From Owenweeksia sp. (GTDB taxonomy: Bacteria > Bacteroidota > Bacteroidia > Flavobacteriales > Schleiferiaceae): a stretch of 64,000 nt of DNA. The notes beneath the pieces are model-generated. The model saw nothing but the letters and a program-made list of their open reading frames with translations, ran no database searches and was not told where the DNA came from. Positions 1-64,000 of the stretch are shown here, piece after piece; position 1 is the first letter of the stretch, and the number at the start of each line of letters is the position of its first letter. The stretch lies in the NCBI GenBank assembly GCA_002695025.1, contig NZNV01000023.1, forward strand, positions 1-64,000, read 5' to 3'. A program made the translations under genes and the position numbers.

Positions 1-785
1 ACAAATCCAAAAAGCAAAGCGAGGCTTCCCTGGGTGGTAATTCCAAAGAATAAATAGCCGATAAAGAGACCCAAACTCAAAAGAAATAACCCGATCACCC
101 AAAAGGGAAAGAGCTTTCCGATAAAAAACTGGTACTTTTTAATCGGGCTAACGTTGAGTTGCTCGATGGTACCGATTTCCTTTTCGCGCACCACATTGAT
201 CCCGGTAAGAAAGGCCGTAACAATAGTAATCAGCACTGCCAGGATCCCGGGAACCATGAACAGTTTGTAGTCCAGTTCAGGGTTGTACCAGTATGATTTT
301 TCGATCTTCGGGTTAAGCTCAGGTACCTGCCCATAATGTTGAGCCGCCCATTCTTTGTTAAAACCTGCCAGCACACCTTGCGAATACGCATTGGCCAACC
401 CCGCCTTTTGGCTGTTTACGCCATTAATCAGCAATTGTACATTGGCGACTAAGCCATTCGTCAGATCTTTTTCAAAATCTTTGGGAATGGTGAGTACCAT
501 ATCCACTTCATCCGCCTGCATCCCGGCAAGAAGAACATCGGTAGAAAAGGCTGTTTCATTAATTTTAAAATAGCCCGAGCCGCTGAACTTTTGCAACAAC
601 AATGCTGAAGCCTCACTCTGATCCTGGTCATTAACACCAACCTTCACATGCTTTACTTCAAAAGTAGCCGCATAGGAGAGCAAGATCAGCTGAACCACTG
701 GCATCACCGTGATAAATGGGATCATCATCCGATTGCGCACAATCTGTAAAAACTCTTTCCTGATAATGTGGCGAATCGTTCTCAT
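1..785 (-). CDS. ABC-2 type permease, second of a pair (3' end beyond window)
   Basis: Leftward reading frame open from ATG at 785 to the window edge, about 261 codons seen. It begins MRTIRHIIRKEFLQIVRNR and then a hydrophobic segment (FITVMPVVQLILLSYAATF), the usual start of an ABC-2 permease (YhhJ/YbhR type) with one N-terminal membrane helix followed by a large extracytoplasmic domain. The ATG overlaps the TGA of the preceding permease (ATGA, 782-785), so the two are translationally coupled and probably form a heterodimer. The C-terminal five-helix membrane part is only partly inside the window. Role inferred: membrane channel of the tripartite exporter encoded just upstream; substrate unknown. 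Confidence 0.88.
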   Translation of the reverse strand, partial: MRTIRHIIRKEFLQIVRNRMMIPFITVMPVVQLILLSYAATFEVKHVKVGVNDQDQSEASALLLQKFSGSGYFKINETAFSTDVLLAGMQADEVDMVLTIPKDFEKDLTNGLVANVQLLINGVNSQKAGLANAYSQGVLAGFNKEWAAQHYGQVPELNPKIEKSYWYNPELDYKLFMVPGILAVLITIVTAFLTGINVVREKEIGTIEQLNVSPIKKYQFFIGKLFPFWVIGLFLLSLGLFIGYLFFGITTQGSLALLFGF

Positions 786-1894
786 CCGTTAATGCGGGGT
801 TTAATATTTCTCATGCTCACCACCAGGAATACCGCTGCCATAGAGGCAAGCACCAGGCTGGGCAGCCAAACGTTGAATAGGCCACTCCCTTTCAGCATTA
901 CACTTTTGATGATGATGATAAACCACTTGGCCGGTAATACCTGAGCAATCACCTGGAGCGGTAATGGCATATTCTCAATGGGGAAAATGAAACCGGAAAG
1001 CAGAATCGTGGGCATCATCAGACCGACCATCGAAATAAACATAGCGGTCATCTGGCTATTGGCTTTACTGGAAATAAGAATTCCAAGCCCTAGTGCGGTA
1101 ATGATAAACAGCAGCATTTCCATGAAAAGTAACAGGAACGAACCACGTACGGGCATCCCGAAAACGAAAAGTCCCATCAGCACGATGACGGTACCGTTGA
1201 TGAGTGAAAGCAAAAGGTAAGGCGTTACTTTTCCCAGAATGATTTGCACGGGTTTGAGTGGTGAGATCATCAGGATATCCATGGTGCCCTGTTCTTTTTC
1301 ACGAGCGATGGTGATGGAAGTCATCATGGCGGAAACCAGCATCAGGATAAGCGCCATTACCCCTGGCACAAACATAAAAACTGCTTTTTGTTCGGGGTTG
1401 TACATCATTCGGGGAATAGCGCTGGCACCCCTCTGTACTTCAATACCATTGCTATGAATTTCCTGTTCAAAATCCCGAATGATAAGCTCTGCATAGTTGG
1501 TCAGCGTTTGAGCGGTATTGGGGTCCGAAGCATCACCGATGAGCTGAATACGGGCCGCTTCCTTGCGCTCCAATTGTTTCCCAAAATCACTACCAATGAC
1601 CAGGGCCAGTTTGACTTCTCCCGTTTTAAAAGCTTTCTCAATTTGTTTATAGGAGTACAGTTCTTCTACTTCTTTGAAGTAACCCGAAGAAAGCATTTTG
1701 CCTTTCAGGCGAATGCTCATAACGTCTTTAGATTGATCGAAAATGGCAATCCCTGCATCTTTGATCTCATTGTTTAGCGCAAAGCCAAAAAGGATGAGCT
1801 GCACAATGGGCATCCCAAAAAGAATGATCAGAGTGCGTTGGTCACGAAAGATGTGACGAAACTCTTTTTTTACAAATGCTACGAATTGTTTCAT
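782..1894 (-). CDS. ABC-2 type permease, first of a pair
   Basis: 370 residues from the ATG at 1894 (MKQFVAFVKKEFRHIFRDQ). A TTG six codons upstream (1912) keeps the frame open but is a less likely start. One N-terminal membrane helix (about 20-40), a periplasmic domain to about 175, then helices with the typical ABC-2 signature region REKEQGTMDILMISPLKP before the second membrane block and a conserved FIFPIENMP loop near the end. The family is YhhJ/YbhS/YbhR. It follows two ATPase genes after an unusually long 142-base gap and overlaps the next permease by four bases. Likely a half of the exporter's membrane core; substrate (drug, antibiotic or lipid) not predictable. Confidence 0.9.
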   Translation of the reverse strand: MKQFVAFVKKEFRHIFRDQRTLIILFGMPIVQLILFGFALNNEIKDAGIAIFDQSKDVMSIRLKGKMLSSGYFKEVEELYSYKQIEKAFKTGEVKLALVIGSDFGKQLERKEAARIQLIGDASDPNTAQTLTNYAELIIRDFEQEIHSNGIEVQRGASAIPRMMYNPEQKAVFMFVPGVMALILMLVSAMMTSITIAREKEQGTMDILMISPLKPVQIILGKVTPYLLLSLINGTVIVLMGLFVFGMPVRGSFLLLFMEMLLFIITALGLGILISSKANSQMTAMFISMVGLMMPTILLSGFIFPIENMPLPLQVIAQVLPAKWFIIIIKSVMLKGSGLFNVWLPSLVLASMAAVFLVVSMRNIKPRING

Positions 1895-1920
1895 TTTTAT
1901 ATAATTCAGCAAAACCTCTG

Positions 1921-2026
1921 TCAGGCTGAGTTTTTCTTTGTAGCAAAGCGGAAAAGAAAAGTATCGAAGCCTAGGTTCCTTAAACCTTCACCCCTCTAAT
2001 TGTCTTCGGGGCACTCAGGCTGGCAT
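1921..2026. repeat. Hairpin-containing intergenic insert inside the ABC exporter operon
   Basis: The gap between the second ATPase and the first permease holds inverted and direct repeats instead of the four-base overlaps seen elsewhere in the operon. AGGCT (1923-1927) pairs with AGCCT (1968-1972) around an inner stem CTTTG-tag-CAAAG (1936-1948). The octamer TCAGGCTG at 1921-1928 recurs at 2016-2023. The CAGGCTGAG...TCGAAGCCT arrangement resembles the dispersed GTCA-GGCTGAG-CGAAG type intergenic repeats common in bacterial genomes. Family assignment is inference. Confidence 0.4.
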
Positions 2027-2036
2027 TCCGTCTCCT

Positions 2037-2777
2037 TTAACCCTTCCCACTTGTGCCTCTTGCCAATACCTGGAAAACGCCATCCATACTATCACTCTTA
2101 TAGTGCTTCCGCAATTCCGCTGGGCGATCCAGGGCTTTGATTTTTCCATCTACCATGATGGATACGCGATTGCAATACTCCGCCTCATCCATATAGTGTG
2201 TGGTTACAAAAATGGTGACGCCCTCGTAGGCCGCAGCATAGATCATTTCCCAAAACTGCCGCCTGGTAATGGGATCTACACCGCCTGTTGGTTCATCTAA
2301 AAAGATGATATCAGGACGGTGCACCTGCGCCAGTGAAAACGATAACTTTTGCTTCCACCCAAGAGGCAGCGAACCGACAATACTCTTCTTTTCGTGAAGC
2401 AAATCCAGATGCTCCAGCATTTCCTCCATGCGCTCGTTTACCTCACTTTTTCGCAAACCATACACGCCTCCGTAGAAGTGAAAGTTCTCACTCACCGTAA
2501 GGTCTTCGTACAATGAGAATTTCTGACTCATATAGCCTATACTTTTCTTCACTTTTTCGGTTTCGGTAAGGATGTTAAAACCCGCCACGGAAGCCTCACC
2601 TGAAGTAGGCGAAAGCAGTCCGCATAGCATGCGCATAGCGGTAGTTTTCCCGGCTCCGTTGGCGCCCAAAAAACCGAAGATCTCACCTTTAGAAACTTCA
2701 AAACTGATCGCATCCACAGCGGTAAAGGCGCCAAATTTCTTCGTGAGGTTTTTCACTTCGATCACCTTTTCCATCAC
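2037..2777 (-). CDS. ABC transporter ATP-binding protein (second ATPase)
   Basis: 246 residues. Walker A GANGAGKTT at about 40-48, Q-loop at MSQKFSLYEDL, Walker B IIFLDEPTGG and the H-loop VTTHYMDEAEYC are all present. The signature motif is the degenerate LPLGWKQK form instead of LSGGQ, which is usual in the C-terminal half of YbhF-type ATPases. Its ATG overlaps the TGA of the preceding ATPase (2774-2777). In E. coli YbhF the two nucleotide-binding domains are fused; here they are two coupled genes. Probably energises export through the two permeases downstream. Confidence 0.93.
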   Translation of the reverse strand: MMEKVIEVKNLTKKFGAFTAVDAISFEVSKGEIFGFLGANGAGKTTAMRMLCGLLSPTSGEASVAGFNILTETEKVKKSIGYMSQKFSLYEDLTVSENFHFYGGVYGLRKSEVNERMEEMLEHLDLLHEKKSIVGSLPLGWKQKLSFSLAQVHRPDIIFLDEPTGGVDPITRRQFWEMIYAAAYEGVTIFVTTHYMDEAEYCNRVSIMVDGKIKALDRPAELRKHYKSDSMDGVFQVLARGTSGKG

Positions 2778-3688
2778 ACCTCTTCTTTTTGCGAAAGCAG
2801 TTGCATAAATACGTTTTCAATACCGGCCTTTATTTTTTCATGCTCCACCTCAAAACCATCTTCTTTCAGCTTCCGCAAAAGGTTTTCCTCACTTTCCCCT
2901 TTCTTTAAACTTACATGAATAAAGTCGCCAAAAGTGTAGCTGGAATGCACCTCCGAATACTGCCGCAACTGCTGAAGCAATGCATACATATTTTCCGATT
3001 TCATGGCAATAAGTTCAAAAGGGTAGGAAGCTGAAACGCTGGCCGGGCTTTCAATGGAAAGAATTTGTCCTTCCTGGATCAGTGCCACGCGATCACACAA
3101 AGCAGCTTCATCCATATAAGGGGTAGAAACCAAAATGGTGATGCCTGATTCTTTTAATTTTTTCAGCATTTGCCAGAATTCCTTGCGCGAAACTGGATCT
3201 ACTCCTGTAGTAGGTTCGTCTAAAAAAAGCACCTGCGGACGATGGATCAATGCACAGCACAAAGCCAGCTTCTGTTTCATACCACCGGAAAGCTTTCCTG
3301 CCAGTCGATCCTTGAAAGGCTTCAGCTGATTGTAAATATCGCTTATGATGTCCATGTTTTCTTCTACCCTAGTGCCGAAAACGGTGGCAAAAAATTCCAG
3401 GTTTTCCTGGATGCTTAAATCGAGGTAAAGCGAAAACTTACCAGGCATGTAGCCGATACGGTTGCGAATAGCGCGGTAGTCATCGCGTACGCTATAGTCT
3501 AGCACATGAGCTTCGCCTTCATCGGGTAAAAGCAGCGTGGTAAGGATTTTGAAGAGCGTACTCTTTCCCGCTCCATCAGGACCAATCAGGCCAAAGATCT
3601 CAGCTTCCTCCACTTCAAAGCTCAGTTCTTTTAATGCCTGAACCTCTCCATATTTATGACTGATATTTTCGACTTTAATCCTGCTCAT
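2774..3688 (-). CDS. ABC transporter ATP-binding protein (first ATPase)
   Basis: 304 residues from ATG 3688 (MSRIKVENISHKYGEVQAL); an upstream in-frame start at 3724 would lie deep in the adaptor gene and adds no conserved sequence. Walker A GPDGAGKST, canonical signature LSGGMKQKLAL, Walker B VLFLDEPTTGVDP and switch region LVSTPYMDEA. In the switch region the usual Thr-His before the final Tyr-Met reads Thr-Pro, so the H-loop histidine appears replaced by proline in this subunit. A C-terminal extension of about 90 residues follows the ATPase core. Start overlaps the 3' end of the HlyD gene by 14 bases. Matches the N-terminal half of YbhF. Confidence 0.92.
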   Translation of the reverse strand: MSRIKVENISHKYGEVQALKELSFEVEEAEIFGLIGPDGAGKSTLFKILTTLLLPDEGEAHVLDYSVRDDYRAIRNRIGYMPGKFSLYLDLSIQENLEFFATVFGTRVEENMDIISDIYNQLKPFKDRLAGKLSGGMKQKLALCCALIHRPQVLFLDEPTTGVDPVSRKEFWQMLKKLKESGITILVSTPYMDEAALCDRVALIQEGQILSIESPASVSASYPFELIAMKSENMYALLQQLRQYSEVHSSYTFGDFIHVSLKKGESEENLLRKLKEDGFEVEHEKIKAGIENVFMQLLSQKEEV

Positions 3689-4586
3689 CACTTCCGTTGA
3701 ATAAGACTTCACCAGGCATGCCAATCTTCAACCGACCATCATTCGGTACTTTGATCTTCACCGCATACACCAGGTTCACACGGTCTTCCTTGGTTTGAAT
3801 GACCTTAGGTGTAAATTCCGATTCATCACTGATCCAGCTGATCTTTCCTTTAAAATTTTGAAACGCATCATTGGGTTTATCCACGCGTACTGTCACCTCC
3901 TGCCCGATCTTAATATTGACCAACTGGTCTTCCGAAACGTAGGCTCTCAAAGTGAGTTGCTCGAGCTTGGCAATACGATACAGCGGTTTTCCCATTTGTA
4001 CCAGCTCGCCCACTTCCACATAATTGCTCAGCACCGTTCCTTTAGTGGGATTAACAATGCGGCTTTTCTCCAACTGGTCTTCCACTTGCCTTAATTGAAA
4101 TTCCAGCGAATTCATTTCGCTGACCAAGCTTCGATTTTGGTCGTTAAGGTTGGTAAGGCTCGCGTTTTTTCTGCTCTTCAGTACGGCCACCTGGCTTTGC
4201 AGATCATCCACTTGTTTTTGGGTGGCAGCTTTATCAGCCAAAAGGTTTTGTGCCCGCTTCAGGTCACGCTGAGCAGCTTCCAGTTGGTCGTCATACACTT
4301 TGATTTGTGAAGCCACATTGGGCATCCGCGCTTGTAAAGCTTCCCTACTGGCCTGTAACTGTCCTCTTTTGAGATACAGTTGTGTGGTATCGATAAGTCC
4401 GGCTTGTTGATTGGCTTCCAGGATGGTTCCCTCTTCAGCCTTAAAGCGGAGGAGTTTGCCGTTTACTTCTGCCGAAACCAACGTTTCATCGGCTTCAAAC
4501 TGGCCATAGGCATCGGCTTCGTCATGGCCATTGTTGCACGCAGCTGCATGGCTAATGATAATCAGAAATGTTAGGAGTCTTTTCAT
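3675..4586 (-). CDS. HlyD-family adaptor lipoprotein of the ABC exporter
   Basis: 303 residues from ATG 4586 (MKRLLTFLIIISHAAACNNG), which gives a lipoprotein signal with the lipobox AAC; the longer frame from 4619 would bury it. A biotinyl-lipoyl-like half (FEADETLVSAEVNGKLLRF) is followed by a long coiled-coil hairpin (about 75-165) and the second lipoyl half plus beta-barrel (IVNPTKGTVLSNYVEVGE, LRAYVSEDQLVNI). This is the YbhG/HlyD periplasmic adaptor, here tethered to a membrane by lipid instead of a helix. It bridges the ABC permeases and the TolC channel encoded 29 bases upstream. Confidence 0.92.
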   Translation of the reverse strand: MKRLLTFLIIISHAAACNNGHDEADAYGQFEADETLVSAEVNGKLLRFKAEEGTILEANQQAGLIDTTQLYLKRGQLQASREALQARMPNVASQIKVYDDQLEAAQRDLKRAQNLLADKAATQKQVDDLQSQVAVLKSRKNASLTNLNDQNRSLVSEMNSLEFQLRQVEDQLEKSRIVNPTKGTVLSNYVEVGELVQMGKPLYRIAKLEQLTLRAYVSEDQLVNIKIGQEVTVRVDKPNDAFQNFKGKISWISDESEFTPKVIQTKEDRVNLVYAVKIKVPNDGRLKIGMPGEVLFNGSDEQD

Positions 4587-4615
4587 GTATAACGTATTAT
4601 TTTTTCCTATTCTTT

Positions 4616-5881
4616 TCAAAAATTCCCCGATTCAATGGCGTACTCCTCACGAGCCTTGGTCAGCCTAATGGCGTTTAGCTCTTTGGTCAGTAGCGCTTTC
4701 TGTTCATCCATTACCGTTTCCAGGTAATCTGCAGAAGTCAGCGCACCCTGATCCAGTTGTGAGGAAGCAGTTTGCCGGATCTTCGCCCGCATTTCGGCTA
4801 TTTCCTCATCCTTTTCCACTGTCTCTTCCAGTTGGTTGATATTGGCCTGGTGATCGGCCAGTTTTATCTGTTGACTACGCCTCAATTGCTCGGCTTCGGC
4901 TTCCAGCATTTCCTTGCGTAACCCCAGGTTCGCATTGGTTCTTCGGGTGGTATTCCAGTCAAATACATTCCACTGGATTTTGGCCCCAACCATATAATAA
5001 ACTCCAAACTCCGTATTGAAAAAATTGTAGGGATTGGGTTGAGCCACTCCTCCGGTACCAAAAGCTGACAAGCGCGGAATAAGGGCCGTGGAAGCTACTT
5101 TTTGCGAGGCTTCGATCCGCTGTTTTTGTAAGCTGATCTGCTGAAGTTGCGGCAACTGATCCAGCTTTGGCGCCTGCATATCTCCCAACTCAGGAATCTC
5201 AACCCTTGCCGCTGTACCCAATTCCTTTCCGGTAAGGATGCCCAACGATTTGAGCGAAGCTTGCTTCTGGTATTCCACCTGACTCTGCTGCTTCTGCAAT
5301 TCGTAAAGCTGCGCCTTTACGCGTAGCATTTCACTTTCCAGCAGGGTCCCGGCATTAACCATTGCCTGCAATTGATCCAGCTTGGCACCCAGCAGTCTGG
5401 CAGATGCGTCCAGGATTTCGGCAGACCGGTCCTGCATGGCAATGGCAAAGTAGAGGTTGACAACCATGGTCTTCACGCGCTGCCAATCTACTTCCACACT
5501 CTGTAGTTCTGCAGCACTCTCCACTTTGGTGAGTTCCCTGCGTGCGCTGGTACTACCTCCGTTAAAAAGCACCTGCTCCAGATTTAGCGCTGCGCGGTAC
5601 TGGGTCTGCGGAATCCCAAGGTCCGGGAACATGGGCAAGCCGATCTCCGGTACATCAGATTGATAGGTAAGCTGACCATTTACCATAAGCTTTGGGAGAT
5701 AATCCGCACTGATGTTCTTCAGTTTCAGATCCAGCTCCCGGCTTTGCAGTTGTTGCTTTTTCAACAGTGGAAAATTGGAGCGTGCCCACTCCACACACTG
5801 GTCCAAGGTAAGAGTATCACCTCTCTGGCTGAAGCACGATAAAGTACTGAAGAGTACTAAAAGTAAAAACCACTTTTTCAT
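4616..5881 (-). CDS. TolC-family outer membrane efflux protein (exporter operon)
   Basis: 421 residues from ATG 5881 (MKKWFLLLVLFSTLSCFSQ), chosen because it opens a clean signal peptide; the frame extends seven codons further up. Outer membrane factor repeats are seen as LDQCVEWARSNFP near the N-terminus, the long helical stretches AELQSVEVDWQRVKTMVVNLY and LDQGALTSADYLETVMDEQ. Normal length for the family. First gene of the exporter operon; a sequence matching the operator of the neighbouring TetR regulator lies at 5918-5934, directly upstream. Confidence 0.92.
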   Translation of the reverse strand: MKKWFLLLVLFSTLSCFSQRGDTLTLDQCVEWARSNFPLLKKQQLQSRELDLKLKNISADYLPKLMVNGQLTYQSDVPEIGLPMFPDLGIPQTQYRAALNLEQVLFNGGSTSARRELTKVESAAELQSVEVDWQRVKTMVVNLYFAIAMQDRSAEILDASARLLGAKLDQLQAMVNAGTLLESEMLRVKAQLYELQKQQSQVEYQKQASLKSLGILTGKELGTAARVEIPELGDMQAPKLDQLPQLQQISLQKQRIEASQKVASTALIPRLSAFGTGGVAQPNPYNFFNTEFGVYYMVGAKIQWNVFDWNTTRRTNANLGLRKEMLEAEAEQLRRSQQIKLADHQANINQLEETVEKDEEIAEMRAKIRQTASSQLDQGALTSADYLETVMDEQKALLTKELNAIRLTKAREEYAIESGNF

Positions 5882-5917
5882 ATCAGGAGGTTTTAAATTC
5901 AATCTTGGTCATCTGTA

Positions 5918-5934
5918 TTAAACATTTGATTAAA
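5918..5934. promoter_or_regulatory. Probable TetR operator upstream of tolC
   Basis: Read on the minus strand this is TTTAATCAAATGTTTAA, which shares the first 12 bases TTTAATCAAATG and 16 of 17 positions with the perfect palindrome in front of the tetR gene (6608-6625). A TTGACA on the minus strand (5943-5938) lies just upstream of it, and a TAATAC-like box (minus 5920-5915) overlaps its downstream end, so a bound repressor would sit inside the promoter of the exporter operon. Operator function is inferred from sequence match and position. Confidence 0.6.
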
Positions 5935-5951
5935 CCCATGTCAAAAAATTT

Positions 5952-6575
5952 TTATCCCTTTCCTTTTTCTGTAAAAACATAGCCCATCACCATGGCTTTG
6001 ATCATGGCTTTCCGCTCTTCCACCAACTGCTTAAACTGTTCATCATTGGTATCACTCAGGCGTTGGATAAGGGGCCTGGCTATAAAGGGGAAAACGGTTA
6101 AGGAAAGAAGATTCAACAGGAAATTCCAGGGCTGAAGGGGAATCATCTCACCTTTTTGCTGGGCTTCCATGATCTGACCGAACAGCACGGAGAGGTTGAG
6201 GCGCTTATTCATCTGCAACGTCTGTACAATATGGTCGGGATCATTGCGCAACTCACTCAATATGAAGACCGGTAATTCCGGGTTGCTGATCAACACATCG
6301 GTATAACTATTCACAAAAAACGGCACCTTATCCCGCAAAGACACATTTGGGTCACTCATAGTGGGTAACACACTACTGAAAAAGGTATGCAGCGACTCCT
6401 CCATGATCTGTCGGAAAAGTTTTTCCTTACTGCGGAAATAGTAGTTGAGCAGGGCCAGGTTAATACCGGCCTCCTCGGCAATATCGCGGGTGCGGGCCGC
6501 TGCAAAGCCTTTTTTTAAGAACACCTTGCGGGCAGCTTCCTTGATTTTTTGTTCCGTATTGAGATCCTTGGCCAT
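5952..6575 (-). CDS. TetR/AcrR-family transcriptional repressor (CecR-like position)
   Basis: 207 residues. N-terminal helix-turn-helix IKEAARKVFLKKGFAAARTRDIAEEAGINLALLNYYFRSKEKLF (about 11-55) is a textbook TetR_N domain; the remaining all-helical part is the ligand-binding and dimer domain. It stands at the head of the exporter genes as CecR does for E. coli ybhGFSR, so it most likely represses both itself and the exporter. The ATG at 6575 is only nine bases below a TACCTTTG -7 box, so its mRNA may have almost no leader. Ligand unknown. Confidence 0.93.
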   Translation of the reverse strand: MAKDLNTEQKIKEAARKVFLKKGFAAARTRDIAEEAGINLALLNYYFRSKEKLFRQIMEESLHTFFSSVLPTMSDPNVSLRDKVPFFVNSYTDVLISNPELPVFILSELRNDPDHIVQTLQMNKRLNLSVLFGQIMEAQQKGEMIPLQPWNFLLNLLSLTVFPFIARPLIQRLSDTNDEQFKQLVEERKAMIKAMVMGYVFTEKGKG

Positions 6576-6583
6576 AAACGGGA

Positions 6584-6616
6584 CAAAGGTAGGATTAAAA
6601 AATCTGATTTAATCAA
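6584..6616 (-). promoter_or_regulatory. Bacteroidota-type promoter of tetR
   Basis: Minus-strand TACCTTTG (6591-6584) fits the TAnnTTTG -7 consensus and a TTG (6616-6614) lies 22 bases upstream, within the usual 17-23 range. The -33 TTG is inside the palindrome at 6608-6625, which would give autorepression. Confidence 0.55.
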
Positions 6617-6625
6617 ATGATTAAA
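6608..6625. promoter_or_regulatory. Perfect palindromic TetR operator upstream of tetR
   Basis: TTTAATCA-AA-TGATTAAA: two perfect 8-base half sites with a 2-base centre, 33 bases upstream of the tetR start codon. A near-identical copy stands in front of tolC at 5918-5934. Size, symmetry and duplication fit a TetR dimer site. Confidence 0.7.
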
Positions 6626-6814
6626 TATTTTCATTGACTATCCCTGACAAATAAATTAACAGCATTATCCAAGCCAGTGGGTTTAACACTTTTGTTTCTT
6701 CTTCAATTTTAGCTGTAGCGCCTATTTATACAGTTCCAGGCCAACAGGCGAGCATCACATTTCCAGGCTAAAGCAGGAGTTCTTGATAACGTCTACAGCA
6801 GAGACTCTTCCACC

Positions 6815-7030
6815 CTAAGCCAAATCATTGACGGTAAAGCCCAGGCAGCGTATGAGCTCTAAGATTTCCGGTTTGTCAAGACTGGGATGTGGCGAGGAAA
6901 GGGAAAGCATACTTTCCGAATCCCTGGCTTTAAAGCACACTTTTAAAGTGGGGTAGTTTACATTGAGGTGAAAGGTGAGCTGTTCAATATGCTCAGTGTG
7001 TACGGCATTGGTTTTGAGTCTTACAGTCAT
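6815..7030 (-). CDS. Small hypothetical protein, 71 residues
   Basis: Begins MTVRLKTNAVHTEHIEQLTF and ends in LIRCLGFTVNDLA. The alternation of predicted strands and helices (TVRLKTNAV / IEQLTFHLN / TLKVCFKA / MLSLSS / PEILELIRCLGF) suggests a ferredoxin-like beta-alpha-beta-beta-alpha-beta fold like the HMA family, but without its CxxC metal site. No signal peptide or membrane segment. It stands alone; its start codon lies within an inverted repeat (7028-7054). I do not recognise a function. Confidence 0.55.
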   Translation of the reverse strand: MTVRLKTNAVHTEHIEQLTFHLNVNYPTLKVCFKARDSESMLSLSSPHPSLDKPEILELIRCLGFTVNDLA

Positions 7031-7054
7031 ACTTAGGTTTTACTTATAAGTATG
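7028..7054 (-). repeat. Inverted repeat enclosing the start codon of the 71-residue gene
   Basis: Arms CATACTTA (7028-7035) and TAAGTATG (7047-7054) are perfect complements with an 11-base loop; a nested perfect palindrome TACTTATAAGTA sits at 7041-7052. On the coding strand the ATG of the downstream gene is the end of the second arm, so pairing in the RNA would mask the start codon. As DNA it could equally be an operator. Confidence 0.5.
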
Positions 7055-7101
7055 ACAATCCAAACGCCCGGCACACGTATTTAGGTATAAAGTTTTTTCC
7101 C

Positions 7102-7683
7102 TTACCGGAATTGTTTTGGCCTTTGCCCTTGATTTGCACATTCCGAAATTTCGTTAATCCGCTTTTGCCTGGTTTCTGGCCGCTTGGCGGAAATTACCCA
7201 ATACAATAGGATTTTTTTGTTGGACTTACTCAGGCTGTCAAAGTACTCCGAAGCGTTTTTATAATTTGCCAGGGCTTCTTTCAGGTCACCGGGGATGATC
7301 AGTGCTTCCACATCGTCCAAAATAGTCCACGAACCATTTTGCTTTGCTCTTTCAACCGCGCGCAAACCTGCTTCGGCCATCAGATTATCGGAGGTTAATT
7401 TTTCAATTTTATCCTTATTGACCTTACTCCAGGTGCTATCCGGCTTTCGTTTGCAGAAGTATTGCCTGTAGCTTTCATGGTCTATGGATTCTGCCTTGCT
7501 GTCAATCCACCCAAAGCATAATGCCTCGTCCACCGCATCACTCCAGGAAATAGTAGGCCTGGCCGATTGCTTTTTATAAAGGATCAACCAAACAGCATCT
7601 TTAACGATATGGTTTTGGGATAGCCATTTTCGCCAATGCTGCTTGGTCTCTGGATAAAATAACTCTACTTCTTTCTTGTTCAT
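7102..7683 (-). CDS. YdeI/OmdA-family protein
   Basis: 193 residues. Recognised by the N-terminal block WRKWLSQNHIVKDAVWLILYKK, the conserved WSDAVDEALCFGWIDSKAESID and YRQYFCKRKPDSTWSKVNKDK segments, and the C-terminal SAKRPETRQKRINEI tail (bacteriocin-protection YdeI/OmpD-associated family). Cytoplasmic, no signal peptide. Biochemical role of the family is not established; some members are linked to peptide or bacteriocin resistance. Followed after 51 bases by nothing co-directional that would suggest an operon with a metabolic pathway. Confidence 0.85.
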   Translation of the reverse strand: MNKKEVELFYPETKQHWRKWLSQNHIVKDAVWLILYKKQSARPTISWSDAVDEALCFGWIDSKAESIDHESYRQYFCKRKPDSTWSKVNKDKIEKLTSDNLMAEAGLRAVERAKQNGSWTILDDVEALIIPGDLKEALANYKNASEYFDSLSKSNKKILLYWVISAKRPETRQKRINEISECANQGQRPKQFR

Positions 7684-7734
7684 TTTTCTCCTATTGCTAC
7701 TCTAATGAGGAAGGGTATTAAAACCGCTACTGAT

Positions 7735-8238
7735 TTATTTTCCCGATGGTTTGAGACTGAAAAATAAAAAATCGGTGGCAGGCATTTGTGTAAATCCCAA
7801 TTGATGTGCCAGGGTAATAATTTGTCCCCGGTGATAGGCACCATGATTAAATACATGCTGAAGATATTCCACCAGTGAAAGGTCAGCCTCAAACCAGGGG
7901 GTTTTAACAGGTCTTTTTTCTGATAATGCTTCTTCTGATAATTGACTTACCTTCTCCGTAATGGCTGCTGAACGGTGAAGTAAGCCATCAAATACTTCCC
8001 GGTGATTCAGTTCCTGCACGCCATAACGGTTTACGGCATCCTGGTTTTTAAACAGGGTGGCACACCACATTTCTTCAATAGCCCAAATATGATTTAAAGT
8101 CTGCAGCACGCCTTTAAAACTTGATGCAACCTCCTTTTGAAGTTGTTCTTCGGGCTGCTTACCTAACCAGGTCACCAACTGCTGGTTAGCACTTAAATTG
8201 TAAGCGGAATAGCTGGTAATTAATTCTTTAACACTCAT
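7735..8238 (-). CDS. DinB-family metal-binding four-helix protein
   Basis: 167 residues from ATG 8238 (MSVKELITSYSAYNLSANQQL); the frame extends 17 codons further up without conserved sequence. The three metal-binding histidines of DinB/YfiT proteins are visible: one in LNHIWAIEEMW and two in the C-terminal helix VFNHGAYHRGQI. Members are thiol-dependent or hydrolytic enzymes and damage-inducible proteins; the specific reaction is unknown. The WYL/YafY regulator gene immediately upstream on the same strand is a frequent partner and probably controls it. Confidence 0.88.
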   Translation of the reverse strand: MSVKELITSYSAYNLSANQQLVTWLGKQPEEQLQKEVASSFKGVLQTLNHIWAIEEMWCATLFKNQDAVNRYGVQELNHREVFDGLLHRSAAITEKVSQLSEEALSEKRPVKTPWFEADLSLVEYLQHVFNHGAYHRGQIITLAHQLGFTQMPATDFLFFSLKPSGK

Positions 8239-8306
8239 TTTATACTCTTTAATTAATAATGGGGCAAAGCTAAAATGAGCTGGTGACAAGGGTGTGTCAG
8301 GGGTAT

Positions 8307-9002
8307 TTAGTGGTCGTGATATTTTTCAAAAAATTCCTGTAAGGTCATTTTATGGGGTTCAAATTTCTCGTTCAGGAGGTGTAACTTCTTGATCCGGTCC
8401 AGGCGGAAGTACCGAAATTCCTGTCGCAACCGGCAGTAGGCCACCAACAGCCAGTTTTCGGTGCTCAATAAGGCAAAGGGTTCTATAATTCGTGAAGTTG
8501 CTTTCCCGTCAGCATTGATGTAATCAATTTCAGCTGGCAAGAAATTGGTCAGGGCAAATTGCAGCTCCGATAAATTGTTGCTGTTTCTTTCCAGGTTCAT
8601 GATCTCATTGAACCGGGTTCTTTCAGAAAGCAGATTGGCTTTCCCCTTCTGGCTATATCTCAGCATTGCCTTTATCTTTTCAATGGCAGCCAAATAATCC
8701 CTTATAAAGGAGGCGTCTTTATTTTTCAGAACCAATTGCTCGGCCATGATTAAAGCATTGGCCTGAGCTTCCGTAAACATTAACGGTGGAATGGCATAGC
8801 CTTCCATTAACCGGTAGCCCCGGCCTTCTTCCGTTATGATCGGAACTCCCGCTTGTTCCAAGGCCCGAATATCCCGGTAGATTGTTCGTACGCTTACCGC
8901 AAATTTGTCCGCCAACTCTGAGGCGGTCAAAAGTTGTTTGGTTTGCAGGTGGGTAAGTATGGCTGTCAGCCGTGAAAGCCTGGTTGTTTCGTTTTGATTC
9001 AT
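8307..9002 (-). CDS. YafY-type HTH/WYL transcriptional regulator
   Basis: 231 residues from ATG 9002 (MNQNETTRLSRLTAILTHLQ). N-terminal HTH_11 winged helix with the hallmark LADKFAVSVRTIYRDIRALEQAGVP (about 30-55), a middle helical segment, then a WYL domain (about 140-200: IEPFALLSTENWLLVAYC and FRYFRLDRIKKLHLL). The WYL tyrosine-type motif is here NWLLVAY. WYL regulators sense nucleic acid or other ligands. Ends 68 bases before the DinB gene start, so likely co-transcribed with it. Confidence 0.9.
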   Translation of the reverse strand: MNQNETTRLSRLTAILTHLQTKQLLTASELADKFAVSVRTIYRDIRALEQAGVPIITEEGRGYRLMEGYAIPPLMFTEAQANALIMAEQLVLKNKDASFIRDYLAAIEKIKAMLRYSQKGKANLLSERTRFNEIMNLERNSNNLSELQFALTNFLPAEIDYINADGKATSRIIEPFALLSTENWLLVAYCRLRQEFRYFRLDRIKKLHLLNEKFEPHKMTLQEFFEKYHDH

Positions 9003-9091
9003 TCTTCCATTTCCCGGTCGGTTTTTCAAATGTCCTGGCAACATTGGTATACGGTGCATACGCAGCATTCCGTTGCATTTAGGAGGATTGG

Positions 9092-10579
9092 CTACAGCCT
9101 TCTTATTTTCTCGATAGCAAAATTAAGTTGAGTATCTCTATGCTTAATAAAATCTTCATGCGATTGAAGCACTTCAAAATCAGGCTTAACACCATCTCCA
9201 AATTTCTGATCTGGTAATTTCCTAACGTCTTGCTCAAGATCAACAATAGAAAATGTTAGACGCAGCTTGGAATTGGGCAGTTCATAGGTTACCGGAATAT
9301 GCCCGGTATGACCATAATATCCTCCCAGGGTCTCTTCCCCAATAACTATAGTGTTTTCATCACTCTTAACTAAACTTGCAAATAATGACCCTGCAGATGC
9401 TACATAAGGATCAATTAGCAAAACAATAGTTCCCTGAAAAGCCTTTGCCTGTGGTTTCCATATTTCATTGAACGTATCGTTTTGGTAGTACTTACCACCT
9501 TTCAATATGGAATGCTCCCTTTTAAGATCGCTGGTGAGTTCTTCAACATCATCGTAAACATAATATTCCTGAAAGGGAATTTCCTGAAACAAGGTATAGG
9601 CGGTGGTGTTTTCCCTAAATTCTCTCTGGGTTAAATACGAGTACAATAGCAAATCGTTTGGGTCATTACCTCCCCCGTTTCCCCGCACATCAACAATTAG
9701 CCTTTCCACTTTTTGAGTTTGAAGCATTGAAAATACAGAGTCTAAAAACACAGCATACTTATGATGCCCGTGAGTTTCCGGACCACCCATCGCAAATGTA
9801 TGCACCTCCAAAAGCCCTGTATTTAAAATATCTAAAAATGCATACGAATAATCTCTCTCCATTTTAAGCTCCAATTCTTTAGAATATCGCTTAGCATAGT
9901 CTGTATAAAATTCGTTATAGGTTGTTGCTGGTACGGTAACTTTTTTAAGAACGTTTGAATTTCCGGTCTTATAAGTAATTGTGAATTGGCTTTGTGCCTC
10001 CAGGGCTAAATAAACATAAAAAGGCAACCAATCCGTTTCTATCTTCTTGTATTTACCTGTTGTATTTAATCCATCCGTACTCACATACCTGGCTATGGAG
10101 TTGGCAAATTTATTGGCCTGAATGGCATTAACAGAAACTATTTCACTGCCAGCCCGAACCCCTCCATATTCAAGGTTTGTGTAAATTTTACCTTCTAAAT
10201 ATGTAAGGGGGATGGGAAAGAATATTTCCTGTTTGCTTAAATAATTATCCAAAGAGTCCGGGTAAGCTAATTCATTGTGGCAACTTCCGGTATAATCAAT
10301 CACGTTCCATATAATATTGTAAAAATCCCTGTAGGACATACCATCTTTTATTCTCGTTCTATTAGCCTCGAAAACACTATCAACCTGATTTTTGGAACGA
10401 TATTTATTTAATCCGGCATTAGCTTGTTGAAATATATTTTTAAACACGTTAAAATCTTCAATCATTTGTGGTTTTGACAAAGGATACACCTCCTTCCATT
10501 CAGATTTTTCAGGGTCTGATTTGCATGAAATGAGGAGAATTAAACTTGCTAAAGCAAGGAGCTTTGAAATATTTTCCAT
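9092..10579 (-). CDS. S41-family peptidase lipoprotein
   Basis: 495 residues. Lipoprotein signal MENISKLLALASLILLISC with the acylated cysteine at 19. The C-terminal half is a tail-specific-protease-like S41 domain: LIVDVRGNGGGNDPNDL, then IVLLIDPYVASAGSLFASLV with the nucleophile serine at about 394 and a downstream GEETLGGYYGH. No PDZ domain is evident; the N-terminal region (VFKNIFQQANAGLNKYRS...) resembles the tricorn-core-like non-PDZ S41 group. Probably a periplasmic peptidase. AT-richer than the housekeeping genes of the window and not in an operon. Confidence 0.88.
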   Translation of the reverse strand: MENISKLLALASLILLISCKSDPEKSEWKEVYPLSKPQMIEDFNVFKNIFQQANAGLNKYRSKNQVDSVFEANRTRIKDGMSYRDFYNIIWNVIDYTGSCHNELAYPDSLDNYLSKQEIFFPIPLTYLEGKIYTNLEYGGVRAGSEIVSVNAIQANKFANSIARYVSTDGLNTTGKYKKIETDWLPFYVYLALEAQSQFTITYKTGNSNVLKKVTVPATTYNEFYTDYAKRYSKELELKMERDYSYAFLDILNTGLLEVHTFAMGGPETHGHHKYAVFLDSVFSMLQTQKVERLIVDVRGNGGGNDPNDLLLYSYLTQREFRENTTAYTLFQEIPFQEYYVYDDVEELTSDLKREHSILKGGKYYQNDTFNEIWKPQAKAFQGTIVLLIDPYVASAGSLFASLVKSDENTIVIGEETLGGYYGHTGHIPVTYELPNSKLRLTFSIVDLEQDVRKLPDQKFGDGVKPDFEVLQSHEDFIKHRDTQLNFAIEKIRRL

Positions 10580-10698
10580 TGCTGTTTATTCAAAATGCGG
10601 TGGCCTGAGGCAGTTTCTCTATCCATAGCGCGTTGCCACACCTAAAATCCAGAGTGATGTAAGCCCAACGTCCAGTACCAACGGTAGAGAATAGGCAA

Positions 10699-11202
10699 TT
10701 ACTTATGGTCATTAAGGGCTTGTTGCGGTTTTTCATTCTTTGCTTTTTTAAAGTCCTCCAGCGGAAATGCCCAGGGCACTCCCAAATCATCTTCCCAGTC
10801 GTCATAAAGTCCCATACCCACATTAGGCTTTATTATAATGTGCCGCAGATCATCCGAGTTTCTGGCCAGTCGTAGTTTTTGGCCGCTTTCAGCAACCAGG
10901 AAGTATAAATTGTAAGTGGGTCCAAGATCATTGATTCCAGCCTCTACTTGTAAGGTCGGGTTTCCGCTTGCATCCCTCCCAAAACTACCCGTGAGCCCAA
11001 TTGTGTTTTTTGGAGTGTCTCCGGGTAATTGAATCTTAAACGGTTCTCCACCAGAATCCAATACCGTAACAGCATAGAAGTGGTGTTTTGTGGATTCAAT
11101 CAAGACTTGCTTTCCATTTCTATCCGCCCAAAGCCCGCACCAGGCCTTTGGAATTGACTTTCGATTCTTAGTTAAACTGAACAGGTCCAATATTGATTTC
11201 AT
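10699..11202 (-). CDS. Hypothetical cytoplasmic protein, about 167 residues
   Basis: Reading frame from ATG 11202 (MKSILDLFSLTKNRKSIPKAWCGLW); in-frame ATGs at 11214 and 11250 are also possible. No signal peptide or membrane helix. Beta-rich middle with ADRNGKQVLIES, YAVTVLDSGGEPFKIQLPG and LTGSFGRDASGNPTLQVEAG, then a lysine/aspartate-rich tail. The GNPTLQVEAGI and GMGLYDDWEDDLGVPWAFPL pieces look conserved-like but I cannot assign a family. Single gene, downstream of a 300-base gap. Confidence 0.6.
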   Translation of the reverse strand: MKSILDLFSLTKNRKSIPKAWCGLWADRNGKQVLIESTKHHFYAVTVLDSGGEPFKIQLPGDTPKNTIGLTGSFGRDASGNPTLQVEAGINDLGPTYNLYFLVAESGQKLRLARNSDDLRHIIIKPNVGMGLYDDWEDDLGVPWAFPLEDFKKAKNEKPQQALNDHK

Positions 11203-11250
11203 TTGTATGTGCATGCCAACGGTCAGGTATAAGCAGGACTTCGGAGCCAT

Positions 11251-11529
11251 TCACTCCTTATCCACACCAAGCTTGATGGACTGCAAAATACTCGATTCTA
11301 CCGACCCAGCTCGTAACACACGTATGCAAGTTTAGACACCTACCCTTTTCCGTTTTGCCCGTTTGGAGATTTTCGTGAAATTTGTTGTCATGAGGATGAC
11401 CGTAATGTTATAATGTCCTTTTCAGGCTTAATTCTTAAGCCATGGTGCTTTATCTATACAAAGCGCCCGTTTCTACATATTCATTCATTTTAATAATCAT
11501 TGTAAACCAGCTCTACAGGTCAGCAGGCA
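11251..11529. other. Non-coding gap between divergent hypothetical and PhyH genes
   Basis: About 280 bases without a credible reading frame. It should hold the promoters of the two divergent genes, but no TAnnTTTG/TTG pair is convincing. A phrase TCGTAACACACGTATGCAAG (11311-11330) resembles pieces near other gaps of this accessory stretch (CACACGTAT at 7072-7080). I see no other structure. Confidence 0.35.
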
Positions 11530-11565
11530 TTGTTGCTGTACGTATTGGTTTTTAACCGAAAAATT

Positions 11566-12345
11566 ATGCCCGTTATACTCAGTAAAAAGGAAATAGAACA
11601 GTTTATTCATAAGGGTTTTGTACGCATTGATCATGCATTTTCACAGGAAATTGCGGATGCAGTTCTGAACATTCTGTGGAATGACTTGCCCTGTGACAGG
11701 TCAGACCCTTCCACCTGGACAGATCCGGTTATTCGTTTGGGCATGTACACCCAAGCGCCCTTTATGGATTCTCTCAACACCAAAAAGCTGTATTCAGCTT
11801 TTAACCAGTTAATTGGTGAGGATAAATGGATCCCTTGCCGCAGTGTAGGCACATTCCCGGTAAGGTTTCCGTGTGATAAGCAACCCCATGATACGGGCAA
11901 GCACGTAGATGTAAGCTTCCCCGGAAAAGATCCTGCTAATTATTTTGAATGGCGCGCCAATATCCGATCAAAGGGGCGGGCCTTATTGATGCTGGCCTTG
12001 TATTCCGATGTCAGCGAAAATGATGCTCCAACCGTCATTTATGAAGGTTCTCATATAGATGTAGCTCGGTTATTAGTCCAGGCAGGTGATGAAGGCCTTT
12101 CCTTTATGGAGCTTGCGGGCAAGTTAGATGAGTTACCCCAAAGAAAGCAAGTGTATGCCACCGGTAAGGCCGGTACTGTTTACCTATGCCATCCCTTTTT
12201 GGTTCACTCCGCTCAGCCTCACAGAGGCCTAACTCCTAAATTTATGGCACAGCCGCCTCTATTGTTAAGGGGTGAATTGACTATTTCCGGCTCTGAAACC
12301 GGTTACACTCCGGTTGAAACGGCTATCCGCCTGGGAATAGATTAA
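11566..12345 (+). CDS. Phytanoyl-CoA dioxygenase (PhyH)-like Fe(II)/2-oxoglutarate oxygenase
   Basis: 259 residues from ATG 11566 (MPVILSKKEIEQFIHKGFVRI); the frame extends 12 codons upstream. The iron-binding facial triad is visible: H-x-D in GKHVDVSFPG (His about 113, Asp 115) and the distal histidine in FLVHSAQPHRG (about 214), with the 2-oxoglutarate-binding arginine about six residues later. N-terminal EEQFxxxGFV-type start and APTVIYEGSH (the G-S-H turn) are typical of PhyH. Soluble. No neighbouring biosynthetic gene, so the substrate cannot be guessed. A terminator follows directly. Confidence 0.85.
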   Translation: MPVILSKKEIEQFIHKGFVRIDHAFSQEIADAVLNILWNDLPCDRSDPSTWTDPVIRLGMYTQAPFMDSLNTKKLYSAFNQLIGEDKWIPCRSVGTFPVRFPCDKQPHDTGKHVDVSFPGKDPANYFEWRANIRSKGRALLMLALYSDVSENDAPTVIYEGSHIDVARLLVQAGDEGLSFMELAGKLDELPQRKQVYATGKAGTVYLCHPFLVHSAQPHRGLTPKFMAQPPLLLRGELTISGSETGYTPVETAIRLGID

Positions 12346-12365
12346 CCCTAAAAAGGTCACTATTG

Positions 12366-12392
12366 AAAGAGGTTGTTTATAGCAGCCTCTTT
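12366..12392 (+). terminator. Rho-independent terminator after the PhyH gene
   Basis: AAAGAGGTTG (12366-12375) pairs with CAGCCTCTTT (12383-12392) with one wobble position and a 7-base loop, followed by CTTTTC; 20 bases below the stop codon. Confidence 0.75.
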
Positions 12393-12473
12393 CTTTTCAG
12401 GGCTGTTGGGTGAGAATGAGCTTTTCAGCAGAGCGCCCGCTACCGCCTCCTATTTTGCAGGATAAGCAAGCGT

Positions 12474-12533
12474 GCAAGACGCTACGCTTAGGAGGGGTGG
12501 GGAAAGATATTCTAGCGTAGTTTACAACTACGC
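12474..12533. repeat. Two adjacent hairpins: AAGCGT/ACGCTT and GCGTAGTT/AACTACGC
   Basis: The first ends in ACGCTACGCTTAGGAGG, matched by ACGCTATGCTAAGGAGG at 16076-16092 (15 of 17 positions). The second is a perfect 8-base stem (12515-12522 with 12526-12533) with a 3-base loop. Both lie directly before a REP-like element and read as parts of a composite intergenic repeat. Confidence 0.55.
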
Positions 12534-12550
12534 CCAGGTGGGGCTTTTTA

Positions 12551-12590
12551 GTTTAACAGTAGCAGCACAAGCGTGGGTACCAGTGCCAGG
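12551..12590 (+). repeat. REP-like element, copy 1 (degenerate)
   Basis: GTTTAACAGTAG followed by CAGCACAAGCGTGGGTACCAGTGCC. Aligns with copies at 14707-14756 and 16453-16500; the GTAG tetranucleotide is at 12559-12562. The stem is degenerate here. Confidence 0.6.
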
Positions 12591-12712
12591 TAGAGCCAGA
12601 CCAGCCCTACCTTTCGTTTGCCTTCAACCCGCGCCATTTAAGAGCCCTAAACTTTACATTTAGCACTCCCTCACCCTAAACTATATGCTCTCTAACCTTA
12701 CCTTATTTTCTT

Positions 12713-14524
12713 TCACTCCCTGCAATCAAACACCTCCCACTCATCCCCAAGTCTTAGCTCCATGGCTTGGGTGTGGTAGCCATGGAGGGCATTAGTGTCC
12801 TTGATTTGGCCGGTGCGGTATTCCTGATATTTTGTTTCCGCGAGTTGGGTGCCGTTCACATGGTAGAGACCAAAAAGGCTGTCGCGGCTCACAATAATGC
12901 ACTTCTCACGTCCCCGCTCTATACGGTCATATTCTACCGGGATGATGACCTTTCCATTTTCATCGAGAAGTCCGGTGCTGCCGTTGAGCCACACCTGGTG
13001 CTGGTCGTGCAACGGATGGCGGTACACTGAAATGTTGTTATAGATAATGGGCACCGTAAGTTCATCAGCAAAGGTTACCACCCCTTGTTTACCGTCTTCA
13101 ATGGCAATCACATAAGGATGCTCCATCCACGGGGAACGGTAATTCACAGCCCGCAGCGAGTCGAACCGGGGAGTGACCACCTGCTTTCCGTCCAGTTCGA
13201 TAACGCCCCATTTATCCTGCTTCTTAACCAGATAGTAGTGGTACTCAAAATGATACTTCTTCCACTTTGGGCGCGGAACGATGTAGTCGTAATCCAATTG
13301 CTTCAGTATGTTGCCATCACCATCCAAAAGGAAAAACTCTTCGCCCTTTTTCCCTACCACCTGCCGTACGCGCGGAGGATTTCCAGTGAATTGCTCGCTG
13401 AGCCAATCATACGCAATGGGAATCAGCTCCTTGTTGCCATGATCTACATATCCATATTTTCCATCCCGCTTCACCAGGAAAGTCTGCTCGTCCAGTACCT
13501 CAACTTCCGTGTAGCCTGGCAGAAAGACCATTTTTCCGTCCCATTTTGCCAACCCCCAAAGGCCGCTTCGTGAAAAGTGCCAGAAACCTTCATTGCCGAG
13601 CTCCTCATAGTAAATGGTATCGTAACGCTCCGGCAGAACAGGTTTTAAATTGCCATCCACCAACTTCCATTGGCCGTCCCGGACAAAGAGGAGAAACTGC
13701 TTCCCGTTCTTCCTTTCAAAAGTGACATAGGCCAGAACAATGGTATCTTCTGAGAGTTCCTTTACAATTTTTCCCGCGTCATCAATCAGTCCCGATTTCC
13801 CGTCCTTTACAATCAACCCATAGCCTTTCTGGGAAAAGTAATATTCCACGTAGTCATAGATGGGCGGGAGCTTTTCTTCGCCTTTGGGATTGATCAACCC
13901 GAATTTCCCATCGTGGTAAGAGCGGTACCAGCAGCAATCCTTATGATCAGAGAAAATGGAATGACTCACGCAGTCGATATCGTCATAGCTTGCGGTTAGC
14001 ACCACGTCCGAGCCCTGCGTACGCAGACCTACCGAGCCGGTTTGCCGGTCTGAAAAGCGCACCAGCCTTAAATCACCGCCCTGCTCGTAGAGCAGTTTTG
14101 AATTTCCGTCCGTTAGCTCCAGGTAAGGCTTTTCCGGCTCAGAGTTATAAACAGGATGAACGCTTACCGTCAGCGACTGGTCCAACGAAGTTCTGAAGCC
14201 GAAGAGATAATTGTAAGTACCGTTTTGCTCTTTCCACACTTCTGAAAAGCAGCAGGCAAGGACTTCTCCCTCCTGGTTATAAACCTCCATAATGCCACTT
14301 CTTTCAGCGAAGAAAATTTCAGGAAATGCAACTTCCGGGCCTTCATAGATATGCCTGCTCAGCGGGGTGATATTATCGAAACGGGGAGGCAGGATCACTT
14401 TCTCCTTCACCGTGTCTTTGGTGCCCCACCGTTTGATGTCATAGTCATAAAAAGGGACTACGTTTTGGCCCGCCACGGTTTGGGTAATGAAGATCAAGAA
14501 GAGGAGCAGCAACCTTAGTATCAT
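12713..14524 (-). CDS. WG-repeat secreted protein
   Basis: 603 residues from ATG 14524 (MILRLLLLFLIFITQTVAGQ), a clean signal peptide; the open frame runs 18 codons further. The body consists of WG/KWG-type repeats, for example GKFGLINPKGEEKLPPIYD, GLIVKDGKSGLIDDAGKIV, GLWGLAKWDGKMVFLPGY, GKYGYVDHGNKELIPIAYD and DKWGVIELDGKQVVTPRFD, each about 45-60 residues and ending in an I-P-x-x-Y/F-D-like turn. WG repeats form a beta-propeller-like or toroid surface of unknown function and are common in Bacteroidota. Probably periplasmic or surface exposed. Not part of an operon. Confidence 0.87.
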   Translation of the reverse strand: MILRLLLLFLIFITQTVAGQNVVPFYDYDIKRWGTKDTVKEKVILPPRFDNITPLSRHIYEGPEVAFPEIFFAERSGIMEVYNQEGEVLACCFSEVWKEQNGTYNYLFGFRTSLDQSLTVSVHPVYNSEPEKPYLELTDGNSKLLYEQGGDLRLVRFSDRQTGSVGLRTQGSDVVLTASYDDIDCVSHSIFSDHKDCCWYRSYHDGKFGLINPKGEEKLPPIYDYVEYYFSQKGYGLIVKDGKSGLIDDAGKIVKELSEDTIVLAYVTFERKNGKQFLLFVRDGQWKLVDGNLKPVLPERYDTIYYEELGNEGFWHFSRSGLWGLAKWDGKMVFLPGYTEVEVLDEQTFLVKRDGKYGYVDHGNKELIPIAYDWLSEQFTGNPPRVRQVVGKKGEEFFLLDGDGNILKQLDYDYIVPRPKWKKYHFEYHYYLVKKQDKWGVIELDGKQVVTPRFDSLRAVNYRSPWMEHPYVIAIEDGKQGVVTFADELTVPIIYNNISVYRHPLHDQHQVWLNGSTGLLDENGKVIIPVEYDRIERGREKCIIVSRDSLFGLYHVNGTQLAETKYQEYRTGQIKDTNALHGYHTQAMELRLGDEWEVFDCRE

Positions 14525-14706
14525 AATAAACAGTGAATTATAGTTTATCAAAGAAGTTGGCCTATTTACGTCTATCAAGGTAGCTAAAGAATCCGGATGT
14601 TCACTCCAGCGGTATAACTCTGTTTAGGAAAAAACCTGACTTTCTTATTGCCTCCAGGTTTTCCATTGCCTTAATTAAATGAGCTTTGCACAACGGATAG
14701 CGTCTG

Positions 14707-14756
14707 TTTAGTTTAACAGAGTAGCGGCACAGACATGGGTGCTTGCACCAGCGAGA
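14707..14756 (+). repeat. REP-like element, copy 2
   Basis: GTTTAGTTTAACAGAGTAG (GTAG foot 14721-14724) followed by the 24-base hairpin region GGCACAGACATGGGTGCTTGCACC (given in two parts: GGCACAGACATG and GGTGCTTGCACC) and CAGCGAGAGGGC. Twenty of the 24 hairpin positions match copy 3; the stem has mismatches. Confidence 0.65.
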
Positions 14757-14770
14757 GGGCTGCTGGATTT

Positions 14771-15964
14771 TCACATTTTATTTAGTAATGCCTCAAGCTC
14801 TTTGGTGCTTTTGTTTTCCTTCTTAGCAGCTTCTATTGCCAATTTGGCTATGTATTTTGCTTCTTCCTCATTGCCATTTTTATATAAAAGATGAGCATAG
14901 GTGTCCAAATAAGCGTAAGTTGGTTCCTGGGCGGTCACTTCTTTCATCCATTCAATACAATTTTTAATGACATCCTGGTCATCACATCTTTCATAAACCT
15001 GCCAACTGAAATGGTTGATGTTACCATTGTCAAACTCACCTTTGTCTTTTAACCTTCTATTGATTTCAAAAACTTCATCCCATTTATTTTGAGCTTTCAA
15101 ATAACTCTTTTCGTATCCTGGTAAAAGGTCGTTAACCCATTCATCGCTCAAAGCCTTTTTTGTGAATGCAACTGCTTCATCATATTTTTCCTGATCCAAT
15201 TCGGATATAGCAACATTGAATTTTGCAGAAGTAAGGAAGTAGAATAAAATTTCAACATCCTTTTCTCCATAAAGGTCTATGTATTTTTGTTTGTTCTTTA
15301 ATACCCTATCAGTGATAGATACTGGTGCATCCTGACCAAAATATATTAAAGTGGAAAAGTATTCTTCAGAAAATTTGTCTTGTGTATTATTTAGGTAGTC
15401 GCTTAATTCATAATTATTGATTTTTGTATTTGTACGATTGACGTAATCTACATAAAACTTTGGATACTTTTCAATATTGATTTTATTCGAATATCCTTTC
15501 AGTAATTTGTTCTCCTTATCTAAAGCAACACTCTCGTCAGCAAATTCGATCACGTTTTTTTGTAATGACAAAGAATCTTGACCTGGAAATCCATATTTTC
15601 GGTTAAGTACAAACCCTTCCTTATTCAGAATAATTCCCGTTGGGTAACTACTTACATGATGTTTTTTAGATAAATGGAAAATAGTATCTTTTTCAGCATC
15701 ATATTTTAACATAACAAAATCTTTGCCCAGAATATTTTTTATTGAATCATTTTGAAAAACCAACTTGTCCAATTCCTTGCAAGGAACACACCAGGTTGTA
15801 TAAAAATCAATAAACAATAATTTATCTTCTTTGGAAGCTAACTTTAATGCTTTGTCATAATCTTGGTCTATAATTATTAGTTCCTTTGATCTATCAACAG
15901 TTTGACTGTTTTCCTTGCACCCAACAATTAGTAAGGCAATTATTACCAACTTGATATATTTCAT
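14771..15964 (-). CDS. Thioredoxin-fold lipoprotein with long helical C-terminus
   Basis: 397 residues. Lipobox LIVGC with acylated Cys16. Thioredoxin-like domain with DFYTTWCVPCKEL (active-site cysteines 59 and 62) and the cis-proline segment SSYPTGIIL (about 112), as in the DUF255/thioredoxin_7 group. Residues 170-397 are alpha-helical, with TPR-like repeats near the end (AYLDTYAHLLYKNGNEEEAKYIAKLAIEAAK split by a loop). Likely a periplasmic disulfide oxidoreductase or chaperone attached to a membrane. Clearly AT-richer than the flanking housekeeping genes; single gene. Confidence 0.85.
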   Translation of the reverse strand: MKYIKLVIIALLIVGCKENSQTVDRSKELIIIDQDYDKALKLASKEDKLLFIDFYTTWCVPCKELDKLVFQNDSIKNILGKDFVMLKYDAEKDTIFHLSKKHHVSSYPTGIILNKEGFVLNRKYGFPGQDSLSLQKNVIEFADESVALDKENKLLKGYSNKINIEKYPKFYVDYVNRTNTKINNYELSDYLNNTQDKFSEEYFSTLIYFGQDAPVSITDRVLKNKQKYIDLYGEKDVEILFYFLTSAKFNVAISELDQEKYDEAVAFTKKALSDEWVNDLLPGYEKSYLKAQNKWDEVFEINRRLKDKGEFDNGNINHFSWQVYERCDDQDVIKNCIEWMKEVTAQEPTYAYLDTYAHLLYKNGNEEEAKYIAKLAIEAAKKENKSTKELEALLNKM

Positions 15965-16065
15965 TTTTTCAGTTTTAAAAGTTTTTCATTATTCCTAAAG
16001 AGCAGCAATAATCGTTTATCTAACGATTGTATTAGTACAGGACCCTATATACTCCCTATAACCAA

Positions 16066-16092
16066 GCGTAGCCACACGCTATGCTAAGGAGG
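16066..16092. repeat. Hairpin AGCGTAGC/GCTATGCT followed by AAGGAGG
   Basis: Eight-base stem with one G-T pair and a 5-base loop. The right half plus AAGGAGG matches 12481-12495 in the gap behind the PhyH gene, so this is a second dispersed repeat type of the accessory stretch. Confidence 0.5.
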
Positions 16093-16452
16093 AATATATT
16101 CAATAATTGCCCCATTGCTGACGCAAGCGTCACGCTGGTGTCCTTCCTTCAAATATCATACATTAAATCAATTTCCGAAACGGATTGATCTTCACTTATG
16201 TAATTCCGGGCGCTGCTATATTTCCAATGTTCTGGTTGAATTGCCAATCCGCTTAACACCAGTTTGTTATGTATGCAATCCAGCTTTTGCCGGCACACCG
16301 GAGCGGTCCATATTTCAATGGGTTTATTATGGTGTTGCCGAAATTGGAATTGGGTAATATTACTATGGGCTATACCAGCTTTTTCAAACTTTCTTCCTTA
16401 GTATGAAACTTGTATTACGGTTCACGCCTAAAGGCAAGGGAATGGTACGAGC

Positions 16453-16500
16453 CTGTTTAATCAGTAGTGGCACAAGCATGGATGCTTGCGCCAGCGAGGG
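16453..16500 (+). repeat. REP-like element, copy 3 (best conserved)
   Basis: CTGTTTAATCA then GTAG (16464-16467), then a hairpin 16469-16492: GGC-A-CAAGCAT / GG / ATGCTTG-C-GCC, ten pairs with one A-C mismatch and a 2-base loop, then CAGCGAGGGG. A GTAG tetranucleotide at the foot of a short imperfect palindrome is the architecture of REP elements mobilised by REP-associated tyrosine transposases. Confidence 0.7.
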
Positions 16501-16613
16501 GCGGCTTCGTCCGTGGTTTTGTAAAGAACCTAAATCTTCATCGTCAACCGCGTCTCTGTCTACGGAAGACGAAATGGCCGCATTAGCTTTAGGTTTTGTT
16601 GGCCAACAGCCTT

Positions 16614-17303
16614 TTATTCTTTCAATTTTGTTTTACAATTTTTGACTTGGTCCATTGTGATATCACCTTTGGTAATTTTCGAATGACAAGTTGGGCATAG
16701 CATTAGTAAATTGTCTTTCGAGTTGTTTTCCAGGTTCTCATCGATATGATGAATTTGAAAATGGTCAACATCTAGACTTTCACAGAAAGGGCAAGTTGAG
16801 TTGATTTCTTTTTGTAATAGAGCCTTGGTCTTGTATGGAATAGTTTTCCTGTTGGATCTTTTCTTTCTTATCAACTTGTTGTTGTCGAACGAATACTTGT
16901 TGAATTCGGCACATTCTGAAAAATGTCCAGTTTTATGGATTTTGTTTTTTTCCTGTTTGTAATATTTATCATAGCTACCGTGGGTACATGCATGTCCAGA
17001 CATTAATGCATGCCAGCCCCCAAAAAGATTCACTTCAGGACAAGCATGAGAAAAATAGTAATGATCATTTCCACGAATAATTGAAGGAGGTTCACCTTGA
17101 ACGGTGATTTCCTTTTCTTCATAGTCGTCAGGTAGTGTTCCATCTTTTTGCAAAGCTTGAAGCATATTCAAACTGGGGTCATACTTTGAATATTCTGAAA
17201 ACAAGTAGATTGTCCAAGCTCTTCTGCCGCAGTAGTTTAAAATCGGGCACCTAAGGGGTAGATTTCTTTCAGAGCTTTTTTTGTAATATTCATCTTCTTG
17301 CAT
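16614..17303 (-). CDS. HNH endonuclease with Cys/His-rich N-terminal region
   Basis: 229 residues. C-terminal HNH module: CPFC (171-174), HFQIHHIDENLENN (His185/His186), DNLL (Asn198) and LCPTCHSKI (Cys203, Cys206, His207), i.e. two CxxC knuckles for structural zinc and the H-N-H catalytic set. The N-terminal 135 residues carry scattered cysteines and histidines (Cys19, Cys25, Cys88, His98, His104, Cys106, His108, Cys131) and conserved-looking tryptophans, probably a second metal-binding or recognition domain that I do not recognise. AT-rich, alone between repeat-filled gaps, so likely acquired. Could be a solitary defence or modification-dependent nuclease, or a mobile-element relic. Confidence 0.82.
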   Translation of the reverse strand: MQEDEYYKKSSERNLPLRCPILNYCGRRAWTIYLFSEYSKYDPSLNMLQALQKDGTLPDDYEEKEITVQGEPPSIIRGNDHYYFSHACPEVNLFGGWHALMSGHACTHGSYDKYYKQEKNKIHKTGHFSECAEFNKYSFDNNKLIRKKRSNRKTIPYKTKALLQKEINSTCPFCESLDVDHFQIHHIDENLENNSKDNLLMLCPTCHSKITKGDITMDQVKNCKTKLKE

Positions 17304-17623
17304 GTCGGTTCTTTAGGTTGTTGCCAACAATAAATATCACACAATGTATGATATCTTATTGTAGCGTAACGAAATTTAAGTTACTGTTTGGCAAGGTCTT
17401 ATTATCAATAATGTAATCCAAAGAGTTTTTAAGATTCTCCAAACTGCCTTGGCTAATATGTGTATGAGGCCATTCCCTTCAGAGTCTTTAAGTTCATTTT
17501 TCAAACCCTTACCTCCCGCATAATTTCGCGAAAAATCCTGTACGGAAGGCTCCATACTTTTTAAGCGGACGCTTTCAGGCGGTAAAATGTAGATTTTATA
17601 GGGCGGTAGCTACACCATTGGGT
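17304..17623. other. Non-coding gap upstream of the HNH gene
   Basis: 320 bases, AT-rich in the first half (ATAAATATCACACAATGTATG at 17328-17348 is partly palindromic). No credible gene, repeat copy or terminator seen. Confidence 0.4.
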
Positions 17624-17842
17624 TTAATCCCTGGTCAGTTTAAGATGGCCGCAAACGGCTTCCAACAATTCACCGGGCTCGGCATCTATGGCCAGGGCAA
17701 TAAGGTAAAGCTCATCGGCCCGGAGCTGGGTGGACTCATTGGAAGTCAGCTGGCTGATCCGCGATTTGCTCAGGCCGGTGCGTCTGGCTACTTCGGCCTT
17801 ATTGATGGATTTCTTAGCCAGGTAAAGTCCTAAAGGGGTCAT
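17624..17842 (-). CDS. XRE-family helix-turn-helix regulator, 72 residues
   Basis: Begins MTPLGLYLAKKSINKAEVARRTGLSK; helix-turn-helix at about 14-36 (KAEVARRTGLSKSRISQLTSN), followed by the third and fourth helices (LRADELYLIALAIDAEPGELLEAV) of a single Cro/C1 domain with nothing else. Divergent from the 100-residue gene at 17980, with two similar operator-like repeats between them. By analogy with phage Cro-like and antitoxin-like proteins it most likely controls its own and the neighbour's promoter. Confidence 0.85.
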   Translation of the reverse strand: MTPLGLYLAKKSINKAEVARRTGLSKSRISQLTSNESTQLRADELYLIALAIDAEPGELLEAVCGHLKLTRD

Positions 17843-17867
17843 ACAGAGTTGAATTTCAATACATAAA

Positions 17868-17882
17868 TATAGACCGTCTATA
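17868..17882. promoter_or_regulatory. Operator-like palindrome, XRE side
   Basis: TATAGAC-C-GTCTATA, a perfect 7-base inverted repeat 26 bases upstream of the XRE start codon. The left half-site TATAGAC recurs at 17942-17948. Overlaps a TATATTTA box on the minus strand that could be the XRE -7 element. Confidence 0.6.
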
Positions 17883-17911
17883 CTTCCGTATTAAATTATA
17901 GGACAAATGTT

Positions 17912-17941
17912 TTGTAAATAGGTCTAGCATCTTTACTTTCG
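17912..17941 (+). promoter_or_regulatory. Promoter of the 100-residue gene
   Basis: TTG (17912-17914), 19 bases, then TACTTTCG (17934-17941), a one-mismatch fit to the TAnnTTTG box, 38 bases before the ATG at 17980. Confidence 0.5.
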
Positions 17942-17956
17942 TATAGACATTCTACA
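17942..17956. promoter_or_regulatory. Operator-like repeat, 100-residue-gene side
   Basis: TATAGAC-A-TTCTACA, the same spacing as the palindrome at 17868-17882 with two changes in the right half. Immediately downstream of the -7 box at 17934-17941, a classic position for repression. Confidence 0.5.
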
Positions 17957-17979
17957 CAAACGTATTATATTCAGCAACC

Positions 17980-18282
17980 ATGAAAACCGTTCTCCTTATT
18001 ACCCGGCTTATACAACAAGATCTCAAACACAACCAACTGCTGGCTGGCCTGGAGGCCCTGGGCTTTACCGATAACGGCCTGCAGCACCTGAGCATCCACA
18101 ATCTCATAGAAAAGCTTATGCAGGTGCAGCCCGAGGCGCACAACAGCTGGTCCAGCGTGTATTTCAACTTTTTGGAACGGGCGCAGTATTATCCCCTAAG
18201 CCCGCAGGGTGAAGCCCTGCTGCCCCTGGCGGAAGATTGTTACCGGCAATTGCAAAGTGTACTGGGCTGCCCATCTTCATAA
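17980..18282 (+). CDS. Hypothetical 100-residue protein divergent from XRE regulator
   Basis: Begins MKTVLLITRLIQQDLKHNQLLAGLEALGF. Predicted all-helical with a short aromatic segment (NSWSSVYFNFLERAQYYPLSPQG); no signal peptide and no nuclease-like motif. Real by its promoter, ATG context and codon pattern, but I do not recognise a family. The divergent arrangement with a one-domain XRE regulator and matched operators suggests they form a pair (regulated effector, or toxin/antitoxin-like), which is inference. Confidence 0.65.
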   Translation: MKTVLLITRLIQQDLKHNQLLAGLEALGFTDNGLQHLSIHNLIEKLMQVQPEAHNSWSSVYFNFLERAQYYPLSPQGEALLPLAEDCYRQLQSVLGCPSS

Positions 18283-18416
18283 GGTGTATTCCTGCATGGT
18301 ATACCAACCCGGCCGTGAGCAGGCCTAAAACTTATATTAGGTATCCGTTGGAAAATGCAGAGCTTATATAGGTATGTACCGGCCAGCGGGTGCTATGCCA
18401 TGGAGGAGCTTGAGAA

Positions 18417-18463
18417 GTACTTTCCTGCTAACCAAGCAAGAAAAAATGTTAGCAGGAAAGTAC
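18417..18463. repeat. Perfect 16-base inverted repeat with 15-base loop
   Basis: GTACTTTCCTGCTAAC (18417-18432) and GTTAGCAGGAAAGTAC (18448-18463) are exact complements around an A-rich loop. It lies between the convergent 100-residue gene and beta-barrel gene. It may serve as a bidirectional terminator, although no T-run follows, or be the remnant of a small mobile element. Confidence 0.75.
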
Positions 18464-18518
18464 GTTCCACAATTCTGATCTGCCCAGAACTTTTTATACT
18501 TCGTTAACCGTAGGGTGG

Positions 18519-19163
18519 TTAGAATGGAAATCTTACACCGGCATTAACGCTCACCGATGTAGGGATTTCAACAGGCACGTACTCCCCGTTAGCCTGGTTT
18601 GCAGGAAGATTTAGTTTCAGATCTCCGAAAATGTATCCGAAATCCAGTTCCTTCTCAACACCGGCTCCAATGTTCAAGGTAAAATTGACCAGGGTTTCTT
18701 TGGCACCATCCTGCACAGTAGTATAGTACTGGGATTCGTCATATTCTCCCAGGGTGGTAGTAACAGGTGCCATTAACAGGCCTACTTCAGCTAAACCATA
18801 AATACCAAAATCGTCTTCATAATCACCCACAAAGTATCTTCTACCACCAAAGTATACGTGAATAAAAGACACTTTATATTCAACATCAACTTCTACTTGA
18901 GAAGGGGTGGTAAAATTACTATAGGCAGTTGCATAGGTAAATTCTGAATAGGTAGACGGTAAGTAGTAATTTCCTCCAAGTGATAATACAGTCTCATCAT
19001 CCAGAGCGTAATCTCCCTTTACACCGAAGCCGAAGCTCTTGAGACCTGTTCCTCCAAATACATTCAGATACGATACTTGCCCCCCGACACTAATCTGAGA
19101 ATATGCCTGCGAAGAAAGTAACGAGATAAACAGGATGGCTATAATTTGTTTTACTGATTTCAT
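18519..19163 (-). CDS. Outer membrane beta-barrel protein
   Basis: 214 residues. Signal peptide MKSVKQIIAILFISLLSSQAYS, then alternating amphipathic strands (ISVGGQVSYLNVFGG, FGFGVKGDYALDD, VLSLGGNYYLPS, KVSFIHVYFGGRRYFVG, YGLAEVGLLMAPV, NFTLNIGAGVEKEL) and a terminal strand ending in Phe (VSVNAGVRFPF), which is the beta-barrel insertion signal. An eight-strand OmpW/OmpA-like small barrel fits the length. No clue to a ligand. Confidence 0.85.
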   Translation of the reverse strand: MKSVKQIIAILFISLLSSQAYSQISVGGQVSYLNVFGGTGLKSFGFGVKGDYALDDETVLSLGGNYYLPSTYSEFTYATAYSNFTTPSQVEVDVEYKVSFIHVYFGGRRYFVGDYEDDFGIYGLAEVGLLMAPVTTTLGEYDESQYYTTVQDGAKETLVNFTLNIGAGVEKELDFGYIFGDLKLNLPANQANGEYVPVEIPTSVSVNAGVRFPF

Positions 19164-19502
19164 AATTTAAGTTTTAAGATCAACCAGATTCCGGGTATAA
19201 CTCCAAAATTTAGTTGCATGGGTTAAGATGTAATACTTTTCTAATGGTCTTGCTTTTGAATAATTACGGTTAACTTTTGTATTTGTTTACGTGACAGTTA
19301 TGCCTAAAAAGCTGCAAAAATACACAAATGTTTATTATTTACCCGTGGAAAGCTAAAGCTCAATTGGAAAAGGTTTACCGGACTTTTATGCTGGGCGGTT
19401 GAAAACAGCCTTACGTGCCTCATTATCATAGGGCGGATAATTTTCCCCTATACTCTATATTGAAAAGCGGGGTGTATGATGCCTTATACGGGGAAACGGG
19501 GA
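19164..19502. other. Non-coding gap between barrel gene and tsaB
   Basis: About 340 bases, AT-rich next to the barrel gene. A minus-strand TATTTTTG (19322-19315) could be a -7 box for the barrel gene but lacks a TTG partner. Weak GC-rich inverted bits (CCCC/GGGG around 19445-19475) may terminate tsaB transcripts. Nothing stronger. Confidence 0.3.
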
Positions 19503-20192
19503 TTAAAGCAGTTTCCGGGGCTTACCGGCTATAAAATCCTTGAGGTAAAAGGGTTCAAAGTAGGCTACATTTTCAAACTCCTGGTTTTGGAATTTGTGCC
19601 CTGCTAAAAGCGCTAGGGTTTTGGAGGATGGGTAAGGCATATTATGCAGCACAAAACGCTCGCTGGTCAAAACGACTTTAGCTTTATCAGCACCATCGCC
19701 AATAAGATGTATCTGTGGAGAGGCCAGGTCGGCAAAGGAGTCATCATCCAGAACCACCGCCTCAATTTTCCCCTGCATTTGTGCGTGGTGATCAAACACC
19801 GCAGTATACACCTCCATTCTGCGGGCATCCAGCATGGGCAATATCACTTCTTCCGATTCCGGGTGATGCAGTTGAATAAATTCTTCTGCCAACAATTGCA
19901 GTCCGTTTACCGCTATTAGTGGTATTCCGAGAGAATAGCACAAACCTTTAGCCGCTGAAACACCTATACGCAAACCGGTATAGGAGCCCGGCCCCATGCC
20001 TACCGCTGCTGCGGAAAGCTCAGCCGGTTTCTTCCCGGCCCATTGGAGCACTTCCTGTATAAACAAATGCAGTTTCTCGGAATGAATGTACTGGTCACTG
20101 CTTTCTTCCTTAGCAGCCAGTATTTGATCGCCATCGGCCAAGGCCACGGAGCAGTTTTTGGTGGATGTTTCCAGAGCCAGTATAAGGGCCAT
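19503..20192 (-). CDS. tsaB: tRNA threonylcarbamoyladenosine biosynthesis protein TsaB
   Basis: 229 residues, normal length. ASKHA-fold N-terminus MALILALETSTKNCSVALAD, the hallmark AAVGMGPGSYTGLRIGVSAAKGLCYSLGIPL (split here: AAVGMGPGSYTGLRIG, then AKGLC) and a D-A-R-R-M-E-V-Y motif (about 110-117). TsaB scaffolds TsaD and TsaE for t6A37 modification of ANN-decoding tRNAs. Ten bases below an efflux adaptor gene and on the same strand, so apparently read from its promoter; no functional link is obvious. Confidence 0.95.
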   Translation of the reverse strand: MALILALETSTKNCSVALADGDQILAAKEESSDQYIHSEKLHLFIQEVLQWAGKKPAELSAAAVGMGPGSYTGLRIGVSAAKGLCYSLGIPLIAVNGLQLLAEEFIQLHHPESEEVILPMLDARRMEVYTAVFDHHAQMQGKIEAVVLDDDSFADLASPQIHLIGDGADKAKVVLTSERFVLHNMPYPSSKTLALLAGHKFQNQEFENVAYFEPFYLKDFIAGKPRKLL

Positions 20193-20201
20193 CGGTACCG
20201 C

Positions 20202-21503
20202 TTAGTCCTTATCCTTATCAGTAGTGGTGCGCTTGTGGATAACGCGCTCCCCATTAACCAGCTTTTTGCTTACTGTGCTGTAGGGGCCGGTAATCACTTC
20301 CTGGTCTTTTTCAAGCCCGCTGCGTACCTCAATGTATTCATCATCCTGTACCCCGGTTTTTACAACCTGCAAACGGGCTTTGCCCTCTTCAAAAAGAAAT
20401 ACTACTTCATGTTCTTCCTCCTCTTCTTCCGTAGCCGCATCGTCCGTGGTTTTCTTAGAGCGCCCAATGTTGTAGGACTTGGCCTGGGAGCTGGTATCGG
20501 AACGGGTGGTAACGGCTTCAATGGGTACCGCCAGTACGCCATTCCTCTGCTCAGTGCGAATCTCTACGGAAGCCGTCATGCCCGGGCGGAAGGGCGAGCG
20601 GCTACTGTTGTCCTTTACAATATCTTCATACGAACTTTTGAGGATGCGCACCTTTACTTCAAAATTGGTCACCTGGTCTGTAGAGAAACCTTCTATTTTG
20701 GCGGAGTTGGCAATTTCCGTAACCACTCCCCTGAACTCCTTATCCAGGTAAGCATCTACTTCAATCAGTGCCGTATCGGATTCGGAAACACGGATAATAT
20801 CGTTCTCATTCACCTCCACCAGTACTTCCATATTCTCCAGGTTGGCAATGCGCAGAATTTCGGTACCGGACATTTGCGCGGTGCCCACTACTCTTTCACC
20901 CACCTCTGCGTTCAGCATGCTGATGGTTCCGGCCTGGGGAGCATAAATGGTGGTCCTGGAGAGGTTATCCCGCGCTTCATTGGAGGTGGCAATGGCGCTC
21001 TGCAGCTGAAACTGGGCACTTTCCACGTTGAGTTTAGCCACGTCATAGCCTCTTTGGAAAGCTTCAAATTCCGCATCGCTGATCACTTTTTGATCGTAGA
21101 GCTTCCGGTTCCGGTTAAAGGTTTTTTCAGCCTCCACCAGCTGTGCCTGGGCGGTATTTACTGCGGAACGTGCGCTGTTTACCGATGCCTGTGACCGGCT
21201 TACGGCTGCCTGGTAGATATCGGGATTAATCCTCACCAGCAGGTCGCCCTTCTCTACTTTTTGTCCTTCTTCTATAGGCAGCTCAATAATCTCTCCTGAA
21301 ACCTCGGAACTTATTTTCACCTCCACTTCGGGTTGTATCTTGCCACTGGCAATAACGGTCTCCACAATATCTATGGTCTTTACCCGTCCGGTTTCCACTT
21401 CCATACCCTCCTCGCTGCCTATCCATCCCATTTTTTTGGCTGCAATAAGCAGAATGATCAGTGGCACGCCAATAAACAGGGCATATTTCAGGGTTTTATT
21501 CAT
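20202..21503 (-). CDS. MacA-like efflux periplasmic adaptor subunit
   Basis: 433 residues. One N-terminal membrane anchor (YALFIGVPLIILLIAA), lipoyl half (VKISSEVSGEIIELPIEEGQKVEKGDLLVRI), coiled-coil hairpin (about 85-165), second lipoyl half and the barrel domains (FRPGMTASVEIRTEQRNGVLAVP, EVITGPYSTVSKKLVNG). Acidic run EEEEEE around 348-353 is unusual. RND/MacA-type membrane fusion protein that should work with the TolC gene two bases upstream; the MacB-type ATPase/permease expected next is absent here and must be elsewhere. Confidence 0.92.
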   Translation of the reverse strand: MNKTLKYALFIGVPLIILLIAAKKMGWIGSEEGMEVETGRVKTIDIVETVIASGKIQPEVEVKISSEVSGEIIELPIEEGQKVEKGDLLVRINPDIYQAAVSRSQASVNSARSAVNTAQAQLVEAEKTFNRNRKLYDQKVISDAEFEAFQRGYDVAKLNVESAQFQLQSAIATSNEARDNLSRTTIYAPQAGTISMLNAEVGERVVGTAQMSGTEILRIANLENMEVLVEVNENDIIRVSESDTALIEVDAYLDKEFRGVVTEIANSAKIEGFSTDQVTNFEVKVRILKSSYEDIVKDNSSRSPFRPGMTASVEIRTEQRNGVLAVPIEAVTTRSDTSSQAKSYNIGRSKKTTDDAATEEEEEEHEVVFLFEEGKARLQVVKTGVQDDEYIEVRSGLEKDQEVITGPYSTVSKKLVNGERVIHKRTTTDKDKD

Positions 21504-21505
21504 GA

Positions 21506-22942
21506 TCAGAGCTTTACCTGGTTGGTTAAATAGAATTCCAGAACCTTTATTTTGAAGATGTAGTCATACTTGGCTCTCAGCATTTCGGATTTGGCGCTGG
21601 CCAGGTTGTTCTTGGCATTTTCATAATCAAACTGGCTTAAAGCGCCTACATCATAGCGCTGCTGGGCGTATTTAAAGGATTCCTCACTGGCTTCCACGGC
21701 CTTTTCAGCCGCCAGGTAAGAGTTATAGGATGCCTTGGCATCTGCATGAGCCTGGTAAATAGTTTGCCGCAGGGCATTCTTTTCCTGCTCCAGTTGCAGT
21801 TTGGAGATATCGCGGTTAAGGCGCGCAATCTCATAATTGTTGTGCGTACTCAGGCGGTTGAAAAGTGGTATAGTGAGGTTAATGCCTATGTATTCATTGA
21901 GGTTGTCATTGATCTGGTCTGAAAAAGGTTTGTTCTCATAACCGGTGGGGATCTCCTGCGGTACCGCGGAATAGACCACCTGGTTAGTACCGTCTACCGT
22001 TCCGATGGGCACCACCGTGGTTACCGTACCCGTAGGGCGCAGGATCTGATCTGAGTAGCTGGTACCTATCAAACCCTGGAGGCTGAGCGTTGGCAGGGCT
22101 CCTGAACGGCTAATATCCACTGACTCCTCACTGCTTTCCACCCGTTTTTCAGCCGCCTTTATAGACGGCTGGTTGGAAAGGGCGGTATTGTACACCACAC
22201 TGGCATCCCGCAGAATGGCATCCGCTTCCGGCACGGCCAGTTGCGGTTCACTCACTTCCAGTTCCTCGGGCTTTTCCAATTGCAGAAGGTTGGCCAGCTG
22301 CAGCTTGCTGATGGTTACCGCATTTTCCGCGGTAATACGATTTTGCTGGTCCCGCGAGAACTGGGCGTCCAACTGTAGTTTATCTCCTAAAGGTCTGGCT
22401 CCGGCATCCACCAGCCTTTGCATACGGCCCAATTGCAGTTGGGTTATCCGCTCTTGCTCCAGCGCCACATTCAGTATTTCTTTATTGAGCAGGATCTGCA
22501 GAAAGGCTCCGGCTACATTCAGGCTTACGTCATTCTTAACGTCTTCCAGGGAATACATGGCGGCCAGGTAATCCAGGTTGGAGCGGGTAATGCTATTGTA
22601 TTTACGGCCTCCGTTATATAGTACCCAGGTGGAATTGAGGTTAAAGTTACCGGTTTGCCTTTGGCTTTGGCTGATCTGGTTGGTTACAGGGTCAATATTC
22701 AAACCGAAGTTCCAACCGTAGCTGGAATTAAAGTTGAGGTTAGGGGCATAATCCCAATAGGCTACCTGCTGGTTGCTTTTGCTTATTTTGAGCTGAAGTT
22801 CGGATTGCTTAACCTGAACGTTGTTATCAATAGCGTAATTGACACATTCATCCAGGGTCCACATTTTTTCCTGAGCCTGGGCAGTTGAAAAGGTAAATGC
22901 CAGAAGGCAGGTTAATGCACCTACGGTAAAATTGAAATTCAT
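21506..22942 (-). CDS. TolC-family outer membrane protein
   Basis: 478 residues. Signal peptide MNFNFTVGALTCLLAFTFSTAQA, then paired outer-membrane-factor repeats: WTLDECVNYAIDNNVQVKQSEL, a strand region LNFNSSYGWNFGLNIDP, helices NVALEQERITQLQLGRMQRLVDAGARP and the second repeat ending in YDVGALSQFDYENAKNNLASAKSEML. Typical length. First gene of the unit with a macA-like adaptor and tsaB. A -7 box TATATTTG lies 36 bases above its ATG. Confidence 0.93.
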   Translation of the reverse strand: MNFNFTVGALTCLLAFTFSTAQAQEKMWTLDECVNYAIDNNVQVKQSELQLKISKSNQQVAYWDYAPNLNFNSSYGWNFGLNIDPVTNQISQSQRQTGNFNLNSTWVLYNGGRKYNSITRSNLDYLAAMYSLEDVKNDVSLNVAGAFLQILLNKEILNVALEQERITQLQLGRMQRLVDAGARPLGDKLQLDAQFSRDQQNRITAENAVTISKLQLANLLQLEKPEELEVSEPQLAVPEADAILRDASVVYNTALSNQPSIKAAEKRVESSEESVDISRSGALPTLSLQGLIGTSYSDQILRPTGTVTTVVPIGTVDGTNQVVYSAVPQEIPTGYENKPFSDQINDNLNEYIGINLTIPLFNRLSTHNNYEIARLNRDISKLQLEQEKNALRQTIYQAHADAKASYNSYLAAEKAVEASEESFKYAQQRYDVGALSQFDYENAKNNLASAKSEMLRAKYDYIFKIKVLEFYLTNQVKL

Positions 22943-22977
22943 GGAGAGATCATTTGTTTGGTGCTCAAGCAGCCTTA

Positions 22978-22985
22978 CAAATATA
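22978..22985 (-). promoter_or_regulatory. -7 element TATATTTG upstream of tolC/macA-like/tsaB unit
   Basis: Minus-strand TATATTTG is an exact TAnnTTTG match, 36 bases above the tolC start codon. No clear TTG at the right spacing. Confidence 0.45.
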
Positions 22986-23010
22986 GAGGGAATGTGTATA
23001 CCGGAAAAGG

Positions 23011-23241
23011 TCAGGCTTTGCTTTGTTTCTTATGCCGATAAATGGCATAACCCACGCCTGCCATCAACAGGTAAGGAAAAGCCATCAGGTATACGATACC
23101 GCTATTGAGCCCTGTAGCGGCAGATGAGCCAGCCCCGGTACTGCTTTCGGTTACAGCCTTGCACATGGCACATTGAGCATCCACCCCGGAAGGAATGAAC
23201 ACCAGGACCAGAAATACCAGTATAAGGATCCGATTTTTCAC
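23011..23241 (-). CDS. Small secreted/membrane CxxC protein at the end of the oxidase assembly cluster
   Basis: 76 residues from a GTG at 23241 (MKNRILILVFLVLVFIPSGV), 14 bases below the DUF420 stop; the frame has no stop for 30 codons above, but that part lies inside the DUF420 gene. A cleavable-looking signal ends before DAQCAMCKAV (CxxC at 24-27), followed by a Gly/Ser linker, one membrane helix (about 48-68) and a lysine-rich cytoplasmic tail YRHKKQSKA. CxxC facing the periplasm beside sco and DUF420 genes suggests a copper or thiol role in cytochrome oxidase maturation (inference). Length and layout are compact and complete. Confidence 0.75.
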   Translation of the reverse strand: MKNRILILVFLVLVFIPSGVDAQCAMCKAVTESSTGAGSSAATGLNSGIVYLMAFPYLLMAGVGYAIYRHKKQSKA

Positions 23242-23255
23242 GGCAACAAATTTAC

Positions 23256-23804
23256 TTAATAATATGGTTGCATAAAAAAATACACGAGTACTCCCGTTAC
23301 GGCCACGTACAACCAGATGGGGTACGCCCATCTTACAATCTTTTTATGGCGACCGTACTCCTGCAGCAGGCCCCTGTAAATGGCCAGCATAGCCAACGGT
23401 AAAACGGGAATACTCAACAAAATGTGGGATATTAGAACCGAAAAATACAGACCGCGTATCCACCCTTCTCCACCATAGGGAATAGGATCAGCATTAAGCT
23501 TACTGATTACATACGAAACCAGGAAAATGGCCGAAAGTCCGAAGGCGAAGAGCATTACCGAACGGTGGGCGGTGATGTTCCTGTTCCGTATAAACCACAA
23601 ACCCAATATCAAAAGCACGGCAGTGCTTCCGTTAAGGATAGCGTGGAAAGCGGGAAGCGTTCCCCGGTCTATCCCAAAATCAACACTGAAGAATTCCGGA
23701 AATAACAACAAAGCCGCTACGGCCATGGGCACCAGCACAGAGAGAACAATAATCAGCGGGATATATACCTTATCCTTGCTGTTTTCAGAAACGGCTTTAT
23801 CCAT
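23256..23804 (-). CDS. DUF420 membrane protein (YozB/CtaM-like oxidase maturation factor)
   Basis: 182 residues from ATG 23804 (MDKAVSENSKDKVYIPLIIVL), overlapping the sco stop by eight bases; the longer frame from 23876 would run inside sco. Five membrane helices, with conserved LPAFHAILNGSTAVLLILG and HRSVMLFAFGLSAIFL segments carrying membrane histidines, and SHILLSIPVLPLA. DUF420 protein YozB (CtaM) of Bacillus-type Firmicutes is needed for maturation of heme-copper oxidase; the location in this cluster fits the same role. Confidence 0.9.
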   Translation of the reverse strand: MDKAVSENSKDKVYIPLIIVLSVLVPMAVAALLLFPEFFSVDFGIDRGTLPAFHAILNGSTAVLLILGLWFIRNRNITAHRSVMLFAFGLSAIFLVSYVISKLNADPIPYGGEGWIRGLYFSVLISHILLSIPVLPLAMLAIYRGLLQEYGRHKKIVRWAYPIWLYVAVTGVLVYFFMQPYY

Positions 23805-24561
23805 TTTGCCTGGCTTTTTTACGCTCTTTTTCCATCCGGTACTCGTCCACGGACTTTTTCTTTTCGTACTCGGCAATCAATACTTTAATATCGTCCTTAA
23901 GGGAATTGATCTCATCAGTGCTTAAACTGTTGTACACCCCTTTAATGTTCCCATAGTCATCCTTGCCACTGCGGATATGGCCGTCCCAATCCACCAGCAC
24001 CAGGTTCTCGGAATGCAAATAGCCCCCGTCTGCCTCTGCATCTTCCATGGCGTTGCTGAAAAAGCCTTCGGCCATGGTATAGATCTCATCCTGATTACCG
24101 GTGAGAAAGTACCAGCGACCATCCATAGCGCCCATGTTCTTGGCATAGGTCTTCAGCACTTCAACGGAATCGTGTTCCGGATCTACGCTTATGGAAACAA
24201 TTTTAAAATCCTCATACCCCTTGAAACGATCCTGAACCTGTTTTACTTGGTAGTTCATGGCCGGGCAAATGCTGGGGCAGGTGGTAAAGAAAAAGTTCAC
24301 CAGGTAGATCTGGCCTCTTAGTTTTTGGGCTGAAACAACAGAATCATCCTGGGAAGTAAGTTCAAAATCCGGTACGGTATAATAGGCCGTATCCCAACGG
24401 GTCTCTCCCTTTTCATTTACCTGAACAGCCTTCTTCGGACCCACATAATCCAGGGTCACAAAAAAGTTCTCCTCAGCACTGTAAACGAATATAAAATATG
24501 CTAAAAAGGGTAGTATCAGTATGCTTACCAATACTACCCCTTTACTAAGTTTTTGGTTCAT
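23797..24561 (-). CDS. sco: SCO1/SenC-family copper chaperone
   Basis: 254 residues. One N-terminal membrane anchor (VVLVSILILPFLAYFIFVYS), then a thioredoxin-fold domain with copper ligands Cys95 and Cys99 in TTCPSICPAMNY and His183 in GGYLHSENLVLVD. Delivers copper to the CuA site of subunit II. Start codon shares a base with the stop of the subunit IV gene (TAATG). Confidence 0.95.
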   Translation of the reverse strand: MNQKLSKGVVLVSILILPFLAYFIFVYSAEENFFVTLDYVGPKKAVQVNEKGETRWDTAYYTVPDFELTSQDDSVVSAQKLRGQIYLVNFFFTTCPSICPAMNYQVKQVQDRFKGYEDFKIVSISVDPEHDSVEVLKTYAKNMGAMDGRWYFLTGNQDEIYTMAEGFFSNAMEDAEADGGYLHSENLVLVDWDGHIRSGKDDYGNIKGVYNSLSTDEINSLKDDIKVLIAEYEKKKSVDEYRMEKERKKARQNG

Positions 24562-24908
24562 TACTCAAATACGTTCATGTAGCCGCCCTCGGTAAGTACA
24601 ATAAAAGTAAGGTAGGGAATCAGTATGAGCATGGGCAGGGTAATGGTCCAGATAAAATTGCTCCGCTCATATTTAAGGTGCATGAACTCTGCTACAATGT
24701 AAAAAGCCTTGAACAGCGTAAGCACGATAAAGATAATGTTCAGTACAGAAGTACCCAGTACCTGAACCATCAAGGGTTCTGGCTTTATGATACCCAGTGC
24801 CACCTCAACAGTGGTTACCACCAAAAGAATGATAAATACCTTCCATATCCACCAGGTGCCTTCGGGGCTCTCGTGATGTTCGCTTGGTAATTTGGAGTGA
24901 TCAGACAT
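24561..24908 (-). CDS. Cytochrome c oxidase subunit IV-family protein
   Basis: 115 residues with three membrane helices (WWIWKVFIILLVVTTVEVALG, VLNIIFIVLTLFKAFYIVAEF, WTITLPMLILIPYLTFIV) and the family motif FKAFYIVAEFMHLKYE. Small accessory subunit (CyoD/CtaF-like) of the heme-copper oxidase. Twenty-one bases downstream of a subunit III gene. Confidence 0.92.
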   Translation of the reverse strand: MSDHSKLPSEHHESPEGTWWIWKVFIILLVVTTVEVALGIIKPEPLMVQVLGTSVLNIIFIVLTLFKAFYIVAEFMHLKYERSNFIWTITLPMLILIPYLTFIVLTEGGYMNVFE

Positions 24909-24929
24909 GGTCTCTATGATTTTCTTGAA

Positions 24930-25844
24930 TTATACCAGATAGAAGAATGTAAATACAAATACCCACACAAGGTCTACAAAGTGCCAGTACAAGCCCACCT
25001 TCTCGATCATTTCATAGTGACCGCGCTTGTCATAGGTACCCATTATTACGTTGATAAATATAATGATGTTCAGTATGACCCCTGAAAATACGTGGGTTCC
25101 GTGGAAACCGGTAACGAAGAAGAAGAAATCCGCAAACAGCACATTTCCATATTCATTCTCATGCATATTGGCTCCCTGCACTACCTCAGCGGTAGACATC
25201 ATAGAAAGAGCTTCCTTGCGGGAATAGGTTTCTTTGGTTTTTCCGGGATTGCGGAGGGTTACGCTTTCATTGGCTGCAAAAGCCTCGCGCACCTGCTCTG
25301 TAGTAAAGTAGTAGTGCTCACCGTGAACCCCGGGAGTACCATCCACCAGTTCATGCAGGGTAACGATCTTACCTTCCATATCACTGAAGTAAAGTACGGT
25401 GCTGTCTTCCATTTTAACGGCACCCTTATCACCGGTAATAAAATGATACCACTCCCACGCCTGTGAACCAAGGAAGAAGAAACCACCCACAATGGTTAAG
25501 CCCAGCCAAAGGATCACTCCTTTGCGGTTCATGTGGTGGCCGGCATTTACAGCCATTACCATGGTTACGGAACTAAGGATAAGGATAAAGGTCATCAAAG
25601 CTACGAACAGCAGTGGAGCATCACCGTGTATGAAGGGGAAGTGGGTAAATACGTTCTCCGCAACAGGCCAGGTTTCTTCATATTTAAAACGGTAAAGACC
25701 CATAGCGGTAAGAAAACCGGAAAATGAAAGTGCATCCGACAAAAGGAAGAACCACATCATTTGTTTACCGTAGCTCACTCCCAGGGGTTGCCTGCCTCCG
25801 CCCCAAAGCGGTGTGTCCTTATGCAAAGTAGCTTCGTTAGCCAT
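24930..25844 (-). CDS. Cytochrome c oxidase subunit III with long hydrophilic insertion
   Basis: 304 residues, about 70-75 longer than related quinol/cytochrome oxidase subunits III. Helices and motifs are canonical: MMWFFLLSDALSFSGF at the start, SQAWEWYHF (127-135) and FFFVTGFHGTHVFSGVI (240-257), WHFVDLVWVFVFTFFYL at the end. Between about 138 and 232 lies a charged soluble stretch (GAVKMEDSTVLYFSD..., HGEHYYFTTEQVREAF..., EALSMMSTAEV) that replaces a short loop. Twenty-one bases below a second, shorter subunit III gene. Integral part of the aa3 oxidase. Confidence 0.92.
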   Translation of the reverse strand: MANEATLHKDTPLWGGGRQPLGVSYGKQMMWFFLLSDALSFSGFLTAMGLYRFKYEETWPVAENVFTHFPFIHGDAPLLFVALMTFILILSSVTMVMAVNAGHHMNRKGVILWLGLTIVGGFFFLGSQAWEWYHFITGDKGAVKMEDSTVLYFSDMEGKIVTLHELVDGTPGVHGEHYYFTTEQVREAFAANESVTLRNPGKTKETYSRKEALSMMSTAEVVQGANMHENEYGNVLFADFFFFVTGFHGTHVFSGVILNIIIFINVIMGTYDKRGHYEMIEKVGLYWHFVDLVWVFVFTFFYLV

Positions 25845-25865
25845 TCTTTTAAATTTTTTGCAAGT

Positions 25866-26447
25866 TTAGCGAATAAATGCCAAAAACAGGAACAAATAAA
25901 TCCACAGCACGTCCAGAAAGTGCCAGTAAATAGCACTCATATCCAAACCATAATGATCGGTGGATGTATATGCCCCTTTCCGGGCTCTGATCAAGGTTAC
26001 AATTAAAACTAGTATACCGGATATAGCGTGCAGCCAGTGCATAAAGGCAATGAGGTATACCCATGAAATGGCTGTATTGCTTTCAGGACCCGTAAAAAAC
26101 AGCCCCTGATCATACATGCTTTTGGCCCCTGAATATTGTAAAACTATAAAAGCCAGCCCTAGTAAAAGAGTAAACGTCAAGGCCATTTTAAGGGCGGAGA
26201 TATTGCCCTTCTTTACTGCAGCCTTGGCCCATACCATAGTTACACTACTCAGGATCATTACTGCGGTGGCGGCATAAAAAGCAGTAGGTAGAGCAAACTG
26301 CAACCAGCGATTATCCAGCAATAAAGCGGAACGGCTTACCACGTAGCCGCTGGTGAGCCCGGCAAAGGTCATCACGATGCTGGCCATCCCTATCCAAAGG
26401 AGGGGCTTGCGTACCTTTCTTTTTTCTTCAACCGTAAGATTACCCAC
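25866..26447 (-). CDS. Cytochrome c oxidase subunit III-like protein (short paralogue)
   Basis: 193 residues from a GTG at 26447 (MGNLTVEEKRKVRKPLLWIG). Five membrane helices and the COX3-type end AISGILVLIVTLIRA...YWHFLDVLWIYLFLFLAF. The loop SWVYLIAFMHWLHAISG replaces the usual TGFHG. This short form paired with the longer one is a recurring arrangement in Bacteroidota. Nine bases below ctaB. Confidence 0.88.
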   Translation of the reverse strand: MGNLTVEEKRKVRKPLLWIGMASIVMTFAGLTSGYVVSRSALLLDNRWLQFALPTAFYAATAVMILSSVTMVWAKAAVKKGNISALKMALTFTLLLGLAFIVLQYSGAKSMYDQGLFFTGPESNTAISWVYLIAFMHWLHAISGILVLIVTLIRARKGAYTSTDHYGLDMSAIYWHFLDVLWIYLFLFLAFIR

Positions 26448-26455
26448 GTTCTTTA

Positions 26456-27379
26456 CTAAATGAATTTATCCAATACATAAATGAGCTGTACCACCGGGAG
26501 ATAGATAATACTGGCTATCATCAGTTTGCGCGCATCTGCCACTTCTTCCGACCGGTACAGGCGAATGGCCTTGAAAAGAAAGAACAGCCCCATAATGAGT
26601 ATCAGTATGGTAGCGCCCCATCCCAGGCTAAGCGAACCGCTTAAGCCGAGGGCCGGAAGAATAGAAACCGGTATAACGGAAATTGTATAGATCAGTATCG
26701 GGAAAGCGGAACGCCTGTTGCGCTCCCCGGAAGGCAATAAGCTGTAACCGGCTTTCTTATAATCCTCATCAGCTATCCATGCAATGGCCCAGAAATGAGC
26801 AAACTGCCATAAAAACTGCAAGGCAAATAAAGTTCCCGGCTCAATATCAAAGTCATTGGTAGCAGCCACCCAGCCCAGTAAAGCCGGAATAGCTCCCGGA
26901 AAAGCCCCTACGAATACCGCAATGGGGCCCTTAGCCTTTAGAGGAGTATACACCAAAACATACATGAATAACGCAAAAGCTCCGAAACCAGCCGTAAGGG
27001 GATTAATAAGATACAGCATACACATGCCGGCAAAAGCCATCAGCGTGCACGCTATCATGGCCTCCAACACACTAAGGCGACCGGTGGGTAAAGGGCGATT
27101 CTGAGTGCGCTGCATCAAGGCATCACGATCACGCTCAATGACCTGGTTAAAGCCATTGGCCGCACCAACCACCAGGTAACCCCCAATGGCTAACAAAACA
27201 AGATGAAGAGCTGAATATTCAGAAGCGCCCAGCAGGTAACCTGCCACGGCAGAGTATACCACACTGATATTCAGACGCGCTTTGGTAAGTGCCAGTATCG
27301 CACTCCATTTGAGTGCTAAAACACTCTTCTCGGCATATACTTCCCTGATCTTTTCCAACGATTCACTTTTCGGCTGCAA
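26456..27379 (-). CDS. ctaB: Protoheme IX farnesyltransferase (heme O synthase)
   Basis: 307 residues. UbiA-family prenyltransferase with the first Asp-rich motif NGFNQVIERDRDALMQRTQNRPL (about 75-96, shown in pieces: NQVIERDRDALM, RTQNRPLPTG) and the second near AWIADEDYKKAGY (about 200-212); nine membrane helices. Converts heme B to heme O, the precursor of heme A for the oxidase. No ATG precedes the conserved part, so the start is a TTG at 27379 or another non-ATG codon. First gene of the oxidase assembly cluster. Confidence 0.94.
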   Translation of the reverse strand: MQPKSESLEKIREVYAEKSVLALKWSAILALTKARLNISVVYSAVAGYLLGASEYSALHLVLLAIGGYLVVGAANGFNQVIERDRDALMQRTQNRPLPTGRLSVLEAMIACTLMAFAGMCMLYLINPLTAGFGAFALFMYVLVYTPLKAKGPIAVFVGAFPGAIPALLGWVAATNDFDIEPGTLFALQFLWQFAHFWAIAWIADEDYKKAGYSLLPSGERNRRSAFPILIYTISVIPVSILPALGLSGSLSLGWGATILILIMGLFFLFKAIRLYRSEEVADARKLMIASIIYLPVVQLIYVLDKFI

Positions 27380-27433
27380 AACTACAATTGAAAATTGCGC
27401 ACTCCAAAAAGAATGATTCTAATTAGTCCGCTA

Positions 27434-28237
27434 TTACTTTACAATAAACCAGGGGTTCAACAGATCTTCCTTATTATACTGGAGAGGCTGGTTATCGTCC
27501 GGTCTTACAATATCAAAGCCCACCTGCTTAACAATGGCGTGTCCGGCAGCCGTATCCCACTCCATAGTTGGGGCAAAACGAGGATAAACATCTGCCTTAC
27601 CTTCAGCTACCATACATATTTTAAGACTGCTTCCACAGGAAATGATCTCTGCCTCCGGGTACTCTTTACGAATACCCGCAAAATACTCAGCGGTTTCATC
27701 GTTCATGTGAGAGCGACTACCCACCATGGTAAACGGACGTTCTACCGTAAGAGGTAATTTCTGGCTTTTGGCAATCAGCGCATCCAGATCAGTAAGATCC
27801 CTTTTGCTGGCTTCTTCGGTCTTGTATGAACCTGTTTCGGGAGAACCAAAGTACAATACGTCCTTCACCGGAACATAGATAACGCCCATTTCTGCGCTTT
27901 GGCCTTCCACCAAAGCAATGTTCACGGTAAACTCACCATTTTGCTTGATGAACTCTTTGGTGCCGTCCAGCGGGTCCACCACCCAGAGGAGTTTCCAATG
28001 GTTACGGTCTTTAAACCGTATCTCTTTGCCCTCCTCGCTTAAAACGGGAATACCCGTAGGCTGAAGTTTTTCAATAATGATATCGTGAGAGCGCTGGTCA
28101 GCAATGGTGAGCGGGCTATTATCTTTCTTAAACTCCACCTCAATGGTATTTTCATACACCTTGAGGATCTCTTCACCTGCCTTTACGGACGCCTCTATAG
28201 CATCCAGCAGCAGTACTCTACGTTCTGGAATATTCAT
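27434..28237 (-). CDS. cysQ: 3'(2'),5'-bisphosphate nucleotidase CysQ
   Basis: 267 residues. Inositol-monophosphatase fold with the lithium-sensitive metal site: LSEEG (66-70), WVVDPLDGTKEFI (85-97) and the C-terminal metal Asp in APTMEWDTAAGHAIV (about 223-237). Hydrolyses PAP/PAPS-derived bisphosphates in sulfur metabolism. Separate unit, preceded by the terminator of the tonB-like gene at 28265-28293. Confidence 0.94.
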   Translation of the reverse strand: MNIPERRVLLLDAIEASVKAGEEILKVYENTIEVEFKKDNSPLTIADQRSHDIIIEKLQPTGIPVLSEEGKEIRFKDRNHWKLLWVVDPLDGTKEFIKQNGEFTVNIALVEGQSAEMGVIYVPVKDVLYFGSPETGSYKTEEASKRDLTDLDALIAKSQKLPLTVERPFTMVGSRSHMNDETAEYFAGIRKEYPEAEIISCGSSLKICMVAEGKADVYPRFAPTMEWDTAAGHAIVKQVGFDIVRPDDNQPLQYNKEDLLNPWFIVK

Positions 28238-28264
28238 TAGGTTTTTGTGTTAGCGCAAATATAA

Positions 28265-28293
28265 AACCCGCCCTGCACTAAGCAGAGCGGGTT
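28265..28293 (-). terminator. Terminator after the first TonB paralogue
   Basis: AACCCGCCCTGC (28265-28276) and GCAGAGCGGGTT (28282-28293) pair over 12 positions with one mismatch and a 5-base loop; on the minus strand it is followed by TTTAT. Twenty bases below the tonB-like stop. Confidence 0.7.
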
Positions 28294-28312
28294 CATATAA
28301 AGTTGAAAATGC

Positions 28313-29020
28313 TTACTGTAATTTCAGGTTAAAGGGCATGGTAAAGCTCATCCGAACCGGTTTACCACGTTGCTTGGCAGGCTGAAACTTAGGTAAAGCC
28401 TTTATTACCCGCACGGCTTCATCATCCAGGAGATCATCAACCCCCCTTACTACACGAACGTTAGAAACCCTGCCGTCCTTTTCAATTACAAAGTCTATAT
28501 ACACGCGTCCCTGTATACCCATTTGGCGGGCCATTTCGGGAAATTTATAGTTCTTGGCCACAAAGCGCTGCATTTCTGTCTGGAAACACTGTTGGCGCTC
28601 AGCATTATTGGAAGCCCCTTCACAACCCGGAAATACGGGAACGGACTCTACTACGGCAAAGCTCAGCACCTCATCGGATACCTCTTCTTCCATTTCGATC
28701 ACCTCCACCTCTTCGGTTTCATCGGTTTCAGTAGTCTGGATTTCCAACTCCTCTTCCAGTTCTACATCATCTTCTACCACCTCAATTACTTCGGGGGGTG
28801 GGGGCGGTGGGGGTGGGGGAGGGGCCAGGTCACGTTGTGTGATAGGGATGATCTCATCATCTATCTGTACATCCAGTTCTCCAAGGTCTGAAGCAGTGCG
28901 GTCATAGGTCTTCCATTCAATGGCCACTATAACCAGTACAAGCGCAAAAACCAACCCCGCCTGAACAAATAATCCGCGGAGGTTCTCAAGATCCTTTTTG
29001 GGATTTTTCTTGACTTCCAT
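28313..29020 (-). CDS. Energy transducer TonB (proline-rich)
   Basis: 235 residues. N-terminal membrane anchor (about 17-35), ten consecutive prolines (67-76), an acidic periplasmic linker (VEDDVELEEELEIQ, EEVEVIEMEEEVSDE) and a C-terminal TonB domain (NYKFPEMARQMGIQGRVYIDF, VRVIKALPKFQPAKQRGKPV). The pair of cysteines in FPGCEGASNNAERQQCFQ is typical of Bacteroidota TonB. Couples the proton-motive force to outer-membrane receptors. A related gene lies 81 bases upstream. Confidence 0.93.
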   Translation of the reverse strand: MEVKKNPKKDLENLRGLFVQAGLVFALVLVIVAIEWKTYDRTASDLGELDVQIDDEIIPITQRDLAPPPPPPPPPPEVIEVVEDDVELEEELEIQTTETDETEEVEVIEMEEEVSDEVLSFAVVESVPVFPGCEGASNNAERQQCFQTEMQRFVAKNYKFPEMARQMGIQGRVYIDFVIEKDGRVSNVRVVRGVDDLLDDEAVRVIKALPKFQPAKQRGKPVRMSFTMPFNLKLQ

Positions 29021-29101
29021 TTGTAAATTCTTTTACTGGGGCTAAAGATAACTAAAAACCTGCGTGTCTTACAAAACAAAAACCATGCGAAATCCTATCT
29101 T

Positions 29102-29842
29102 TTAGTGAATTTTGAACCGTACCGGCAACGCCATGGACATTTTTACTTTCCTACCCATGTGGCTGGCCGGGCTGAAACGGGGAAGCTTGGATATTACCCG
29201 TGCGGCCTCTTCATTAAACCCTTCGTAGTCACCGTTACTCACCTGGATGTTTTCAATAAAACCTTCGTGGTTTATGATAAAGCTCACAATAACCTGGTCT
29301 TCCGCACCCATGGCCCGTAGCCTCTCGGGATATTGTATATTATCCCGAAGATACCTGGCTATAAACCGATTGAGGCAGGCTTCCTGCTCTTTTCGGTCCG
29401 ATACATCCGCACATTCAAAGGGCAACGCCATTTTTTGCACAATTACCGGGCTTATTACCTCAATGTCCTTATCATCCGGCCCATCACCATCGAGTTCCGG
29501 AATATCCAGTGGTTCACCTTCTTCTTCACCATTATTATCTATGGGATCCGGCACCACCAGCAAGTTCTTTATAATCTCATCAAGTGGGTTTAATTTATTG
29601 GGATTGGCTTTATACTCCTCCTTTTTAGCCGGAGCTTCGGCCAGCTTATGCACGGTAATGGGAATGTCCAGGGACGATTCAAAAACGTCAGGCTGATCCG
29701 GTTCTTCCGGTAAGGGGGTAGTAAAAGAAGTAGTCCATTGCAGCACGGTAACTGCTGCAAAAAGTGCAATAGAGAGACCCACCAGAAAAAAGGTAGTCCT
29801 CTTGCTTTCAAGATTGGCCCTGGGGCTTTTTTTAAGGTCCAT
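29102..29842 (-). CDS. Energy transducer TonB (second paralogue)
   Basis: 246 residues. Membrane anchor (TFFLVGLSIALFAAVTVLQW), linker without a polyproline run but rich in Asp/Glu/Pro, and a C-terminal TonB domain (LRDNIQYPERLRAMGAEDQ, AARVISKLPRFSPASHMGRKV). The two cysteines in FECADVSDRKEQEACLNRF correspond to those in the neighbour. The two proteins share the same N-terminal pattern (MxxKKxPxxxLExxR) and are a tandem duplication that diverged in the linker. Confidence 0.92.
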   Translation of the reverse strand: MDLKKSPRANLESKRTTFFLVGLSIALFAAVTVLQWTTSFTTPLPEEPDQPDVFESSLDIPITVHKLAEAPAKKEEYKANPNKLNPLDEIIKNLLVVPDPIDNNGEEEGEPLDIPELDGDGPDDKDIEVISPVIVQKMALPFECADVSDRKEQEACLNRFIARYLRDNIQYPERLRAMGAEDQVIVSFIINHEGFIENIQVSNGDYEGFNEEAARVISKLPRFSPASHMGRKVKMSMALPVRFKIH

Positions 29843-29867
29843 TAAGTTGAATGTTAAAATTCGGGGA

Positions 29868-29898
29868 GGTACCGCAAGGGGTACCGGGCGTATGCCCG
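29868..29898 (-). terminator. Double hairpin between vanZ-like and tonB-like genes
   Basis: GGTACC-gcaagg-GGTACC (29868-29885) abuts CGGGC-gtat-GCCCG (29885-29898), just below the stop of the VanZ-like gene. No T-run, so termination is uncertain; it could be an RNA-stability element. Confidence 0.35.
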
Positions 29899-29899
29899 T

Positions 29900-30310
29900 T
29901 CAGGCTTTAAGGCGATGCAACACTCGCATGCCAAGCACTCCGATAAGCGATCCGCAGGTGTTGGCTAAAAAATCCATCCAGTCACCTGTTCGTGAAGGAA
30001 CCACATAATGTTGCACCAGTTCCAGCATTCCGCCAAACGCGATGCAAACCAATACGATGAACCACACAAATTCCCGGGAGATGGGGTTCACAAAACTGTA
30101 ACGGATAAAAGCGAGATATATTAGAGTAAAGGCTACAAAATAAATGGTAGCATGAATGATCTTGTCATTCATATTGCGTAGCACCTTGGGGACATCAGAG
30201 CCCGGTAAAACGGTGCCAATTAAAATGAAAAGGCCCCAACACAGTGCCGGGGCTAAGTATTTTAAAGAGATTCCGGCAGGCTTACGCGCCAATAACTTCT
30301 TTATAGGCAT
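29900..30310 (-). CDS. VanZ-like membrane protein
   Basis: 136 residues with four membrane helices ([76 protein letters not shown]) and the VanZ hallmarks [33 protein letters not shown]. Function of chromosomal VanZ homologues is unclear (cell-envelope or teicoplanin-type glycopeptide resistance in the founding case). ATG 30310 overlaps gcvH by 29 bases, so translation is likely coupled. Confidence 0.87.
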
Positions 30311-30662
30311 CGGCTGATAATAGAGAATCCAGTTCAGAAGTGTCCGACAGTTTGATTTTTATCATCCACCCCTCTCCGTAAGGATCCGTATTCACCAGTT
30401 CGGGCGACTCTTCTATTTTAGAATTCAATTCCAAAATCTCACCGGAAACCGGCATAAAAAGATCGGATACCGTTTTAACCGCTTCCACAGAGCCGAATAC
30501 TTCTTCAATATCCAGTTCTTCTCCTTCGGTATCTATTTCAACAAATACAATATCACCCAATTCAGACTGAGCAAAGTCAGTAATGCCAACCCAGGCAACA
30601 TCTCCATCTATCCGAACCCACTCGTGGTCTTTGGTGTATTTAAGTTCTTTTGGGAAATCCAT
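30282..30662 (-). CDS. gcvH: Glycine cleavage system H protein
   Basis: 126 residues from ATG 30662 ([20 protein letters not shown]), the conserved start; seven upstream codons are unlikely. The lipoyl-carrying lysine is Lys63 in [12 protein letters not shown]. Shuttles the methylamine group among the glycine decarboxylase subunits, none of which is nearby. Lies between sprA and vanZ-like, a gene order repeatedly seen in Bacteroidota. Confidence 0.96.
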
Positions 30663-30714
30663 TGACGCAAAAATTTTGGGCAAATGTAATCTTATTTGCC
30701 TTATACCAGCAAAC

Positions 30715-33700
30715 CTATTGACCCAGATTTAGGCGGAAACTCAACCCAAACTGATGGGTGGTAATAGGGTAAGCATTGGAGGTTTTAAAACGTGAAAGGT
30801 TCAGATCATAAAAGAACTTGGAATTAACCCGTTTGCTAAGCTGGTAATCAGCCGAGAACTTCAAGGTTACCACTTTTTGCCCGGCCGTAGGCTGGCTGAT
30901 ATCCTCCAGTATCCTGCGGATGATGGTTACGTTATCCCTTATTGCCACGTCTGCCTTCAACTCCAGGTTAGAAACCGGGTTAGTTCTGCGGGAGCCTATG
31001 GAAATAAATTTCAGACGTACATCTTTTATAATGTAACCGGTACCCACTACCCATTCCGTACCCTTTGTTTCGGTAAGCTGGTTGTTGGTAAGGCTAAGAG
31101 TAAGGTTGCGGCTTTTCTTATATTCAAGCTTAATGCTCATGCTGTTCTTCAACTTCATGTTAAAGCCCACCAGAGGAGCAAACTGCTCACTGAGTACAAC
31201 GGCCCCGATCTGGAGTTCCGGAAGAAGGTCTCCGTTTTGGTTAATAGGAGCCCTATCCGGGTATTCCTGCAATTGCTGATCGCGCAGTAAGTTGGTGGAT
31301 ATATTGCTAATGGTATAGGTAGAACGGTACGAATGACTAAGCACCATACTATTGAAAAAGCGCTTGACAAAGTTCAGCTTACCCAAACCATCATAGGTAA
31401 CCTGCCAGTTGGGAATAGGTGTTTTTCGCCTGGGGTTGGCACCAAAGGAGTTGATATCACTACCTGAGTAGGCCGCGAGGAAAGCAGGGATAAGCACCTG
31501 CTGCGATACATAGCTGAAATTCTGATAACCATAGCTGGACGAATCCTGCGGAACATCCCGTAAGGTGGGGGTATATCCATCGGGGGCATCCCCGCTATTG
31601 GCATACTCTACCGCCAGTTGACGTGATATTACTTCGCGGTTGGCAAGGAAGGTATTGTATGCATCCGAACTGTAGTCCGGAGCCTTACTTGATTCAAAAG
31701 CAGTGGGCAGAGTATAATAACTAATAGTGTAATTCTGGGTAGTAAAGCTATTCTGGCTCTCAAAACGGGGATCTCCTATATCAGGATCATCGTTGAAGCG
31801 GTAGAATTCAGATGTATTGGAAGATTGTGATTTATCTGCGGTAAGCACTATCCGGAGGTCATTGGCCGGTTCAGCAGTAACCCTGAAATTCATAGACTCG
31901 TTGTAGGTACGGCTGTACTGGTTGTTCAGGTAAGGCGTGGTTACCAACCAGTCACGGGCTACCGCCTCATCGCGTATATCAGCCTGATCTCCTAAAGTGA
32001 AAAGATAACCAGGTGCGTACCCTCTGGCATCATCCATCCCCAATATAGAGGCCTGGGGTTTAAACCCGGGCAGCAGAGTTCCCTGCGTCTTACTGAAATT
32101 GGCTGAGGCATTCTTGATCATCATTAGTGTTTTCACCGTCCCGTCCAGTACTTTCTGAAAAGCGGAGCGTTCCTCTTCCTCTTTATCCTCATCACCCGGG
32201 GACCGCTCAGTTCTTCCCAGCGCATTTTCCCGCAAGGCTCCTCTCCGGGCATCCGGGCGTTTCCGGGTGCCCTGGTTTACCCTACGGAGATAGGGAAACT
32301 TGTTATAAAGCGCCACCAGGTTAAAACTATTATTCAGCTGCAACTGCATGCTGTTTTGAATGGTATTACCAAAGTTCAGGGAGTCCGGTCCTTCCTGGGC
32401 ACGCAGGGAGTTTGCGTTCCAGTCATAATCACCGGTATACCTTGCTGAAACATTGGCAAACTCAAAAAACGGCAACTTATTAATGGGAACCTGCCAGTTC
32501 AGGTTAACCGTTTGATGGTAATTGGTGGGACGTCCGAAATTTTTCAGGTTCTTCCATATCTCTTCGCGGTTACCCGTAGTATCCGGGGCTCCGGATAGCT
32601 CATCAATACGGGTATTCATACGCGCATTAAAGTCAAACTTCAAAGACTTGGTAATATCGTAGAGCAAGCTATACTGCCGGTTAAAGGTAAAGGACTTGTT
32701 ATAGGTTACCGGCAAGCCATTGGGAATGTCCAGCTCAATATCTCGTGCCTGAAGGATATTGTAGGAACGGTTAAGAGTTCCTATAACGGTAAAGTTTTTA
32801 GGATACCAATAGAAGTTAAAGTCGCGTACCAGGGCCAGGTGTTCAGACTGCAGGAACTTTACTTTCTTAAAAGGTTCCACGGGCTTCGGCTGGGTCTGGT
32901 AGGTATAATTAAGACTTCCCATATAATCCCTTCTGATGTCCTGCTTCACGTTGATATTCCTGCGTACTATTTCATTAAAGGAATAACTGGCACTGAAATT
33001 CTCTATATCATATACCTGGGGCGCTTTTTTGGCTTTATCACCCGTTCTCTCTTTTCGGACGTTGGTAAAGTTTATGGATTTCCTGCGGGTATAATCCTGC
33101 GCTATTTCCTTCAACTCTTTTCGGTCTTCGGGTGTCTCAAGGTTATTCAGGGCATCATCAAACTCAATATCGGGGTCCAGGGGATTAAACTGGGGGTTTT
33201 TCCATTCTTCACTCAGGCCGAAATACATGGGAATACGAAGCCCAATATCCTTGGCAAAGAACATTCCCAGTTGAAAACTACTCTGGAGATCATAGGCGTA
33301 AATCTCCTCCTTCTGCCTTTCGTTCACATTCTGATCTATACTACCAAAACCTACCGAACTGGTCCGCCCGCTAAGGGACACATTGGCAAAATCTGCCAAT
33401 TGTGCGGCTACCCGGGCGTTGGCCGCCCAACCGCCACGTTGGTCAAATTCGGTAAGCCGTAGTTCGTTTACCCAAACCTCAGCACACACAGAGTTATTAT
33501 TATCGCGGGTCTTAGGGTTCCTCAAACCAATCATTATAGTCCGCACATTACCCAGGTTAGGCGCTCCTACTACGGAAATTTCTGCCATACTTCCTGCCGC
33601 ACGACCTTTTCTCACGGTATACTTCTCGGTATTACTGATGCCGTTTGTGCGATAGACCCGGTCCCGCTCCAGTTTAACCTCCTTGAATTCAGAAAGCTCA

Positions 33701-36700
33701 AAATCCATCTCGTTCCCAGCAGGCCATATCAGGTCTTCATCTGTTGTTCCCCAAGGAGTTGCCTCCAGGGGTATTTCGTATTCGTAGTAGTTCTGATTAT
33801 AGTCACTACCCATACGAATGAAAAGGTTTAGATCTCCAGTACGCAAATTATCACTGGCGTTACCGGTAGCTTCATTAACCAGCGATTCTGCGTGGGCAAA
33901 CATCTTGAGACGGTTGTACATGCGCATGTCGAACTGCAGATTCCGGAATACGGCACGGGCAGCTCCATCCTTCAGATCACATACCCGAAGGGAAAGGGAC
34001 TGTTCATTTTGTTGCTGAGAGCTGGCTGTACCAAAGAGTACCTGGCGATCAATACCGGGAGGCAAAACGTAGGGTATAGGGTCACGCGAGGCGTTCTGTT
34101 CAATATTTACCGCTGCCACTTCAAAGAGCGTTTGGTCGCCCTCATCCTCTTCCAGGCCATCCCCGAATTCATCGAGGTTAAAGCGGTACCTTCTCCACTC
34201 TCCGCGTATCAGTTCAAGGCGGGCAAAGCGCAGGATTACCGGCTGATCCCATCCTTTCATAAACATCCTGATAAACCTTATGGATCGGAAATCACTGATT
34301 GGACCGACCTTCTTATCCGGTTCAAAAATGGGTATCTTGAATTGTACCCACCTGGACTGCACCGTTTTGCCGTTGGGCAGGGTCTTACTTTCAGCCTCGC
34401 GGATATCTGTGATATACGGGTGGCTTAGGGTGAGATTATTTTGGCTGAGCACCACCTTGTACTGGTAGTAAGTTTCAGATGTATTAAGAGTCTGGTCGCC
34501 ATTGATGTCTTCAATATCCGGGTTGTTGGTGGCAAATGCCGATACCCCGTCAATGGTTTGGGGATCACTGTTACCATCCGGGTTATTAAAATTCTTATAA
34601 CGCTGCGCGATACCTTGCTGCGAAAGGCTGGGGTCACGGTAATAGAGGAAGTTATCGTTAGAAGGATCCGATTGGGCTGCCTGGTACACCGGGTTGCTCT
34701 GATCCCCGGTAAGTTGTTCAATACGGCTCAGGAAGCTTTGCCCTCCCTGATCTACGGCAAAGTTAGCTTCCTCAGTATCACTTAAAAGATCATATCCCAC
34801 ATCCTGGATTTCTCTGGAAGCCGGATCGTTATCAAACGCAATAACGGGAGGTCTTACCCGGGGGGTATATCCCCAGTAAGTGGTGTCCAGCTTGGAAATA
34901 TCGCCATCGGCAGGCTTACCGTTCTCAATGGCCTGCTTTCCATCCTTAAGGATATCTTCACTAACACTTCCCAGGTTAAAATACAGCTCCCCTCCTTCCG
35001 GGTTTGCTTCGGATCCTTCCAGGAATGGATCCAGTACCCAGAACTGGATAAACTCAATATTCTGTTCTTCAAAATTGGTGGAACTCAGATCCCGCATAAT
35101 ACCGCCCCAACGGGAAGCAGGTTCATTCAGTTCCCCAGTTTGTTTCATACCGGCCGACACCGAGGTTCTTTCCACATCAAAGTTATAGGGCCCTCGTTCT
35201 TCAGGATAAAAGGCCAGGTCCAGTACTGGAATATTCTGTACCTGCGATTTATCTATCTCCAGCTTTGGAAAAACCTCCTTTATATCCACCCTCCGGGTGT
35301 ATTGCTCCGATTGCAAATCCGGGTTGTCCTTAAAAACCTGGGGGGTGCGGGAATCGGAACCGTGGAATAGTGGATCTACCGTATACCAGGCCAGCTTCGC
35401 CCGGTTATAGCCATAGGACACATCGCTGGCGTCAGCTTCCGGGAAAAGGTCGGGCTGGCCACCAGGTACACTGGCGAGTTGCCAGGCCCTTGGATTCCTG
35501 ATATCAATGGTGGTCTGGCTGTTCTCAAAATCATCCAGGTAAGTGGTGGGCTCCCCACCTATTTCAATACCTCTTGGTGAGCCGGGAACCAGTTGCGCAT
35601 ACTCTCCCTGAACCGTTATATTGGATTTGGCCTTGGTGTCTATAAACGGGATGGCATCCACCGCCCTGGTAAGGAAGGGCGCCTCTTTGGTGTAAGTTCC
35701 GTTTAGGCCAAAGATAGTGTTGGCTATGGGTTCATCACCGATATTGGTTTTTTGCGTTAGTGGCCGTTCCGCCAGGCGTAATACCGTAGCTCCTACATTG
35801 AGATTCTGATTTACTTCATAGTCCGCATTCAGGCCCATGAAGGTTTTGGTCTGGAAATTAAAAAGGGAGTTGTTTTCAAAATCCACCTTAATGGGTATAC
35901 CGGAGTTCAGTATTCCCTCATTGATAATACGTACGCGGCCAAGGTTATAATCCACGGTATAGTCAACATTCTCTACCAGTTTGGTACCACCAGCCGAAAC
36001 CGTAACCGACCCCTGGGGAATATTAAAGGCATTCAGTGATATTTCGCTGCTGGATGACGATTTGAAGGTACCTTTTAATAAGTATTTATTGAGCTGGGTT
36101 TCATTTTGAGCCTTAAAACGCGTAGAGTCGTAGAGTTGATGGTATACGTACTTTTCACGGGAATCTTCCGAATCCAGTTTCCGCGCCAGGTTGGAACCAA
36201 AAGGCTCCAGCACCGGGAAGATGATCTTGGCTGTTTGGGTATTGATAGTAATACCGGGCACAAAGTCAAAGAACCCGTCCGGTTGCGGGTCATTATTATT
36301 ATTCAGGCGGTCCAGTTCCATAACCCGCAACAGTAGCTGATCATTCAGGTTACCATCCGGAAGGAAGGGCACCGGGGTACCTCTTTCGTCATCACGGTAA
36401 AGGATATTAAGACGAAAATCCTCACGGTTTACCTGGAAAGCATTCAGGGAATAGATGTTTTTCATCATCAGGTCCCACATAGGTGCGTTTACGTTGAGAA
36501 CAGTACTCTTTAACATCTTCACCACCAGGTTTTGCGGAGGACTAACCCCATCGGTTGAAAATTCACCCACCTGATAGGTTTTACCGCCAGCGGTAAACTG
36601 GAAGGCTACCGCCAATACCTCATCCTGGTTTAAGGCTGAAGTAAGCGAGATATAACCCAACTGGGGATCATAATTATACTCGGTAGGCCTCAATTTGCGT

Positions 36701-38040
36701 GCATTGGCCACCTGTACGTATTCCAGGGTTTCCTCAAACCCCCGTGAGTTGAGAGCGGTATTTACACGCGAGATATCACGAACACCCGGGAAGTTTTTCT
36801 CCAGGGCTTCCGGGTTCAAGGCGTTATTCCGGTTGTCAGGAAAACCCCGGTAGGGAAAAAATCGACCGAAAATATCGTAACCAGGCCGGTTGGCTGAAGT
36901 GCTTCGATAAGCTCCGGAGCCATCCTTTTCACCCAAATCCATAAAGGCAACAATGTTTCGGGTATTCTCAGTTTCAGACCGAGTATTGGTTACCCATACT
37001 TCCACCTTGGTGATCTGTACCGGTGAAATGATAAGCGGCATCTGCGAAAGAAAGCTCTCATAGTTGTCACGGAAATACTGGGACAGGAAATAGTGTTTGT
37101 TGGCTTCGTACTGGTCCGCATTAATTTCAAAATCCGTGGTGGTAGCTCCTCCCTGAACATTAATAGAAGAAGACTGGCTTCGTTGTTCTGAGAACACACC
37201 GGTTAAACGCAGTTTACCAAATTGGAACTGGCCTTTTACCCCAAAAAGGCTTTGAGCCCCGCTGATCAGTGAGCTATTGAGCGGCAGGCTTACGTTACCG
37301 AGTTCTATCTTCTTGATAATATCATCTTCATCACCGGTAAATTCCACCTTCATCTGGTTCTCAAATGAAAATGTGGCTTCGGTATCATAGTTCGTGGTAA
37401 TCTTCAGTTTTTCGCCAATCTTACCGGTTACGTTCATCTGTATCCTTTGATCAAAATCAAAGTTGAAAGTGGAACGGTTGCGCTCCGGTATCAGGGGGTT
37501 GTCAATATTCTGAATACGACCACCAAAGCTCAACTGAGCATAACCCTGAGGGCGGATATCAATGGTATTGCTACCAAAGATCCTGGCAAAGCTTTCACTG
37601 TTTACCTGTATCTGAGGAATCAGGGAATTGCTGGGGTCTCGCCCCTCTGCCTTGGCAGCTTCTTCACTTTGTGTTTTGCTTTTCCAGTAATCATCAACCT
37701 GTTTCCGGGCTACATAATTGCGGTATTCCTCAGGCGTCATGAACATAGGGGGGCGAGCCTGAATGTTACCGATCTTAGGGGTTACAATATACTGTCCCGT
37801 TTCAGGGTCGTACTCTACCTCTTCCTTGTAATTGGAGGGGTTATCCAAGTAAAGCCCCCCTTCCTCTTCTTGAAAGGGATAAGGAAGGGTACTATCAGGC
37901 TCCGTACTATCCGCAACCATTTTTTCCCAGGGTTCATTGCGGTTACGAATGTTCGGCTTCCTGCTATTTACAGCGGAAAGCGTGAACACCGCTGCCACGG
38001 AAACAAAAAATACTATAGCCTTCAGCGTATCCTTTCTCAT
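30715..38040 (-). CDS. sprA: Type IX secretion / gliding protein SprA (outer-membrane translocon)
   Basis: 2441 residues, the size expected for SprA/Sov. Signal peptide region [19 protein letters not shown], then a very large series of beta-strands rich in aromatic and Asn residues throughout, including [38 protein letters not shown] and the C-terminal strand [14 protein letters not shown]. SprA forms a 36-strand beta-barrel through which type IX substrates leave the cell. The ATG overlaps the ruvA stop (TAATG), so the two are translationally coupled. A substrate with a C-terminal sorting domain is encoded 900 bases beyond on the other strand. Confidence 0.96.
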
Positions 38041-38627
38041 TACAATCTTTTCAGCGCTGTTTTAATCATCTCCTCCAAGCTGATGGAGGGATTTTCTTTT
38101 TTGATCTGGTGTAATAGTTTATGTGTCTGGCGGGTAGCGTATCCCAGGACCTCTAGAGCCGAAGAAGCCTCCGGGATCACATCTGAAGCACCTGCTGAAA
38201 GTGGCCTTCCGCCTTCACCGAGACCTATATTGCTGACCTTATCTTTCAGGTCAACAATAATGCGCTGAGCCGTTTTGGCACCTATGCCTTTCACGGATTT
38301 AAGGAGTCCAACATTTTCAGAGGCTATACAGTCCTGTACTTCTTCAGCTGACAGGCTGCTTAATATTACCCGGGCTGTATTACCTCCCACACCTGATACC
38401 GATATAAGGAGGCTGAAGATCTCCTTTTCAATACGGTCATAAAACCCAAATAAGGTTTGAGCATCTTCCTTATATATAGGTAAGGTGTAAAGTTTAACCT
38501 CTGACAAAGAGGAAATGTGAGAATACGTGGTAAGGGTAATATTAACTAAATAGCCAACACCTCCGCATTCAACTACCGCAAATGCAGGGTTTACTTCTGT
38601 TAAATTTCCTTGTAAATGATGAATCAT
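38040..38627 (-). CDS. ruvA: Holliday junction branch migration protein RuvA
   Basis: 195 residues, usual length. OB-fold N-terminus MIHHLQGNLTEVNPAFAVVECGGVGYLVNI, acidic pin region, helix-hairpin-helix pair LLISVSGVGGNTARVILSSL and LLKSVKGIGAKTAQRIIVDLK, and a C-terminal RuvB-binding domain DVIPEASSALEVLGYATRQ. The partner ruvB is 9 kb away. First gene of the ruvA-sprA unit. Confidence 0.96.
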   Translation of the reverse strand: MIHHLQGNLTEVNPAFAVVECGGVGYLVNITLTTYSHISSLSEVKLYTLPIYKEDAQTLFGFYDRIEKEIFSLLISVSGVGGNTARVILSSLSAEEVQDCIASENVGLLKSVKGIGAKTAQRIIVDLKDKVSNIGLGEGGRPLSAGASDVIPEASSALEVLGYATRQTHKLLHQIKKENPSISLEEMIKTALKRL

Positions 38628-38951
38628 GTACGCAGGTTCGGGTCTGTAATTGTTCTATCTTTTGGTCAAATTCAGCTTAGAGAACGCCAAAAATAGATAT
38701 TTCATATATGGTTGGGTTAAAAAAATGGAGGGCAAATATATGGCTCCTGATATTACCGGCTACACATCTGTTGATTAACTTAATATGCTCGACCTGATAC
38801 TTTTATTTCAAACTTTGCAACAGGTTACCCTCAAATTATGAAGGGCTAGGACTATCTCTGAATTTCATCGCCTAAAGCTTCTTACAACCAGTCACTTGGA
38901 AAATTACTACCAACAAGGTATATTCGTTCGTTCAACTTAAAAAAGTGGATT
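38628..38951. other. Divergent promoter region between ruvA and the type IX-secreted gene
   Basis: About 320 AT-rich bases. A minus-strand TATTTTTG (38695-38688) 61 bases above ruvA is a possible -7 box; the rightward promoter is listed separately. No gene or repeat seen. Confidence 0.4.
38896..38926 (+). promoter_or_regulatory. Promoter of the type IX-sorted Omp28-like gene
   Basis: TTG (38896-38898), 20 bases, TATATTCG (38919-38926; one change from TAnnTTTG), 25 bases above the ATG at 38952. Confidence 0.5.
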
Positions 38952-41051
38952 ATGAAAAAACTTTATGCATTACTTCTTTTTGTGGTAAGTGCGGGCATGC
39001 TAAACGCTCAATACTACCTTCTTCCAGCGTATGATGTTGGGTTTAACCCCGGAGAATTAAACAGTGACCCGGAACAAACCGAAGCATCCCTGGCCAGTGG
39101 TAGTTACGGCTGGACTACCATCATGAACTCTACTACTACTGATACATGGTCTTCTTCACAGGCCCTTCCTTTCAGCTTTAACTTTAACGGAAATGCCGTA
39201 ACCAGCTACCAGGTGTCAAATGCAGGGGTACTTACCTTCAGCTCTTCCCCAGGAATGGCCCCTCCCACAACTCCTTCTGCACTCCCTAGTGTTCTGTTGC
39301 CAGATAAATCCATTTGTGCATGGGGCATTAACATTGGAGGTGCCAATGACGCCATACTAAGCAAGACCTTCGGAACCGCTCCCAATCGTCAGCACTGGGT
39401 ATTTTTCTCATCCGCTTCACACCCGGCTTTGGGAGCAGGATCATGGACTTACTGGGGCATTGTTTTAGAGGAAAGCACTGACAAAATCTATGTTGTGGAT
39501 CAAAGGACCTACAGCCCCACCGGAACGGCCAACGTAGCTGTAACCGTTGGTATCCAGACCAGCGTTGGTTCCGTGATACAGGTTCCCTCTTCCCCGAATG
39601 TAAGCAGTGGAACTACTGCAACCGGTGGCTCAGGTGATGACCCTAGTGATAATACCTGGTACGAATTTGCTTTCGGTACCCAGGCTAACTATGACATAGC
39701 CGGTGTGGGACACACTATCCCACAGCTGGTGCAAACCGGTTCAGCAAACAGCCTTACCCTGAAATTCAGGAACCGTGGAGCTTTTAATATTAACTCTATG
39801 GACCTCAATTATCGCATTAACGGAGGTGCCGCAGTAACCACCAGCCTGAGTTCTCTCAACATTGGTTCGGGTGATTTTTACGAGATCGCTCACCCTACTG
39901 CATGGACTCCTCCTACGGATGCCTTTTACACCATTGAGGCATGGGCCTCCAACCTTAACGGTAACAGTGATGGCGTAAATAGCAATGACACTATTACCAT
40001 CCAGGTGAGAGCCGTTGCCAACCCTCCTGAAAGAATAGTAGTAATTGAAGAAAAGACCGGAACCTGGTGTGGATGGTGTCCACGCGGACTGATCGGTATG
40101 GACTACATGACCACCCAATACCCCAACAGCGTAGTAGGCATTGCCGTTCATAACGCTGACCCCATGGTGGTTGGAACTTACGATGCCAACATTGGCACGG
40201 TAGCTCCCGGAGGTTATCCCGGTTCAGCGGTTGACCGTATCCTGGGTCCTGACCCTAACAATGTGGACCTGGAAGATGCTTACAACGAACGTCAGGGTGT
40301 GCTTCCACAAGCCACTGTGGGTATTAGCGGTCTTACCTATAATGCAACAAATGGACAGATCTCTGTAGATGTTTCCGCAGAATTCTTTGCTGATTTCAAC
40401 AATGCTGACCTGCGTTTTGTAATGGTATTGACCGAAGACAGCGTTACCGGATCATCCAGTGGTTATGCCCAGGCAAACTACTATAGCTTCCAGTCTCAGA
40501 ACATTGCGCTTACCGGTTACGGTCGCAACTGGCAAACTTCCCCCTCTACCATTCCAGCCAGTGAAATGCATTATGATCACGTAGCCCGTGGTATTTACCC
40601 TAACTTCTTTGGTGCAGCAGGAAGCGTTCCTGCCAACGTTAGTTTCGGACAAACGGTATCCTATACCATGAACGCCAACCTGCCCAATGCCGTTCAAAGC
40701 GATAGCCGCGTTCATGTAGTGGTTATGCTGGTGGATAATGGTACTTATGAAGTACTGAATTCCAAAAGTGTAAAACTGAAAGGCCAGATCGGCAACGAGG
40801 AATTGTCCAATGCCAACGTTCTTGTTTATCCTAACCCAGCAGCGGATCATTTCTATGTAAATGCCGAAGCTATGGGAGGAGATGTAAGCATCAACCTTGT
40901 AAACAGTATAGGACAGGTAGTTCGTTCTTCTGAACACGAATCTTCAGAAGTTATTGAACTGAATACCTCTGACCTGGGAACAGGAGTTTACATTCTCACC
41001 ATTGAATCTGATGATGAAAGCTATACCCAGCGTATAAGCATTGTACGATAA
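38952..41051 (+). CDS. Omp28-like thioredoxin-domain protein with type IX sorting domain
   Basis: 699 residues. Signal peptide MKKLYALLLFVVSAGMLNAQ; a beta-rich N-terminal region (about 20-350); then an Omp28-type thioredoxin-like domain starting IVVIEEKTGTWCGWCPRGL with CxxC at 373-376; and a C-terminal type A sorting domain (about 615-699: VLVYPNPAADHFYVN, INLVNSIGQVVRS, LNTSDLGTGVYILTIESDD, ending QRISIVR). Should be secreted by the SprA system and anchored to or released from the surface. Sits upstream of a terminator and a second thiol-redox operon. A surface disulfide-handling enzyme is the likely role; substrate unknown. Confidence 0.92.
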   Translation: MKKLYALLLFVVSAGMLNAQYYLLPAYDVGFNPGELNSDPEQTEASLASGSYGWTTIMNSTTTDTWSSSQALPFSFNFNGNAVTSYQVSNAGVLTFSSSPGMAPPTTPSALPSVLLPDKSICAWGINIGGANDAILSKTFGTAPNRQHWVFFSSASHPALGAGSWTYWGIVLEESTDKIYVVDQRTYSPTGTANVAVTVGIQTSVGSVIQVPSSPNVSSGTTATGGSGDDPSDNTWYEFAFGTQANYDIAGVGHTIPQLVQTGSANSLTLKFRNRGAFNINSMDLNYRINGGAAVTTSLSSLNIGSGDFYEIAHPTAWTPPTDAFYTIEAWASNLNGNSDGVNSNDTITIQVRAVANPPERIVVIEEKTGTWCGWCPRGLIGMDYMTTQYPNSVVGIAVHNADPMVVGTYDANIGTVAPGGYPGSAVDRILGPDPNNVDLEDAYNERQGVLPQATVGISGLTYNATNGQISVDVSAEFFADFNNADLRFVMVLTEDSVTGSSSGYAQANYYSFQSQNIALTGYGRNWQTSPSTIPASEMHYDHVARGIYPNFFGAAGSVPANVSFGQTVSYTMNANLPNAVQSDSRVHVVVMLVDNGTYEVLNSKSVKLKGQIGNEELSNANVLVYPNPAADHFYVNAEAMGGDVSINLVNSIGQVVRSSEHESSEVIELNTSDLGTGVYILTIESDDESYTQRISIVR

Positions 41052-41070
41052 TTTGTTTTCAATAAAGATA

Positions 41071-41097
41071 AAAGGCCGGGTGTAGTTCCCGGCCTTT
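41071..41097 (+). terminator. Strong terminator after the Omp28-like gene
   Basis: AAAGGCCGGG (41071-41080) pairs perfectly with CCCGGCCTTT (41088-41097) around TGTAGTT, followed by TCATTTTT. Confidence 0.88.
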
Positions 41098-41159
41098 TCA
41101 TTTTTGGGTAAGGCTCAATCTAATTTAATAGCTTCGCAAGGCAAAATTTAATTTGGTCT

Positions 41160-41167
41160 TATATTTG
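41160..41167 (+). promoter_or_regulatory. -7 element TATATTTG of the tlpA operon
   Basis: Exact TAnnTTTG match, 55 bases above the tlpA ATG at 41223. A TTG at the usual distance is not clear. Confidence 0.45.
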
Positions 41168-41175
41168 GTCCATTA

Positions 41176-41196
41176 AGCCAGGGCCATAGCCTGGCT
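41176..41196 (+). promoter_or_regulatory. Leader hairpin in front of tlpA
   Basis: AGCCAGG (41176-41182) and CCTGGCT (41190-41196), a perfect 7-base stem with loop GCCATAG, followed by CTTTT and then ATGAACG. It lies at the predicted 5' end of the mRNA, so it may stabilise the transcript or act as a weak attenuator. Confidence 0.45.
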
Positions 41197-41222
41197 CTTT
41201 TATGAACGATAATTTTTATTCT

Positions 41223-41735
41223 ATGAAAAGATATACTCCCCTTCTGATTTTGGCATTTTTCTTTCTGGCTATAACAGCCAAGGCTCAGGACAAAATACCA
41301 TCCATCAAAGTGAAGGATCTGAACGGAAATGTGGTAGACGCTTCTAGCCTTGCCAGTAATAATGGTAAACCCGTAGTAATAAGCTTTTGGGCTACCTGGT
41401 GCAAACCTTGCGTACGAGAGCTCAATGCTATCAAAGATCAGTACATTGACTGGCAGGATGAAAGTGGTGTAAAGCTTATAGCTATTTCCATTGACGACTC
41501 CCGTAATTCTGCCAAAGTAAAGCCTTTCATAACCGGTCAGGGCTGGGAATACCCTGTTTACCTGGATGAAAATTCAGAGCTTCGCAGGGCTCTTAACGTG
41601 AACAACATTCCTCACACTTTCCTGCTGGACGGTAAGGGCAATATCGTGTGGCAGCACAATGGCTATATTCCCGGTGATGAAGACCATCTTTATGAGTTAA
41701 TAACCAAGGTTTCTAAAGGCGAAAAAATCAAATAG
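41223..41735 (+). CDS. TlpA-family periplasmic thioredoxin
   Basis: 170 residues from ATG 41223 (MKRYTPLLILAFFFLAITAKA), which gives a signal peptide; seven upstream codons from 41202 are likely untranslated. Redoxin domain with SFWATWCKPCVREL (active-site cysteines 60 and 63) and cis-proline NIPHTFLLDGKG. TlpA/ResA-type thiol-disulfide oxidoreductases keep periplasmic cysteines reduced, for instance in cytochrome c or CuA maturation. First gene of a four-gene operon; 19 bases to the next. Confidence 0.93.
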   Translation: MKRYTPLLILAFFFLAITAKAQDKIPSIKVKDLNGNVVDASSLASNNGKPVVISFWATWCKPCVRELNAIKDQYIDWQDESGVKLIAISIDDSRNSAKVKPFITGQGWEYPVYLDENSELRRALNVNNIPHTFLLDGKGNIVWQHNGYIPGDEDHLYELITKVSKGEKIK

Positions 41736-41754
41736 TAACCATTAAAGCAAACGG

Positions 41755-43458
41755 ATGAAAAAACTTTTTACCGGCTTTAACCTACTGGTATGTTCTTTTT
41801 TATTGGCCCAGAACAACAATGATTTCGGACAGATAAGCGGAAATTTCCAATCCGATTTTCAATACTACATAGAGGATACACTTATTGATCCCTCCGGAGA
41901 GGCTAACCCCGATGAACGGGTTTTGGGTACCGGCTTTTTGAACCTTACCTACACTAAGGGAAACTTTATAGCAGGAATACGGTACGAAAACTATCAGAAT
42001 CAAAGAGTGGGGCTGCCCGCAGGCTACAATAGCGAGGGTATTACGTATCGCTATGCCCGTTTTATTAAGGATGGCTTTGATGTAACGGCCGGTAATTATT
42101 ATGAGCAATTCGGAAGTGGCCTGGTATTGCGCACTTATGAAGAACGCGGACTGGGTATAGATAACAACCTGGACGGATTACGTCTGGTCTATCAGCCGGC
42201 AGCCGGTATCAACTTAAAAGGTATCATTGGCAGACAACGTAACTATTTTGAGAAAGGTGATGGCCTTGTGCGGGGATTTGATGCGGAGTGGAGCTTAAAG
42301 CCTACTCTGGGATGGACAGGGAACACCAACCTCATTATAGGTGGTAGCTTTGTAAGCAAATACGAGGCAGCCAACGATCCGGAATTAAACCTCCCCGAAA
42401 ATGTGGGTTCCGGTGCCATACGCGTGAACCTTATTACGGGTAACTTCAACATTTATGGTGAATACGCACGGAAGTCTACCGATCCCAATGCGTACAACGG
42501 CTATATATTTAAAGAAGGGGAAGGACTGTATGCCACCGCTTCCTACGCCAATAACGGCTTAGGTGTATCGCTGGGCTTCAAGCGCTATGACAACTTCTTC
42601 TTCAAATCGCAGCGCGAATCAGACCTTCAACAATTATTCATTAACTACCTGCCTTCACTCACCACTTTACACACCTATACCTTACCGGCCCTTTACTCCT
42701 TCAACACCCAGGGGAATGGTGAAATGGGTTTTCAGGGAGAAATCTCTTATAACTTTAAACGGAACACTCTTTTTGGTGGAAAGTACGGTACTCTCCTAAC
42801 ATTGAGCTACGCCAATAGCTATAGTCTTGATAAGGACTATAAGCTACGCCCCCGCTATTCACCCGCGGATACTACTATCATTGATAGTGTACTGCGCGGT
42901 TCGCAAGGGTATTCCAGCTCTTTCCTGGGCCGTGGACCTTATACCTACTTCCAGGATTTCCACATGGAGATCAAAAAGAAACTCTCCAAGAACTGGCGTG
43001 CTACAGCCACCTATTACAACTTTGTGTACAATTTCAGCACCCTTATCAAGGGTGCATCAGATTACGACTATGATGCGGCCGGTAGCGAGCCCGATATATT
43101 TACGGTTAATGCCGGTGTGCTGGAGTTACTCTACAAGATCAAGCCCCGCCATTCGCTGCGCACCGAGATACAAGGTTTGTTCACCGAGGGAGACCGTGGG
43201 GACTGGGCTTTATTGTTATTGGAATACTCTATAGCACCCAGCTGGTTCTTTGCTATACAGGATGCCTACAACTACGGAAACCCGGAGGAAGACCTTCAAA
43301 TTCATTATCTTAGCACTAATGTGGGTTACTCCTTTGGTACTACCCGCTTTCAATTGGGTTATGGCCGGCAACAACAAGGAGTTTTCTGCGTTGGAGGTAT
43401 TTGCCGTATCGTTCCGGCCTCCAATGGGTTCACGTTTAGTGTTACTTCAAACTTTTAG
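41755..43458 (+). CDS. DUF6029-family outer-membrane beta-barrel protein
   Basis: 567 residues. Signal MKKLFTGFNLLVCSFLLAQ, then QISGNFQSDFQYYIEDTLI and repeated aromatic beta-strands to a C-terminal Phe (ASNGFTFSVTSNF). The pattern YARFIKDGFDVTAGNYYEQFGSGL and GLRLVYQPAAGINLKG matches the DUF6029 family often coded between TlpA and Omp28 genes in Bacteroidota. A barrel of about 24-28 strands would fit the length. Its stop is three bases before the Omp28 lipoprotein gene. No function assigned to the family. Confidence 0.86.
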   Translation: MKKLFTGFNLLVCSFLLAQNNNDFGQISGNFQSDFQYYIEDTLIDPSGEANPDERVLGTGFLNLTYTKGNFIAGIRYENYQNQRVGLPAGYNSEGITYRYARFIKDGFDVTAGNYYEQFGSGLVLRTYEERGLGIDNNLDGLRLVYQPAAGINLKGIIGRQRNYFEKGDGLVRGFDAEWSLKPTLGWTGNTNLIIGGSFVSKYEAANDPELNLPENVGSGAIRVNLITGNFNIYGEYARKSTDPNAYNGYIFKEGEGLYATASYANNGLGVSLGFKRYDNFFFKSQRESDLQQLFINYLPSLTTLHTYTLPALYSFNTQGNGEMGFQGEISYNFKRNTLFGGKYGTLLTLSYANSYSLDKDYKLRPRYSPADTTIIDSVLRGSQGYSSSFLGRGPYTYFQDFHMEIKKKLSKNWRATATYYNFVYNFSTLIKGASDYDYDAAGSEPDIFTVNAGVLELLYKIKPRHSLRTEIQGLFTEGDRGDWALLLLEYSIAPSWFFAIQDAYNYGNPEEDLQIHYLSTNVGYSFGTTRFQLGYGRQQQGVFCVGGICRIVPASNGFTFSVTSNF

Positions 43459-43461
43459 AGA

Positions 43462-44289
43462 ATGATGAAGAGATTATCAGTACTATGCGGTTTGGCTGTA
43501 ACCATGATGAGTTGCACTAAAATAGATCAACCGCTTAAAAATGAATACGGCTTTGTTCCCTTGCCGGATAGTTCCAGTAAGGTTCTATTGCTGGAAGAAT
43601 TTACAGGAACTTCCTGTAACAATTGTCCCAAGGCAGCAGAAAAAGCCCGGGAGTTTCATGAAACTTTTCCCGGTCAGGTAGTACTGTTATCCATCCATGC
43701 CGGGGGATTTGCCATCCCCAATTCTAAGCATCCTGATGATTTCAGGACCGATGCAGGTAACGAGATCTATAACTTTTTTAAACCCCAGGGCGTACCCAGC
43801 GGAATGTTTGATCGCAGCGGCCATCCTACTCCTGGCGCACCTGTGTTGCTTTCCAAATGGGATGAAGCTATTGTAGAAGAACTCAATAAGCCGGCATTAA
43901 TGTCCTTAACGCCTACCTTCAAGTATGATGAGGGAACCAATAAGCTTTCGCTACGCACGGAAATAGTGGCTACCTCCACTCTACCTGAAAGTGATTATTT
44001 TTTCAGCGCATTTGTTTATGAAGACAGTATTGTTGCACCTCAAACCCTGGAAGACGGGGTAACGGTGGAGCATGACTATGTACACATGCACATGCTACGG
44101 GCAAGCTTTACCGATAATGCTTTTGGTAAAGCCTTGGTGAGTGGCAGCATCAATAATGGAGCCGCGTATGCTCAGGAATATTCTATTGCCGTGGATCCAA
44201 AATGGGACGTCAATCACGTAGGAGCCGTATTCTTTGTGTATGATCGCAACACCTACGAAGTGGTACAGGCCGGAAATGCCCACCTGTAA
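43462..44289 (+). CDS. Omp28-related lipoprotein (thioredoxin-like)
   Basis: 275 residues (ATG at 43462 or 43465). Lipoprotein signal with MMSC (Cys18). Omp28 domain starts VLLLEEFTGTSCNNCPKAAE with CxxC at 52-55, then VVLLSIHAGGFAIPN and the cis-proline segment GVPSGMFDR. The rest is a beta-sandwich. Tethered by lipid, probably in the outer membrane. Together with TlpA and the type IX-secreted Omp28 protein it makes three CxxC thioredoxin-fold proteins in 6 kb. Confidence 0.9.
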   Translation: MMKRLSVLCGLAVTMMSCTKIDQPLKNEYGFVPLPDSSSKVLLLEEFTGTSCNNCPKAAEKAREFHETFPGQVVLLSIHAGGFAIPNSKHPDDFRTDAGNEIYNFFKPQGVPSGMFDRSGHPTPGAPVLLSKWDEAIVEELNKPALMSLTPTFKYDEGTNKLSLRTEIVATSTLPESDYFFSAFVYEDSIVAPQTLEDGVTVEHDYVHMHMLRASFTDNAFGKALVSGSINNGAAYAQEYSIAVDPKWDVNHVGAVFFVYDRNTYEVVQAGNAHL

Positions 44290-44291
44290 CT

Positions 44292-44906
44292 ATGCAAAAC
44301 TGGTTTACGGCACTTCTGCTCACCGTGTTTTTCGCCTGTTGTGCTGATTTATCGGCTCAACGTTTTGGCGGGGGAGTTTTCCTGGGTATGGCCGGTAGCC
44401 AGATAAACGGTGACAACCTCGCGGGTTATAATCAGTATGGCTTTAACGGAGGCTTTCTTACCAATATAACCTGGGGTAAAAAATCCACGGCCCAGCTAGA
44501 GCTTGCCTTTATTCAAAAGGGTGCCCGTGAACCCAATAGTGATACCAGTAATTTTTATCGCGCCCGGCTTAATTATATTGAAATACCTCTCTTATACATT
44601 TATCGTTGGGGCGAATTCTCCCTGGAAATCGGCCCGGCCCTGGATATATTGGTAAACTCCCATGAAGAGACTTACGGGGTGGAATATGAAAGTAACCCTC
44701 CTTTTCACCGGTTTAACCTTACCGGAATAGCCGGGGTAAACTGGCATTTTTCGGAACGTATGTACATCAACTTCAGAACTAATAATTCTATCCTGGCTAT
44801 ACGTGACGGCAATGCTCCCAAGACCGCGAGTCCGTACATACAGTTTGGCTATGGGCAACGTAATATGGTCTTGTCTTTTGCCTTGGTGTATACCTTTAAT
44901 CCTTAG
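44292..44906 (+). CDS. Porin-family outer membrane beta-barrel protein
   Basis: 204 residues. Signal peptide [22 protein letters not shown]. PorT-like small barrel: [30 protein letters not shown] at the N-terminus (shown in part), [24 protein letters not shown] in the middle, and an end strand [13 protein letters not shown]. Outer_membrane_beta-barrel family (PF13568 type). Two bases below the Omp28 lipoprotein, last gene of the operon; overlaps the convergent queG by 11 bases. Confidence 0.88.
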
Positions 44907-45828
44907 CTTTTAAAAAACTGAGGTTCCGCTTGAATCCTGAATATTTGGTGCGCTTTACAGCGGATCGCTTGAAAACGGACTGAAAAACTTCTTCGGTTAT
45001 CTCCATCCACTCTTCTTTCGTCATTTCCAATAATGCCTGGTGAGGCTCGAATTCAGGCGTTTTATGAGGTTTGGAAAAGCGGTTCCACGGACATACATCC
45101 TGACATATATCGCAACCAAAAGCCCAGTTTTCCATCTTCCCGCTAAATGCATCCGGGATTTCATCCTTCAGCTCAATGGTAAGATAGGATATACACTTTT
45201 TGCTGTCCAGCAGTTGAGGCGCTACAATGGCATCAGTGGGGCAGGCATCTATGCAGCGGGTACACTCCCCACAATGATCGGCTACCGGAGTATCCGGCTC
45301 CAGCTCCACGTCCAGTATCAGTTCACCGATGAAATAAAAAGAGCCTGCCCCCTTGGTTAACAGGAGCGTATGCTTTCCCGTCCACCCAAGCCCGGATCTC
45401 TCTGCCCAGGCACGGTCCATTACCGGGGCAGAATCTACAAAAGCACGTCCACCCACCTCCCCTATCTCGGACTGGATAAACTGCATGAGTTCTTTCAGCT
45501 TCCGCTTTATCACAAAATGGTAATCCTCACCATACGCATACTTGGCAATCCGGGGAGCTCCGGGCTCCGTTTGCCGGTTTTCAGGATAGTAATTGAGCAG
45601 CACCGAAACCACGGATCTTGCGCCTTCAACCAGTTTCCTGGGATCCAGCCTTTTATCAAAGTGATTCTCCATCCACTTCATGTCACCGTGATAATCACGC
45701 TTTAACCATTCTTCCAGGCGTGGTGCTTCCTTTTCCAGGAAATCGGCCCTGGAAATACCACAGCTCATGAAACCGAGCCTGCTGGCCTCGTCTTTTATCA
45801 AAGTGGAATATCGGGATGGATGACTCAT
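44896..45828 (-). CDS. queG: Epoxyqueuosine reductase QueG
   Basis: 310 residues. N-terminal cobalamin-dependent part with [19 protein letters not shown] and the conserved [25 protein letters not shown] (shown in part: [23 protein letters not shown]), two 4Fe-4S sets [16 protein letters not shown] and [13 protein letters not shown]. Reduces epoxyqueuosine to queuosine in tRNA. Single gene, divergent from padR. Confidence 0.96.
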
Positions 45829-45904
45829 TACGCACCAAAGGTCGCTAAAGTTTAAAAGCTTAGCATTTCATTTTTCAAGCTGTTTTTCAAATATTTAGAA
45901 TTTT

Positions 45905-45925
45905 TTACCTAAATTTCTTAGGTAA
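45905..45925. promoter_or_regulatory. Inverted repeat TTACCTAA-N5-TTAGGTAA upstream of padR
   Basis: Perfect 8-base arms (45905-45912, 45918-45925) in the queG-padR divergent region; a candidate operator. Confidence 0.5.
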
Positions 45926-45932
45926 TTATTTT

Positions 45933-45958
45933 AAATACATAAGAAACTAATGTATTTT
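45933..45958. promoter_or_regulatory. PadR operator candidate overlapping a -7 box
   Basis: AATACAT and ATGTATT flank a 9-base spacer; PadR regulators bind ATGT/ACAT dyads. A TATTTTTG (45953-45960) overlaps the second arm only five bases above the padR ATG, implying a leaderless or nearly leaderless message if it is the real -7 box. Confidence 0.5.
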
Positions 45959-45964
45959 TGATTT

Positions 45965-46309
45965 ATGTATTCGAATGAACTTATAAAGGGAACCCTTAAA
46001 ACAATTGTTTTAAAGCTTCTTTCTGAAAACGGGAAGATGTACGGTTATGAGATGACCCAGAAGGTAAAAGAGCTCACCGATGGGAAGATTATTATAACCG
46101 AAGGCGCGCTATATCCGCTGCTTCATAAACTGGAGGCAGACGGACTGTTGATTACCGAAAAAGTACCCATTGGTAAGCGAGTGCGTAAGTATTACTCACT
46201 TACGGACCAGGGTTCTTCATCGGCTTCGGAAAAAATTGCTGAATTCCTGGACTACATGAAAACCATGAAATTCATACTACAGGGAGATAATGGTCTCGCT
46301 CTCGGATAA
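45965..46309 (+). CDS. PadR-family transcriptional regulator
   Basis: 114 residues, the short PadR-s1 form. Starts MYSNELIKGTLKTIVLKLLS; winged helix with MYGYEMTQKVKELTDGKIIITEGALYPLLHKLEADGLL and the wing VPIGKRVRKYYSLTDQG. The gene overlaps the following membrane-protein gene by 20 bases, the usual arrangement in which PadR represses a membrane protein or transporter. Inducer unknown. Confidence 0.94.
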   Translation: MYSNELIKGTLKTIVLKLLSENGKMYGYEMTQKVKELTDGKIIITEGALYPLLHKLEADGLLITEKVPIGKRVRKYYSLTDQGSSSASEKIAEFLDYMKTMKFILQGDNGLALG

Positions 46310-47534
46310 CCAAATAGATACCATCCACGACCTGCTGCTAGGCAGAGGTATAACACTGGACAGTCTGCGGTTTGACCTGCTGGATCACGTCTGCTGTATG
46401 GTAGAGGAAAAAATGGAAACAGGGGTGAACTTTCAGCTAGCCCTGAAAGATTCCATTCAGCAATTTGGTGAGGATGGCCTGCATAAAACGCAGGAAGCTA
46501 CCCTCTCATTACTTAATTCAAAATCAATTATCATGAAAAAAATATCAGCCGTTTTAGGGATCATCAGCAGCGTTCTTGCCTGTGCCGGTGGTTTATTCAA
46601 GATCATGCACTGGCCCGGTGCCAATGTATTGTTGTTATCGGGCATTGTGGGTATCGTATTTCTGTACCTGCCCATGCTCATTATTGTCAAATTCCGGGAA
46701 ACAGAATCCACTTTGCTTAAGTTTTCTTACGTTGCCGGACTGTTCGGAGCCATGGTAAATGGGCTGGGGGCCTTATTCAAGCTCATGCACTTCCCAGGAG
46801 CCAATTTCCTCATCATTACAAGCTTATTGATCATTGGCCTGATCTTTATGCCCATCTATTTTACACATGCAGTGAGGCTTGCTGAAAACAAGCTTAGTAA
46901 CCTGGCCTTTGCCGGGGTTCTGCTGGTTGCTCTGTTCCTGCTGTATGGTTTAACCGGTGCTGGAAATAGCTCTACAATGAGCGACAGTGTATACGTGATG
47001 CATCAGAATTTAATGGATGAAATTGACCGCGCCCAGACCGAAAGAAAAGAGGCCTTTGCAGGGCTTCCTGGTAATGATCTCTCCCTTAAAACTGAGAAAC
47101 TGCTCGACTACATTTCCGGGTTCCGTACCCATGCAATTATGATGTCTCAAAATGTTCCGGAAGAAGAAGCGCGGGATATGAATATCCGTAATATGTACTG
47201 GGGTACCGGCATCAAGGGCTTGCACCGAATGCTGGATGAGCATCCACAGTATAATCCAGGCACATTGCGTAAACGACTGCAAAACTGGCAAGCCCAGGCT
47301 GCTGAATACGGTCTGGCAAATCAGCTTTGCTGTGAGCCCGTTCAGGGGCCTGAAGGAGAACTGAGCTGGGAAGAAGCACACTTTGGACATAGCTGCACCA
47401 TCCTTTCCCTGGTTTCCTTCCTTGATCAGCTACAACTGGAAATCAACCAGAAAAGTCTCCACCTGGCCTGGCAGATCCGGTATCAGAAGGGTGCCAGCCA
47501 AACCGCCTCGGACACTATTGTCCAGGCTTCCTAA
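46290..47534 (+). CDS. Membrane protein with duplicated GldL-like motif, PadR partner
   Basis: 414 residues. Preceded by AGGGAG three bases before the ATG, one of few Shine-Dalgarno-like sites in the window. Residues 1-75 are a soluble helical head (IHDLLLGRGITLDSLRFDLLDHVCC). The membrane part has two similar helix pairs containing FKIMHWPGAN (103-112) and FKLMHFPGAN (163-172), exactly 60 residues apart; this motif is typical of the first helix region of GldL/PorL motor proteins. A third membrane block ends about 222. The C-terminal 190 residues are soluble and helical, with MSQNVPEEEARDMN and a Cys-Cys pair. I do not know its function; GldL kinship is inference. Confidence 0.82.
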   Translation: MVSLSDNQIDTIHDLLLGRGITLDSLRFDLLDHVCCMVEEKMETGVNFQLALKDSIQQFGEDGLHKTQEATLSLLNSKSIIMKKISAVLGIISSVLACAGGLFKIMHWPGANVLLLSGIVGIVFLYLPMLIIVKFRETESTLLKFSYVAGLFGAMVNGLGALFKLMHFPGANFLIITSLLIIGLIFMPIYFTHAVRLAENKLSNLAFAGVLLVALFLLYGLTGAGNSSTMSDSVYVMHQNLMDEIDRAQTERKEAFAGLPGNDLSLKTEKLLDYISGFRTHAIMMSQNVPEEEARDMNIRNMYWGTGIKGLHRMLDEHPQYNPGTLRKRLQNWQAQAAEYGLANQLCCEPVQGPEGELSWEEAHFGHSCTILSLVSFLDQLQLEINQKSLHLAWQIRYQKGASQTASDTIVQAS

Positions 47535-47545
47535 TTGACTAATTA

Positions 47546-48565
47546 CTACTGATCAAATAGTCCGCCCTGGGAGCGGGGAATGTCCCGTTGCAAGTGATGA
47601 TACGCCTTTTCAGTAACCACCCTTCCGCGTTGGGTACGCACCAGGAACCCTTCCTGGATAAGGAAAGGCTCGTATACCTCTTCAATGGTACCTCCCTGCT
47701 CGCCTACGGCTGTAGCAATGGTGTTTACGCCTACCGGGCCACCCTTGAACTTGTCAATGATAGTAGTTAGGATGCGATTATCCATTTCGTCCAGGCCGTA
47801 TTCGTCTACATTTAAAGCTTCAAGACCATAGCGCGCTATAGATTTGGTTATGATCCCCTCCCCTTTCACCTGGGCAAAGTCGCGCATCCTTCGTAAAAGT
47901 GCATTGGCAATCCGTGGGGTTCCACGACTTCTTCGTGCTATTTCAATGGCTGCATCTTCATGGATGGGCACATCCAGAATACCAGCAGAGCGTTCCACAA
48001 TAGTGGACAATAATTCAGTAGAATAATACTGCAGGCGACTGTTAATACCGAAACGTGCACGTAAAGGGGATGTGAGCAAGCCCGATCGTGTGGTAGCCCC
48101 GATCAACGTAAAAGGATTCAGATTGATCTGGACACTCCGGGCGTTTGGGCCGGTTTCAATCATAATATCGATCCGGTAGTCTTCCATAGCGGAATAGAGA
48201 TACTCTTCCACTACCGGGCTGAGGCGATGGATCTCGTCAATAAAGAGTACATCACGCTCTTCAAGGTTAGTGAGCAAGCCAGCCAGGTCTCCCGGTTTAT
48301 CAATTACCGGCCCAGAGGTGATCTTAATACCTGCATCCAACTCATTGGCCAGGATATGTGCCAAAGTGGTCTTACCGAGCCCGGGAGGGCCGTGTAACAA
48401 CACATGATCCAAAGCTTCGTTCCTTTGGTTGGCAGCCTGAACAAAGATCTGGAGGTTTTCCAGCACTTTTTCCTGGCCGGCAAAGTCATCAAAACTTATG
48501 GGGCGTAATTTCTTCTCGAGTTCGAGTTCTTCCGAACTCAGATGATCTTCTTCTCCTCTTAGCAT
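47546..48565 (-). CDS. ruvB: Holliday junction DNA helicase RuvB
   Basis: 339 residues from ATG 48565 (a GTG directly upstream is also possible). AAA+ ATPase with Walker [16 protein letters not shown], Walker [11 protein letters not shown], sensor 1 [20 protein letters not shown] and the C-terminal winged helix ([22 protein letters not shown]). Works with RuvA (38040-38627) as the branch-migration motor. Follows the oxidase operon but behind a strong terminator. Confidence 0.97.
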
Positions 48566-48603
48566 CACTCACAAAAATAGTTGAAAAAGGATGTGTGCAA
48601 TAA

Positions 48604-48635
48604 AAAAAGCCCCCCGAATACCCGGGAGGCTTTTT
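48604..48635 (-). terminator. Terminator of the act-cox operon
   Basis: AAAAAGCCCCCC (48604-48615) pairs with GGGAGGCTTTTT (48624-48635) with one mismatch; read leftward it ends in seven T. Twenty bases below the coxA stop. Confidence 0.88.
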
Positions 48636-48655
48636 ATTATTAAATCTTTAAATAC

Positions 48656-50428
48656 TTAGTGTCCGGTTTCCACTTCGTTTTCCCGGATGGGAACCGTTTG
48701 AGGAACAAAATCATCCTCCATACCCGGCTTGCTGTAATCATAAGCCCAACGGTGTACTTCAGGTATTTCACCAGGCCAGTTTCCGTGAATATGCTCCACC
48801 GGAGTGGTCCACTCCAGCGTATTGGATTTCCAGGGGTTCATGGAGGCCCTCTTACCACGTGTAGCACTGTAGAAGAAGTTGAAGATAAATACCAACTGCG
48901 CAATACCTCCCACAATTGCAAAGATGCTCACCATCACGTTAATGTCCGCAAGGTCATCAAACATAGGGAAGGAAGTGTTGGTATAATACCTACGTGGCAA
49001 ACCTGCCATCCCCAGGAAGTGCATCGGGAAGAATACCCCGTAAGCCGTTACAAACGTTACCCAGAAGTGTACATATCCCAAGGACTTGATCATTCTCCTG
49101 CCAAACATCTTTGGGAACCAGTGATACACACCGGCAAACATTCCGAAGATGGCGGAAAGACCCATTACAATGTGGAAGTGAGCCACCACAAAATACGTAT
49201 CGTGTACGTTGATGTCCAGCGCAGAGTCGCCCAGGATCAAACCAGTAAGACCACCAGTAATGAAAGTGGATACCAGCCCGATGGAGAACAACATGGCGGG
49301 TGTTAAACGTAAATTACCTTTCCACAAAGTGGTGATATAGTTAAATGCTTTTACCGCAGAGGGTATAGCAATCAGAAGAGTTGTAAACGTAAATACCGAT
49401 CCGAGGAATGGGTTCATACCGGTAACAAACATGTGGTGCCCCCATACAATGAAAGACAGGAAGGCGATGGCCAGGATAGACCCAACCATAGCACGGTAAC
49501 CGAAAATAGGCTTACGGGCATTGGTTGAAATTACCTCAGAGGTAATACCCAGGGCAGGCAACAGAATAATGTATACCTCCGGGTGACCCAGGAACCAGAA
49601 CAAGTGCTGGTACAATACAGGACTACCTCCCTGGTTGCTCAAAAGCTCTCCCGCCACCATGATATCAGACAGGTAGAAGCTGGTTCCCATACTTCGGTCA
49701 AAGATCAACAGCAAAGCGGCTGAGAAAAGTACGGGGAAGGAAAGCACACCCAGAATAGCTGTAACAAAGAATGCCCAAATAGTAAGCGGCAGGCGTGTCA
49801 TGGACATACCTTTAGTGCGCAGGTTTAATACGGTTACAATGTAGTTCAGTGCTCCCAGTAGGGAAGAAACAATGAATAGAGACATACTTACCAGCCACAG
49901 CGTCATACCCAATCCTGAACCAGGAATAGCCTGAGGTAATGCACTGAGCGGTGGGTATACGGTCCAACCGGCCGATGCAGGGCCACTCTCCACAAAAAGA
50001 GAGATCACCATGACTATACTGGAGCCAAAGAAGAACCAGTAAGACAGCATATTGATGAAGCCAGATGCCATATCACGGGCACCGATCTGCAACGGAATAA
50101 GAAGGTTGGAGAACGTACCACTCAAACCGGCCGTTAATACAAAGAATACCATGATGGTACCGTGAATAGTAACCAGGGCCAGGTAAATATTGGGGTCCAT
50201 TACACCGTCAGGTGCCCACTTTCCCAACAGGGTTTCCAGGATAGGAAAGGAATGGTCAGGCCAGGCCAGCTGCAGACGAAACAGCATGGACATTCCCACA
50301 CCAATGATTCCCATGATCATACCTGTGATCAGGAATTGCTTGGCAATCATTTTATGATCCTGGCTGAAAACGTATTTTTCTACGAAAGACTGTTCGTGAT
50401 GGTGATCGTGTGCTTCGTGTGTCGCCAT
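48656..50428 (-). CDS. coxA: Cytochrome c oxidase subunit I
   Basis: 590 residues, about 12 membrane helices. Heme and copper ligands are visible: low-spin heme His in ALVTIHGTIMVFFV, CuB/cross-linked pair in HLFWFLGHPEVYIILLPALG, the two CuB histidines in FIVWGHHMFVTGM, and heme a3/low-spin histidines in HDTYFVVAHFHIVMG. HPEVY gives the cross-linked Tyr of A-type oxidases and the K-channel. Last gene of actA-F-coxB-coxA. Extended N-terminal His-rich start ATHEAHDHHHEQSF. Terminal electron acceptor enzyme reducing oxygen to water. Confidence 0.97.
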   Translation of the reverse strand: MATHEAHDHHHEQSFVEKYVFSQDHKMIAKQFLITGMIMGIIGVGMSMLFRLQLAWPDHSFPILETLLGKWAPDGVMDPNIYLALVTIHGTIMVFFVLTAGLSGTFSNLLIPLQIGARDMASGFINMLSYWFFFGSSIVMVISLFVESGPASAGWTVYPPLSALPQAIPGSGLGMTLWLVSMSLFIVSSLLGALNYIVTVLNLRTKGMSMTRLPLTIWAFFVTAILGVLSFPVLFSAALLLIFDRSMGTSFYLSDIMVAGELLSNQGGSPVLYQHLFWFLGHPEVYIILLPALGITSEVISTNARKPIFGYRAMVGSILAIAFLSFIVWGHHMFVTGMNPFLGSVFTFTTLLIAIPSAVKAFNYITTLWKGNLRLTPAMLFSIGLVSTFITGGLTGLILGDSALDINVHDTYFVVAHFHIVMGLSAIFGMFAGVYHWFPKMFGRRMIKSLGYVHFWVTFVTAYGVFFPMHFLGMAGLPRRYYTNTSFPMFDDLADINVMVSIFAIVGGIAQLVFIFNFFYSATRGKRASMNPWKSNTLEWTTPVEHIHGNWPGEIPEVHRWAYDYSKPGMEDDFVPQTVPIRENEVETGH

Positions 50429-50455
50429 AATCTTCTGCTCTCTTAAATCTTTTTA

Positions 50456-51496
50456 TTATAAAAGTTCAGCGAACGATTTTTGCTCGCTCATCCACTTATT
50501 GTATTCCTCTTCGCTCTCTACAACAACTTTCATCTGCATATTATAGTGAGCTGAACCGCAAATCTTATTACACAAAAGTATGTAGTCAAACTGCCAGGCC
50601 TCATCTCCGCGCTCGCCTCTGATCTCGTTGACCCTGGACACCTTAGCCTGCATCTCCGGGTCTACTCTCATCTCTTCGGTAGTCATGGTAGGAGTGAGCA
50701 TAAACTGGGTTTTGGTACCCGGAACACAGTTCATTTGCAAACGGAAGTGTGGCATATACGCTGAATGAATCACATCCTGACTTCTGAACTTGAACAGTAC
50801 CGGCTTATTTACCGGCAAGTGCAATTCTGTGGTGATCACATCATCCAATGAAGCCGCATCATCAGGATCCACACCCAGGGTGTTGGTACCTCCTATCATG
50901 CGGACATTAGCGTAACCCAACTGGTTATCTTCACCGGAATAGCGGGCGGTCCACGCAAACTGCTTGGCATAGATCTCCACAATCATCGGATCTTCATTTT
51001 CATCCAGTACCGGATTCATGATGTTACTCCAGGTAGAAAGTCCGTAGATGATCAAACCGGCCAATACCACGGCAGGCACAATAGTCCAGATAAACTCCAG
51101 ACGGTTGTTATGCTCCATATATACGGCCTTGCGATCCTTACGACCGCTGAATTTGTAGCCGAAATAGAACAATATGGGCTGGGTGATAAAGAAAACCACA
51201 ATGATCAACCACATGGAAATATCCCAAAGGTTGTCCACGTTTACCCCATGTTCAGAAGCAGAAACGGGCAGTAAGGTATCCTTGTACCCTATCACCATAG
51301 CGATAAAGCCTCCTAAAAGAAGAACCATAAAGATGAGCAACAGCATACCCTGATTACGGTTATCCTTATCCGTTACATTTTCATTATCAGCACCATCTTC
51401 TCCTTTAACAGCGGCTGAAAGTTCAAATACACGAACTGCCTGAGTAATGGCGATTACACCAAGAATCCCGACAATTATGATCAATAATGTTTCCAT
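50456..51496 (-). CDS. coxB: Cytochrome c oxidase subunit II
   Basis: 346 residues. Helices at about 1-20 and in the 47-72 and 95-115 region, then the cupredoxin CuA domain: the first histidine in QDVIHSAYMPHFRLQ and the cluster CNKICGSAHYNMQM (C-x3-C-x3-H-x2-M). The position normally holding the backbone-ligand Glu (CSELC) is Lys here. There is no fused cytochrome c domain, so this is aa3, fed directly by alternative complex III. Contains an unusual insertion GVDPDDAASLDDVI in the cupredoxin part. Confidence 0.95.
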   Translation of the reverse strand: METLLIIIVGILGVIAITQAVRVFELSAAVKGEDGADNENVTDKDNRNQGMLLLIFMVLLLGGFIAMVIGYKDTLLPVSASEHGVNVDNLWDISMWLIIVVFFITQPILFYFGYKFSGRKDRKAVYMEHNNRLEFIWTIVPAVVLAGLIIYGLSTWSNIMNPVLDENEDPMIVEIYAKQFAWTARYSGEDNQLGYANVRMIGGTNTLGVDPDDAASLDDVITTELHLPVNKPVLFKFRSQDVIHSAYMPHFRLQMNCVPGTKTQFMLTPTMTTEEMRVDPEMQAKVSRVNEIRGERGDEAWQFDYILLCNKICGSAHYNMQMKVVVESEEEYNKWMSEQKSFAELL

Positions 51497-51515
51497 TCTA
51501 CTCTATCTGTATAGT

Positions 51516-52970
51516 TTAGATATGATGATATTTACTTTCCTGTAACATAGGATGTCCTTCGGGCATCAACTTAGCCTTGGCCAGCGACCTGAACACTACA
51601 AAGAGGAATAATCCGGCATAACCGAGGAAAGTTCCCAACTGAACCAGACCAATACTCCAATGAGAGCCAACCGTTCCGGGAGTAACCATGATGTATACAT
51701 CCAGCCAGTGACCGATGATCATAATGATACCTGCGGTAATAAGAAAACCATAATTCCTCTTGGTATCGCGGCTCATAAGTATCAGCACGGGGAACAGGAA
51801 GTTCATGGCCACCATGGTAAAGAACAAACCTTTATATTCTCCCCAGCGGGCCATATAGTACGTTACTTCTTCCGGAATGTTGGAATACCAGATCAGCATA
51901 AATTGTGAGAACCATAAATAAGTCCAGAAGATAGAGAAGGCAAACATGAACTTACCCAGATCCTGGATATGGCTATGATTAACTTCGGGAAGCAACCCAA
52001 TGCTCTTAAGGAAAAGTACCAGCATGGTTAGTACAGTAAGTGCAGATACAAACATACCGGCAAATACATACCATCCGAAAAGCGTGCTGAACCAGTGGGT
52101 ATCAATACTCATGATCCAATCCCATGCACTGGTAGAAGACGTAACCGCAAAGAATACCAGGAAGCCTGCGGAAAGATTACGCATCTTTACCCAATGACGC
52201 TGGGGGTCTGCGGTAGTGGCCATTTTCAGTGACATCTTGCGCAACAGCAATGCTGCTCCCACCCAACCGATCAGGTAGATCACGGAACGGGCGATATAGA
52301 AAGGTCCATTCAAAAATCCTTCCTTACCGGCAATAATTTCATCGTAGTTCTCCGAAGCGGGATTCATAATTCCCTCCTGCATCCAGTGCCACAGGTGGTG
52401 GCTATGCCCCAGACCCAGAACTATAAGAACGATCATGATCAGCACCGGGATAACCAGGAATTGCGACATGGCTTCCATAACACGGGTTACCACAATAGCC
52501 CAACCTGCCTGTGCGGCATATTGTATAGCCAGGAAGAATAGAGCTCCCAAAGCTACCGCCAGAAAGAAAAAATTGTTCACCAACAGGTTAGCCCAAGGCT
52601 TATTCTGTACCTGGTGGTGGGCATGTTCAGCATCGTGATGCTCTTCTGCAGAATAAAAATGATTGTTTTCACGGGTAGCACGTGAAGCCGTTTTGTGAAA
52701 CTCATCATTCATGGACGGATCGGCATGATAAGGATGATCCCCGTGGGCCGCATGTTCGCCATGAGCGGCCTCTTCGTGATGGTTGGCTTCAACATGGTCA
52801 GCATGTTCACCTTCTCCGTGATGTGCGGCTTCGCCACCTTCGTGGTTTTCCGTATGTTCTCCGCCTTCGTGGTGACCTTCTCCCATAAAGAAACTGGCAC
52901 CAATAGATACTGCTCCGATGAGCATCAGAACGAAGGTTATAGTCTTTAATTTTCCGGTAAATTCAAACAT
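51516..52970 (-). CDS. actF: Alternative complex III subunit ActF
   Basis: 484 residues. A first membrane helix (TITFVLMLIGAVSIGASFFMG) is followed by a histidine/glutamate-rich stretch (about 30-120, e.g. HHEGGEHTENHEGGEAAHHG) and then ten or so membrane helices of the NrfD/PsrC type ending in a conserved WSIGLVQLGTFLGYAGLF. ActF is one of the two quinol-pocket-like membrane subunits of the complex. The His-rich loop is an add-on that resembles metal-binding tails. Confidence 0.94.
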   Translation of the reverse strand: MFEFTGKLKTITFVLMLIGAVSIGASFFMGEGHHEGGEHTENHEGGEAAHHGEGEHADHVEANHHEEAAHGEHAAHGDHPYHADPSMNDEFHKTASRATRENNHFYSAEEHHDAEHAHHQVQNKPWANLLVNNFFFLAVALGALFFLAIQYAAQAGWAIVVTRVMEAMSQFLVIPVLIMIVLIVLGLGHSHHLWHWMQEGIMNPASENYDEIIAGKEGFLNGPFYIARSVIYLIGWVGAALLLRKMSLKMATTADPQRHWVKMRNLSAGFLVFFAVTSSTSAWDWIMSIDTHWFSTLFGWYVFAGMFVSALTVLTMLVLFLKSIGLLPEVNHSHIQDLGKFMFAFSIFWTYLWFSQFMLIWYSNIPEEVTYYMARWGEYKGLFFTMVAMNFLFPVLILMSRDTKRNYGFLITAGIIMIIGHWLDVYIMVTPGTVGSHWSIGLVQLGTFLGYAGLFLFVVFRSLAKAKLMPEGHPMLQESKYHHI

Positions 52971-52976
52971 CAGCTC

Positions 52977-53642
52977 CTAGGATTGCGTGTTATCATTAGT
53001 GTTACTGGAAGCTGCAGTGCTATCAGCAGCAGCCGCTGTAGTGTCCTGGCTTGCAGCAGTTCCTTCAGAACCTCCGCCTACCAGTTGCTGGCGTAATTTC
53101 ATTACGTGCATGGCTATTTCCCATCTTTCTTCAGGAGTTACCTGTGAAGCATGCGATCCCATCAGGTTCTTTCCGTATGTGATGACGTGGAAAATACTTC
53201 CGGGAGTTATTTCACGGGTAGCGTAGGAAGGTATACCGAGGAACTTCTCGCGTTGCATCAGGATACCGTTTCCATCTCCCTTTTCACCGTGGCAATGACC
53301 GCAGAAAATACCGTAAAGCTTAGCGCCCTCAGCCAAGGTAATAGAATCTCTCTTAATATTGGAAGGCATAGTCATATTGGCTTTGGCCAACTCATACCCT
53401 TCATTGGTATTAGGGTAATACTCATAGCTCATGAAGCCACGTGCAATAGTTCCTTCTACCGGTTTACGGGCACCCATACTATCGGCAAACCAGGAGTTGG
53501 GCTGATAAGCTTCAATAGCAGGCCCACGGTACATATCGGGCATGTATTCCCATCCTGGCGACTGCTTGCTGCACGATGTGCTCAACACCAGCAGGCCTCC
53601 GGTAATCAGGGTAAATGCAGCAAAAAAGTTCTTTCTAAGCAT
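52977..53642 (-). CDS. actE: Alternative complex III subunit ActE (monoheme cytochrome c lipoprotein)
   Basis: 221 residues. Lipobox LSTSC (Cys24); the heme site is FCGHCHGEKGDGNGIL, an axial Met candidate lies in GKNLMGSHAS. Terminal stretch of Thr/Ser/Ala (AASQDTTAAAADSTAASSNT) is a low-complexity tail. Class I cytochrome c that relays electrons from ActA to the oxidase. Seven bases below actD. Confidence 0.95.
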   Translation of the reverse strand: MLRKNFFAAFTLITGGLLVLSTSCSKQSPGWEYMPDMYRGPAIEAYQPNSWFADSMGARKPVEGTIARGFMSYEYYPNTNEGYELAKANMTMPSNIKRDSITLAEGAKLYGIFCGHCHGEKGDGNGILMQREKFLGIPSYATREITPGSIFHVITYGKNLMGSHASQVTPEERWEIAMHVMKLRQQLVGGGSEGTAASQDTTAAAADSTAASSNTNDNTQS

Positions 53643-53649
53643 CTATACC

Positions 53650-54186
53650 TTAATTAATTTTTTCACTGATCTCAACTGCACCAGTATTGCGCAAAAGAGA
53701 CATTAATTCTTCTTTATCACCACTCAGCTCCACTTCCATCAGGAATTTATCATCTGTGGTACGCGGATCAGGGTTTTGAGCCTTACGGCCTGGATAAATA
53801 TCGTTGCGAATGAAGAAGGTCCATACCATCAGGTGAGCGGCAAAGAAAACCGTCAATTCGAACATAATGGGCACAAAAGCAGGCATATTCTCTCCCCAGG
53901 TAAAACTGGGTTTACCACCAATATTCATGGGCCAATCCACTATCATCATCCCGTAAGTAAGGGAGATAGCCGTGATCAGACCAAGGCAACCGTACATAAA
54001 GGCCGCTATGGCAATACGGGTTCTTTTGAGTCCCATAGCATGGTCAAGACCGTGGATGGGAAAAGGGGAATACACCTCGGCAATATGGTAACCTTTGGCT
54101 TTTACCTCTTTTACCCCCTTCAGTAAGATGTCATCATCATCATACAGGGCGTTGATGATGGTAGTATGGTGATTAGTGGTGGCCAT
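53650..54186 (-). CDS. actD: Alternative complex III subunit ActD (DUF3341)
   Basis: 178 residues. N-terminal soluble part with VKEVKAKGYHIAEVYSPFPIHGLDHAMGLKRTRI (shown in part: YSPFPIHGLDHAMGLKRT), then two membrane helices (IAAFMYGCLGLITAISLTYG, VPIMFELTVFFAAHLMVWTF) in the DUF3341 pattern. Overlaps actC by 14 bases. Confidence 0.95.
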   Translation of the reverse strand: MATTNHHTTIINALYDDDDILLKGVKEVKAKGYHIAEVYSPFPIHGLDHAMGLKRTRIAIAAFMYGCLGLITAISLTYGMMIVDWPMNIGGKPSFTWGENMPAFVPIMFELTVFFAAHLMVWTFFIRNDIYPGRKAQNPDPRTTDDKFLMEVELSGDKEELMSLLRNTGAVEISEKIN

Positions 54187-55561
54187 CCTTTTCTTGTAAT
54201 TTTTTATAATTCTCTCCTGATGACTTCAAAATAGTTTTCAATTCCGCCTGGGCAATTACCGGGAATGAACGGGCATATAACAGGAACAGCACGAAGAAGA
54301 ATCCAATGGTTCCGATGAAAATGCCTATATCCACAAAACTGGGTGAGAACATACTCCAGGATGAAGGCAGATAGTCGCGGTGCAATGAGGTTACAATGAT
54401 CACAAAACGCTCAAACCACATTCCTATATTCACCACAATGGAAATAATGAAAGAAAATATGAGGCTGGTACGTAATTTCTTGAACCACATGAACTGCGGG
54501 CTGAATACGTTACAGGTCATCATACTCCAGTACGCCCACCAGTAAGGACCGGTAGCACGGTTGAGGAAGGCATACTGTTCATATTCCACACCGCTATACC
54601 AGGCGATGAAGAGCTCCGTGATGTACGCTATACCCACAATAGAACCCGTAAGCATGATGATGATGTTCATCATCTCAATGTGCTGGATGGTAATATAATC
54701 TTCCATTCTGAACACCTTGCGCACAATAATGAGGAGGGTATTTACCATCGCAAAGCCAGAGAAGATAGCCCCGGCCACAAAGTAAGGCGGGAAGATGGTG
54801 GTATGCCAACCAGGAATTACCGAGGTGGCAAAGTCCATAGATACAATGGTGTGTACAGAAAGCACCAGAGGAGTTGCCAACCCGGCCAGCACCAGTGATA
54901 CTTCTTCAAAACGTTGCCAGTGCTTGGCTTTACCGCCCCATCCGAAGCTCAGGATCTTGTAGATATGTTTGGTTACCGGGCGAATGGCGCGATCGCGGAT
55001 CATGGCAAAGTCCGGAATCAAACCTACGTACCAGAACACCACGGAAACGGTGAAATACGTTGAGATCGCAAATACGTCCCACAGAAGCGGGGAGTTAAAG
55101 TTTACCCATAAGGAACCAAACTGGTTGGGAATAGGCATTACAAAATAAGCCAGCCAGATACGTCCCATGTGAATACCAGGGAACAATGCCGCCTGAATTA
55201 CCGAGAAAATGGTCATGGCTTCTGCAGAACGGTTGATGGACATCCTCCACTTCTGACGGAAAAGTAAAAGTACCGCAGAGATAAGTGTACCTGCGTGACC
55301 AATACCCACCCACCATACAAAGTTGGTGATATCCCAGGCCCAGCCTACCGTCTTATTCAATCCCCAGGTTCCGATACCCACACCAATGGTATACAGGATA
55401 CATCCTATACCCCACAGGAAGGCGGCCAGGGAAATGCCAAATACCAGCCACCAGGATCTGGGGGCTTTAGTCTCCACCGGACGAGCAATATCAACGGTGA
55501 TGTCATGATAACTCTTATCACCGATTATAAGGGGCTTTCGTATGGGAGCTTCGTAGTGCAT
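54173..55561 (-). CDS. actC: Alternative complex III subunit ActC (NrfD-like)
   Basis: 462 residues, about ten membrane helices. NrfD/PsrC-family quinol-binding subunit; conserved WGIGCILYTIGVGIGTWGL near the first helix, WWVGIGHAGTLISAVLL and AIFSGFAMVNTLLIIVRK motifs. Passes electrons from menaquinol to the Fe-S and heme subunits. Confidence 0.95.
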   Translation of the reverse strand: MHYEAPIRKPLIIGDKSYHDITVDIARPVETKAPRSWWLVFGISLAAFLWGIGCILYTIGVGIGTWGLNKTVGWAWDITNFVWWVGIGHAGTLISAVLLLFRQKWRMSINRSAEAMTIFSVIQAALFPGIHMGRIWLAYFVMPIPNQFGSLWVNFNSPLLWDVFAISTYFTVSVVFWYVGLIPDFAMIRDRAIRPVTKHIYKILSFGWGGKAKHWQRFEEVSLVLAGLATPLVLSVHTIVSMDFATSVIPGWHTTIFPPYFVAGAIFSGFAMVNTLLIIVRKVFRMEDYITIQHIEMMNIIIMLTGSIVGIAYITELFIAWYSGVEYEQYAFLNRATGPYWWAYWSMMTCNVFSPQFMWFKKLRTSLIFSFIISIVVNIGMWFERFVIIVTSLHRDYLPSSWSMFSPSFVDIGIFIGTIGFFFVLFLLYARSFPVIAQAELKTILKSSGENYKKLQEKDGHH

Positions 55562-55583
55562 ACTCAGTCTTTAAATAGTTTTA

Positions 55584-58500
55584 TTAAGCTCTGTTTCTAA
55601 CCTTGGTTTGATAAAATACGGAAGGCTGTGTTCCTACTTCTTCCAGCAGGTGGTACATCCTCTTGTCCTGCTTCAGCTTAAATACCTGGCTGTCTTTGTT
55701 ATTCACATCACCAAATACAATAGCTTCGGTATCACAGGCGCTCTGACATGCGGTTTGCACCTCACCATCCTTAAGTGGACGTCCTTCTTTTTTGGCGGTA
55801 AGTTTACCTAACTGTATGCGTTGAATACACATAGAGCATTTCTCCATAACCCCACGGGCCCTTACGGTTACATCAGGGTTCAGCACCATACGCCCCAGGT
55901 CATCATTCATCGCCAGGTTCTTATCAAACTTGCTGTTACCTTCATATTGGAACCAGTTGAACCTACGCACTTTGTAAGGACAGTTGTTGGCACAGTAGCG
56001 GGTTCCGATACAGCGGTTATAGGCCATGTGGTTCAAACCTTCAGAACTGTGAGAAGTAGCAGCCACAGGACATACTGTTTCACAGGGAGCGTGGTTACAG
56101 TGCTGACACATTACCGGCTGGAAGGCCACTTCAGGACTTGAAGATGGTTTTTCCATGGCCGCATACATATCAATAGCACCAATACCCTGCTCCTCGGCTA
56201 CCTCCTCGTTCATATCCGAAGAATAGTAACGGTCTATACGCAGCCAGTGCATATCACGGTGCTTACGTACTTCTTCCTTACCTACTACCGGCACGTTATT
56301 CTCGGCATGACAGGCAATTACACAGGCTCCACAACCATTACAAAGGTTCAGGTCAATGGACATATTCCACATGTGACCGGTCTGATGATCAAAGTCATCC
56401 CAAAGGTTGGTCTCCTCCGATGTAAGAGGTCCTTTAAAAGTCTCAAATTCCGTTACCTCGTTCCAGCCACCTTCACCGTAGGCTGGTTTATTGAGGAAAG
56501 TATCCAGGTTTACCTCGTTTACGATCTTACGGCCCATCATGGTGTGAGCCAGCTGAATACATGCAAAGCCGTGGGTACCTATCCCTTTTTCGATCTTTAC
56601 ATCTGTGCTGTGGTGTGAGCCGTTGAAGAGAGCAAAAGCATTCACTCCAACCTCGTTACCAACCTTTCCGGCAGCGGTACGTCCGTAACCTACCGCGAGG
56701 CCAACGGTTCCCTTGGCCTGTCCGGGCTGAACCAGCACAGGTACATTTTCTATTGTTTTGCCATTAACGGTAAGGTTTACCACACTTCCGTTAAGAGCTC
56801 CATTGGACTCATTGGTATTTTCAAGACCTATCTCTACCGCATCGGCCGCAGCAACGGTGAGGTAGTTATCCCAGCTTACGCGGCTAATGGGATCGGGCAA
56901 TTCCTGTAACCATGGATTGTTAGCCAGGTTACCGGTTCCCATTCCTGTCTTTTGGTAAAATTGGATCTCCATGGCGCCACCTTTAGCGCTGGACAAACGT
57001 GAAGCCGCAGCATTTACATCGGCCGCAGGAGCAGCTCCTGTTGACACGTTGTTATCCGTATTATTTTCGTCCGAACCGCCAAACACTCTCTCAAAGAAGC
57101 CGGCTTTATCCGTACTATCTGCAACAGCTGATACCCCAGCGGCTACTCCGGAAACATTGGCCACACCATCGTGCAAGGCCTTCTTCCAGTTGGGTGCCTT
57201 GGTATTGGTAGTCAGGTAATCATAATAGGATCCTGTTTTCCCCATCCAGGTCATCAGGCACTCCTCGGTCTGACGAGTATTGAAAAGAGGGCGGATCACC
57301 GGTTGCTGAAGACTATATACACCATCAGCAGGCATAGCATCACCCCAGCTTTCAAGGTAGTTGTGGCGGGCACAAACGTATTTGGAAAGAGCGGCCGTCT
57401 CGTTATTCTTTTCAGCAAAGGTTACGGTAAGAGGCACCTTTTTCATGCCTTCCGCAAACTTGCTATCTCCAGCCATCAGGTAGGCAGGGTTCAGGTTATC
57501 TACAAACAGTGCTCCAAAGTTACCGGAATTCATATCGGCTACCAATTGTTTCATGGCAGCATCATCTCCCTGGCGCAAGTAGGACCTTTTGGAATAATCT
57601 ATAGTAGAACCACCATTACCTAACAGTTTGTTAATAGCGATGGTGATCGCTTCAACATCCGCATCATTGGTACCGCTAACCACCAATCCTCTAGAACCGG
57701 CAGCCCGCAGTTTTTTAGCAGCTTCTTTTACCTGTGCAGAAACACTGGTATTGCCACCACTGGCGCTTCCTCCCAGTTCATTGTATAACTGAATGAGGGC
57801 GTTACCCAATTCCGAAGGCTTGATCTTATGGCGCAGGTCGGCATTACTGCCGGTAAGGCTCATATTGCTTTCAAACTGGACATGATGAGACATATCCTTT
57901 CCGGGTTTTCTGCGTGAAGCATAATCAGCGGAAACATTCTGACCTACCCAGTCGCCCAGGAAATCAGCTCCGAAGCTAACGATCACGTCAGCGTTCTTGA
58001 AATTATAGGTTGGAAGGGACCTTTTTCCGCTTGAAGCACTGTGTGCATCCAGTTTTCCGGAATAGGAAAAGGCATCATACATCACATGCTTAAAGCCATT
58101 TGTTTGAGCAGCCCACTCGCCAATCAGTTTTTTAGTGGTAGGGCTTATTACCGTTGAAGTAAGAAACACCACCTGTTTGCCGTTGCTTACCGCAGCGTTC
58201 AAATCTTTCTTGATACCGGTATCCACATCACTCCAGTTAGCTTCTTCTCCATTGATCAATGGTTTCTGAAGCCTGGTAGAATCGTACAGATCCAGGATGG
58301 AAGCATGAATACGGGCATTGGCACCGCCATTCATAGCAGCCAGCTTATTGTTCTCCACCTTTATGGGGCGCCCCTCGCGCGTCTTCACCAGAATGGAGGC
58401 ATAATCATGCCCATCAAAGTAAGAGGTAGCATAGTAGTTGGGGATGCCCGGGATAACTTCCTCCGGAGCCACCACGTAGGGAATGGATTCCACTACCGGG

Positions 58501-58715
58501 GCCTCACAGGCTGCCAAGGTTGCAGCAGCGGTGGAGAATCCCATGTATTTTAGGAAGTCCCTCCGGCTGGTTTGGGACTCTTCCAGTTTCTCTTTATTTC
58601 CCAGAAACTCTTCGGTAGAAATTTCAGAATTGAACTCGTTCTCCGCCAGTTTTTGAACGGTAGCAGAATTGGTTAATTCTTCTATTCCTTTCCAGTATTT
58701 TTTCGTTTCGGCCAT
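55584..58715 (-). CDS. actB: Alternative complex III subunit ActB (molybdopterin-like/Fe-S fusion)
   Basis: 1043 residues from ATG 58715 (MAETKKYWKGIEELTNSA). A twin-arginine signal SRRDFLKYMGFSTAAATLAAC with a lipobox-like AAC lies about 49-70, preceded by the ActB-specific leader. Residues about 80-720 are the molybdopterin-oxidoreductase-like half (without cofactor in the known complexes). Then four Fe-S sets: CNGCGACVIACHAENN, CQHCNHAPCETVCP, CIGTRYCANNCP and CSMCIQRIQ with CQSACDTEAIV. A low-complexity Asp/Asn/Ala segment near 520-570 is probably a surface loop. Confidence 0.96.
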   Translation of the reverse strand: MAETKKYWKGIEELTNSATVQKLAENEFNSEISTEEFLGNKEKLEESQTSRRDFLKYMGFSTAAATLAACEAPVVESIPYVVAPEEVIPGIPNYYATSYFDGHDYASILVKTREGRPIKVENNKLAAMNGGANARIHASILDLYDSTRLQKPLINGEEANWSDVDTGIKKDLNAAVSNGKQVVFLTSTVISPTTKKLIGEWAAQTNGFKHVMYDAFSYSGKLDAHSASSGKRSLPTYNFKNADVIVSFGADFLGDWVGQNVSADYASRRKPGKDMSHHVQFESNMSLTGSNADLRHKIKPSELGNALIQLYNELGGSASGGNTSVSAQVKEAAKKLRAAGSRGLVVSGTNDADVEAITIAINKLLGNGGSTIDYSKRSYLRQGDDAAMKQLVADMNSGNFGALFVDNLNPAYLMAGDSKFAEGMKKVPLTVTFAEKNNETAALSKYVCARHNYLESWGDAMPADGVYSLQQPVIRPLFNTRQTEECLMTWMGKTGSYYDYLTTNTKAPNWKKALHDGVANVSGVAAGVSAVADSTDKAGFFERVFGGSDENNTDNNVSTGAAPAADVNAAASRLSSAKGGAMEIQFYQKTGMGTGNLANNPWLQELPDPISRVSWDNYLTVAAADAVEIGLENTNESNGALNGSVVNLTVNGKTIENVPVLVQPGQAKGTVGLAVGYGRTAAGKVGNEVGVNAFALFNGSHHSTDVKIEKGIGTHGFACIQLAHTMMGRKIVNEVNLDTFLNKPAYGEGGWNEVTEFETFKGPLTSEETNLWDDFDHQTGHMWNMSIDLNLCNGCGACVIACHAENNVPVVGKEEVRKHRDMHWLRIDRYYSSDMNEEVAEEQGIGAIDMYAAMEKPSSSPEVAFQPVMCQHCNHAPCETVCPVAATSHSSEGLNHMAYNRCIGTRYCANNCPYKVRRFNWFQYEGNSKFDKNLAMNDDLGRMVLNPDVTVRARGVMEKCSMCIQRIQLGKLTAKKEGRPLKDGEVQTACQSACDTEAIVFGDVNNKDSQVFKLKQDKRMYHLLEEVGTQPSVFYQTKVRNRA

Positions 58716-58742
58716 TATCGATAAGGAAAGATTATTCAACAA

Positions 58743-59987
58743 TTAATAGTGACACTTACCACACTCCAAACCTCCGATCATCTCTACAGTGATCTCAGCA
58801 TCCTCACCGTACTTCGCTTTCAGCTCCTCGTGCATTTTGGCGTAGTAATCATTGGACTCCACCTGAACCTGCGTTTCGCGGTGGCAATTGATGCACCAGC
58901 CCATAGTGAGTGGTGAGTATTGGTAAACTTCTTCCATTTCCTGGATGGGACCATGACAAGTCTGGCAGGCTACTTGCCCGGCAGTTACGTGCTGTGAGTG
59001 ATTGAAGTAAGCCAGGTCAGGGAGATTGTGGATACGCACCCACTTAATAGGTTTTTGCTCGTAACCCTCAATATAGCTACTGGATTCGGGATCCCAACCC
59101 ACGGCAGCGTAGATCTTGGCAATTTCTTCTTTCCCGGTATTGGGTCCTTCAGAAATGTTCATGTGACAGTTCATACAAACCCCGGCTGCAGGAATATTGG
59201 AGTGTTTGCCTTTGCGGGCACCATAGTGGCAATAATTACAGTCAATAGCATTATCACCAGCATGGATCTTGTGGGAGAAAGCAATAGGTTGTTCCGGCTG
59301 GTAGTTCTCATGAACCCCCACCGCCATCAGCGCCAGGTATAGCTGCTGAAAGAACACAATAGCAATCAAAATGGTGAGCAGGGTGGCGATCTTAGGATTT
59401 TTCAGGGCTGTCTTGGTGATCACGTCCGCATCCTGCACCAGTGTACTGGTAGGTTGGCCTTTAACCGCTTTCAATACGTTCTTTACGCGAACCAACAACA
59501 TGATCAGCAGGGCCAGGATTGCACCGAGCACCAGCAGTATTACTGTGTTGTCCGACTCTGCGGCAACTTCTTCACCGCCTGTTCCGCCACCACCATTGTT
59601 ATCTACAACCGGCTTGGCACCTTCTATAGTGTAGGTTAAGATGTCTTCAACATCACTTTCCGAAAGATTGGGGAAAGCCGGCATCACCGAACCGTTGAAT
59701 TCTTCAAAAATGGCCTTTGCCTCAGCATCTCCGCTGGCACGCAAGGCAGCGTTATCCTTTACCCATTTTACCAACCATTCTTTAGATCTGCGCTCGGTGA
59801 CATCACCCAAAGCGGGTCCGATCATCTTTTTATCCAGCTTGTGGCAGGAAGCACAATTGGAGTTGAAGAGGGATTTCCCGTTACCAGCATCTCCGGAATA
59901 ATCCTGTGCAAAGGATCCGAATGAACTCAATACCAGTATAATGGTTAAAATAGTCTGCGGGACTCGTTCGGTTAGACGGTGTTTCAT
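58743..59987 (-). CDS. actA: Alternative complex III subunit ActA with extra N-terminal cytochrome c domain
   Basis: 414 residues from ATG 59987 (MKHRLTERVPQTILTIILVLS). An N-terminal class I cytochrome domain (NGKSLFNSNCASCHKLDKKMIGPAL, with CASCH) is followed by a Gly-rich linker, two membrane helices (VILLVLGAILALLIMLLVRV, IATLLTILIAIVFFQQLYLAL) and the multiheme part with five CxxCH sites: CNYCH, CMNCH, CQTCH, CINCH and CGKCH. First gene of the act-cox operon; Bacteroidota -7 box TAAATTTG lies 42 bases upstream. Confidence 0.94.
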   Translation of the reverse strand: MKHRLTERVPQTILTIILVLSSFGSFAQDYSGDAGNGKSLFNSNCASCHKLDKKMIGPALGDVTERRSKEWLVKWVKDNAALRASGDAEAKAIFEEFNGSVMPAFPNLSESDVEDILTYTIEGAKPVVDNNGGGGTGGEEVAAESDNTVILLVLGAILALLIMLLVRVKNVLKAVKGQPTSTLVQDADVITKTALKNPKIATLLTILIAIVFFQQLYLALMAVGVHENYQPEQPIAFSHKIHAGDNAIDCNYCHYGARKGKHSNIPAAGVCMNCHMNISEGPNTGKEEIAKIYAAVGWDPESSSYIEGYEQKPIKWVRIHNLPDLAYFNHSQHVTAGQVACQTCHGPIQEMEEVYQYSPLTMGWCINCHRETQVQVESNDYYAKMHEELKAKYGEDAEITVEMIGGLECGKCHY

Positions 59988-60028
59988 TGTAAATACCATA
60001 TATAAATAGCCGGTCGTACTTCGAGGCG

Positions 60029-60036
60029 CAAATTTA
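60029..60036 (-). promoter_or_regulatory. -7 element TAAATTTG upstream of actA
   Basis: Minus-strand TAAATTTG is an exact TAnnTTTG match 42 bases above the actA ATG; the -33 TTG is not evident. Confidence 0.45.
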
Positions 60037-60160
60037 TAACATAAAGCTGTTTGAAGAAGCGGTGCTGATAATCGGTTTCAATTTATAACGGTTCTAAATA
60101 ATAAACACCTGCGTGACGCAGTTAAAAGTCCCGGCTTATCTTTGTCCTAAATTCTGAATA

Positions 60161-60586
60161 ATGCGCATTTCCATTCTCTTTATCCTTAGTGTTTTAACTA
60201 TCGTTCCTGCCTTAGCCCAGCCTAACATTTCAGGCAAGGGAAACCTGCAGATCGTAGAAGAACCGGGCATTCATCAACTTCAGGAAGCGTACATTTCGGA
60301 AAATCAGCGTAGCCCGGGCTTTGAAGGTTACCGTGTGCAGATACACAATGGCCATAAAGATGCTTGTATGAGCAAGCGCTCCCATTTTATTAGCATATTC
60401 CCCAATGTAGCTGCCTACACTTTATACGAAGCTCCTGAATACCGTATACAGGTGGGAGATTTTCGTACCCGTCTGGAAGCCGAAAAATTCCTTCAGACCG
60501 TTCTTTCCGAATTTTCAGGCAGTTTTGTGGTAAACACACGAATAAAGCTCCCCACCTTGCCCAAAAGCAACATTTCAGATTATTAG
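60161..60586 (+). CDS. Secreted SPOR-like domain protein
   Basis: 141 residues. Signal peptide MRISILFILSVLTIVPALA. C-terminal SPOR-type sequence YRVQIHNGHKDACMSKRSHF, then PEYRIQVGDFRTRLEAEKFLQTVLSEF. SPOR domains bind denuded glycan strands of peptidoglycan at division sites. Small single-domain secreted version, not in an obvious operon. Confidence 0.85.
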   Translation: MRISILFILSVLTIVPALAQPNISGKGNLQIVEEPGIHQLQEAYISENQRSPGFEGYRVQIHNGHKDACMSKRSHFISIFPNVAAYTLYEAPEYRIQVGDFRTRLEAEKFLQTVLSEFSGSFVVNTRIKLPTLPKSNISDY

Positions 60587-60670
60587 CATACAGCCTAACA
60601 ATGGCCAGGCACACGTGTTGACAATCAATATTTTACAAAAACTATTTTTTTTAAAGCAGGTTTAAATACC

Positions 60671-60678
60671 TATATTTG
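60671..60678 (+). promoter_or_regulatory. -7 element TATATTTG
   Basis: Exact TAnnTTTG match, 37 bases above the ATG at 60715 and 56 above the in-frame ATG at 60734; -33 region is an AT stretch without a TTG. Confidence 0.45.
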
Positions 60679-60733
60679 CAGCGCTCAACTCAACCATTCC
60701 GTGAAGTTTGATTAATGAAAAAGAAAGGTTGTT

Positions 60734-61249
60734 ATGGACTATTCATGGTTGCTCATCATTTCTATGGGCGTTTCCTCGGTTAAAGCCGATCTCAACAGTC
60801 ATCAGCTTAGCAGTGAACCTGGGGTTTTTGCTGAAACTTCCCTGATGTATCAGACCCCAAAGTCCGGCCATACCGGCATCCGGCTCACTTACTTCTCCAA
60901 TACCCTGCCCGTACGTGATATCTTTCGCGATAGAGTAGGTAATACTGTAAACGTAAAGGAGATCATTATTTCACCCTATGTAGGCGGCAGCCGTTCATTG
61001 TGGAGCAACGGTCGGTTTTATCTTGATCTGGGCCCTCAGTGGCAGTTATACCGGCAGTTCGGTTTAGGAGGGCGCTTCCAATACCTTCATAAGGTGAAGT
61101 TAAAACGTGGTAAACGCTTTTATGTAGGAACTAAACTGGGAGCAGATTACTGGGCCTTTGACCTGCTGGACGGTTACCAGGACCGTACCGATCAGATGGG
61201 CGATGTGGCCGTGAATGGGAGTATCAGCGTAGCTTTCCCTCTCCAATAG
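60734..61249 (+). CDS. Secreted hypothetical protein, 171 residues, start possibly frameshifted
   Basis: Open frame MDYSWLLIISMGVSSVKADLNS onward, a beta-rich protein with GTKLGADYWAFDLLDG and an ending AVNGSISVAFPLQ typical of small barrels or jelly-roll proteins. The hydrophobic stretch after ATG 60734 lacks the basic n-region of a signal peptide, whereas the ATG at 60715 (after the promoter) starts MKKKG in another frame. If one G were removed from the GG at 60727-60728, the joined product would begin MKKKVVMDYSWLLIISMGVS, a normal signal peptide. Function unknown. A bidirectional terminator follows. Confidence 0.6.
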   Translation: MDYSWLLIISMGVSSVKADLNSHQLSSEPGVFAETSLMYQTPKSGHTGIRLTYFSNTLPVRDIFRDRVGNTVNVKEIIISPYVGGSRSLWSNGRFYLDLGPQWQLYRQFGLGGRFQYLHKVKLKRGKRFYVGTKLGADYWAFDLLDGYQDRTDQMGDVAVNGSISVAFPLQ

Positions 61250-61304
61250 ATCCACGCTTTAAATCATATTTCCTTAACTGGAACTGGCTGGAACGTATAA
61301 AAAC

Positions 61305-61335
61305 AAAAAGCCCCTGCGTTCAGCAGGGGCTTTTT
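61305..61335. terminator. Bidirectional terminator between the 171-residue gene and infB
   Basis: AAAAAGCCCCTGC (61305-61317) pairs perfectly with GCAGGGGCTTTTT (61323-61335), loop GTTCA; T-run on both strands. Serves the two convergent genes. Confidence 0.9.
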
Positions 61336-61358
61336 TATAGGATTTAACGTTCATTGGA

Positions 61359-64000
61359 CTAATCCAAGGTGCGTTTTACTTCTACTTCTTTATAACCTTC
61401 AATGATATCGCCAACTTTGATATCGTTGAAGTTCTTGATATTCAATCCGCATTCGTAACCTTTGCTCACTTCCTTCACATCATCCTTGAAGCGTTTGAGA
61501 GAACCCAGTTCCCCGGTATACACCACCACACCGTCACGGATCAGGCGTATCCTGGTATTTCGGGTAATGGTTCCATCCAGGACAAAACACCCGGCAATGG
61601 TTCCCACCTTGGATATCTTAAAGGTTTCGCGAACCTCAATATTACATACTACTTCCTCCTTCACCTCAGCAGAAAGCATACCTTCCATGGCATCGCGTAT
61701 TTCGTTGATGGCATCGTAGATGATGGAGTACAGGCGTACATCCACTTCTTCCTTTTCGGCAAGCTTACGTGCACTGGCTGAAGGACGTACCTGGAAACCT
61801 ACAATGATAGCATCAGAAGCCGTAGCCAGAAGGATATCTGATTCACTGATCTGTCCCACCGCCTTATGAATGATATTCACCTGGATCTCCTCGGTGCTGA
61901 GTTTTTGCAGGGAGTCGGAAAGAGCTTCTATAGAACCATCCACGTCACCTTTTACGATAACGTTAAGTTCTTTAAAGTCACCAATAGCCAAACGCCTTCC
62001 GATCTCTTCCAGGGTAAGGTTCTTTTGTGAACGGGCGCTTTGCTCACGCTGCAACTGTGTACGCTTGGTAGCAATGTTCTTGGCTTCACGCTCATCGTCC
62101 ATTACCACAAAGTTATCACCTGCCTGAGGGGCACCATCCAGACCGAGTATACTTACGGGCTGGGCAGGACCGGCTATGTTTACGCGATGACCGCGCTCAT
62201 CCAACATGGCACGCACCTTACCACTGTAATGTCCGGCCAATACATAATCACCGATCTTAAGGGTACCGTTCTGCACCAGGATGGTAGTTACATATCCACG
62301 TCCTTTATCCAGGGAAGCTTCCACCACAGTTCCGTTGGCATTCCGATCCGGATTAGCCTTCAGGTCCAGCAGTTCTGCTTCAAGCAATACTTTTTCCAAC
62401 AGTTCGGGTACACCCATACCGGTTTTCGCAGATATATCGTGCGACTGGATCTTTCCACCCCAGTCTTCCACCAGCAAGTTTTGCTGAGCCAGGGATTCCT
62501 TGATCTTATCCGGGTTAGCCGTAGGCTTATCCACTTTGTTAATAGCGAATACGATAGGCACATTGGCCGCCTGAGCGTGACTGATAGCTTCTTTGGTTTG
62601 AGGCATCACGTCATCATCAGCTGCCACCACAATAATGGCAATATCCGTTACCTGGGCGCCACGGGCACGCATGGCGGTAAATGCCTCGTGACCAGGAGTA
62701 TCCAGGAAGGTTATATGTTGACCACTTTCCAGCTCCACAGAATAGGCACCGATGTGCTGGGTAATACCCCCGGATTCACCGGCAATTACGTTGGCTTTAC
62801 GAATATAGTCGAGCAAAGAAGTTTTACCGTGATCAACGTGACCCATCACCGTTACGATAGGCGCACGGGGTTCCAGGTCTTCTTCACTATCCTCTTCCAT
62901 TTCAATGGCTTCCGTAACGTCTGCACTAACAAACTCTACGGTATAGCCAAATTCTTCTGCTACAATATTCAGGGTTTCACCATCCAGACGCTGGTTCATG
63001 GTTACCATCATTCCCAGCGACATACACGCTGAGATAATCTCATTCACGGAAACGTTCATCATATTGGCAAGCTCACTTACGGTCACAAATTCCGTCACCT
63101 TAATAACCTTGCTCTCTTCTTCCTGGCGCATTTCATCCAGCGCCTCTTGCTCCCTGCGTTCCTGGCGTTTTTCCCTTCTGATCTTAGAACCTTTGGACTT
63201 TTTACCACCACTGGTCAATTTTTCCAGGGTTTCCTTGATCTGCTTCTGGATTTCTTCCTCCGTCAGCTCCTTTTTGGGTTCATGCTTACGACCTTTACCA
63301 GCAGCACCTTTACGGTTGCGGTTGTCATTAGCGTCTCCAGCTTTATTTATACGTTTACGCTTGCGCTTCTTCTTAAGGTCTTCCTTATCATCACTACTGC
63401 TGGCCACTTTCTTTTTAGGCCGCTCAAACTTGGAAAGGTCAACTTTTTCACCGGTAAACTTAGGGCCAGTAAGCTTCTGGAATTTGGTCTCAATACGACC
63501 TTCATTTTTCTCCGGAGCCTTAGGCTGCTCTTTTTCAGGAGCTTTCTCTTCTTTTTCTTCCTCCTTTTTAACCTCTTTGTCCGCGGGTTTTTCCGCTTCT
63601 ACCTCAGCGGGTTTTTCCTCCTTCGGTGGTTCAGCCGGTGCGGCAGGTTCTTCCTCCTTTTTGGCAGGAGTTTCTTCTTCCTTCTTCTCCTCTTCCGGCT
63701 GAGGCTTCACTTCCTCTTCCTTCTCTTTGGGAGGAGTTTCAGGCACCTCTTCTTCACTCACGGGAGCAGCCGCAGGCTCTTCAACCTTTTCCTCTTTCTC
63801 GGGAGCCTTCTCTTCAGAGGGTTTCCTATCGAGGTCTATTTTGCCCACCATTTTAGGACCGGAAAGGTTTGCCTTACCTCTTATCAGAGATTTGGATTCT
63901 TCTTCGGTTTCCTCGGCCTCCTTCTCGGCACGCATTTTCTCCTTCTCCTCTTTTTTACGGAGGCTTACTTTCTCGGAGGCTTCCTTTTTCGCCTTATCCG
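61359..64000 (-). CDS. infB: Translation initiation factor IF-2 (5' end beyond window)
   Basis: Open leftward frame from the window edge to the stop at 61359; the first 21 codons from the edge to the next Met at 63935 are also open ([13 protein letters not shown]...). GTPase motifs are visible: G1 [18 protein letters not shown]3 [26 protein letters not shown]4 INKVDKP. An N-terminal IF2N-like domain ([17 protein letters not shown]) precedes. Upstream of it lies about 190 residues of Glu/Lys/Pro-rich low complexity, typical of Bacteroidota IF-2. Delivers fMet-tRNA to the ribosome. Confidence 0.96.

Follow-up and report, generated by a model that had tools for sequence, protein, structure and literature searches.

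A conserved DUF6029 barrel and thioredoxin gene set in Bacteroidota: a candidate thiol-disulfide relay across the outer membrane

The locus and its genes

Why should three proteins with thioredoxin-type motifs be encoded side by side with two outer-membrane barrels? This question is raised by five genes in the window, i.e., the whole 64,000-nucleotide stretch of DNA analysed here, which belongs to a Schleiferiaceae-like Flavobacteriales genome. The initial annotation had grouped these genes as a set, and the set is real: all five lie at the coordinates below and each is assigned by Pfam, with the Omp28 match of gene 1 falling under the threshold when searched as a protein.

38952–41051, + strand: gene 1, T9SS-sorted Omp28-related thioredoxin-type protein, 699 aa (Pfam Por_Secre_tail; CGWC at nt 40068–40079)
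41070–41098, + strand: terminator-like 11-bp stem, separating gene 1 from the TlpA operon
41202–41735, + strand: gene 2, TlpA-like thioredoxin (Pfam AhpC-TSA; CKPC at nt 41400–41411)
41755–43458, + strand: gene 3, DUF6029 outer-membrane beta-barrel (Pfam PF19494)
43387–43404, + strand: CVGGIC (CX4C), DUF6029 residues 545–550, in a small hairpin linking the last two strands
43462–44289, + strand: gene 4, Omp28 lipoprotein (Pfam Omp28; CNNC at nt 43615–43626; lipid-anchor Cys18)
44292–44906, + strand: gene 5, small outer-membrane barrel, OMP_b-brl_2 (Pfam E 1.3e-16)

The CGWC, CKPC and CNNC motifs claimed at first are all present, at residues 373–376 of gene 1, 67–70 of TlpA and 52–55 of Omp28, respectively, and the proline motif lying 3′ of each alike may be read as the thioredoxin cis-Pro. 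The tight spacing of the last four genes was also borne out, with gaps of 19, 3 and 2 nt. What the initial annotation overlooked is the CX4C pair of the DUF6029 barrel, which is the main new redox evidence. Neither a CxxCH heme motif nor, by Pfam, a DsbD match was found in any of the five module proteins. The −33/−7 promoter consensus of Bacteroidota gave no match in the module and three in the window versus 2.5 expected.

Gene 1 scores 53.8 bits for Por_Secre_tail (cut-off 27) in a genome that also encodes SprA, as expected of a T9SS substrate. Its Omp28 (PF11551) score is 31.5 bits as a protein and 35.8 bits in a six-frame search, against a cut-off of 34.9, and its CGWC is accompanied by a Gly-Tyr-Pro motif. 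A T9SS-tailed Omp28-type gene holds the equivalent position in 10 named loci that keep all five genes in this order, and Phaeocystidibacter luteus (L176) has all five genes so ordered. Because the 11-bp stem with its T-rich tail lies 3′ of gene 1, this gene is probably transcribed apart from the TlpA operon; terminator-like sites in the region number 6 versus 6.8 expected by chance, this stem being the longest among those listed.

The SprA gene (TIGR04189) is indeed near, at 30724–37848, but on the strand opposite to the module and separated from it by one 195-aa gene, which we take to be ruvA. Among 184 other DUF6029 neighbourhoods, 25 contain a relative of the 195-aa gene and 23 one of the SprA gene, which marks this context as specific to a lineage; sprA was thus rejected as a module member, and its adjacency is incidental. 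SprA was found in 42/42 DUF6029 genomes versus 82/116 others (hand-crossed lists, Fisher), a co-occurrence that gives weak support, since a single family code accounts for 19 of the 20 SprA-less genomes listed (14 more are unlisted). The T9SS itself is relevant, several partners being T9SS substrates as judged by their tails.

Conservation of the neighbourhood

The initial annotation had proposed to look for conservation of DUF6029 with TlpA or Omp28 genes, and had named DUF6029 mostly without thiol genes as the pattern that would speak against it. In a phylum-wide sample, no more than 400 nt separate DUF6029 from a TlpA/Omp28-type gene in 101 of 104 loci, i.e., the neighbourhood is conserved and the opposite pattern is not seen. 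The 104 loci come from 103 genomes, since G180 contributes two, and leave out L135, which falls under the family cut-off, lacks CX4C and was deemed a spurious DUF6029 for this and the neighbour counts. Among the three exceptions, L084 lies at a contig end, whereas L042 and L069 miss a thiol neighbour though the contig continues, and are counted against a relay. The rate depends steeply on position, with 159/206 TlpA/Omp28-type genes at ±1 versus 12/450 at distances of five genes or more.

TlpA stands immediately 5′ of DUF6029 in 89/104 loci, L040 among them being a fused protein. The adjacent upstream TlpA is missing by the script rule in 15/104, including the fused L044 and the contig-end L084, and these 15 count against the relay. 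At least two thioredoxin-type matches lie within 3 kb in 85/104 loci, fused proteins counting themselves. Since the neighbour profiles were built by iteration over these very loci, and the TlpA profile picks up Omp28 members and vice versa, the boundary drawn between TlpA and Omp28 is approximate; Pfam, which serves as the independent check, finds AhpC-TSA in 82/103 upstream neighbours, and Omp28 in 52/98 and redoxin in 20/98 downstream neighbours. The upstream set excludes L084 (no upstream gene), and the downstream set excludes L033 (no downstream gene) and, for length, L074, L077, L081 and L087 (over 1000 aa) and L076 (588 aa). In L031, L032, L033, L035, L036 and L070, which belong to the window's order, an Omp28-type gene is found not downstream but upstream, in divergent orientation, and is thus kept all the same.

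Only one genome (L035) has DsbD as the adjoining gene; as a regular neighbour it was rejected, the four other phmmer matches being short ORFs of 155–159 aa. In the named set, L224 has no DUF6029 in its gene calls, leaving 79/80 loci, whereas the six-frame count used all 80, in which L191 has no TlpA/Omp28-type gene within 3 kb. L177 was excluded from A5 because its frame contains a stop or X. Hymenobacter strains are among the carriers (L206, L217).

The barrel and its cysteine pair

Gene 3 is a full-length DUF6029 protein (E 2.4e-169, 564.9 bits versus a cut-off of 27, profile 1–538). Its AlphaFold model (pLDDT 92.3, pTM 0.88) suggests a barrel of about 24 strands. The sequence has no match in the PDB, and the best solved fold match to the model is the FimD usher pore (Z 18.1, 375 aligned, 4.6 Å, 11% identity), from which other barrels differ by less than 1 Z; further matches include wide pores, porins and the alginate exporter AlgE. 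When an 18-strand Wzi-type barrel was considered, the fold search ranked generic barrels, and Wzi is absent among the matches listed, an absence that does not speak against this type.

The CX4C pair is present in the last hairpin of 103/106 DUF6029 sequences; of the other three, one is frameshifted, one is truncated and one is a spurious hit. It accounts for all cysteines of the window protein except Cys13 in the signal peptide, and 80/106 sequences have just two cysteines after residue 25. It also occurs in 80/80 named loci, which is not independent evidence because that set was chosen by motifs including CX4C. In the model, the CVGGIC hairpin sits between the last two strands, and since it joins them, the topology would place it on the extracellular side.

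A profile of this hairpin (A1) has a single significant match in the window's own genome, the DUF6029 gene, and one further weak match (E 0.128) with stops inside. It likewise gives one match, DUF6029, in each of 15 sampled genomes, and matches 23/31 relatives, the own genome counted; G408 has two matches, of which the second, at a contig start, is probably a split copy. The idea that such a hairpin is common to TonB-dependent receptors was not borne out, DUF6029 being the only significant match of A1 in the own genome and the only match in each of the 15 sampled genomes.

In two genomes of one genus (G292 and G388), TlpA and DUF6029 are fused into one protein, which amounts to 2/21 DUF6029 genomes of that family sample by frame length. 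The fusion backs what is a first redox hypothesis for DUF6029.

The thioredoxin-type partners

The window TlpA matches AhpC-TSA (E 1.3e-23) and carries a CxPC motif and, read from its position, a cis-Pro, as TlpA/ResA-like thioredoxins do. At 94.4 bits it falls under the ResA cut-off of 170 (NF002854), so its sequence classes it as TlpA-like, not ResA. Its only two cysteines are those of CKPC, and W66, C67, P69, C70 and P137 are invariant in 35 aligned module TlpA proteins (A8, i.e., 34 of 68 named-locus sequences plus the window). Its signal peptide points to the periplasm, and a start at 41223 (MKRYTPLL...) is more likely than one at 41202.

The gene 4 product scores 75 bits for Omp28 (PF11551, cut-off 34.9) and 146.8 bits for the Omp28 lipoprotein family NF033782, just under the cut-off of 150, over profile positions 2–258 of 264. 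It has an N-terminal thioredoxin-type domain with CNNC after the lipid-anchor Cys18, and C18, C52, C55, P56 and P112 are invariant across 51 sequences (A7, 50 of 71 named-locus sequences plus the window). Its model (pLDDT 89.7) has HBP35 as the best fold match (E 3.3e-11). Within the aligned sequences no clear surface-export signal follows the lipid cysteine, and the lipoprotein could stay on the periplasmic leaflet, which is counted against the relay. The window's genome has 3 Omp28 matches, 2 of them inside the module.

Across lineages, the partner gene is either Omp28 or a CPHC redoxin, each as a lipoprotein or T9SS-tailed, and many second partners carry a signal for lipidation or for the T9SS (the tail profile used for the latter was built from the window tail). 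The small barrel is an optional last operon gene, whose relatives occupy position +2 or +3 from DUF6029 in 24/184 other compared loci. An unannotated family of T9SS proteins of ~240 residues often adjoins the module, usually with a cysteine pair of its own; 66 cases were counted, of which L045, L048 and L052 (3/66) lack both CX3C and CX4C and are doubtful members. For this family, too, the present proposal is a first redox hypothesis. It was rejected as a module member in the window, where it is absent, and elsewhere in the own genome only weak matches were found (best E 5.5e-6).

A relay and its alternatives

The module is best read as a trans-outer-membrane thiol-disulfide relay, a prediction to which we give somewhat better than an even chance. 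It rests on the linkage, the conserved cysteines, the fusion, the modelled HBP35-like fold, and the T9SS or lipoprotein signals of many partners; the swapping of partner types between lineages, the DsbD gene beside L035 and the thioredoxin activity of HBP35 speak for it as well. A conserved set with a cysteine-pair barrel suggests a wire that may supply the surface with reducing power or disulfides. The initial annotation had proposed such a relay through a barrel, and the barrel dithiol, the TlpA fusion and the partner signals all fit it, whereas sprA has no part in it.

In such a relay, periplasmic TlpA would be charged by inner-membrane proteins of DsbD/CcdA type and would dock at the DUF6029 barrel, at its periplasmic opening, to exchange electrons. 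From the CX4C, close to the outer end of DUF6029, electrons would then go on to the CxxC in a thioredoxin-type partner outside the barrel, i.e., the Omp28 lipoprotein, a T9SS-anchored Omp28 or a redoxin, and this partner may keep cell-surface proteins, such as the small CX3–4C T9SS protein, in the right redox state, with reduction of the surface as the presumably favoured net direction. The CX4C would lie far from a TlpA at the inner mouth, and a direct handover would therefore need TlpA or the hairpin inside the lumen, which is counted against the relay.

A stronger form, in which the wide barrel would be a dedicated outer-membrane counterpart of DsbD in Bacteroidota, with TlpA plugged into or fused to its periplasmic end and a cycling CX4C at the outer end feeding surface thioredoxins and a CX3–4C carrier, is conceivable but on balance doubtful. 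We know of no earlier thiol-based electron conduit across an outer membrane, and if true, this would to our knowledge be the first. Nor do we know of a route for electrons to surface thioredoxins outside the cell; the module would offer a concrete conduit, cysteines and partners for those such as HBP35. In the available parts of the mostly open-access literature on DUF6029, Omp28, TlpA, HBP35 and T9SS thiols, no such system is described. The titles found on outer-membrane thiol disulfide relays concern mitochondria.

The CX4C of DUF6029 could be a structural disulfide, which is counted against the relay, and the alternative that survives best, though rather unlikely, is a disulfide-maturation cassette, in which TlpA and Omp28 would form, proofread or isomerise the CX4C disulfides of the barrel and the small T9SS protein while no electrons cross the membrane. 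The conserved pair sits in a non-thioredoxin protein, a second non-enzyme of the neighbourhood, the small T9SS protein, has such a pair as well, and LptD, a barrel that owes its disulfides to Dsb proteins, provides a precedent. In the accessible part of PMC2907840, HBP35 restored dsbA-dependent traits in E. coli, i.e., it can act as an oxidant, which is also counted against the relay. However, a permanent TlpA–barrel fusion and T9SS-tailed partners exceed what folding help needs, and the multiple thioredoxin-type matches within 3 kb of most loci likewise argue against this alternative.

An uptake or export porin, with hemin, metal or polysaccharide as the cargo that its thioredoxin-type partners would bind or reduce and with cysteines of secondary importance, appears quite improbable, given that the phylum-wide conserved neighbours are thiol proteins and that ten scanned neighbour proteins included one glycosyltransferase, zero TonB receptors and zero heme proteins. 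It draws on the fold matches to wide pores, porins and AlgE, on a family 2 glycosyltransferase gene upstream in L038, and on HBP35, which binds hemin and whose mutant grows poorly without it (PMC2907840, in the part available). The consulted part of PMC9603273 reports Wzi-like barrels similar to DUF6029 by HHpred and hints at DUF6029-like barrels in polysaccharide export, which is counted against the relay. A chance neighbourhood of common Bacteroidota genes beside sprA is barely credible and already refuted by the linkage counts: although the own genome is not short of TlpA-type genes (13 AhpC-TSA matches, 12 above the cut-off), the position control, the TlpA–DUF6029 fusion and the spread of DUF6029 over 27 family codes of the phylum sample all oppose it.

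Comparison with known systems

DsbD, CcdA and ScsB are transmembrane thiol relays of the inner membrane. Like them, the module is proposed here to carry thiol electrons across a membrane, from one thioredoxin-type protein to another, by way of a cysteine-pair membrane protein; unlike them, it has an outer-membrane beta-barrel with one CX4C, whereas the cysteines of those relays lie in helices. With MtrCAB, an outer-membrane electron conduit, the module shares a barrel with inner and outer redox partners, and 6r2q_B of the Mtr complex (PDB 6r2q) is a generic fold match to the DUF6029 model (E 5.1e-8); however, MtrCAB has cytochromes, whereas the module has thiols and no CxxCH. The FimD/PapC usher pore shares a wide barrel only, its rank being tied with unrelated porins.

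Among solved structures, HBP35 of Porphyromonas gingivalis (PDB 5y1a) comes closest to the Omp28 model as a whole, and the Omp28 profile matches it over residues 26–270 (E 2.6e-9). HBP35 has a T9SS-type tail, whereas the Omp28 partner in the window is a lipoprotein. The P. gingivalis Omp28 protein (PG2173, PDB 2r2c) matches the same profile (E 2.7e-32). The solved chain nearest to the window TlpA is 2m72 (160 bits), which we take to be PG_2175 of P. gingivalis; PG2175–PG2174–PG2173 would therefore be the same operon. Neither a redox role nor a joint function of PG2173 and the 2m72 protein was seen in the available literature on them, and none of PG2174, PG2175 and Omp28 was found in PMC8729774.

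According to the available part of PMC2907840, HBP35 is a cell-surface protein with a C-terminal domain, whose thioredoxin activity needs C48 and C51; that part mentions no barrel or TlpA partner. Its authors describe the physiological role as unknown, only suggesting one in surface redox status, and give there no positive result for oxidative-stress protection, which is counted against the relay. Secretion of HBP35 by the Por system is the topic of PMC3120885, as far as that source was available, and PG_2174 appears in the accessible part of PMC4335976 as an uncharacterised vesicle protein.

Conservation of the module

The five genes and the motifs described in the initial annotation were confirmed at positions 38952–44906 of the window:

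gene 1, plus strand, T9SS-tailed Omp28-related protein, CGWC
TlpA, plus strand, CKPC
DUF6029 (PF19494) barrel, plus strand, after TlpA
Omp28 lipoprotein, plus strand, CNNC
small barrel, plus strand, last of the five

The last four genes are separated by gaps of only 19, 3, and 2 nt, and gene 1 is set off from them by a stem with a T-rich tail. A 7-bp GC-rich stem followed by CTTTT (window 41176–41196), immediately 5′ of the TlpA start, is possibly an attenuator or leader structure. The window genome is 4.46 Mb in size, and its nearest named relatives by DUF6029 similarity belong to the Schleiferiaceae/Cryomorphaceae, e.g., Phaeocystidibacter luteus.

PF19494 matches 105/392 Bacteroidota genomes, with 103 matches above the cut-off, spread over 27 family codes by our own count in this sample. 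After removal of one of the 105 retrieved neighbourhoods (L135, below the cut-off and without the motif), 104 loci were searched in six frames using profiles built in this analysis. The conservation of the DUF6029 neighbourhood, a check proposed in the initial annotation, was borne out, with a TlpA/Omp28-type gene within 400 nt of DUF6029 in 101/104 loci. TlpA lies immediately upstream in 89/104 (including the fused L040, see below), and 85/104 have at least two thioredoxin-type matches inside 3 kb; in L042, L069, and L084, of which L084 lies at a contig end, this search found no TlpA/Omp28-type match inside 3 kb. By position relative to DUF6029, 159/206 genes at ±1 are of thioredoxin type vs. 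12/450 five or more genes away. The home-made profile counts agree with Pfam on the immediate neighbours, i.e., AhpC-TSA in 82/103 upstream, and Omp28 in 52/98 and redoxin in 20/98 downstream. Among named loci, TlpA occupies −1 in 68/79, and +1 holds a gene of thioredoxin type in 73/79; 10 named loci carry all five genes in the window's order, and a further 11 loci have this order without gene 1 at its place.

A gene often 3′ of the small barrel (e.g., L251:6799–7437) clusters across 17 loci, and in 15 of these it occupies +3 on the same strand. Its single scanned member belongs to the Flavoprotein family PF02441, and the gene is probably a housekeeping gene unrelated to the module.

The proposed outer partner

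The 73 thioredoxin-type partners at +1 in the phylum sample comprise 52 Omp28 and 21 TlpA-like proteins. Among the Omp28 partners, a strict pattern marks 21 as lipoproteins, 14 others end in a T9SS tail, and 17 fall in neither class, many of which look lipoprotein-like by eye; the TlpA-like partners include 11 lipoproteins, five with a T9SS tail, and five in neither class, one of these being a DsbD (L035). Judged by sequence, the partner varies in type while appearing to keep its chemistry. In 51 aligned Omp28 partners, the lipid-anchor cysteine, the CxxC motif, and a cis-Pro-like proline are invariant. The predicted structure of the window Omp28 shows, in our own reading, a thioredoxin-like order of elements, and its best match among solved structures is HBP35, a surface protein of Porphyromonas gingivalis (E = 3.3e-11). 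The Omp28 profile also matches HBP35 by sequence (E = 2.6e-9) and aligns with TlpA near the active site (probability 88%). In loci L117–L130, CPHC-type redoxins lie 3′ of DUF6029, often as a tandem pair of ~175 and ~270 aa, and a scanned 270-aa relative in L132 carries a T9SS tail.

The barrel and its cysteine pair

A CX4C pair is found in the terminal hairpin of 103/106 DUF6029 sequences, the exceptions being L068 (frameshifted), L070 (truncated), and L135 (spurious). The class to which the window belongs has, for example, CVGG[VI]C, and other classes have CIGGVC, CTNGVC, or CTSGIC, and in 80/106 sequences, as in the window protein, these are the only two cysteines after residue 25. A hairpin-profile search of the window genome and 15 sampled genomes returned no protein besides DUF6029. 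In the AlphaFold model (pLDDT 92.3, about 24 strands by our count), the pair sits in a short hairpin joining the last two strands; since such barrels have both termini in the periplasm, we infer that this hairpin lies on the extracellular side. The fold matches are generic wide barrels; the usher pore FimD ranks first at Z = 18.1 and 4.6 Å, a rank it shares with porins to within 1 Z. PMC9603273, the one paper naming DUF6029 that the literature search found, ties it by HHpred to Wzi-like polysaccharide barrels.

Fusion and small T9SS-tailed protein

Two genomes of the same genus (G388 and G292) encode a TlpA domain and DUF6029 in one open frame, in the order signal-like start, TlpA domain with CVPC, and barrel with CVGGVC:

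L040:6995–9028, minus strand, natural fusion of a TlpA domain at the N-terminus of the DUF6029 barrel
L044:6530–8530, plus strand, natural fusion of the same arrangement

Pfam places AhpC-TSA at 34–146 and DUF6029 at 165–676 of the L040 protein. Both genomes lack a short TlpA gene beside DUF6029, having only a ~480-aa TlpA-type gene at −3, and in both a divergent Omp28 gene adjoins the fusion. In the sample of that family, frame length points to the fusion in 2 of 21 genomes with DUF6029. At the level of sequence, it ties the barrel to a thioredoxin-type enzyme.

A ~240-residue T9SS-tailed protein lies near the module in 66 cases at 64 loci, for example:

L083:5641–6366
L035:12365–13111
L176:2687–3388

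This family lacks annotation and usually carries an FCFGxxCY-like cysteine pair, spaced as CX4C in 30/66 and as CX3C in 33/66; 3/66 have neither. The pair is invariant in 26 members picked to cover both spacings; these 26 gave no Pfam family match, and 2/26 match an NCBIfam sortase model weakly. Of 31 relatives, 18 give a strong match (E below 1e-20); it lies no more than 5 kb from DUF6029 in 14 and on another contig in three, and one relative has no DUF6029 match. The protein is absent from the window, whose genome has just weak matches.

Proposed mechanism

The anatomy of the module is most likely that of a relay: a TlpA with a signal peptide, a barrel with a far-end dithiol, and a partner that carries a CxxC motif as well as an export signal. 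The initial annotation proposed such a thiol relay from periplasm to cell surface through the barrel, which is partly supported here: four findings beyond it, i.e., the conserved CX4C, the TlpA–barrel fusion, the partner swaps with surface-type signals, and the small CX3–4C protein, strengthen the case, and the relay function itself is a proposal. Alternatively, TlpA and Omp28 may simply set the CX4C disulfide of the barrel during its maturation, a reading made less likely by the fusion and by the partners with T9SS tails.

In the relay reading, reducing power would flow outward through the barrel, a direction favoured because TlpA-type proteins usually act as reductants, DsbD is once a neighbour, and the CPHC motif of some partners resembles the more oxidising DsbA motif. 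However, as cited in PMC2907840, HBP35 restored dsbA-dependent traits in E. coli, a result which points against the outward direction. The same paper places HBP35 on the cell surface with a C-terminal sorting domain and reports that its thioredoxin activity requires C48 and C51; its authors propose a part in surface redox status, describe the role as unknown, and obtained no positive result for protection from oxidative stress (PMC2907840). P. gingivalis Omp28 is named as PG2173 (PMC9722745) and PG_2174 as an uncharacterised vesicle protein (PMC4335976). A literature search, covering partial texts, found no description of the module. PG2175–2173 of P. gingivalis would be the same operon.

Outside the module, window 46290–47534 encodes a protein of 414 aa in which two stretches are of GldL_N type (Pfam GldL_N, 37.2 bits), preceded by a 114-aa gene which we take to resemble a PadR-type regulator.
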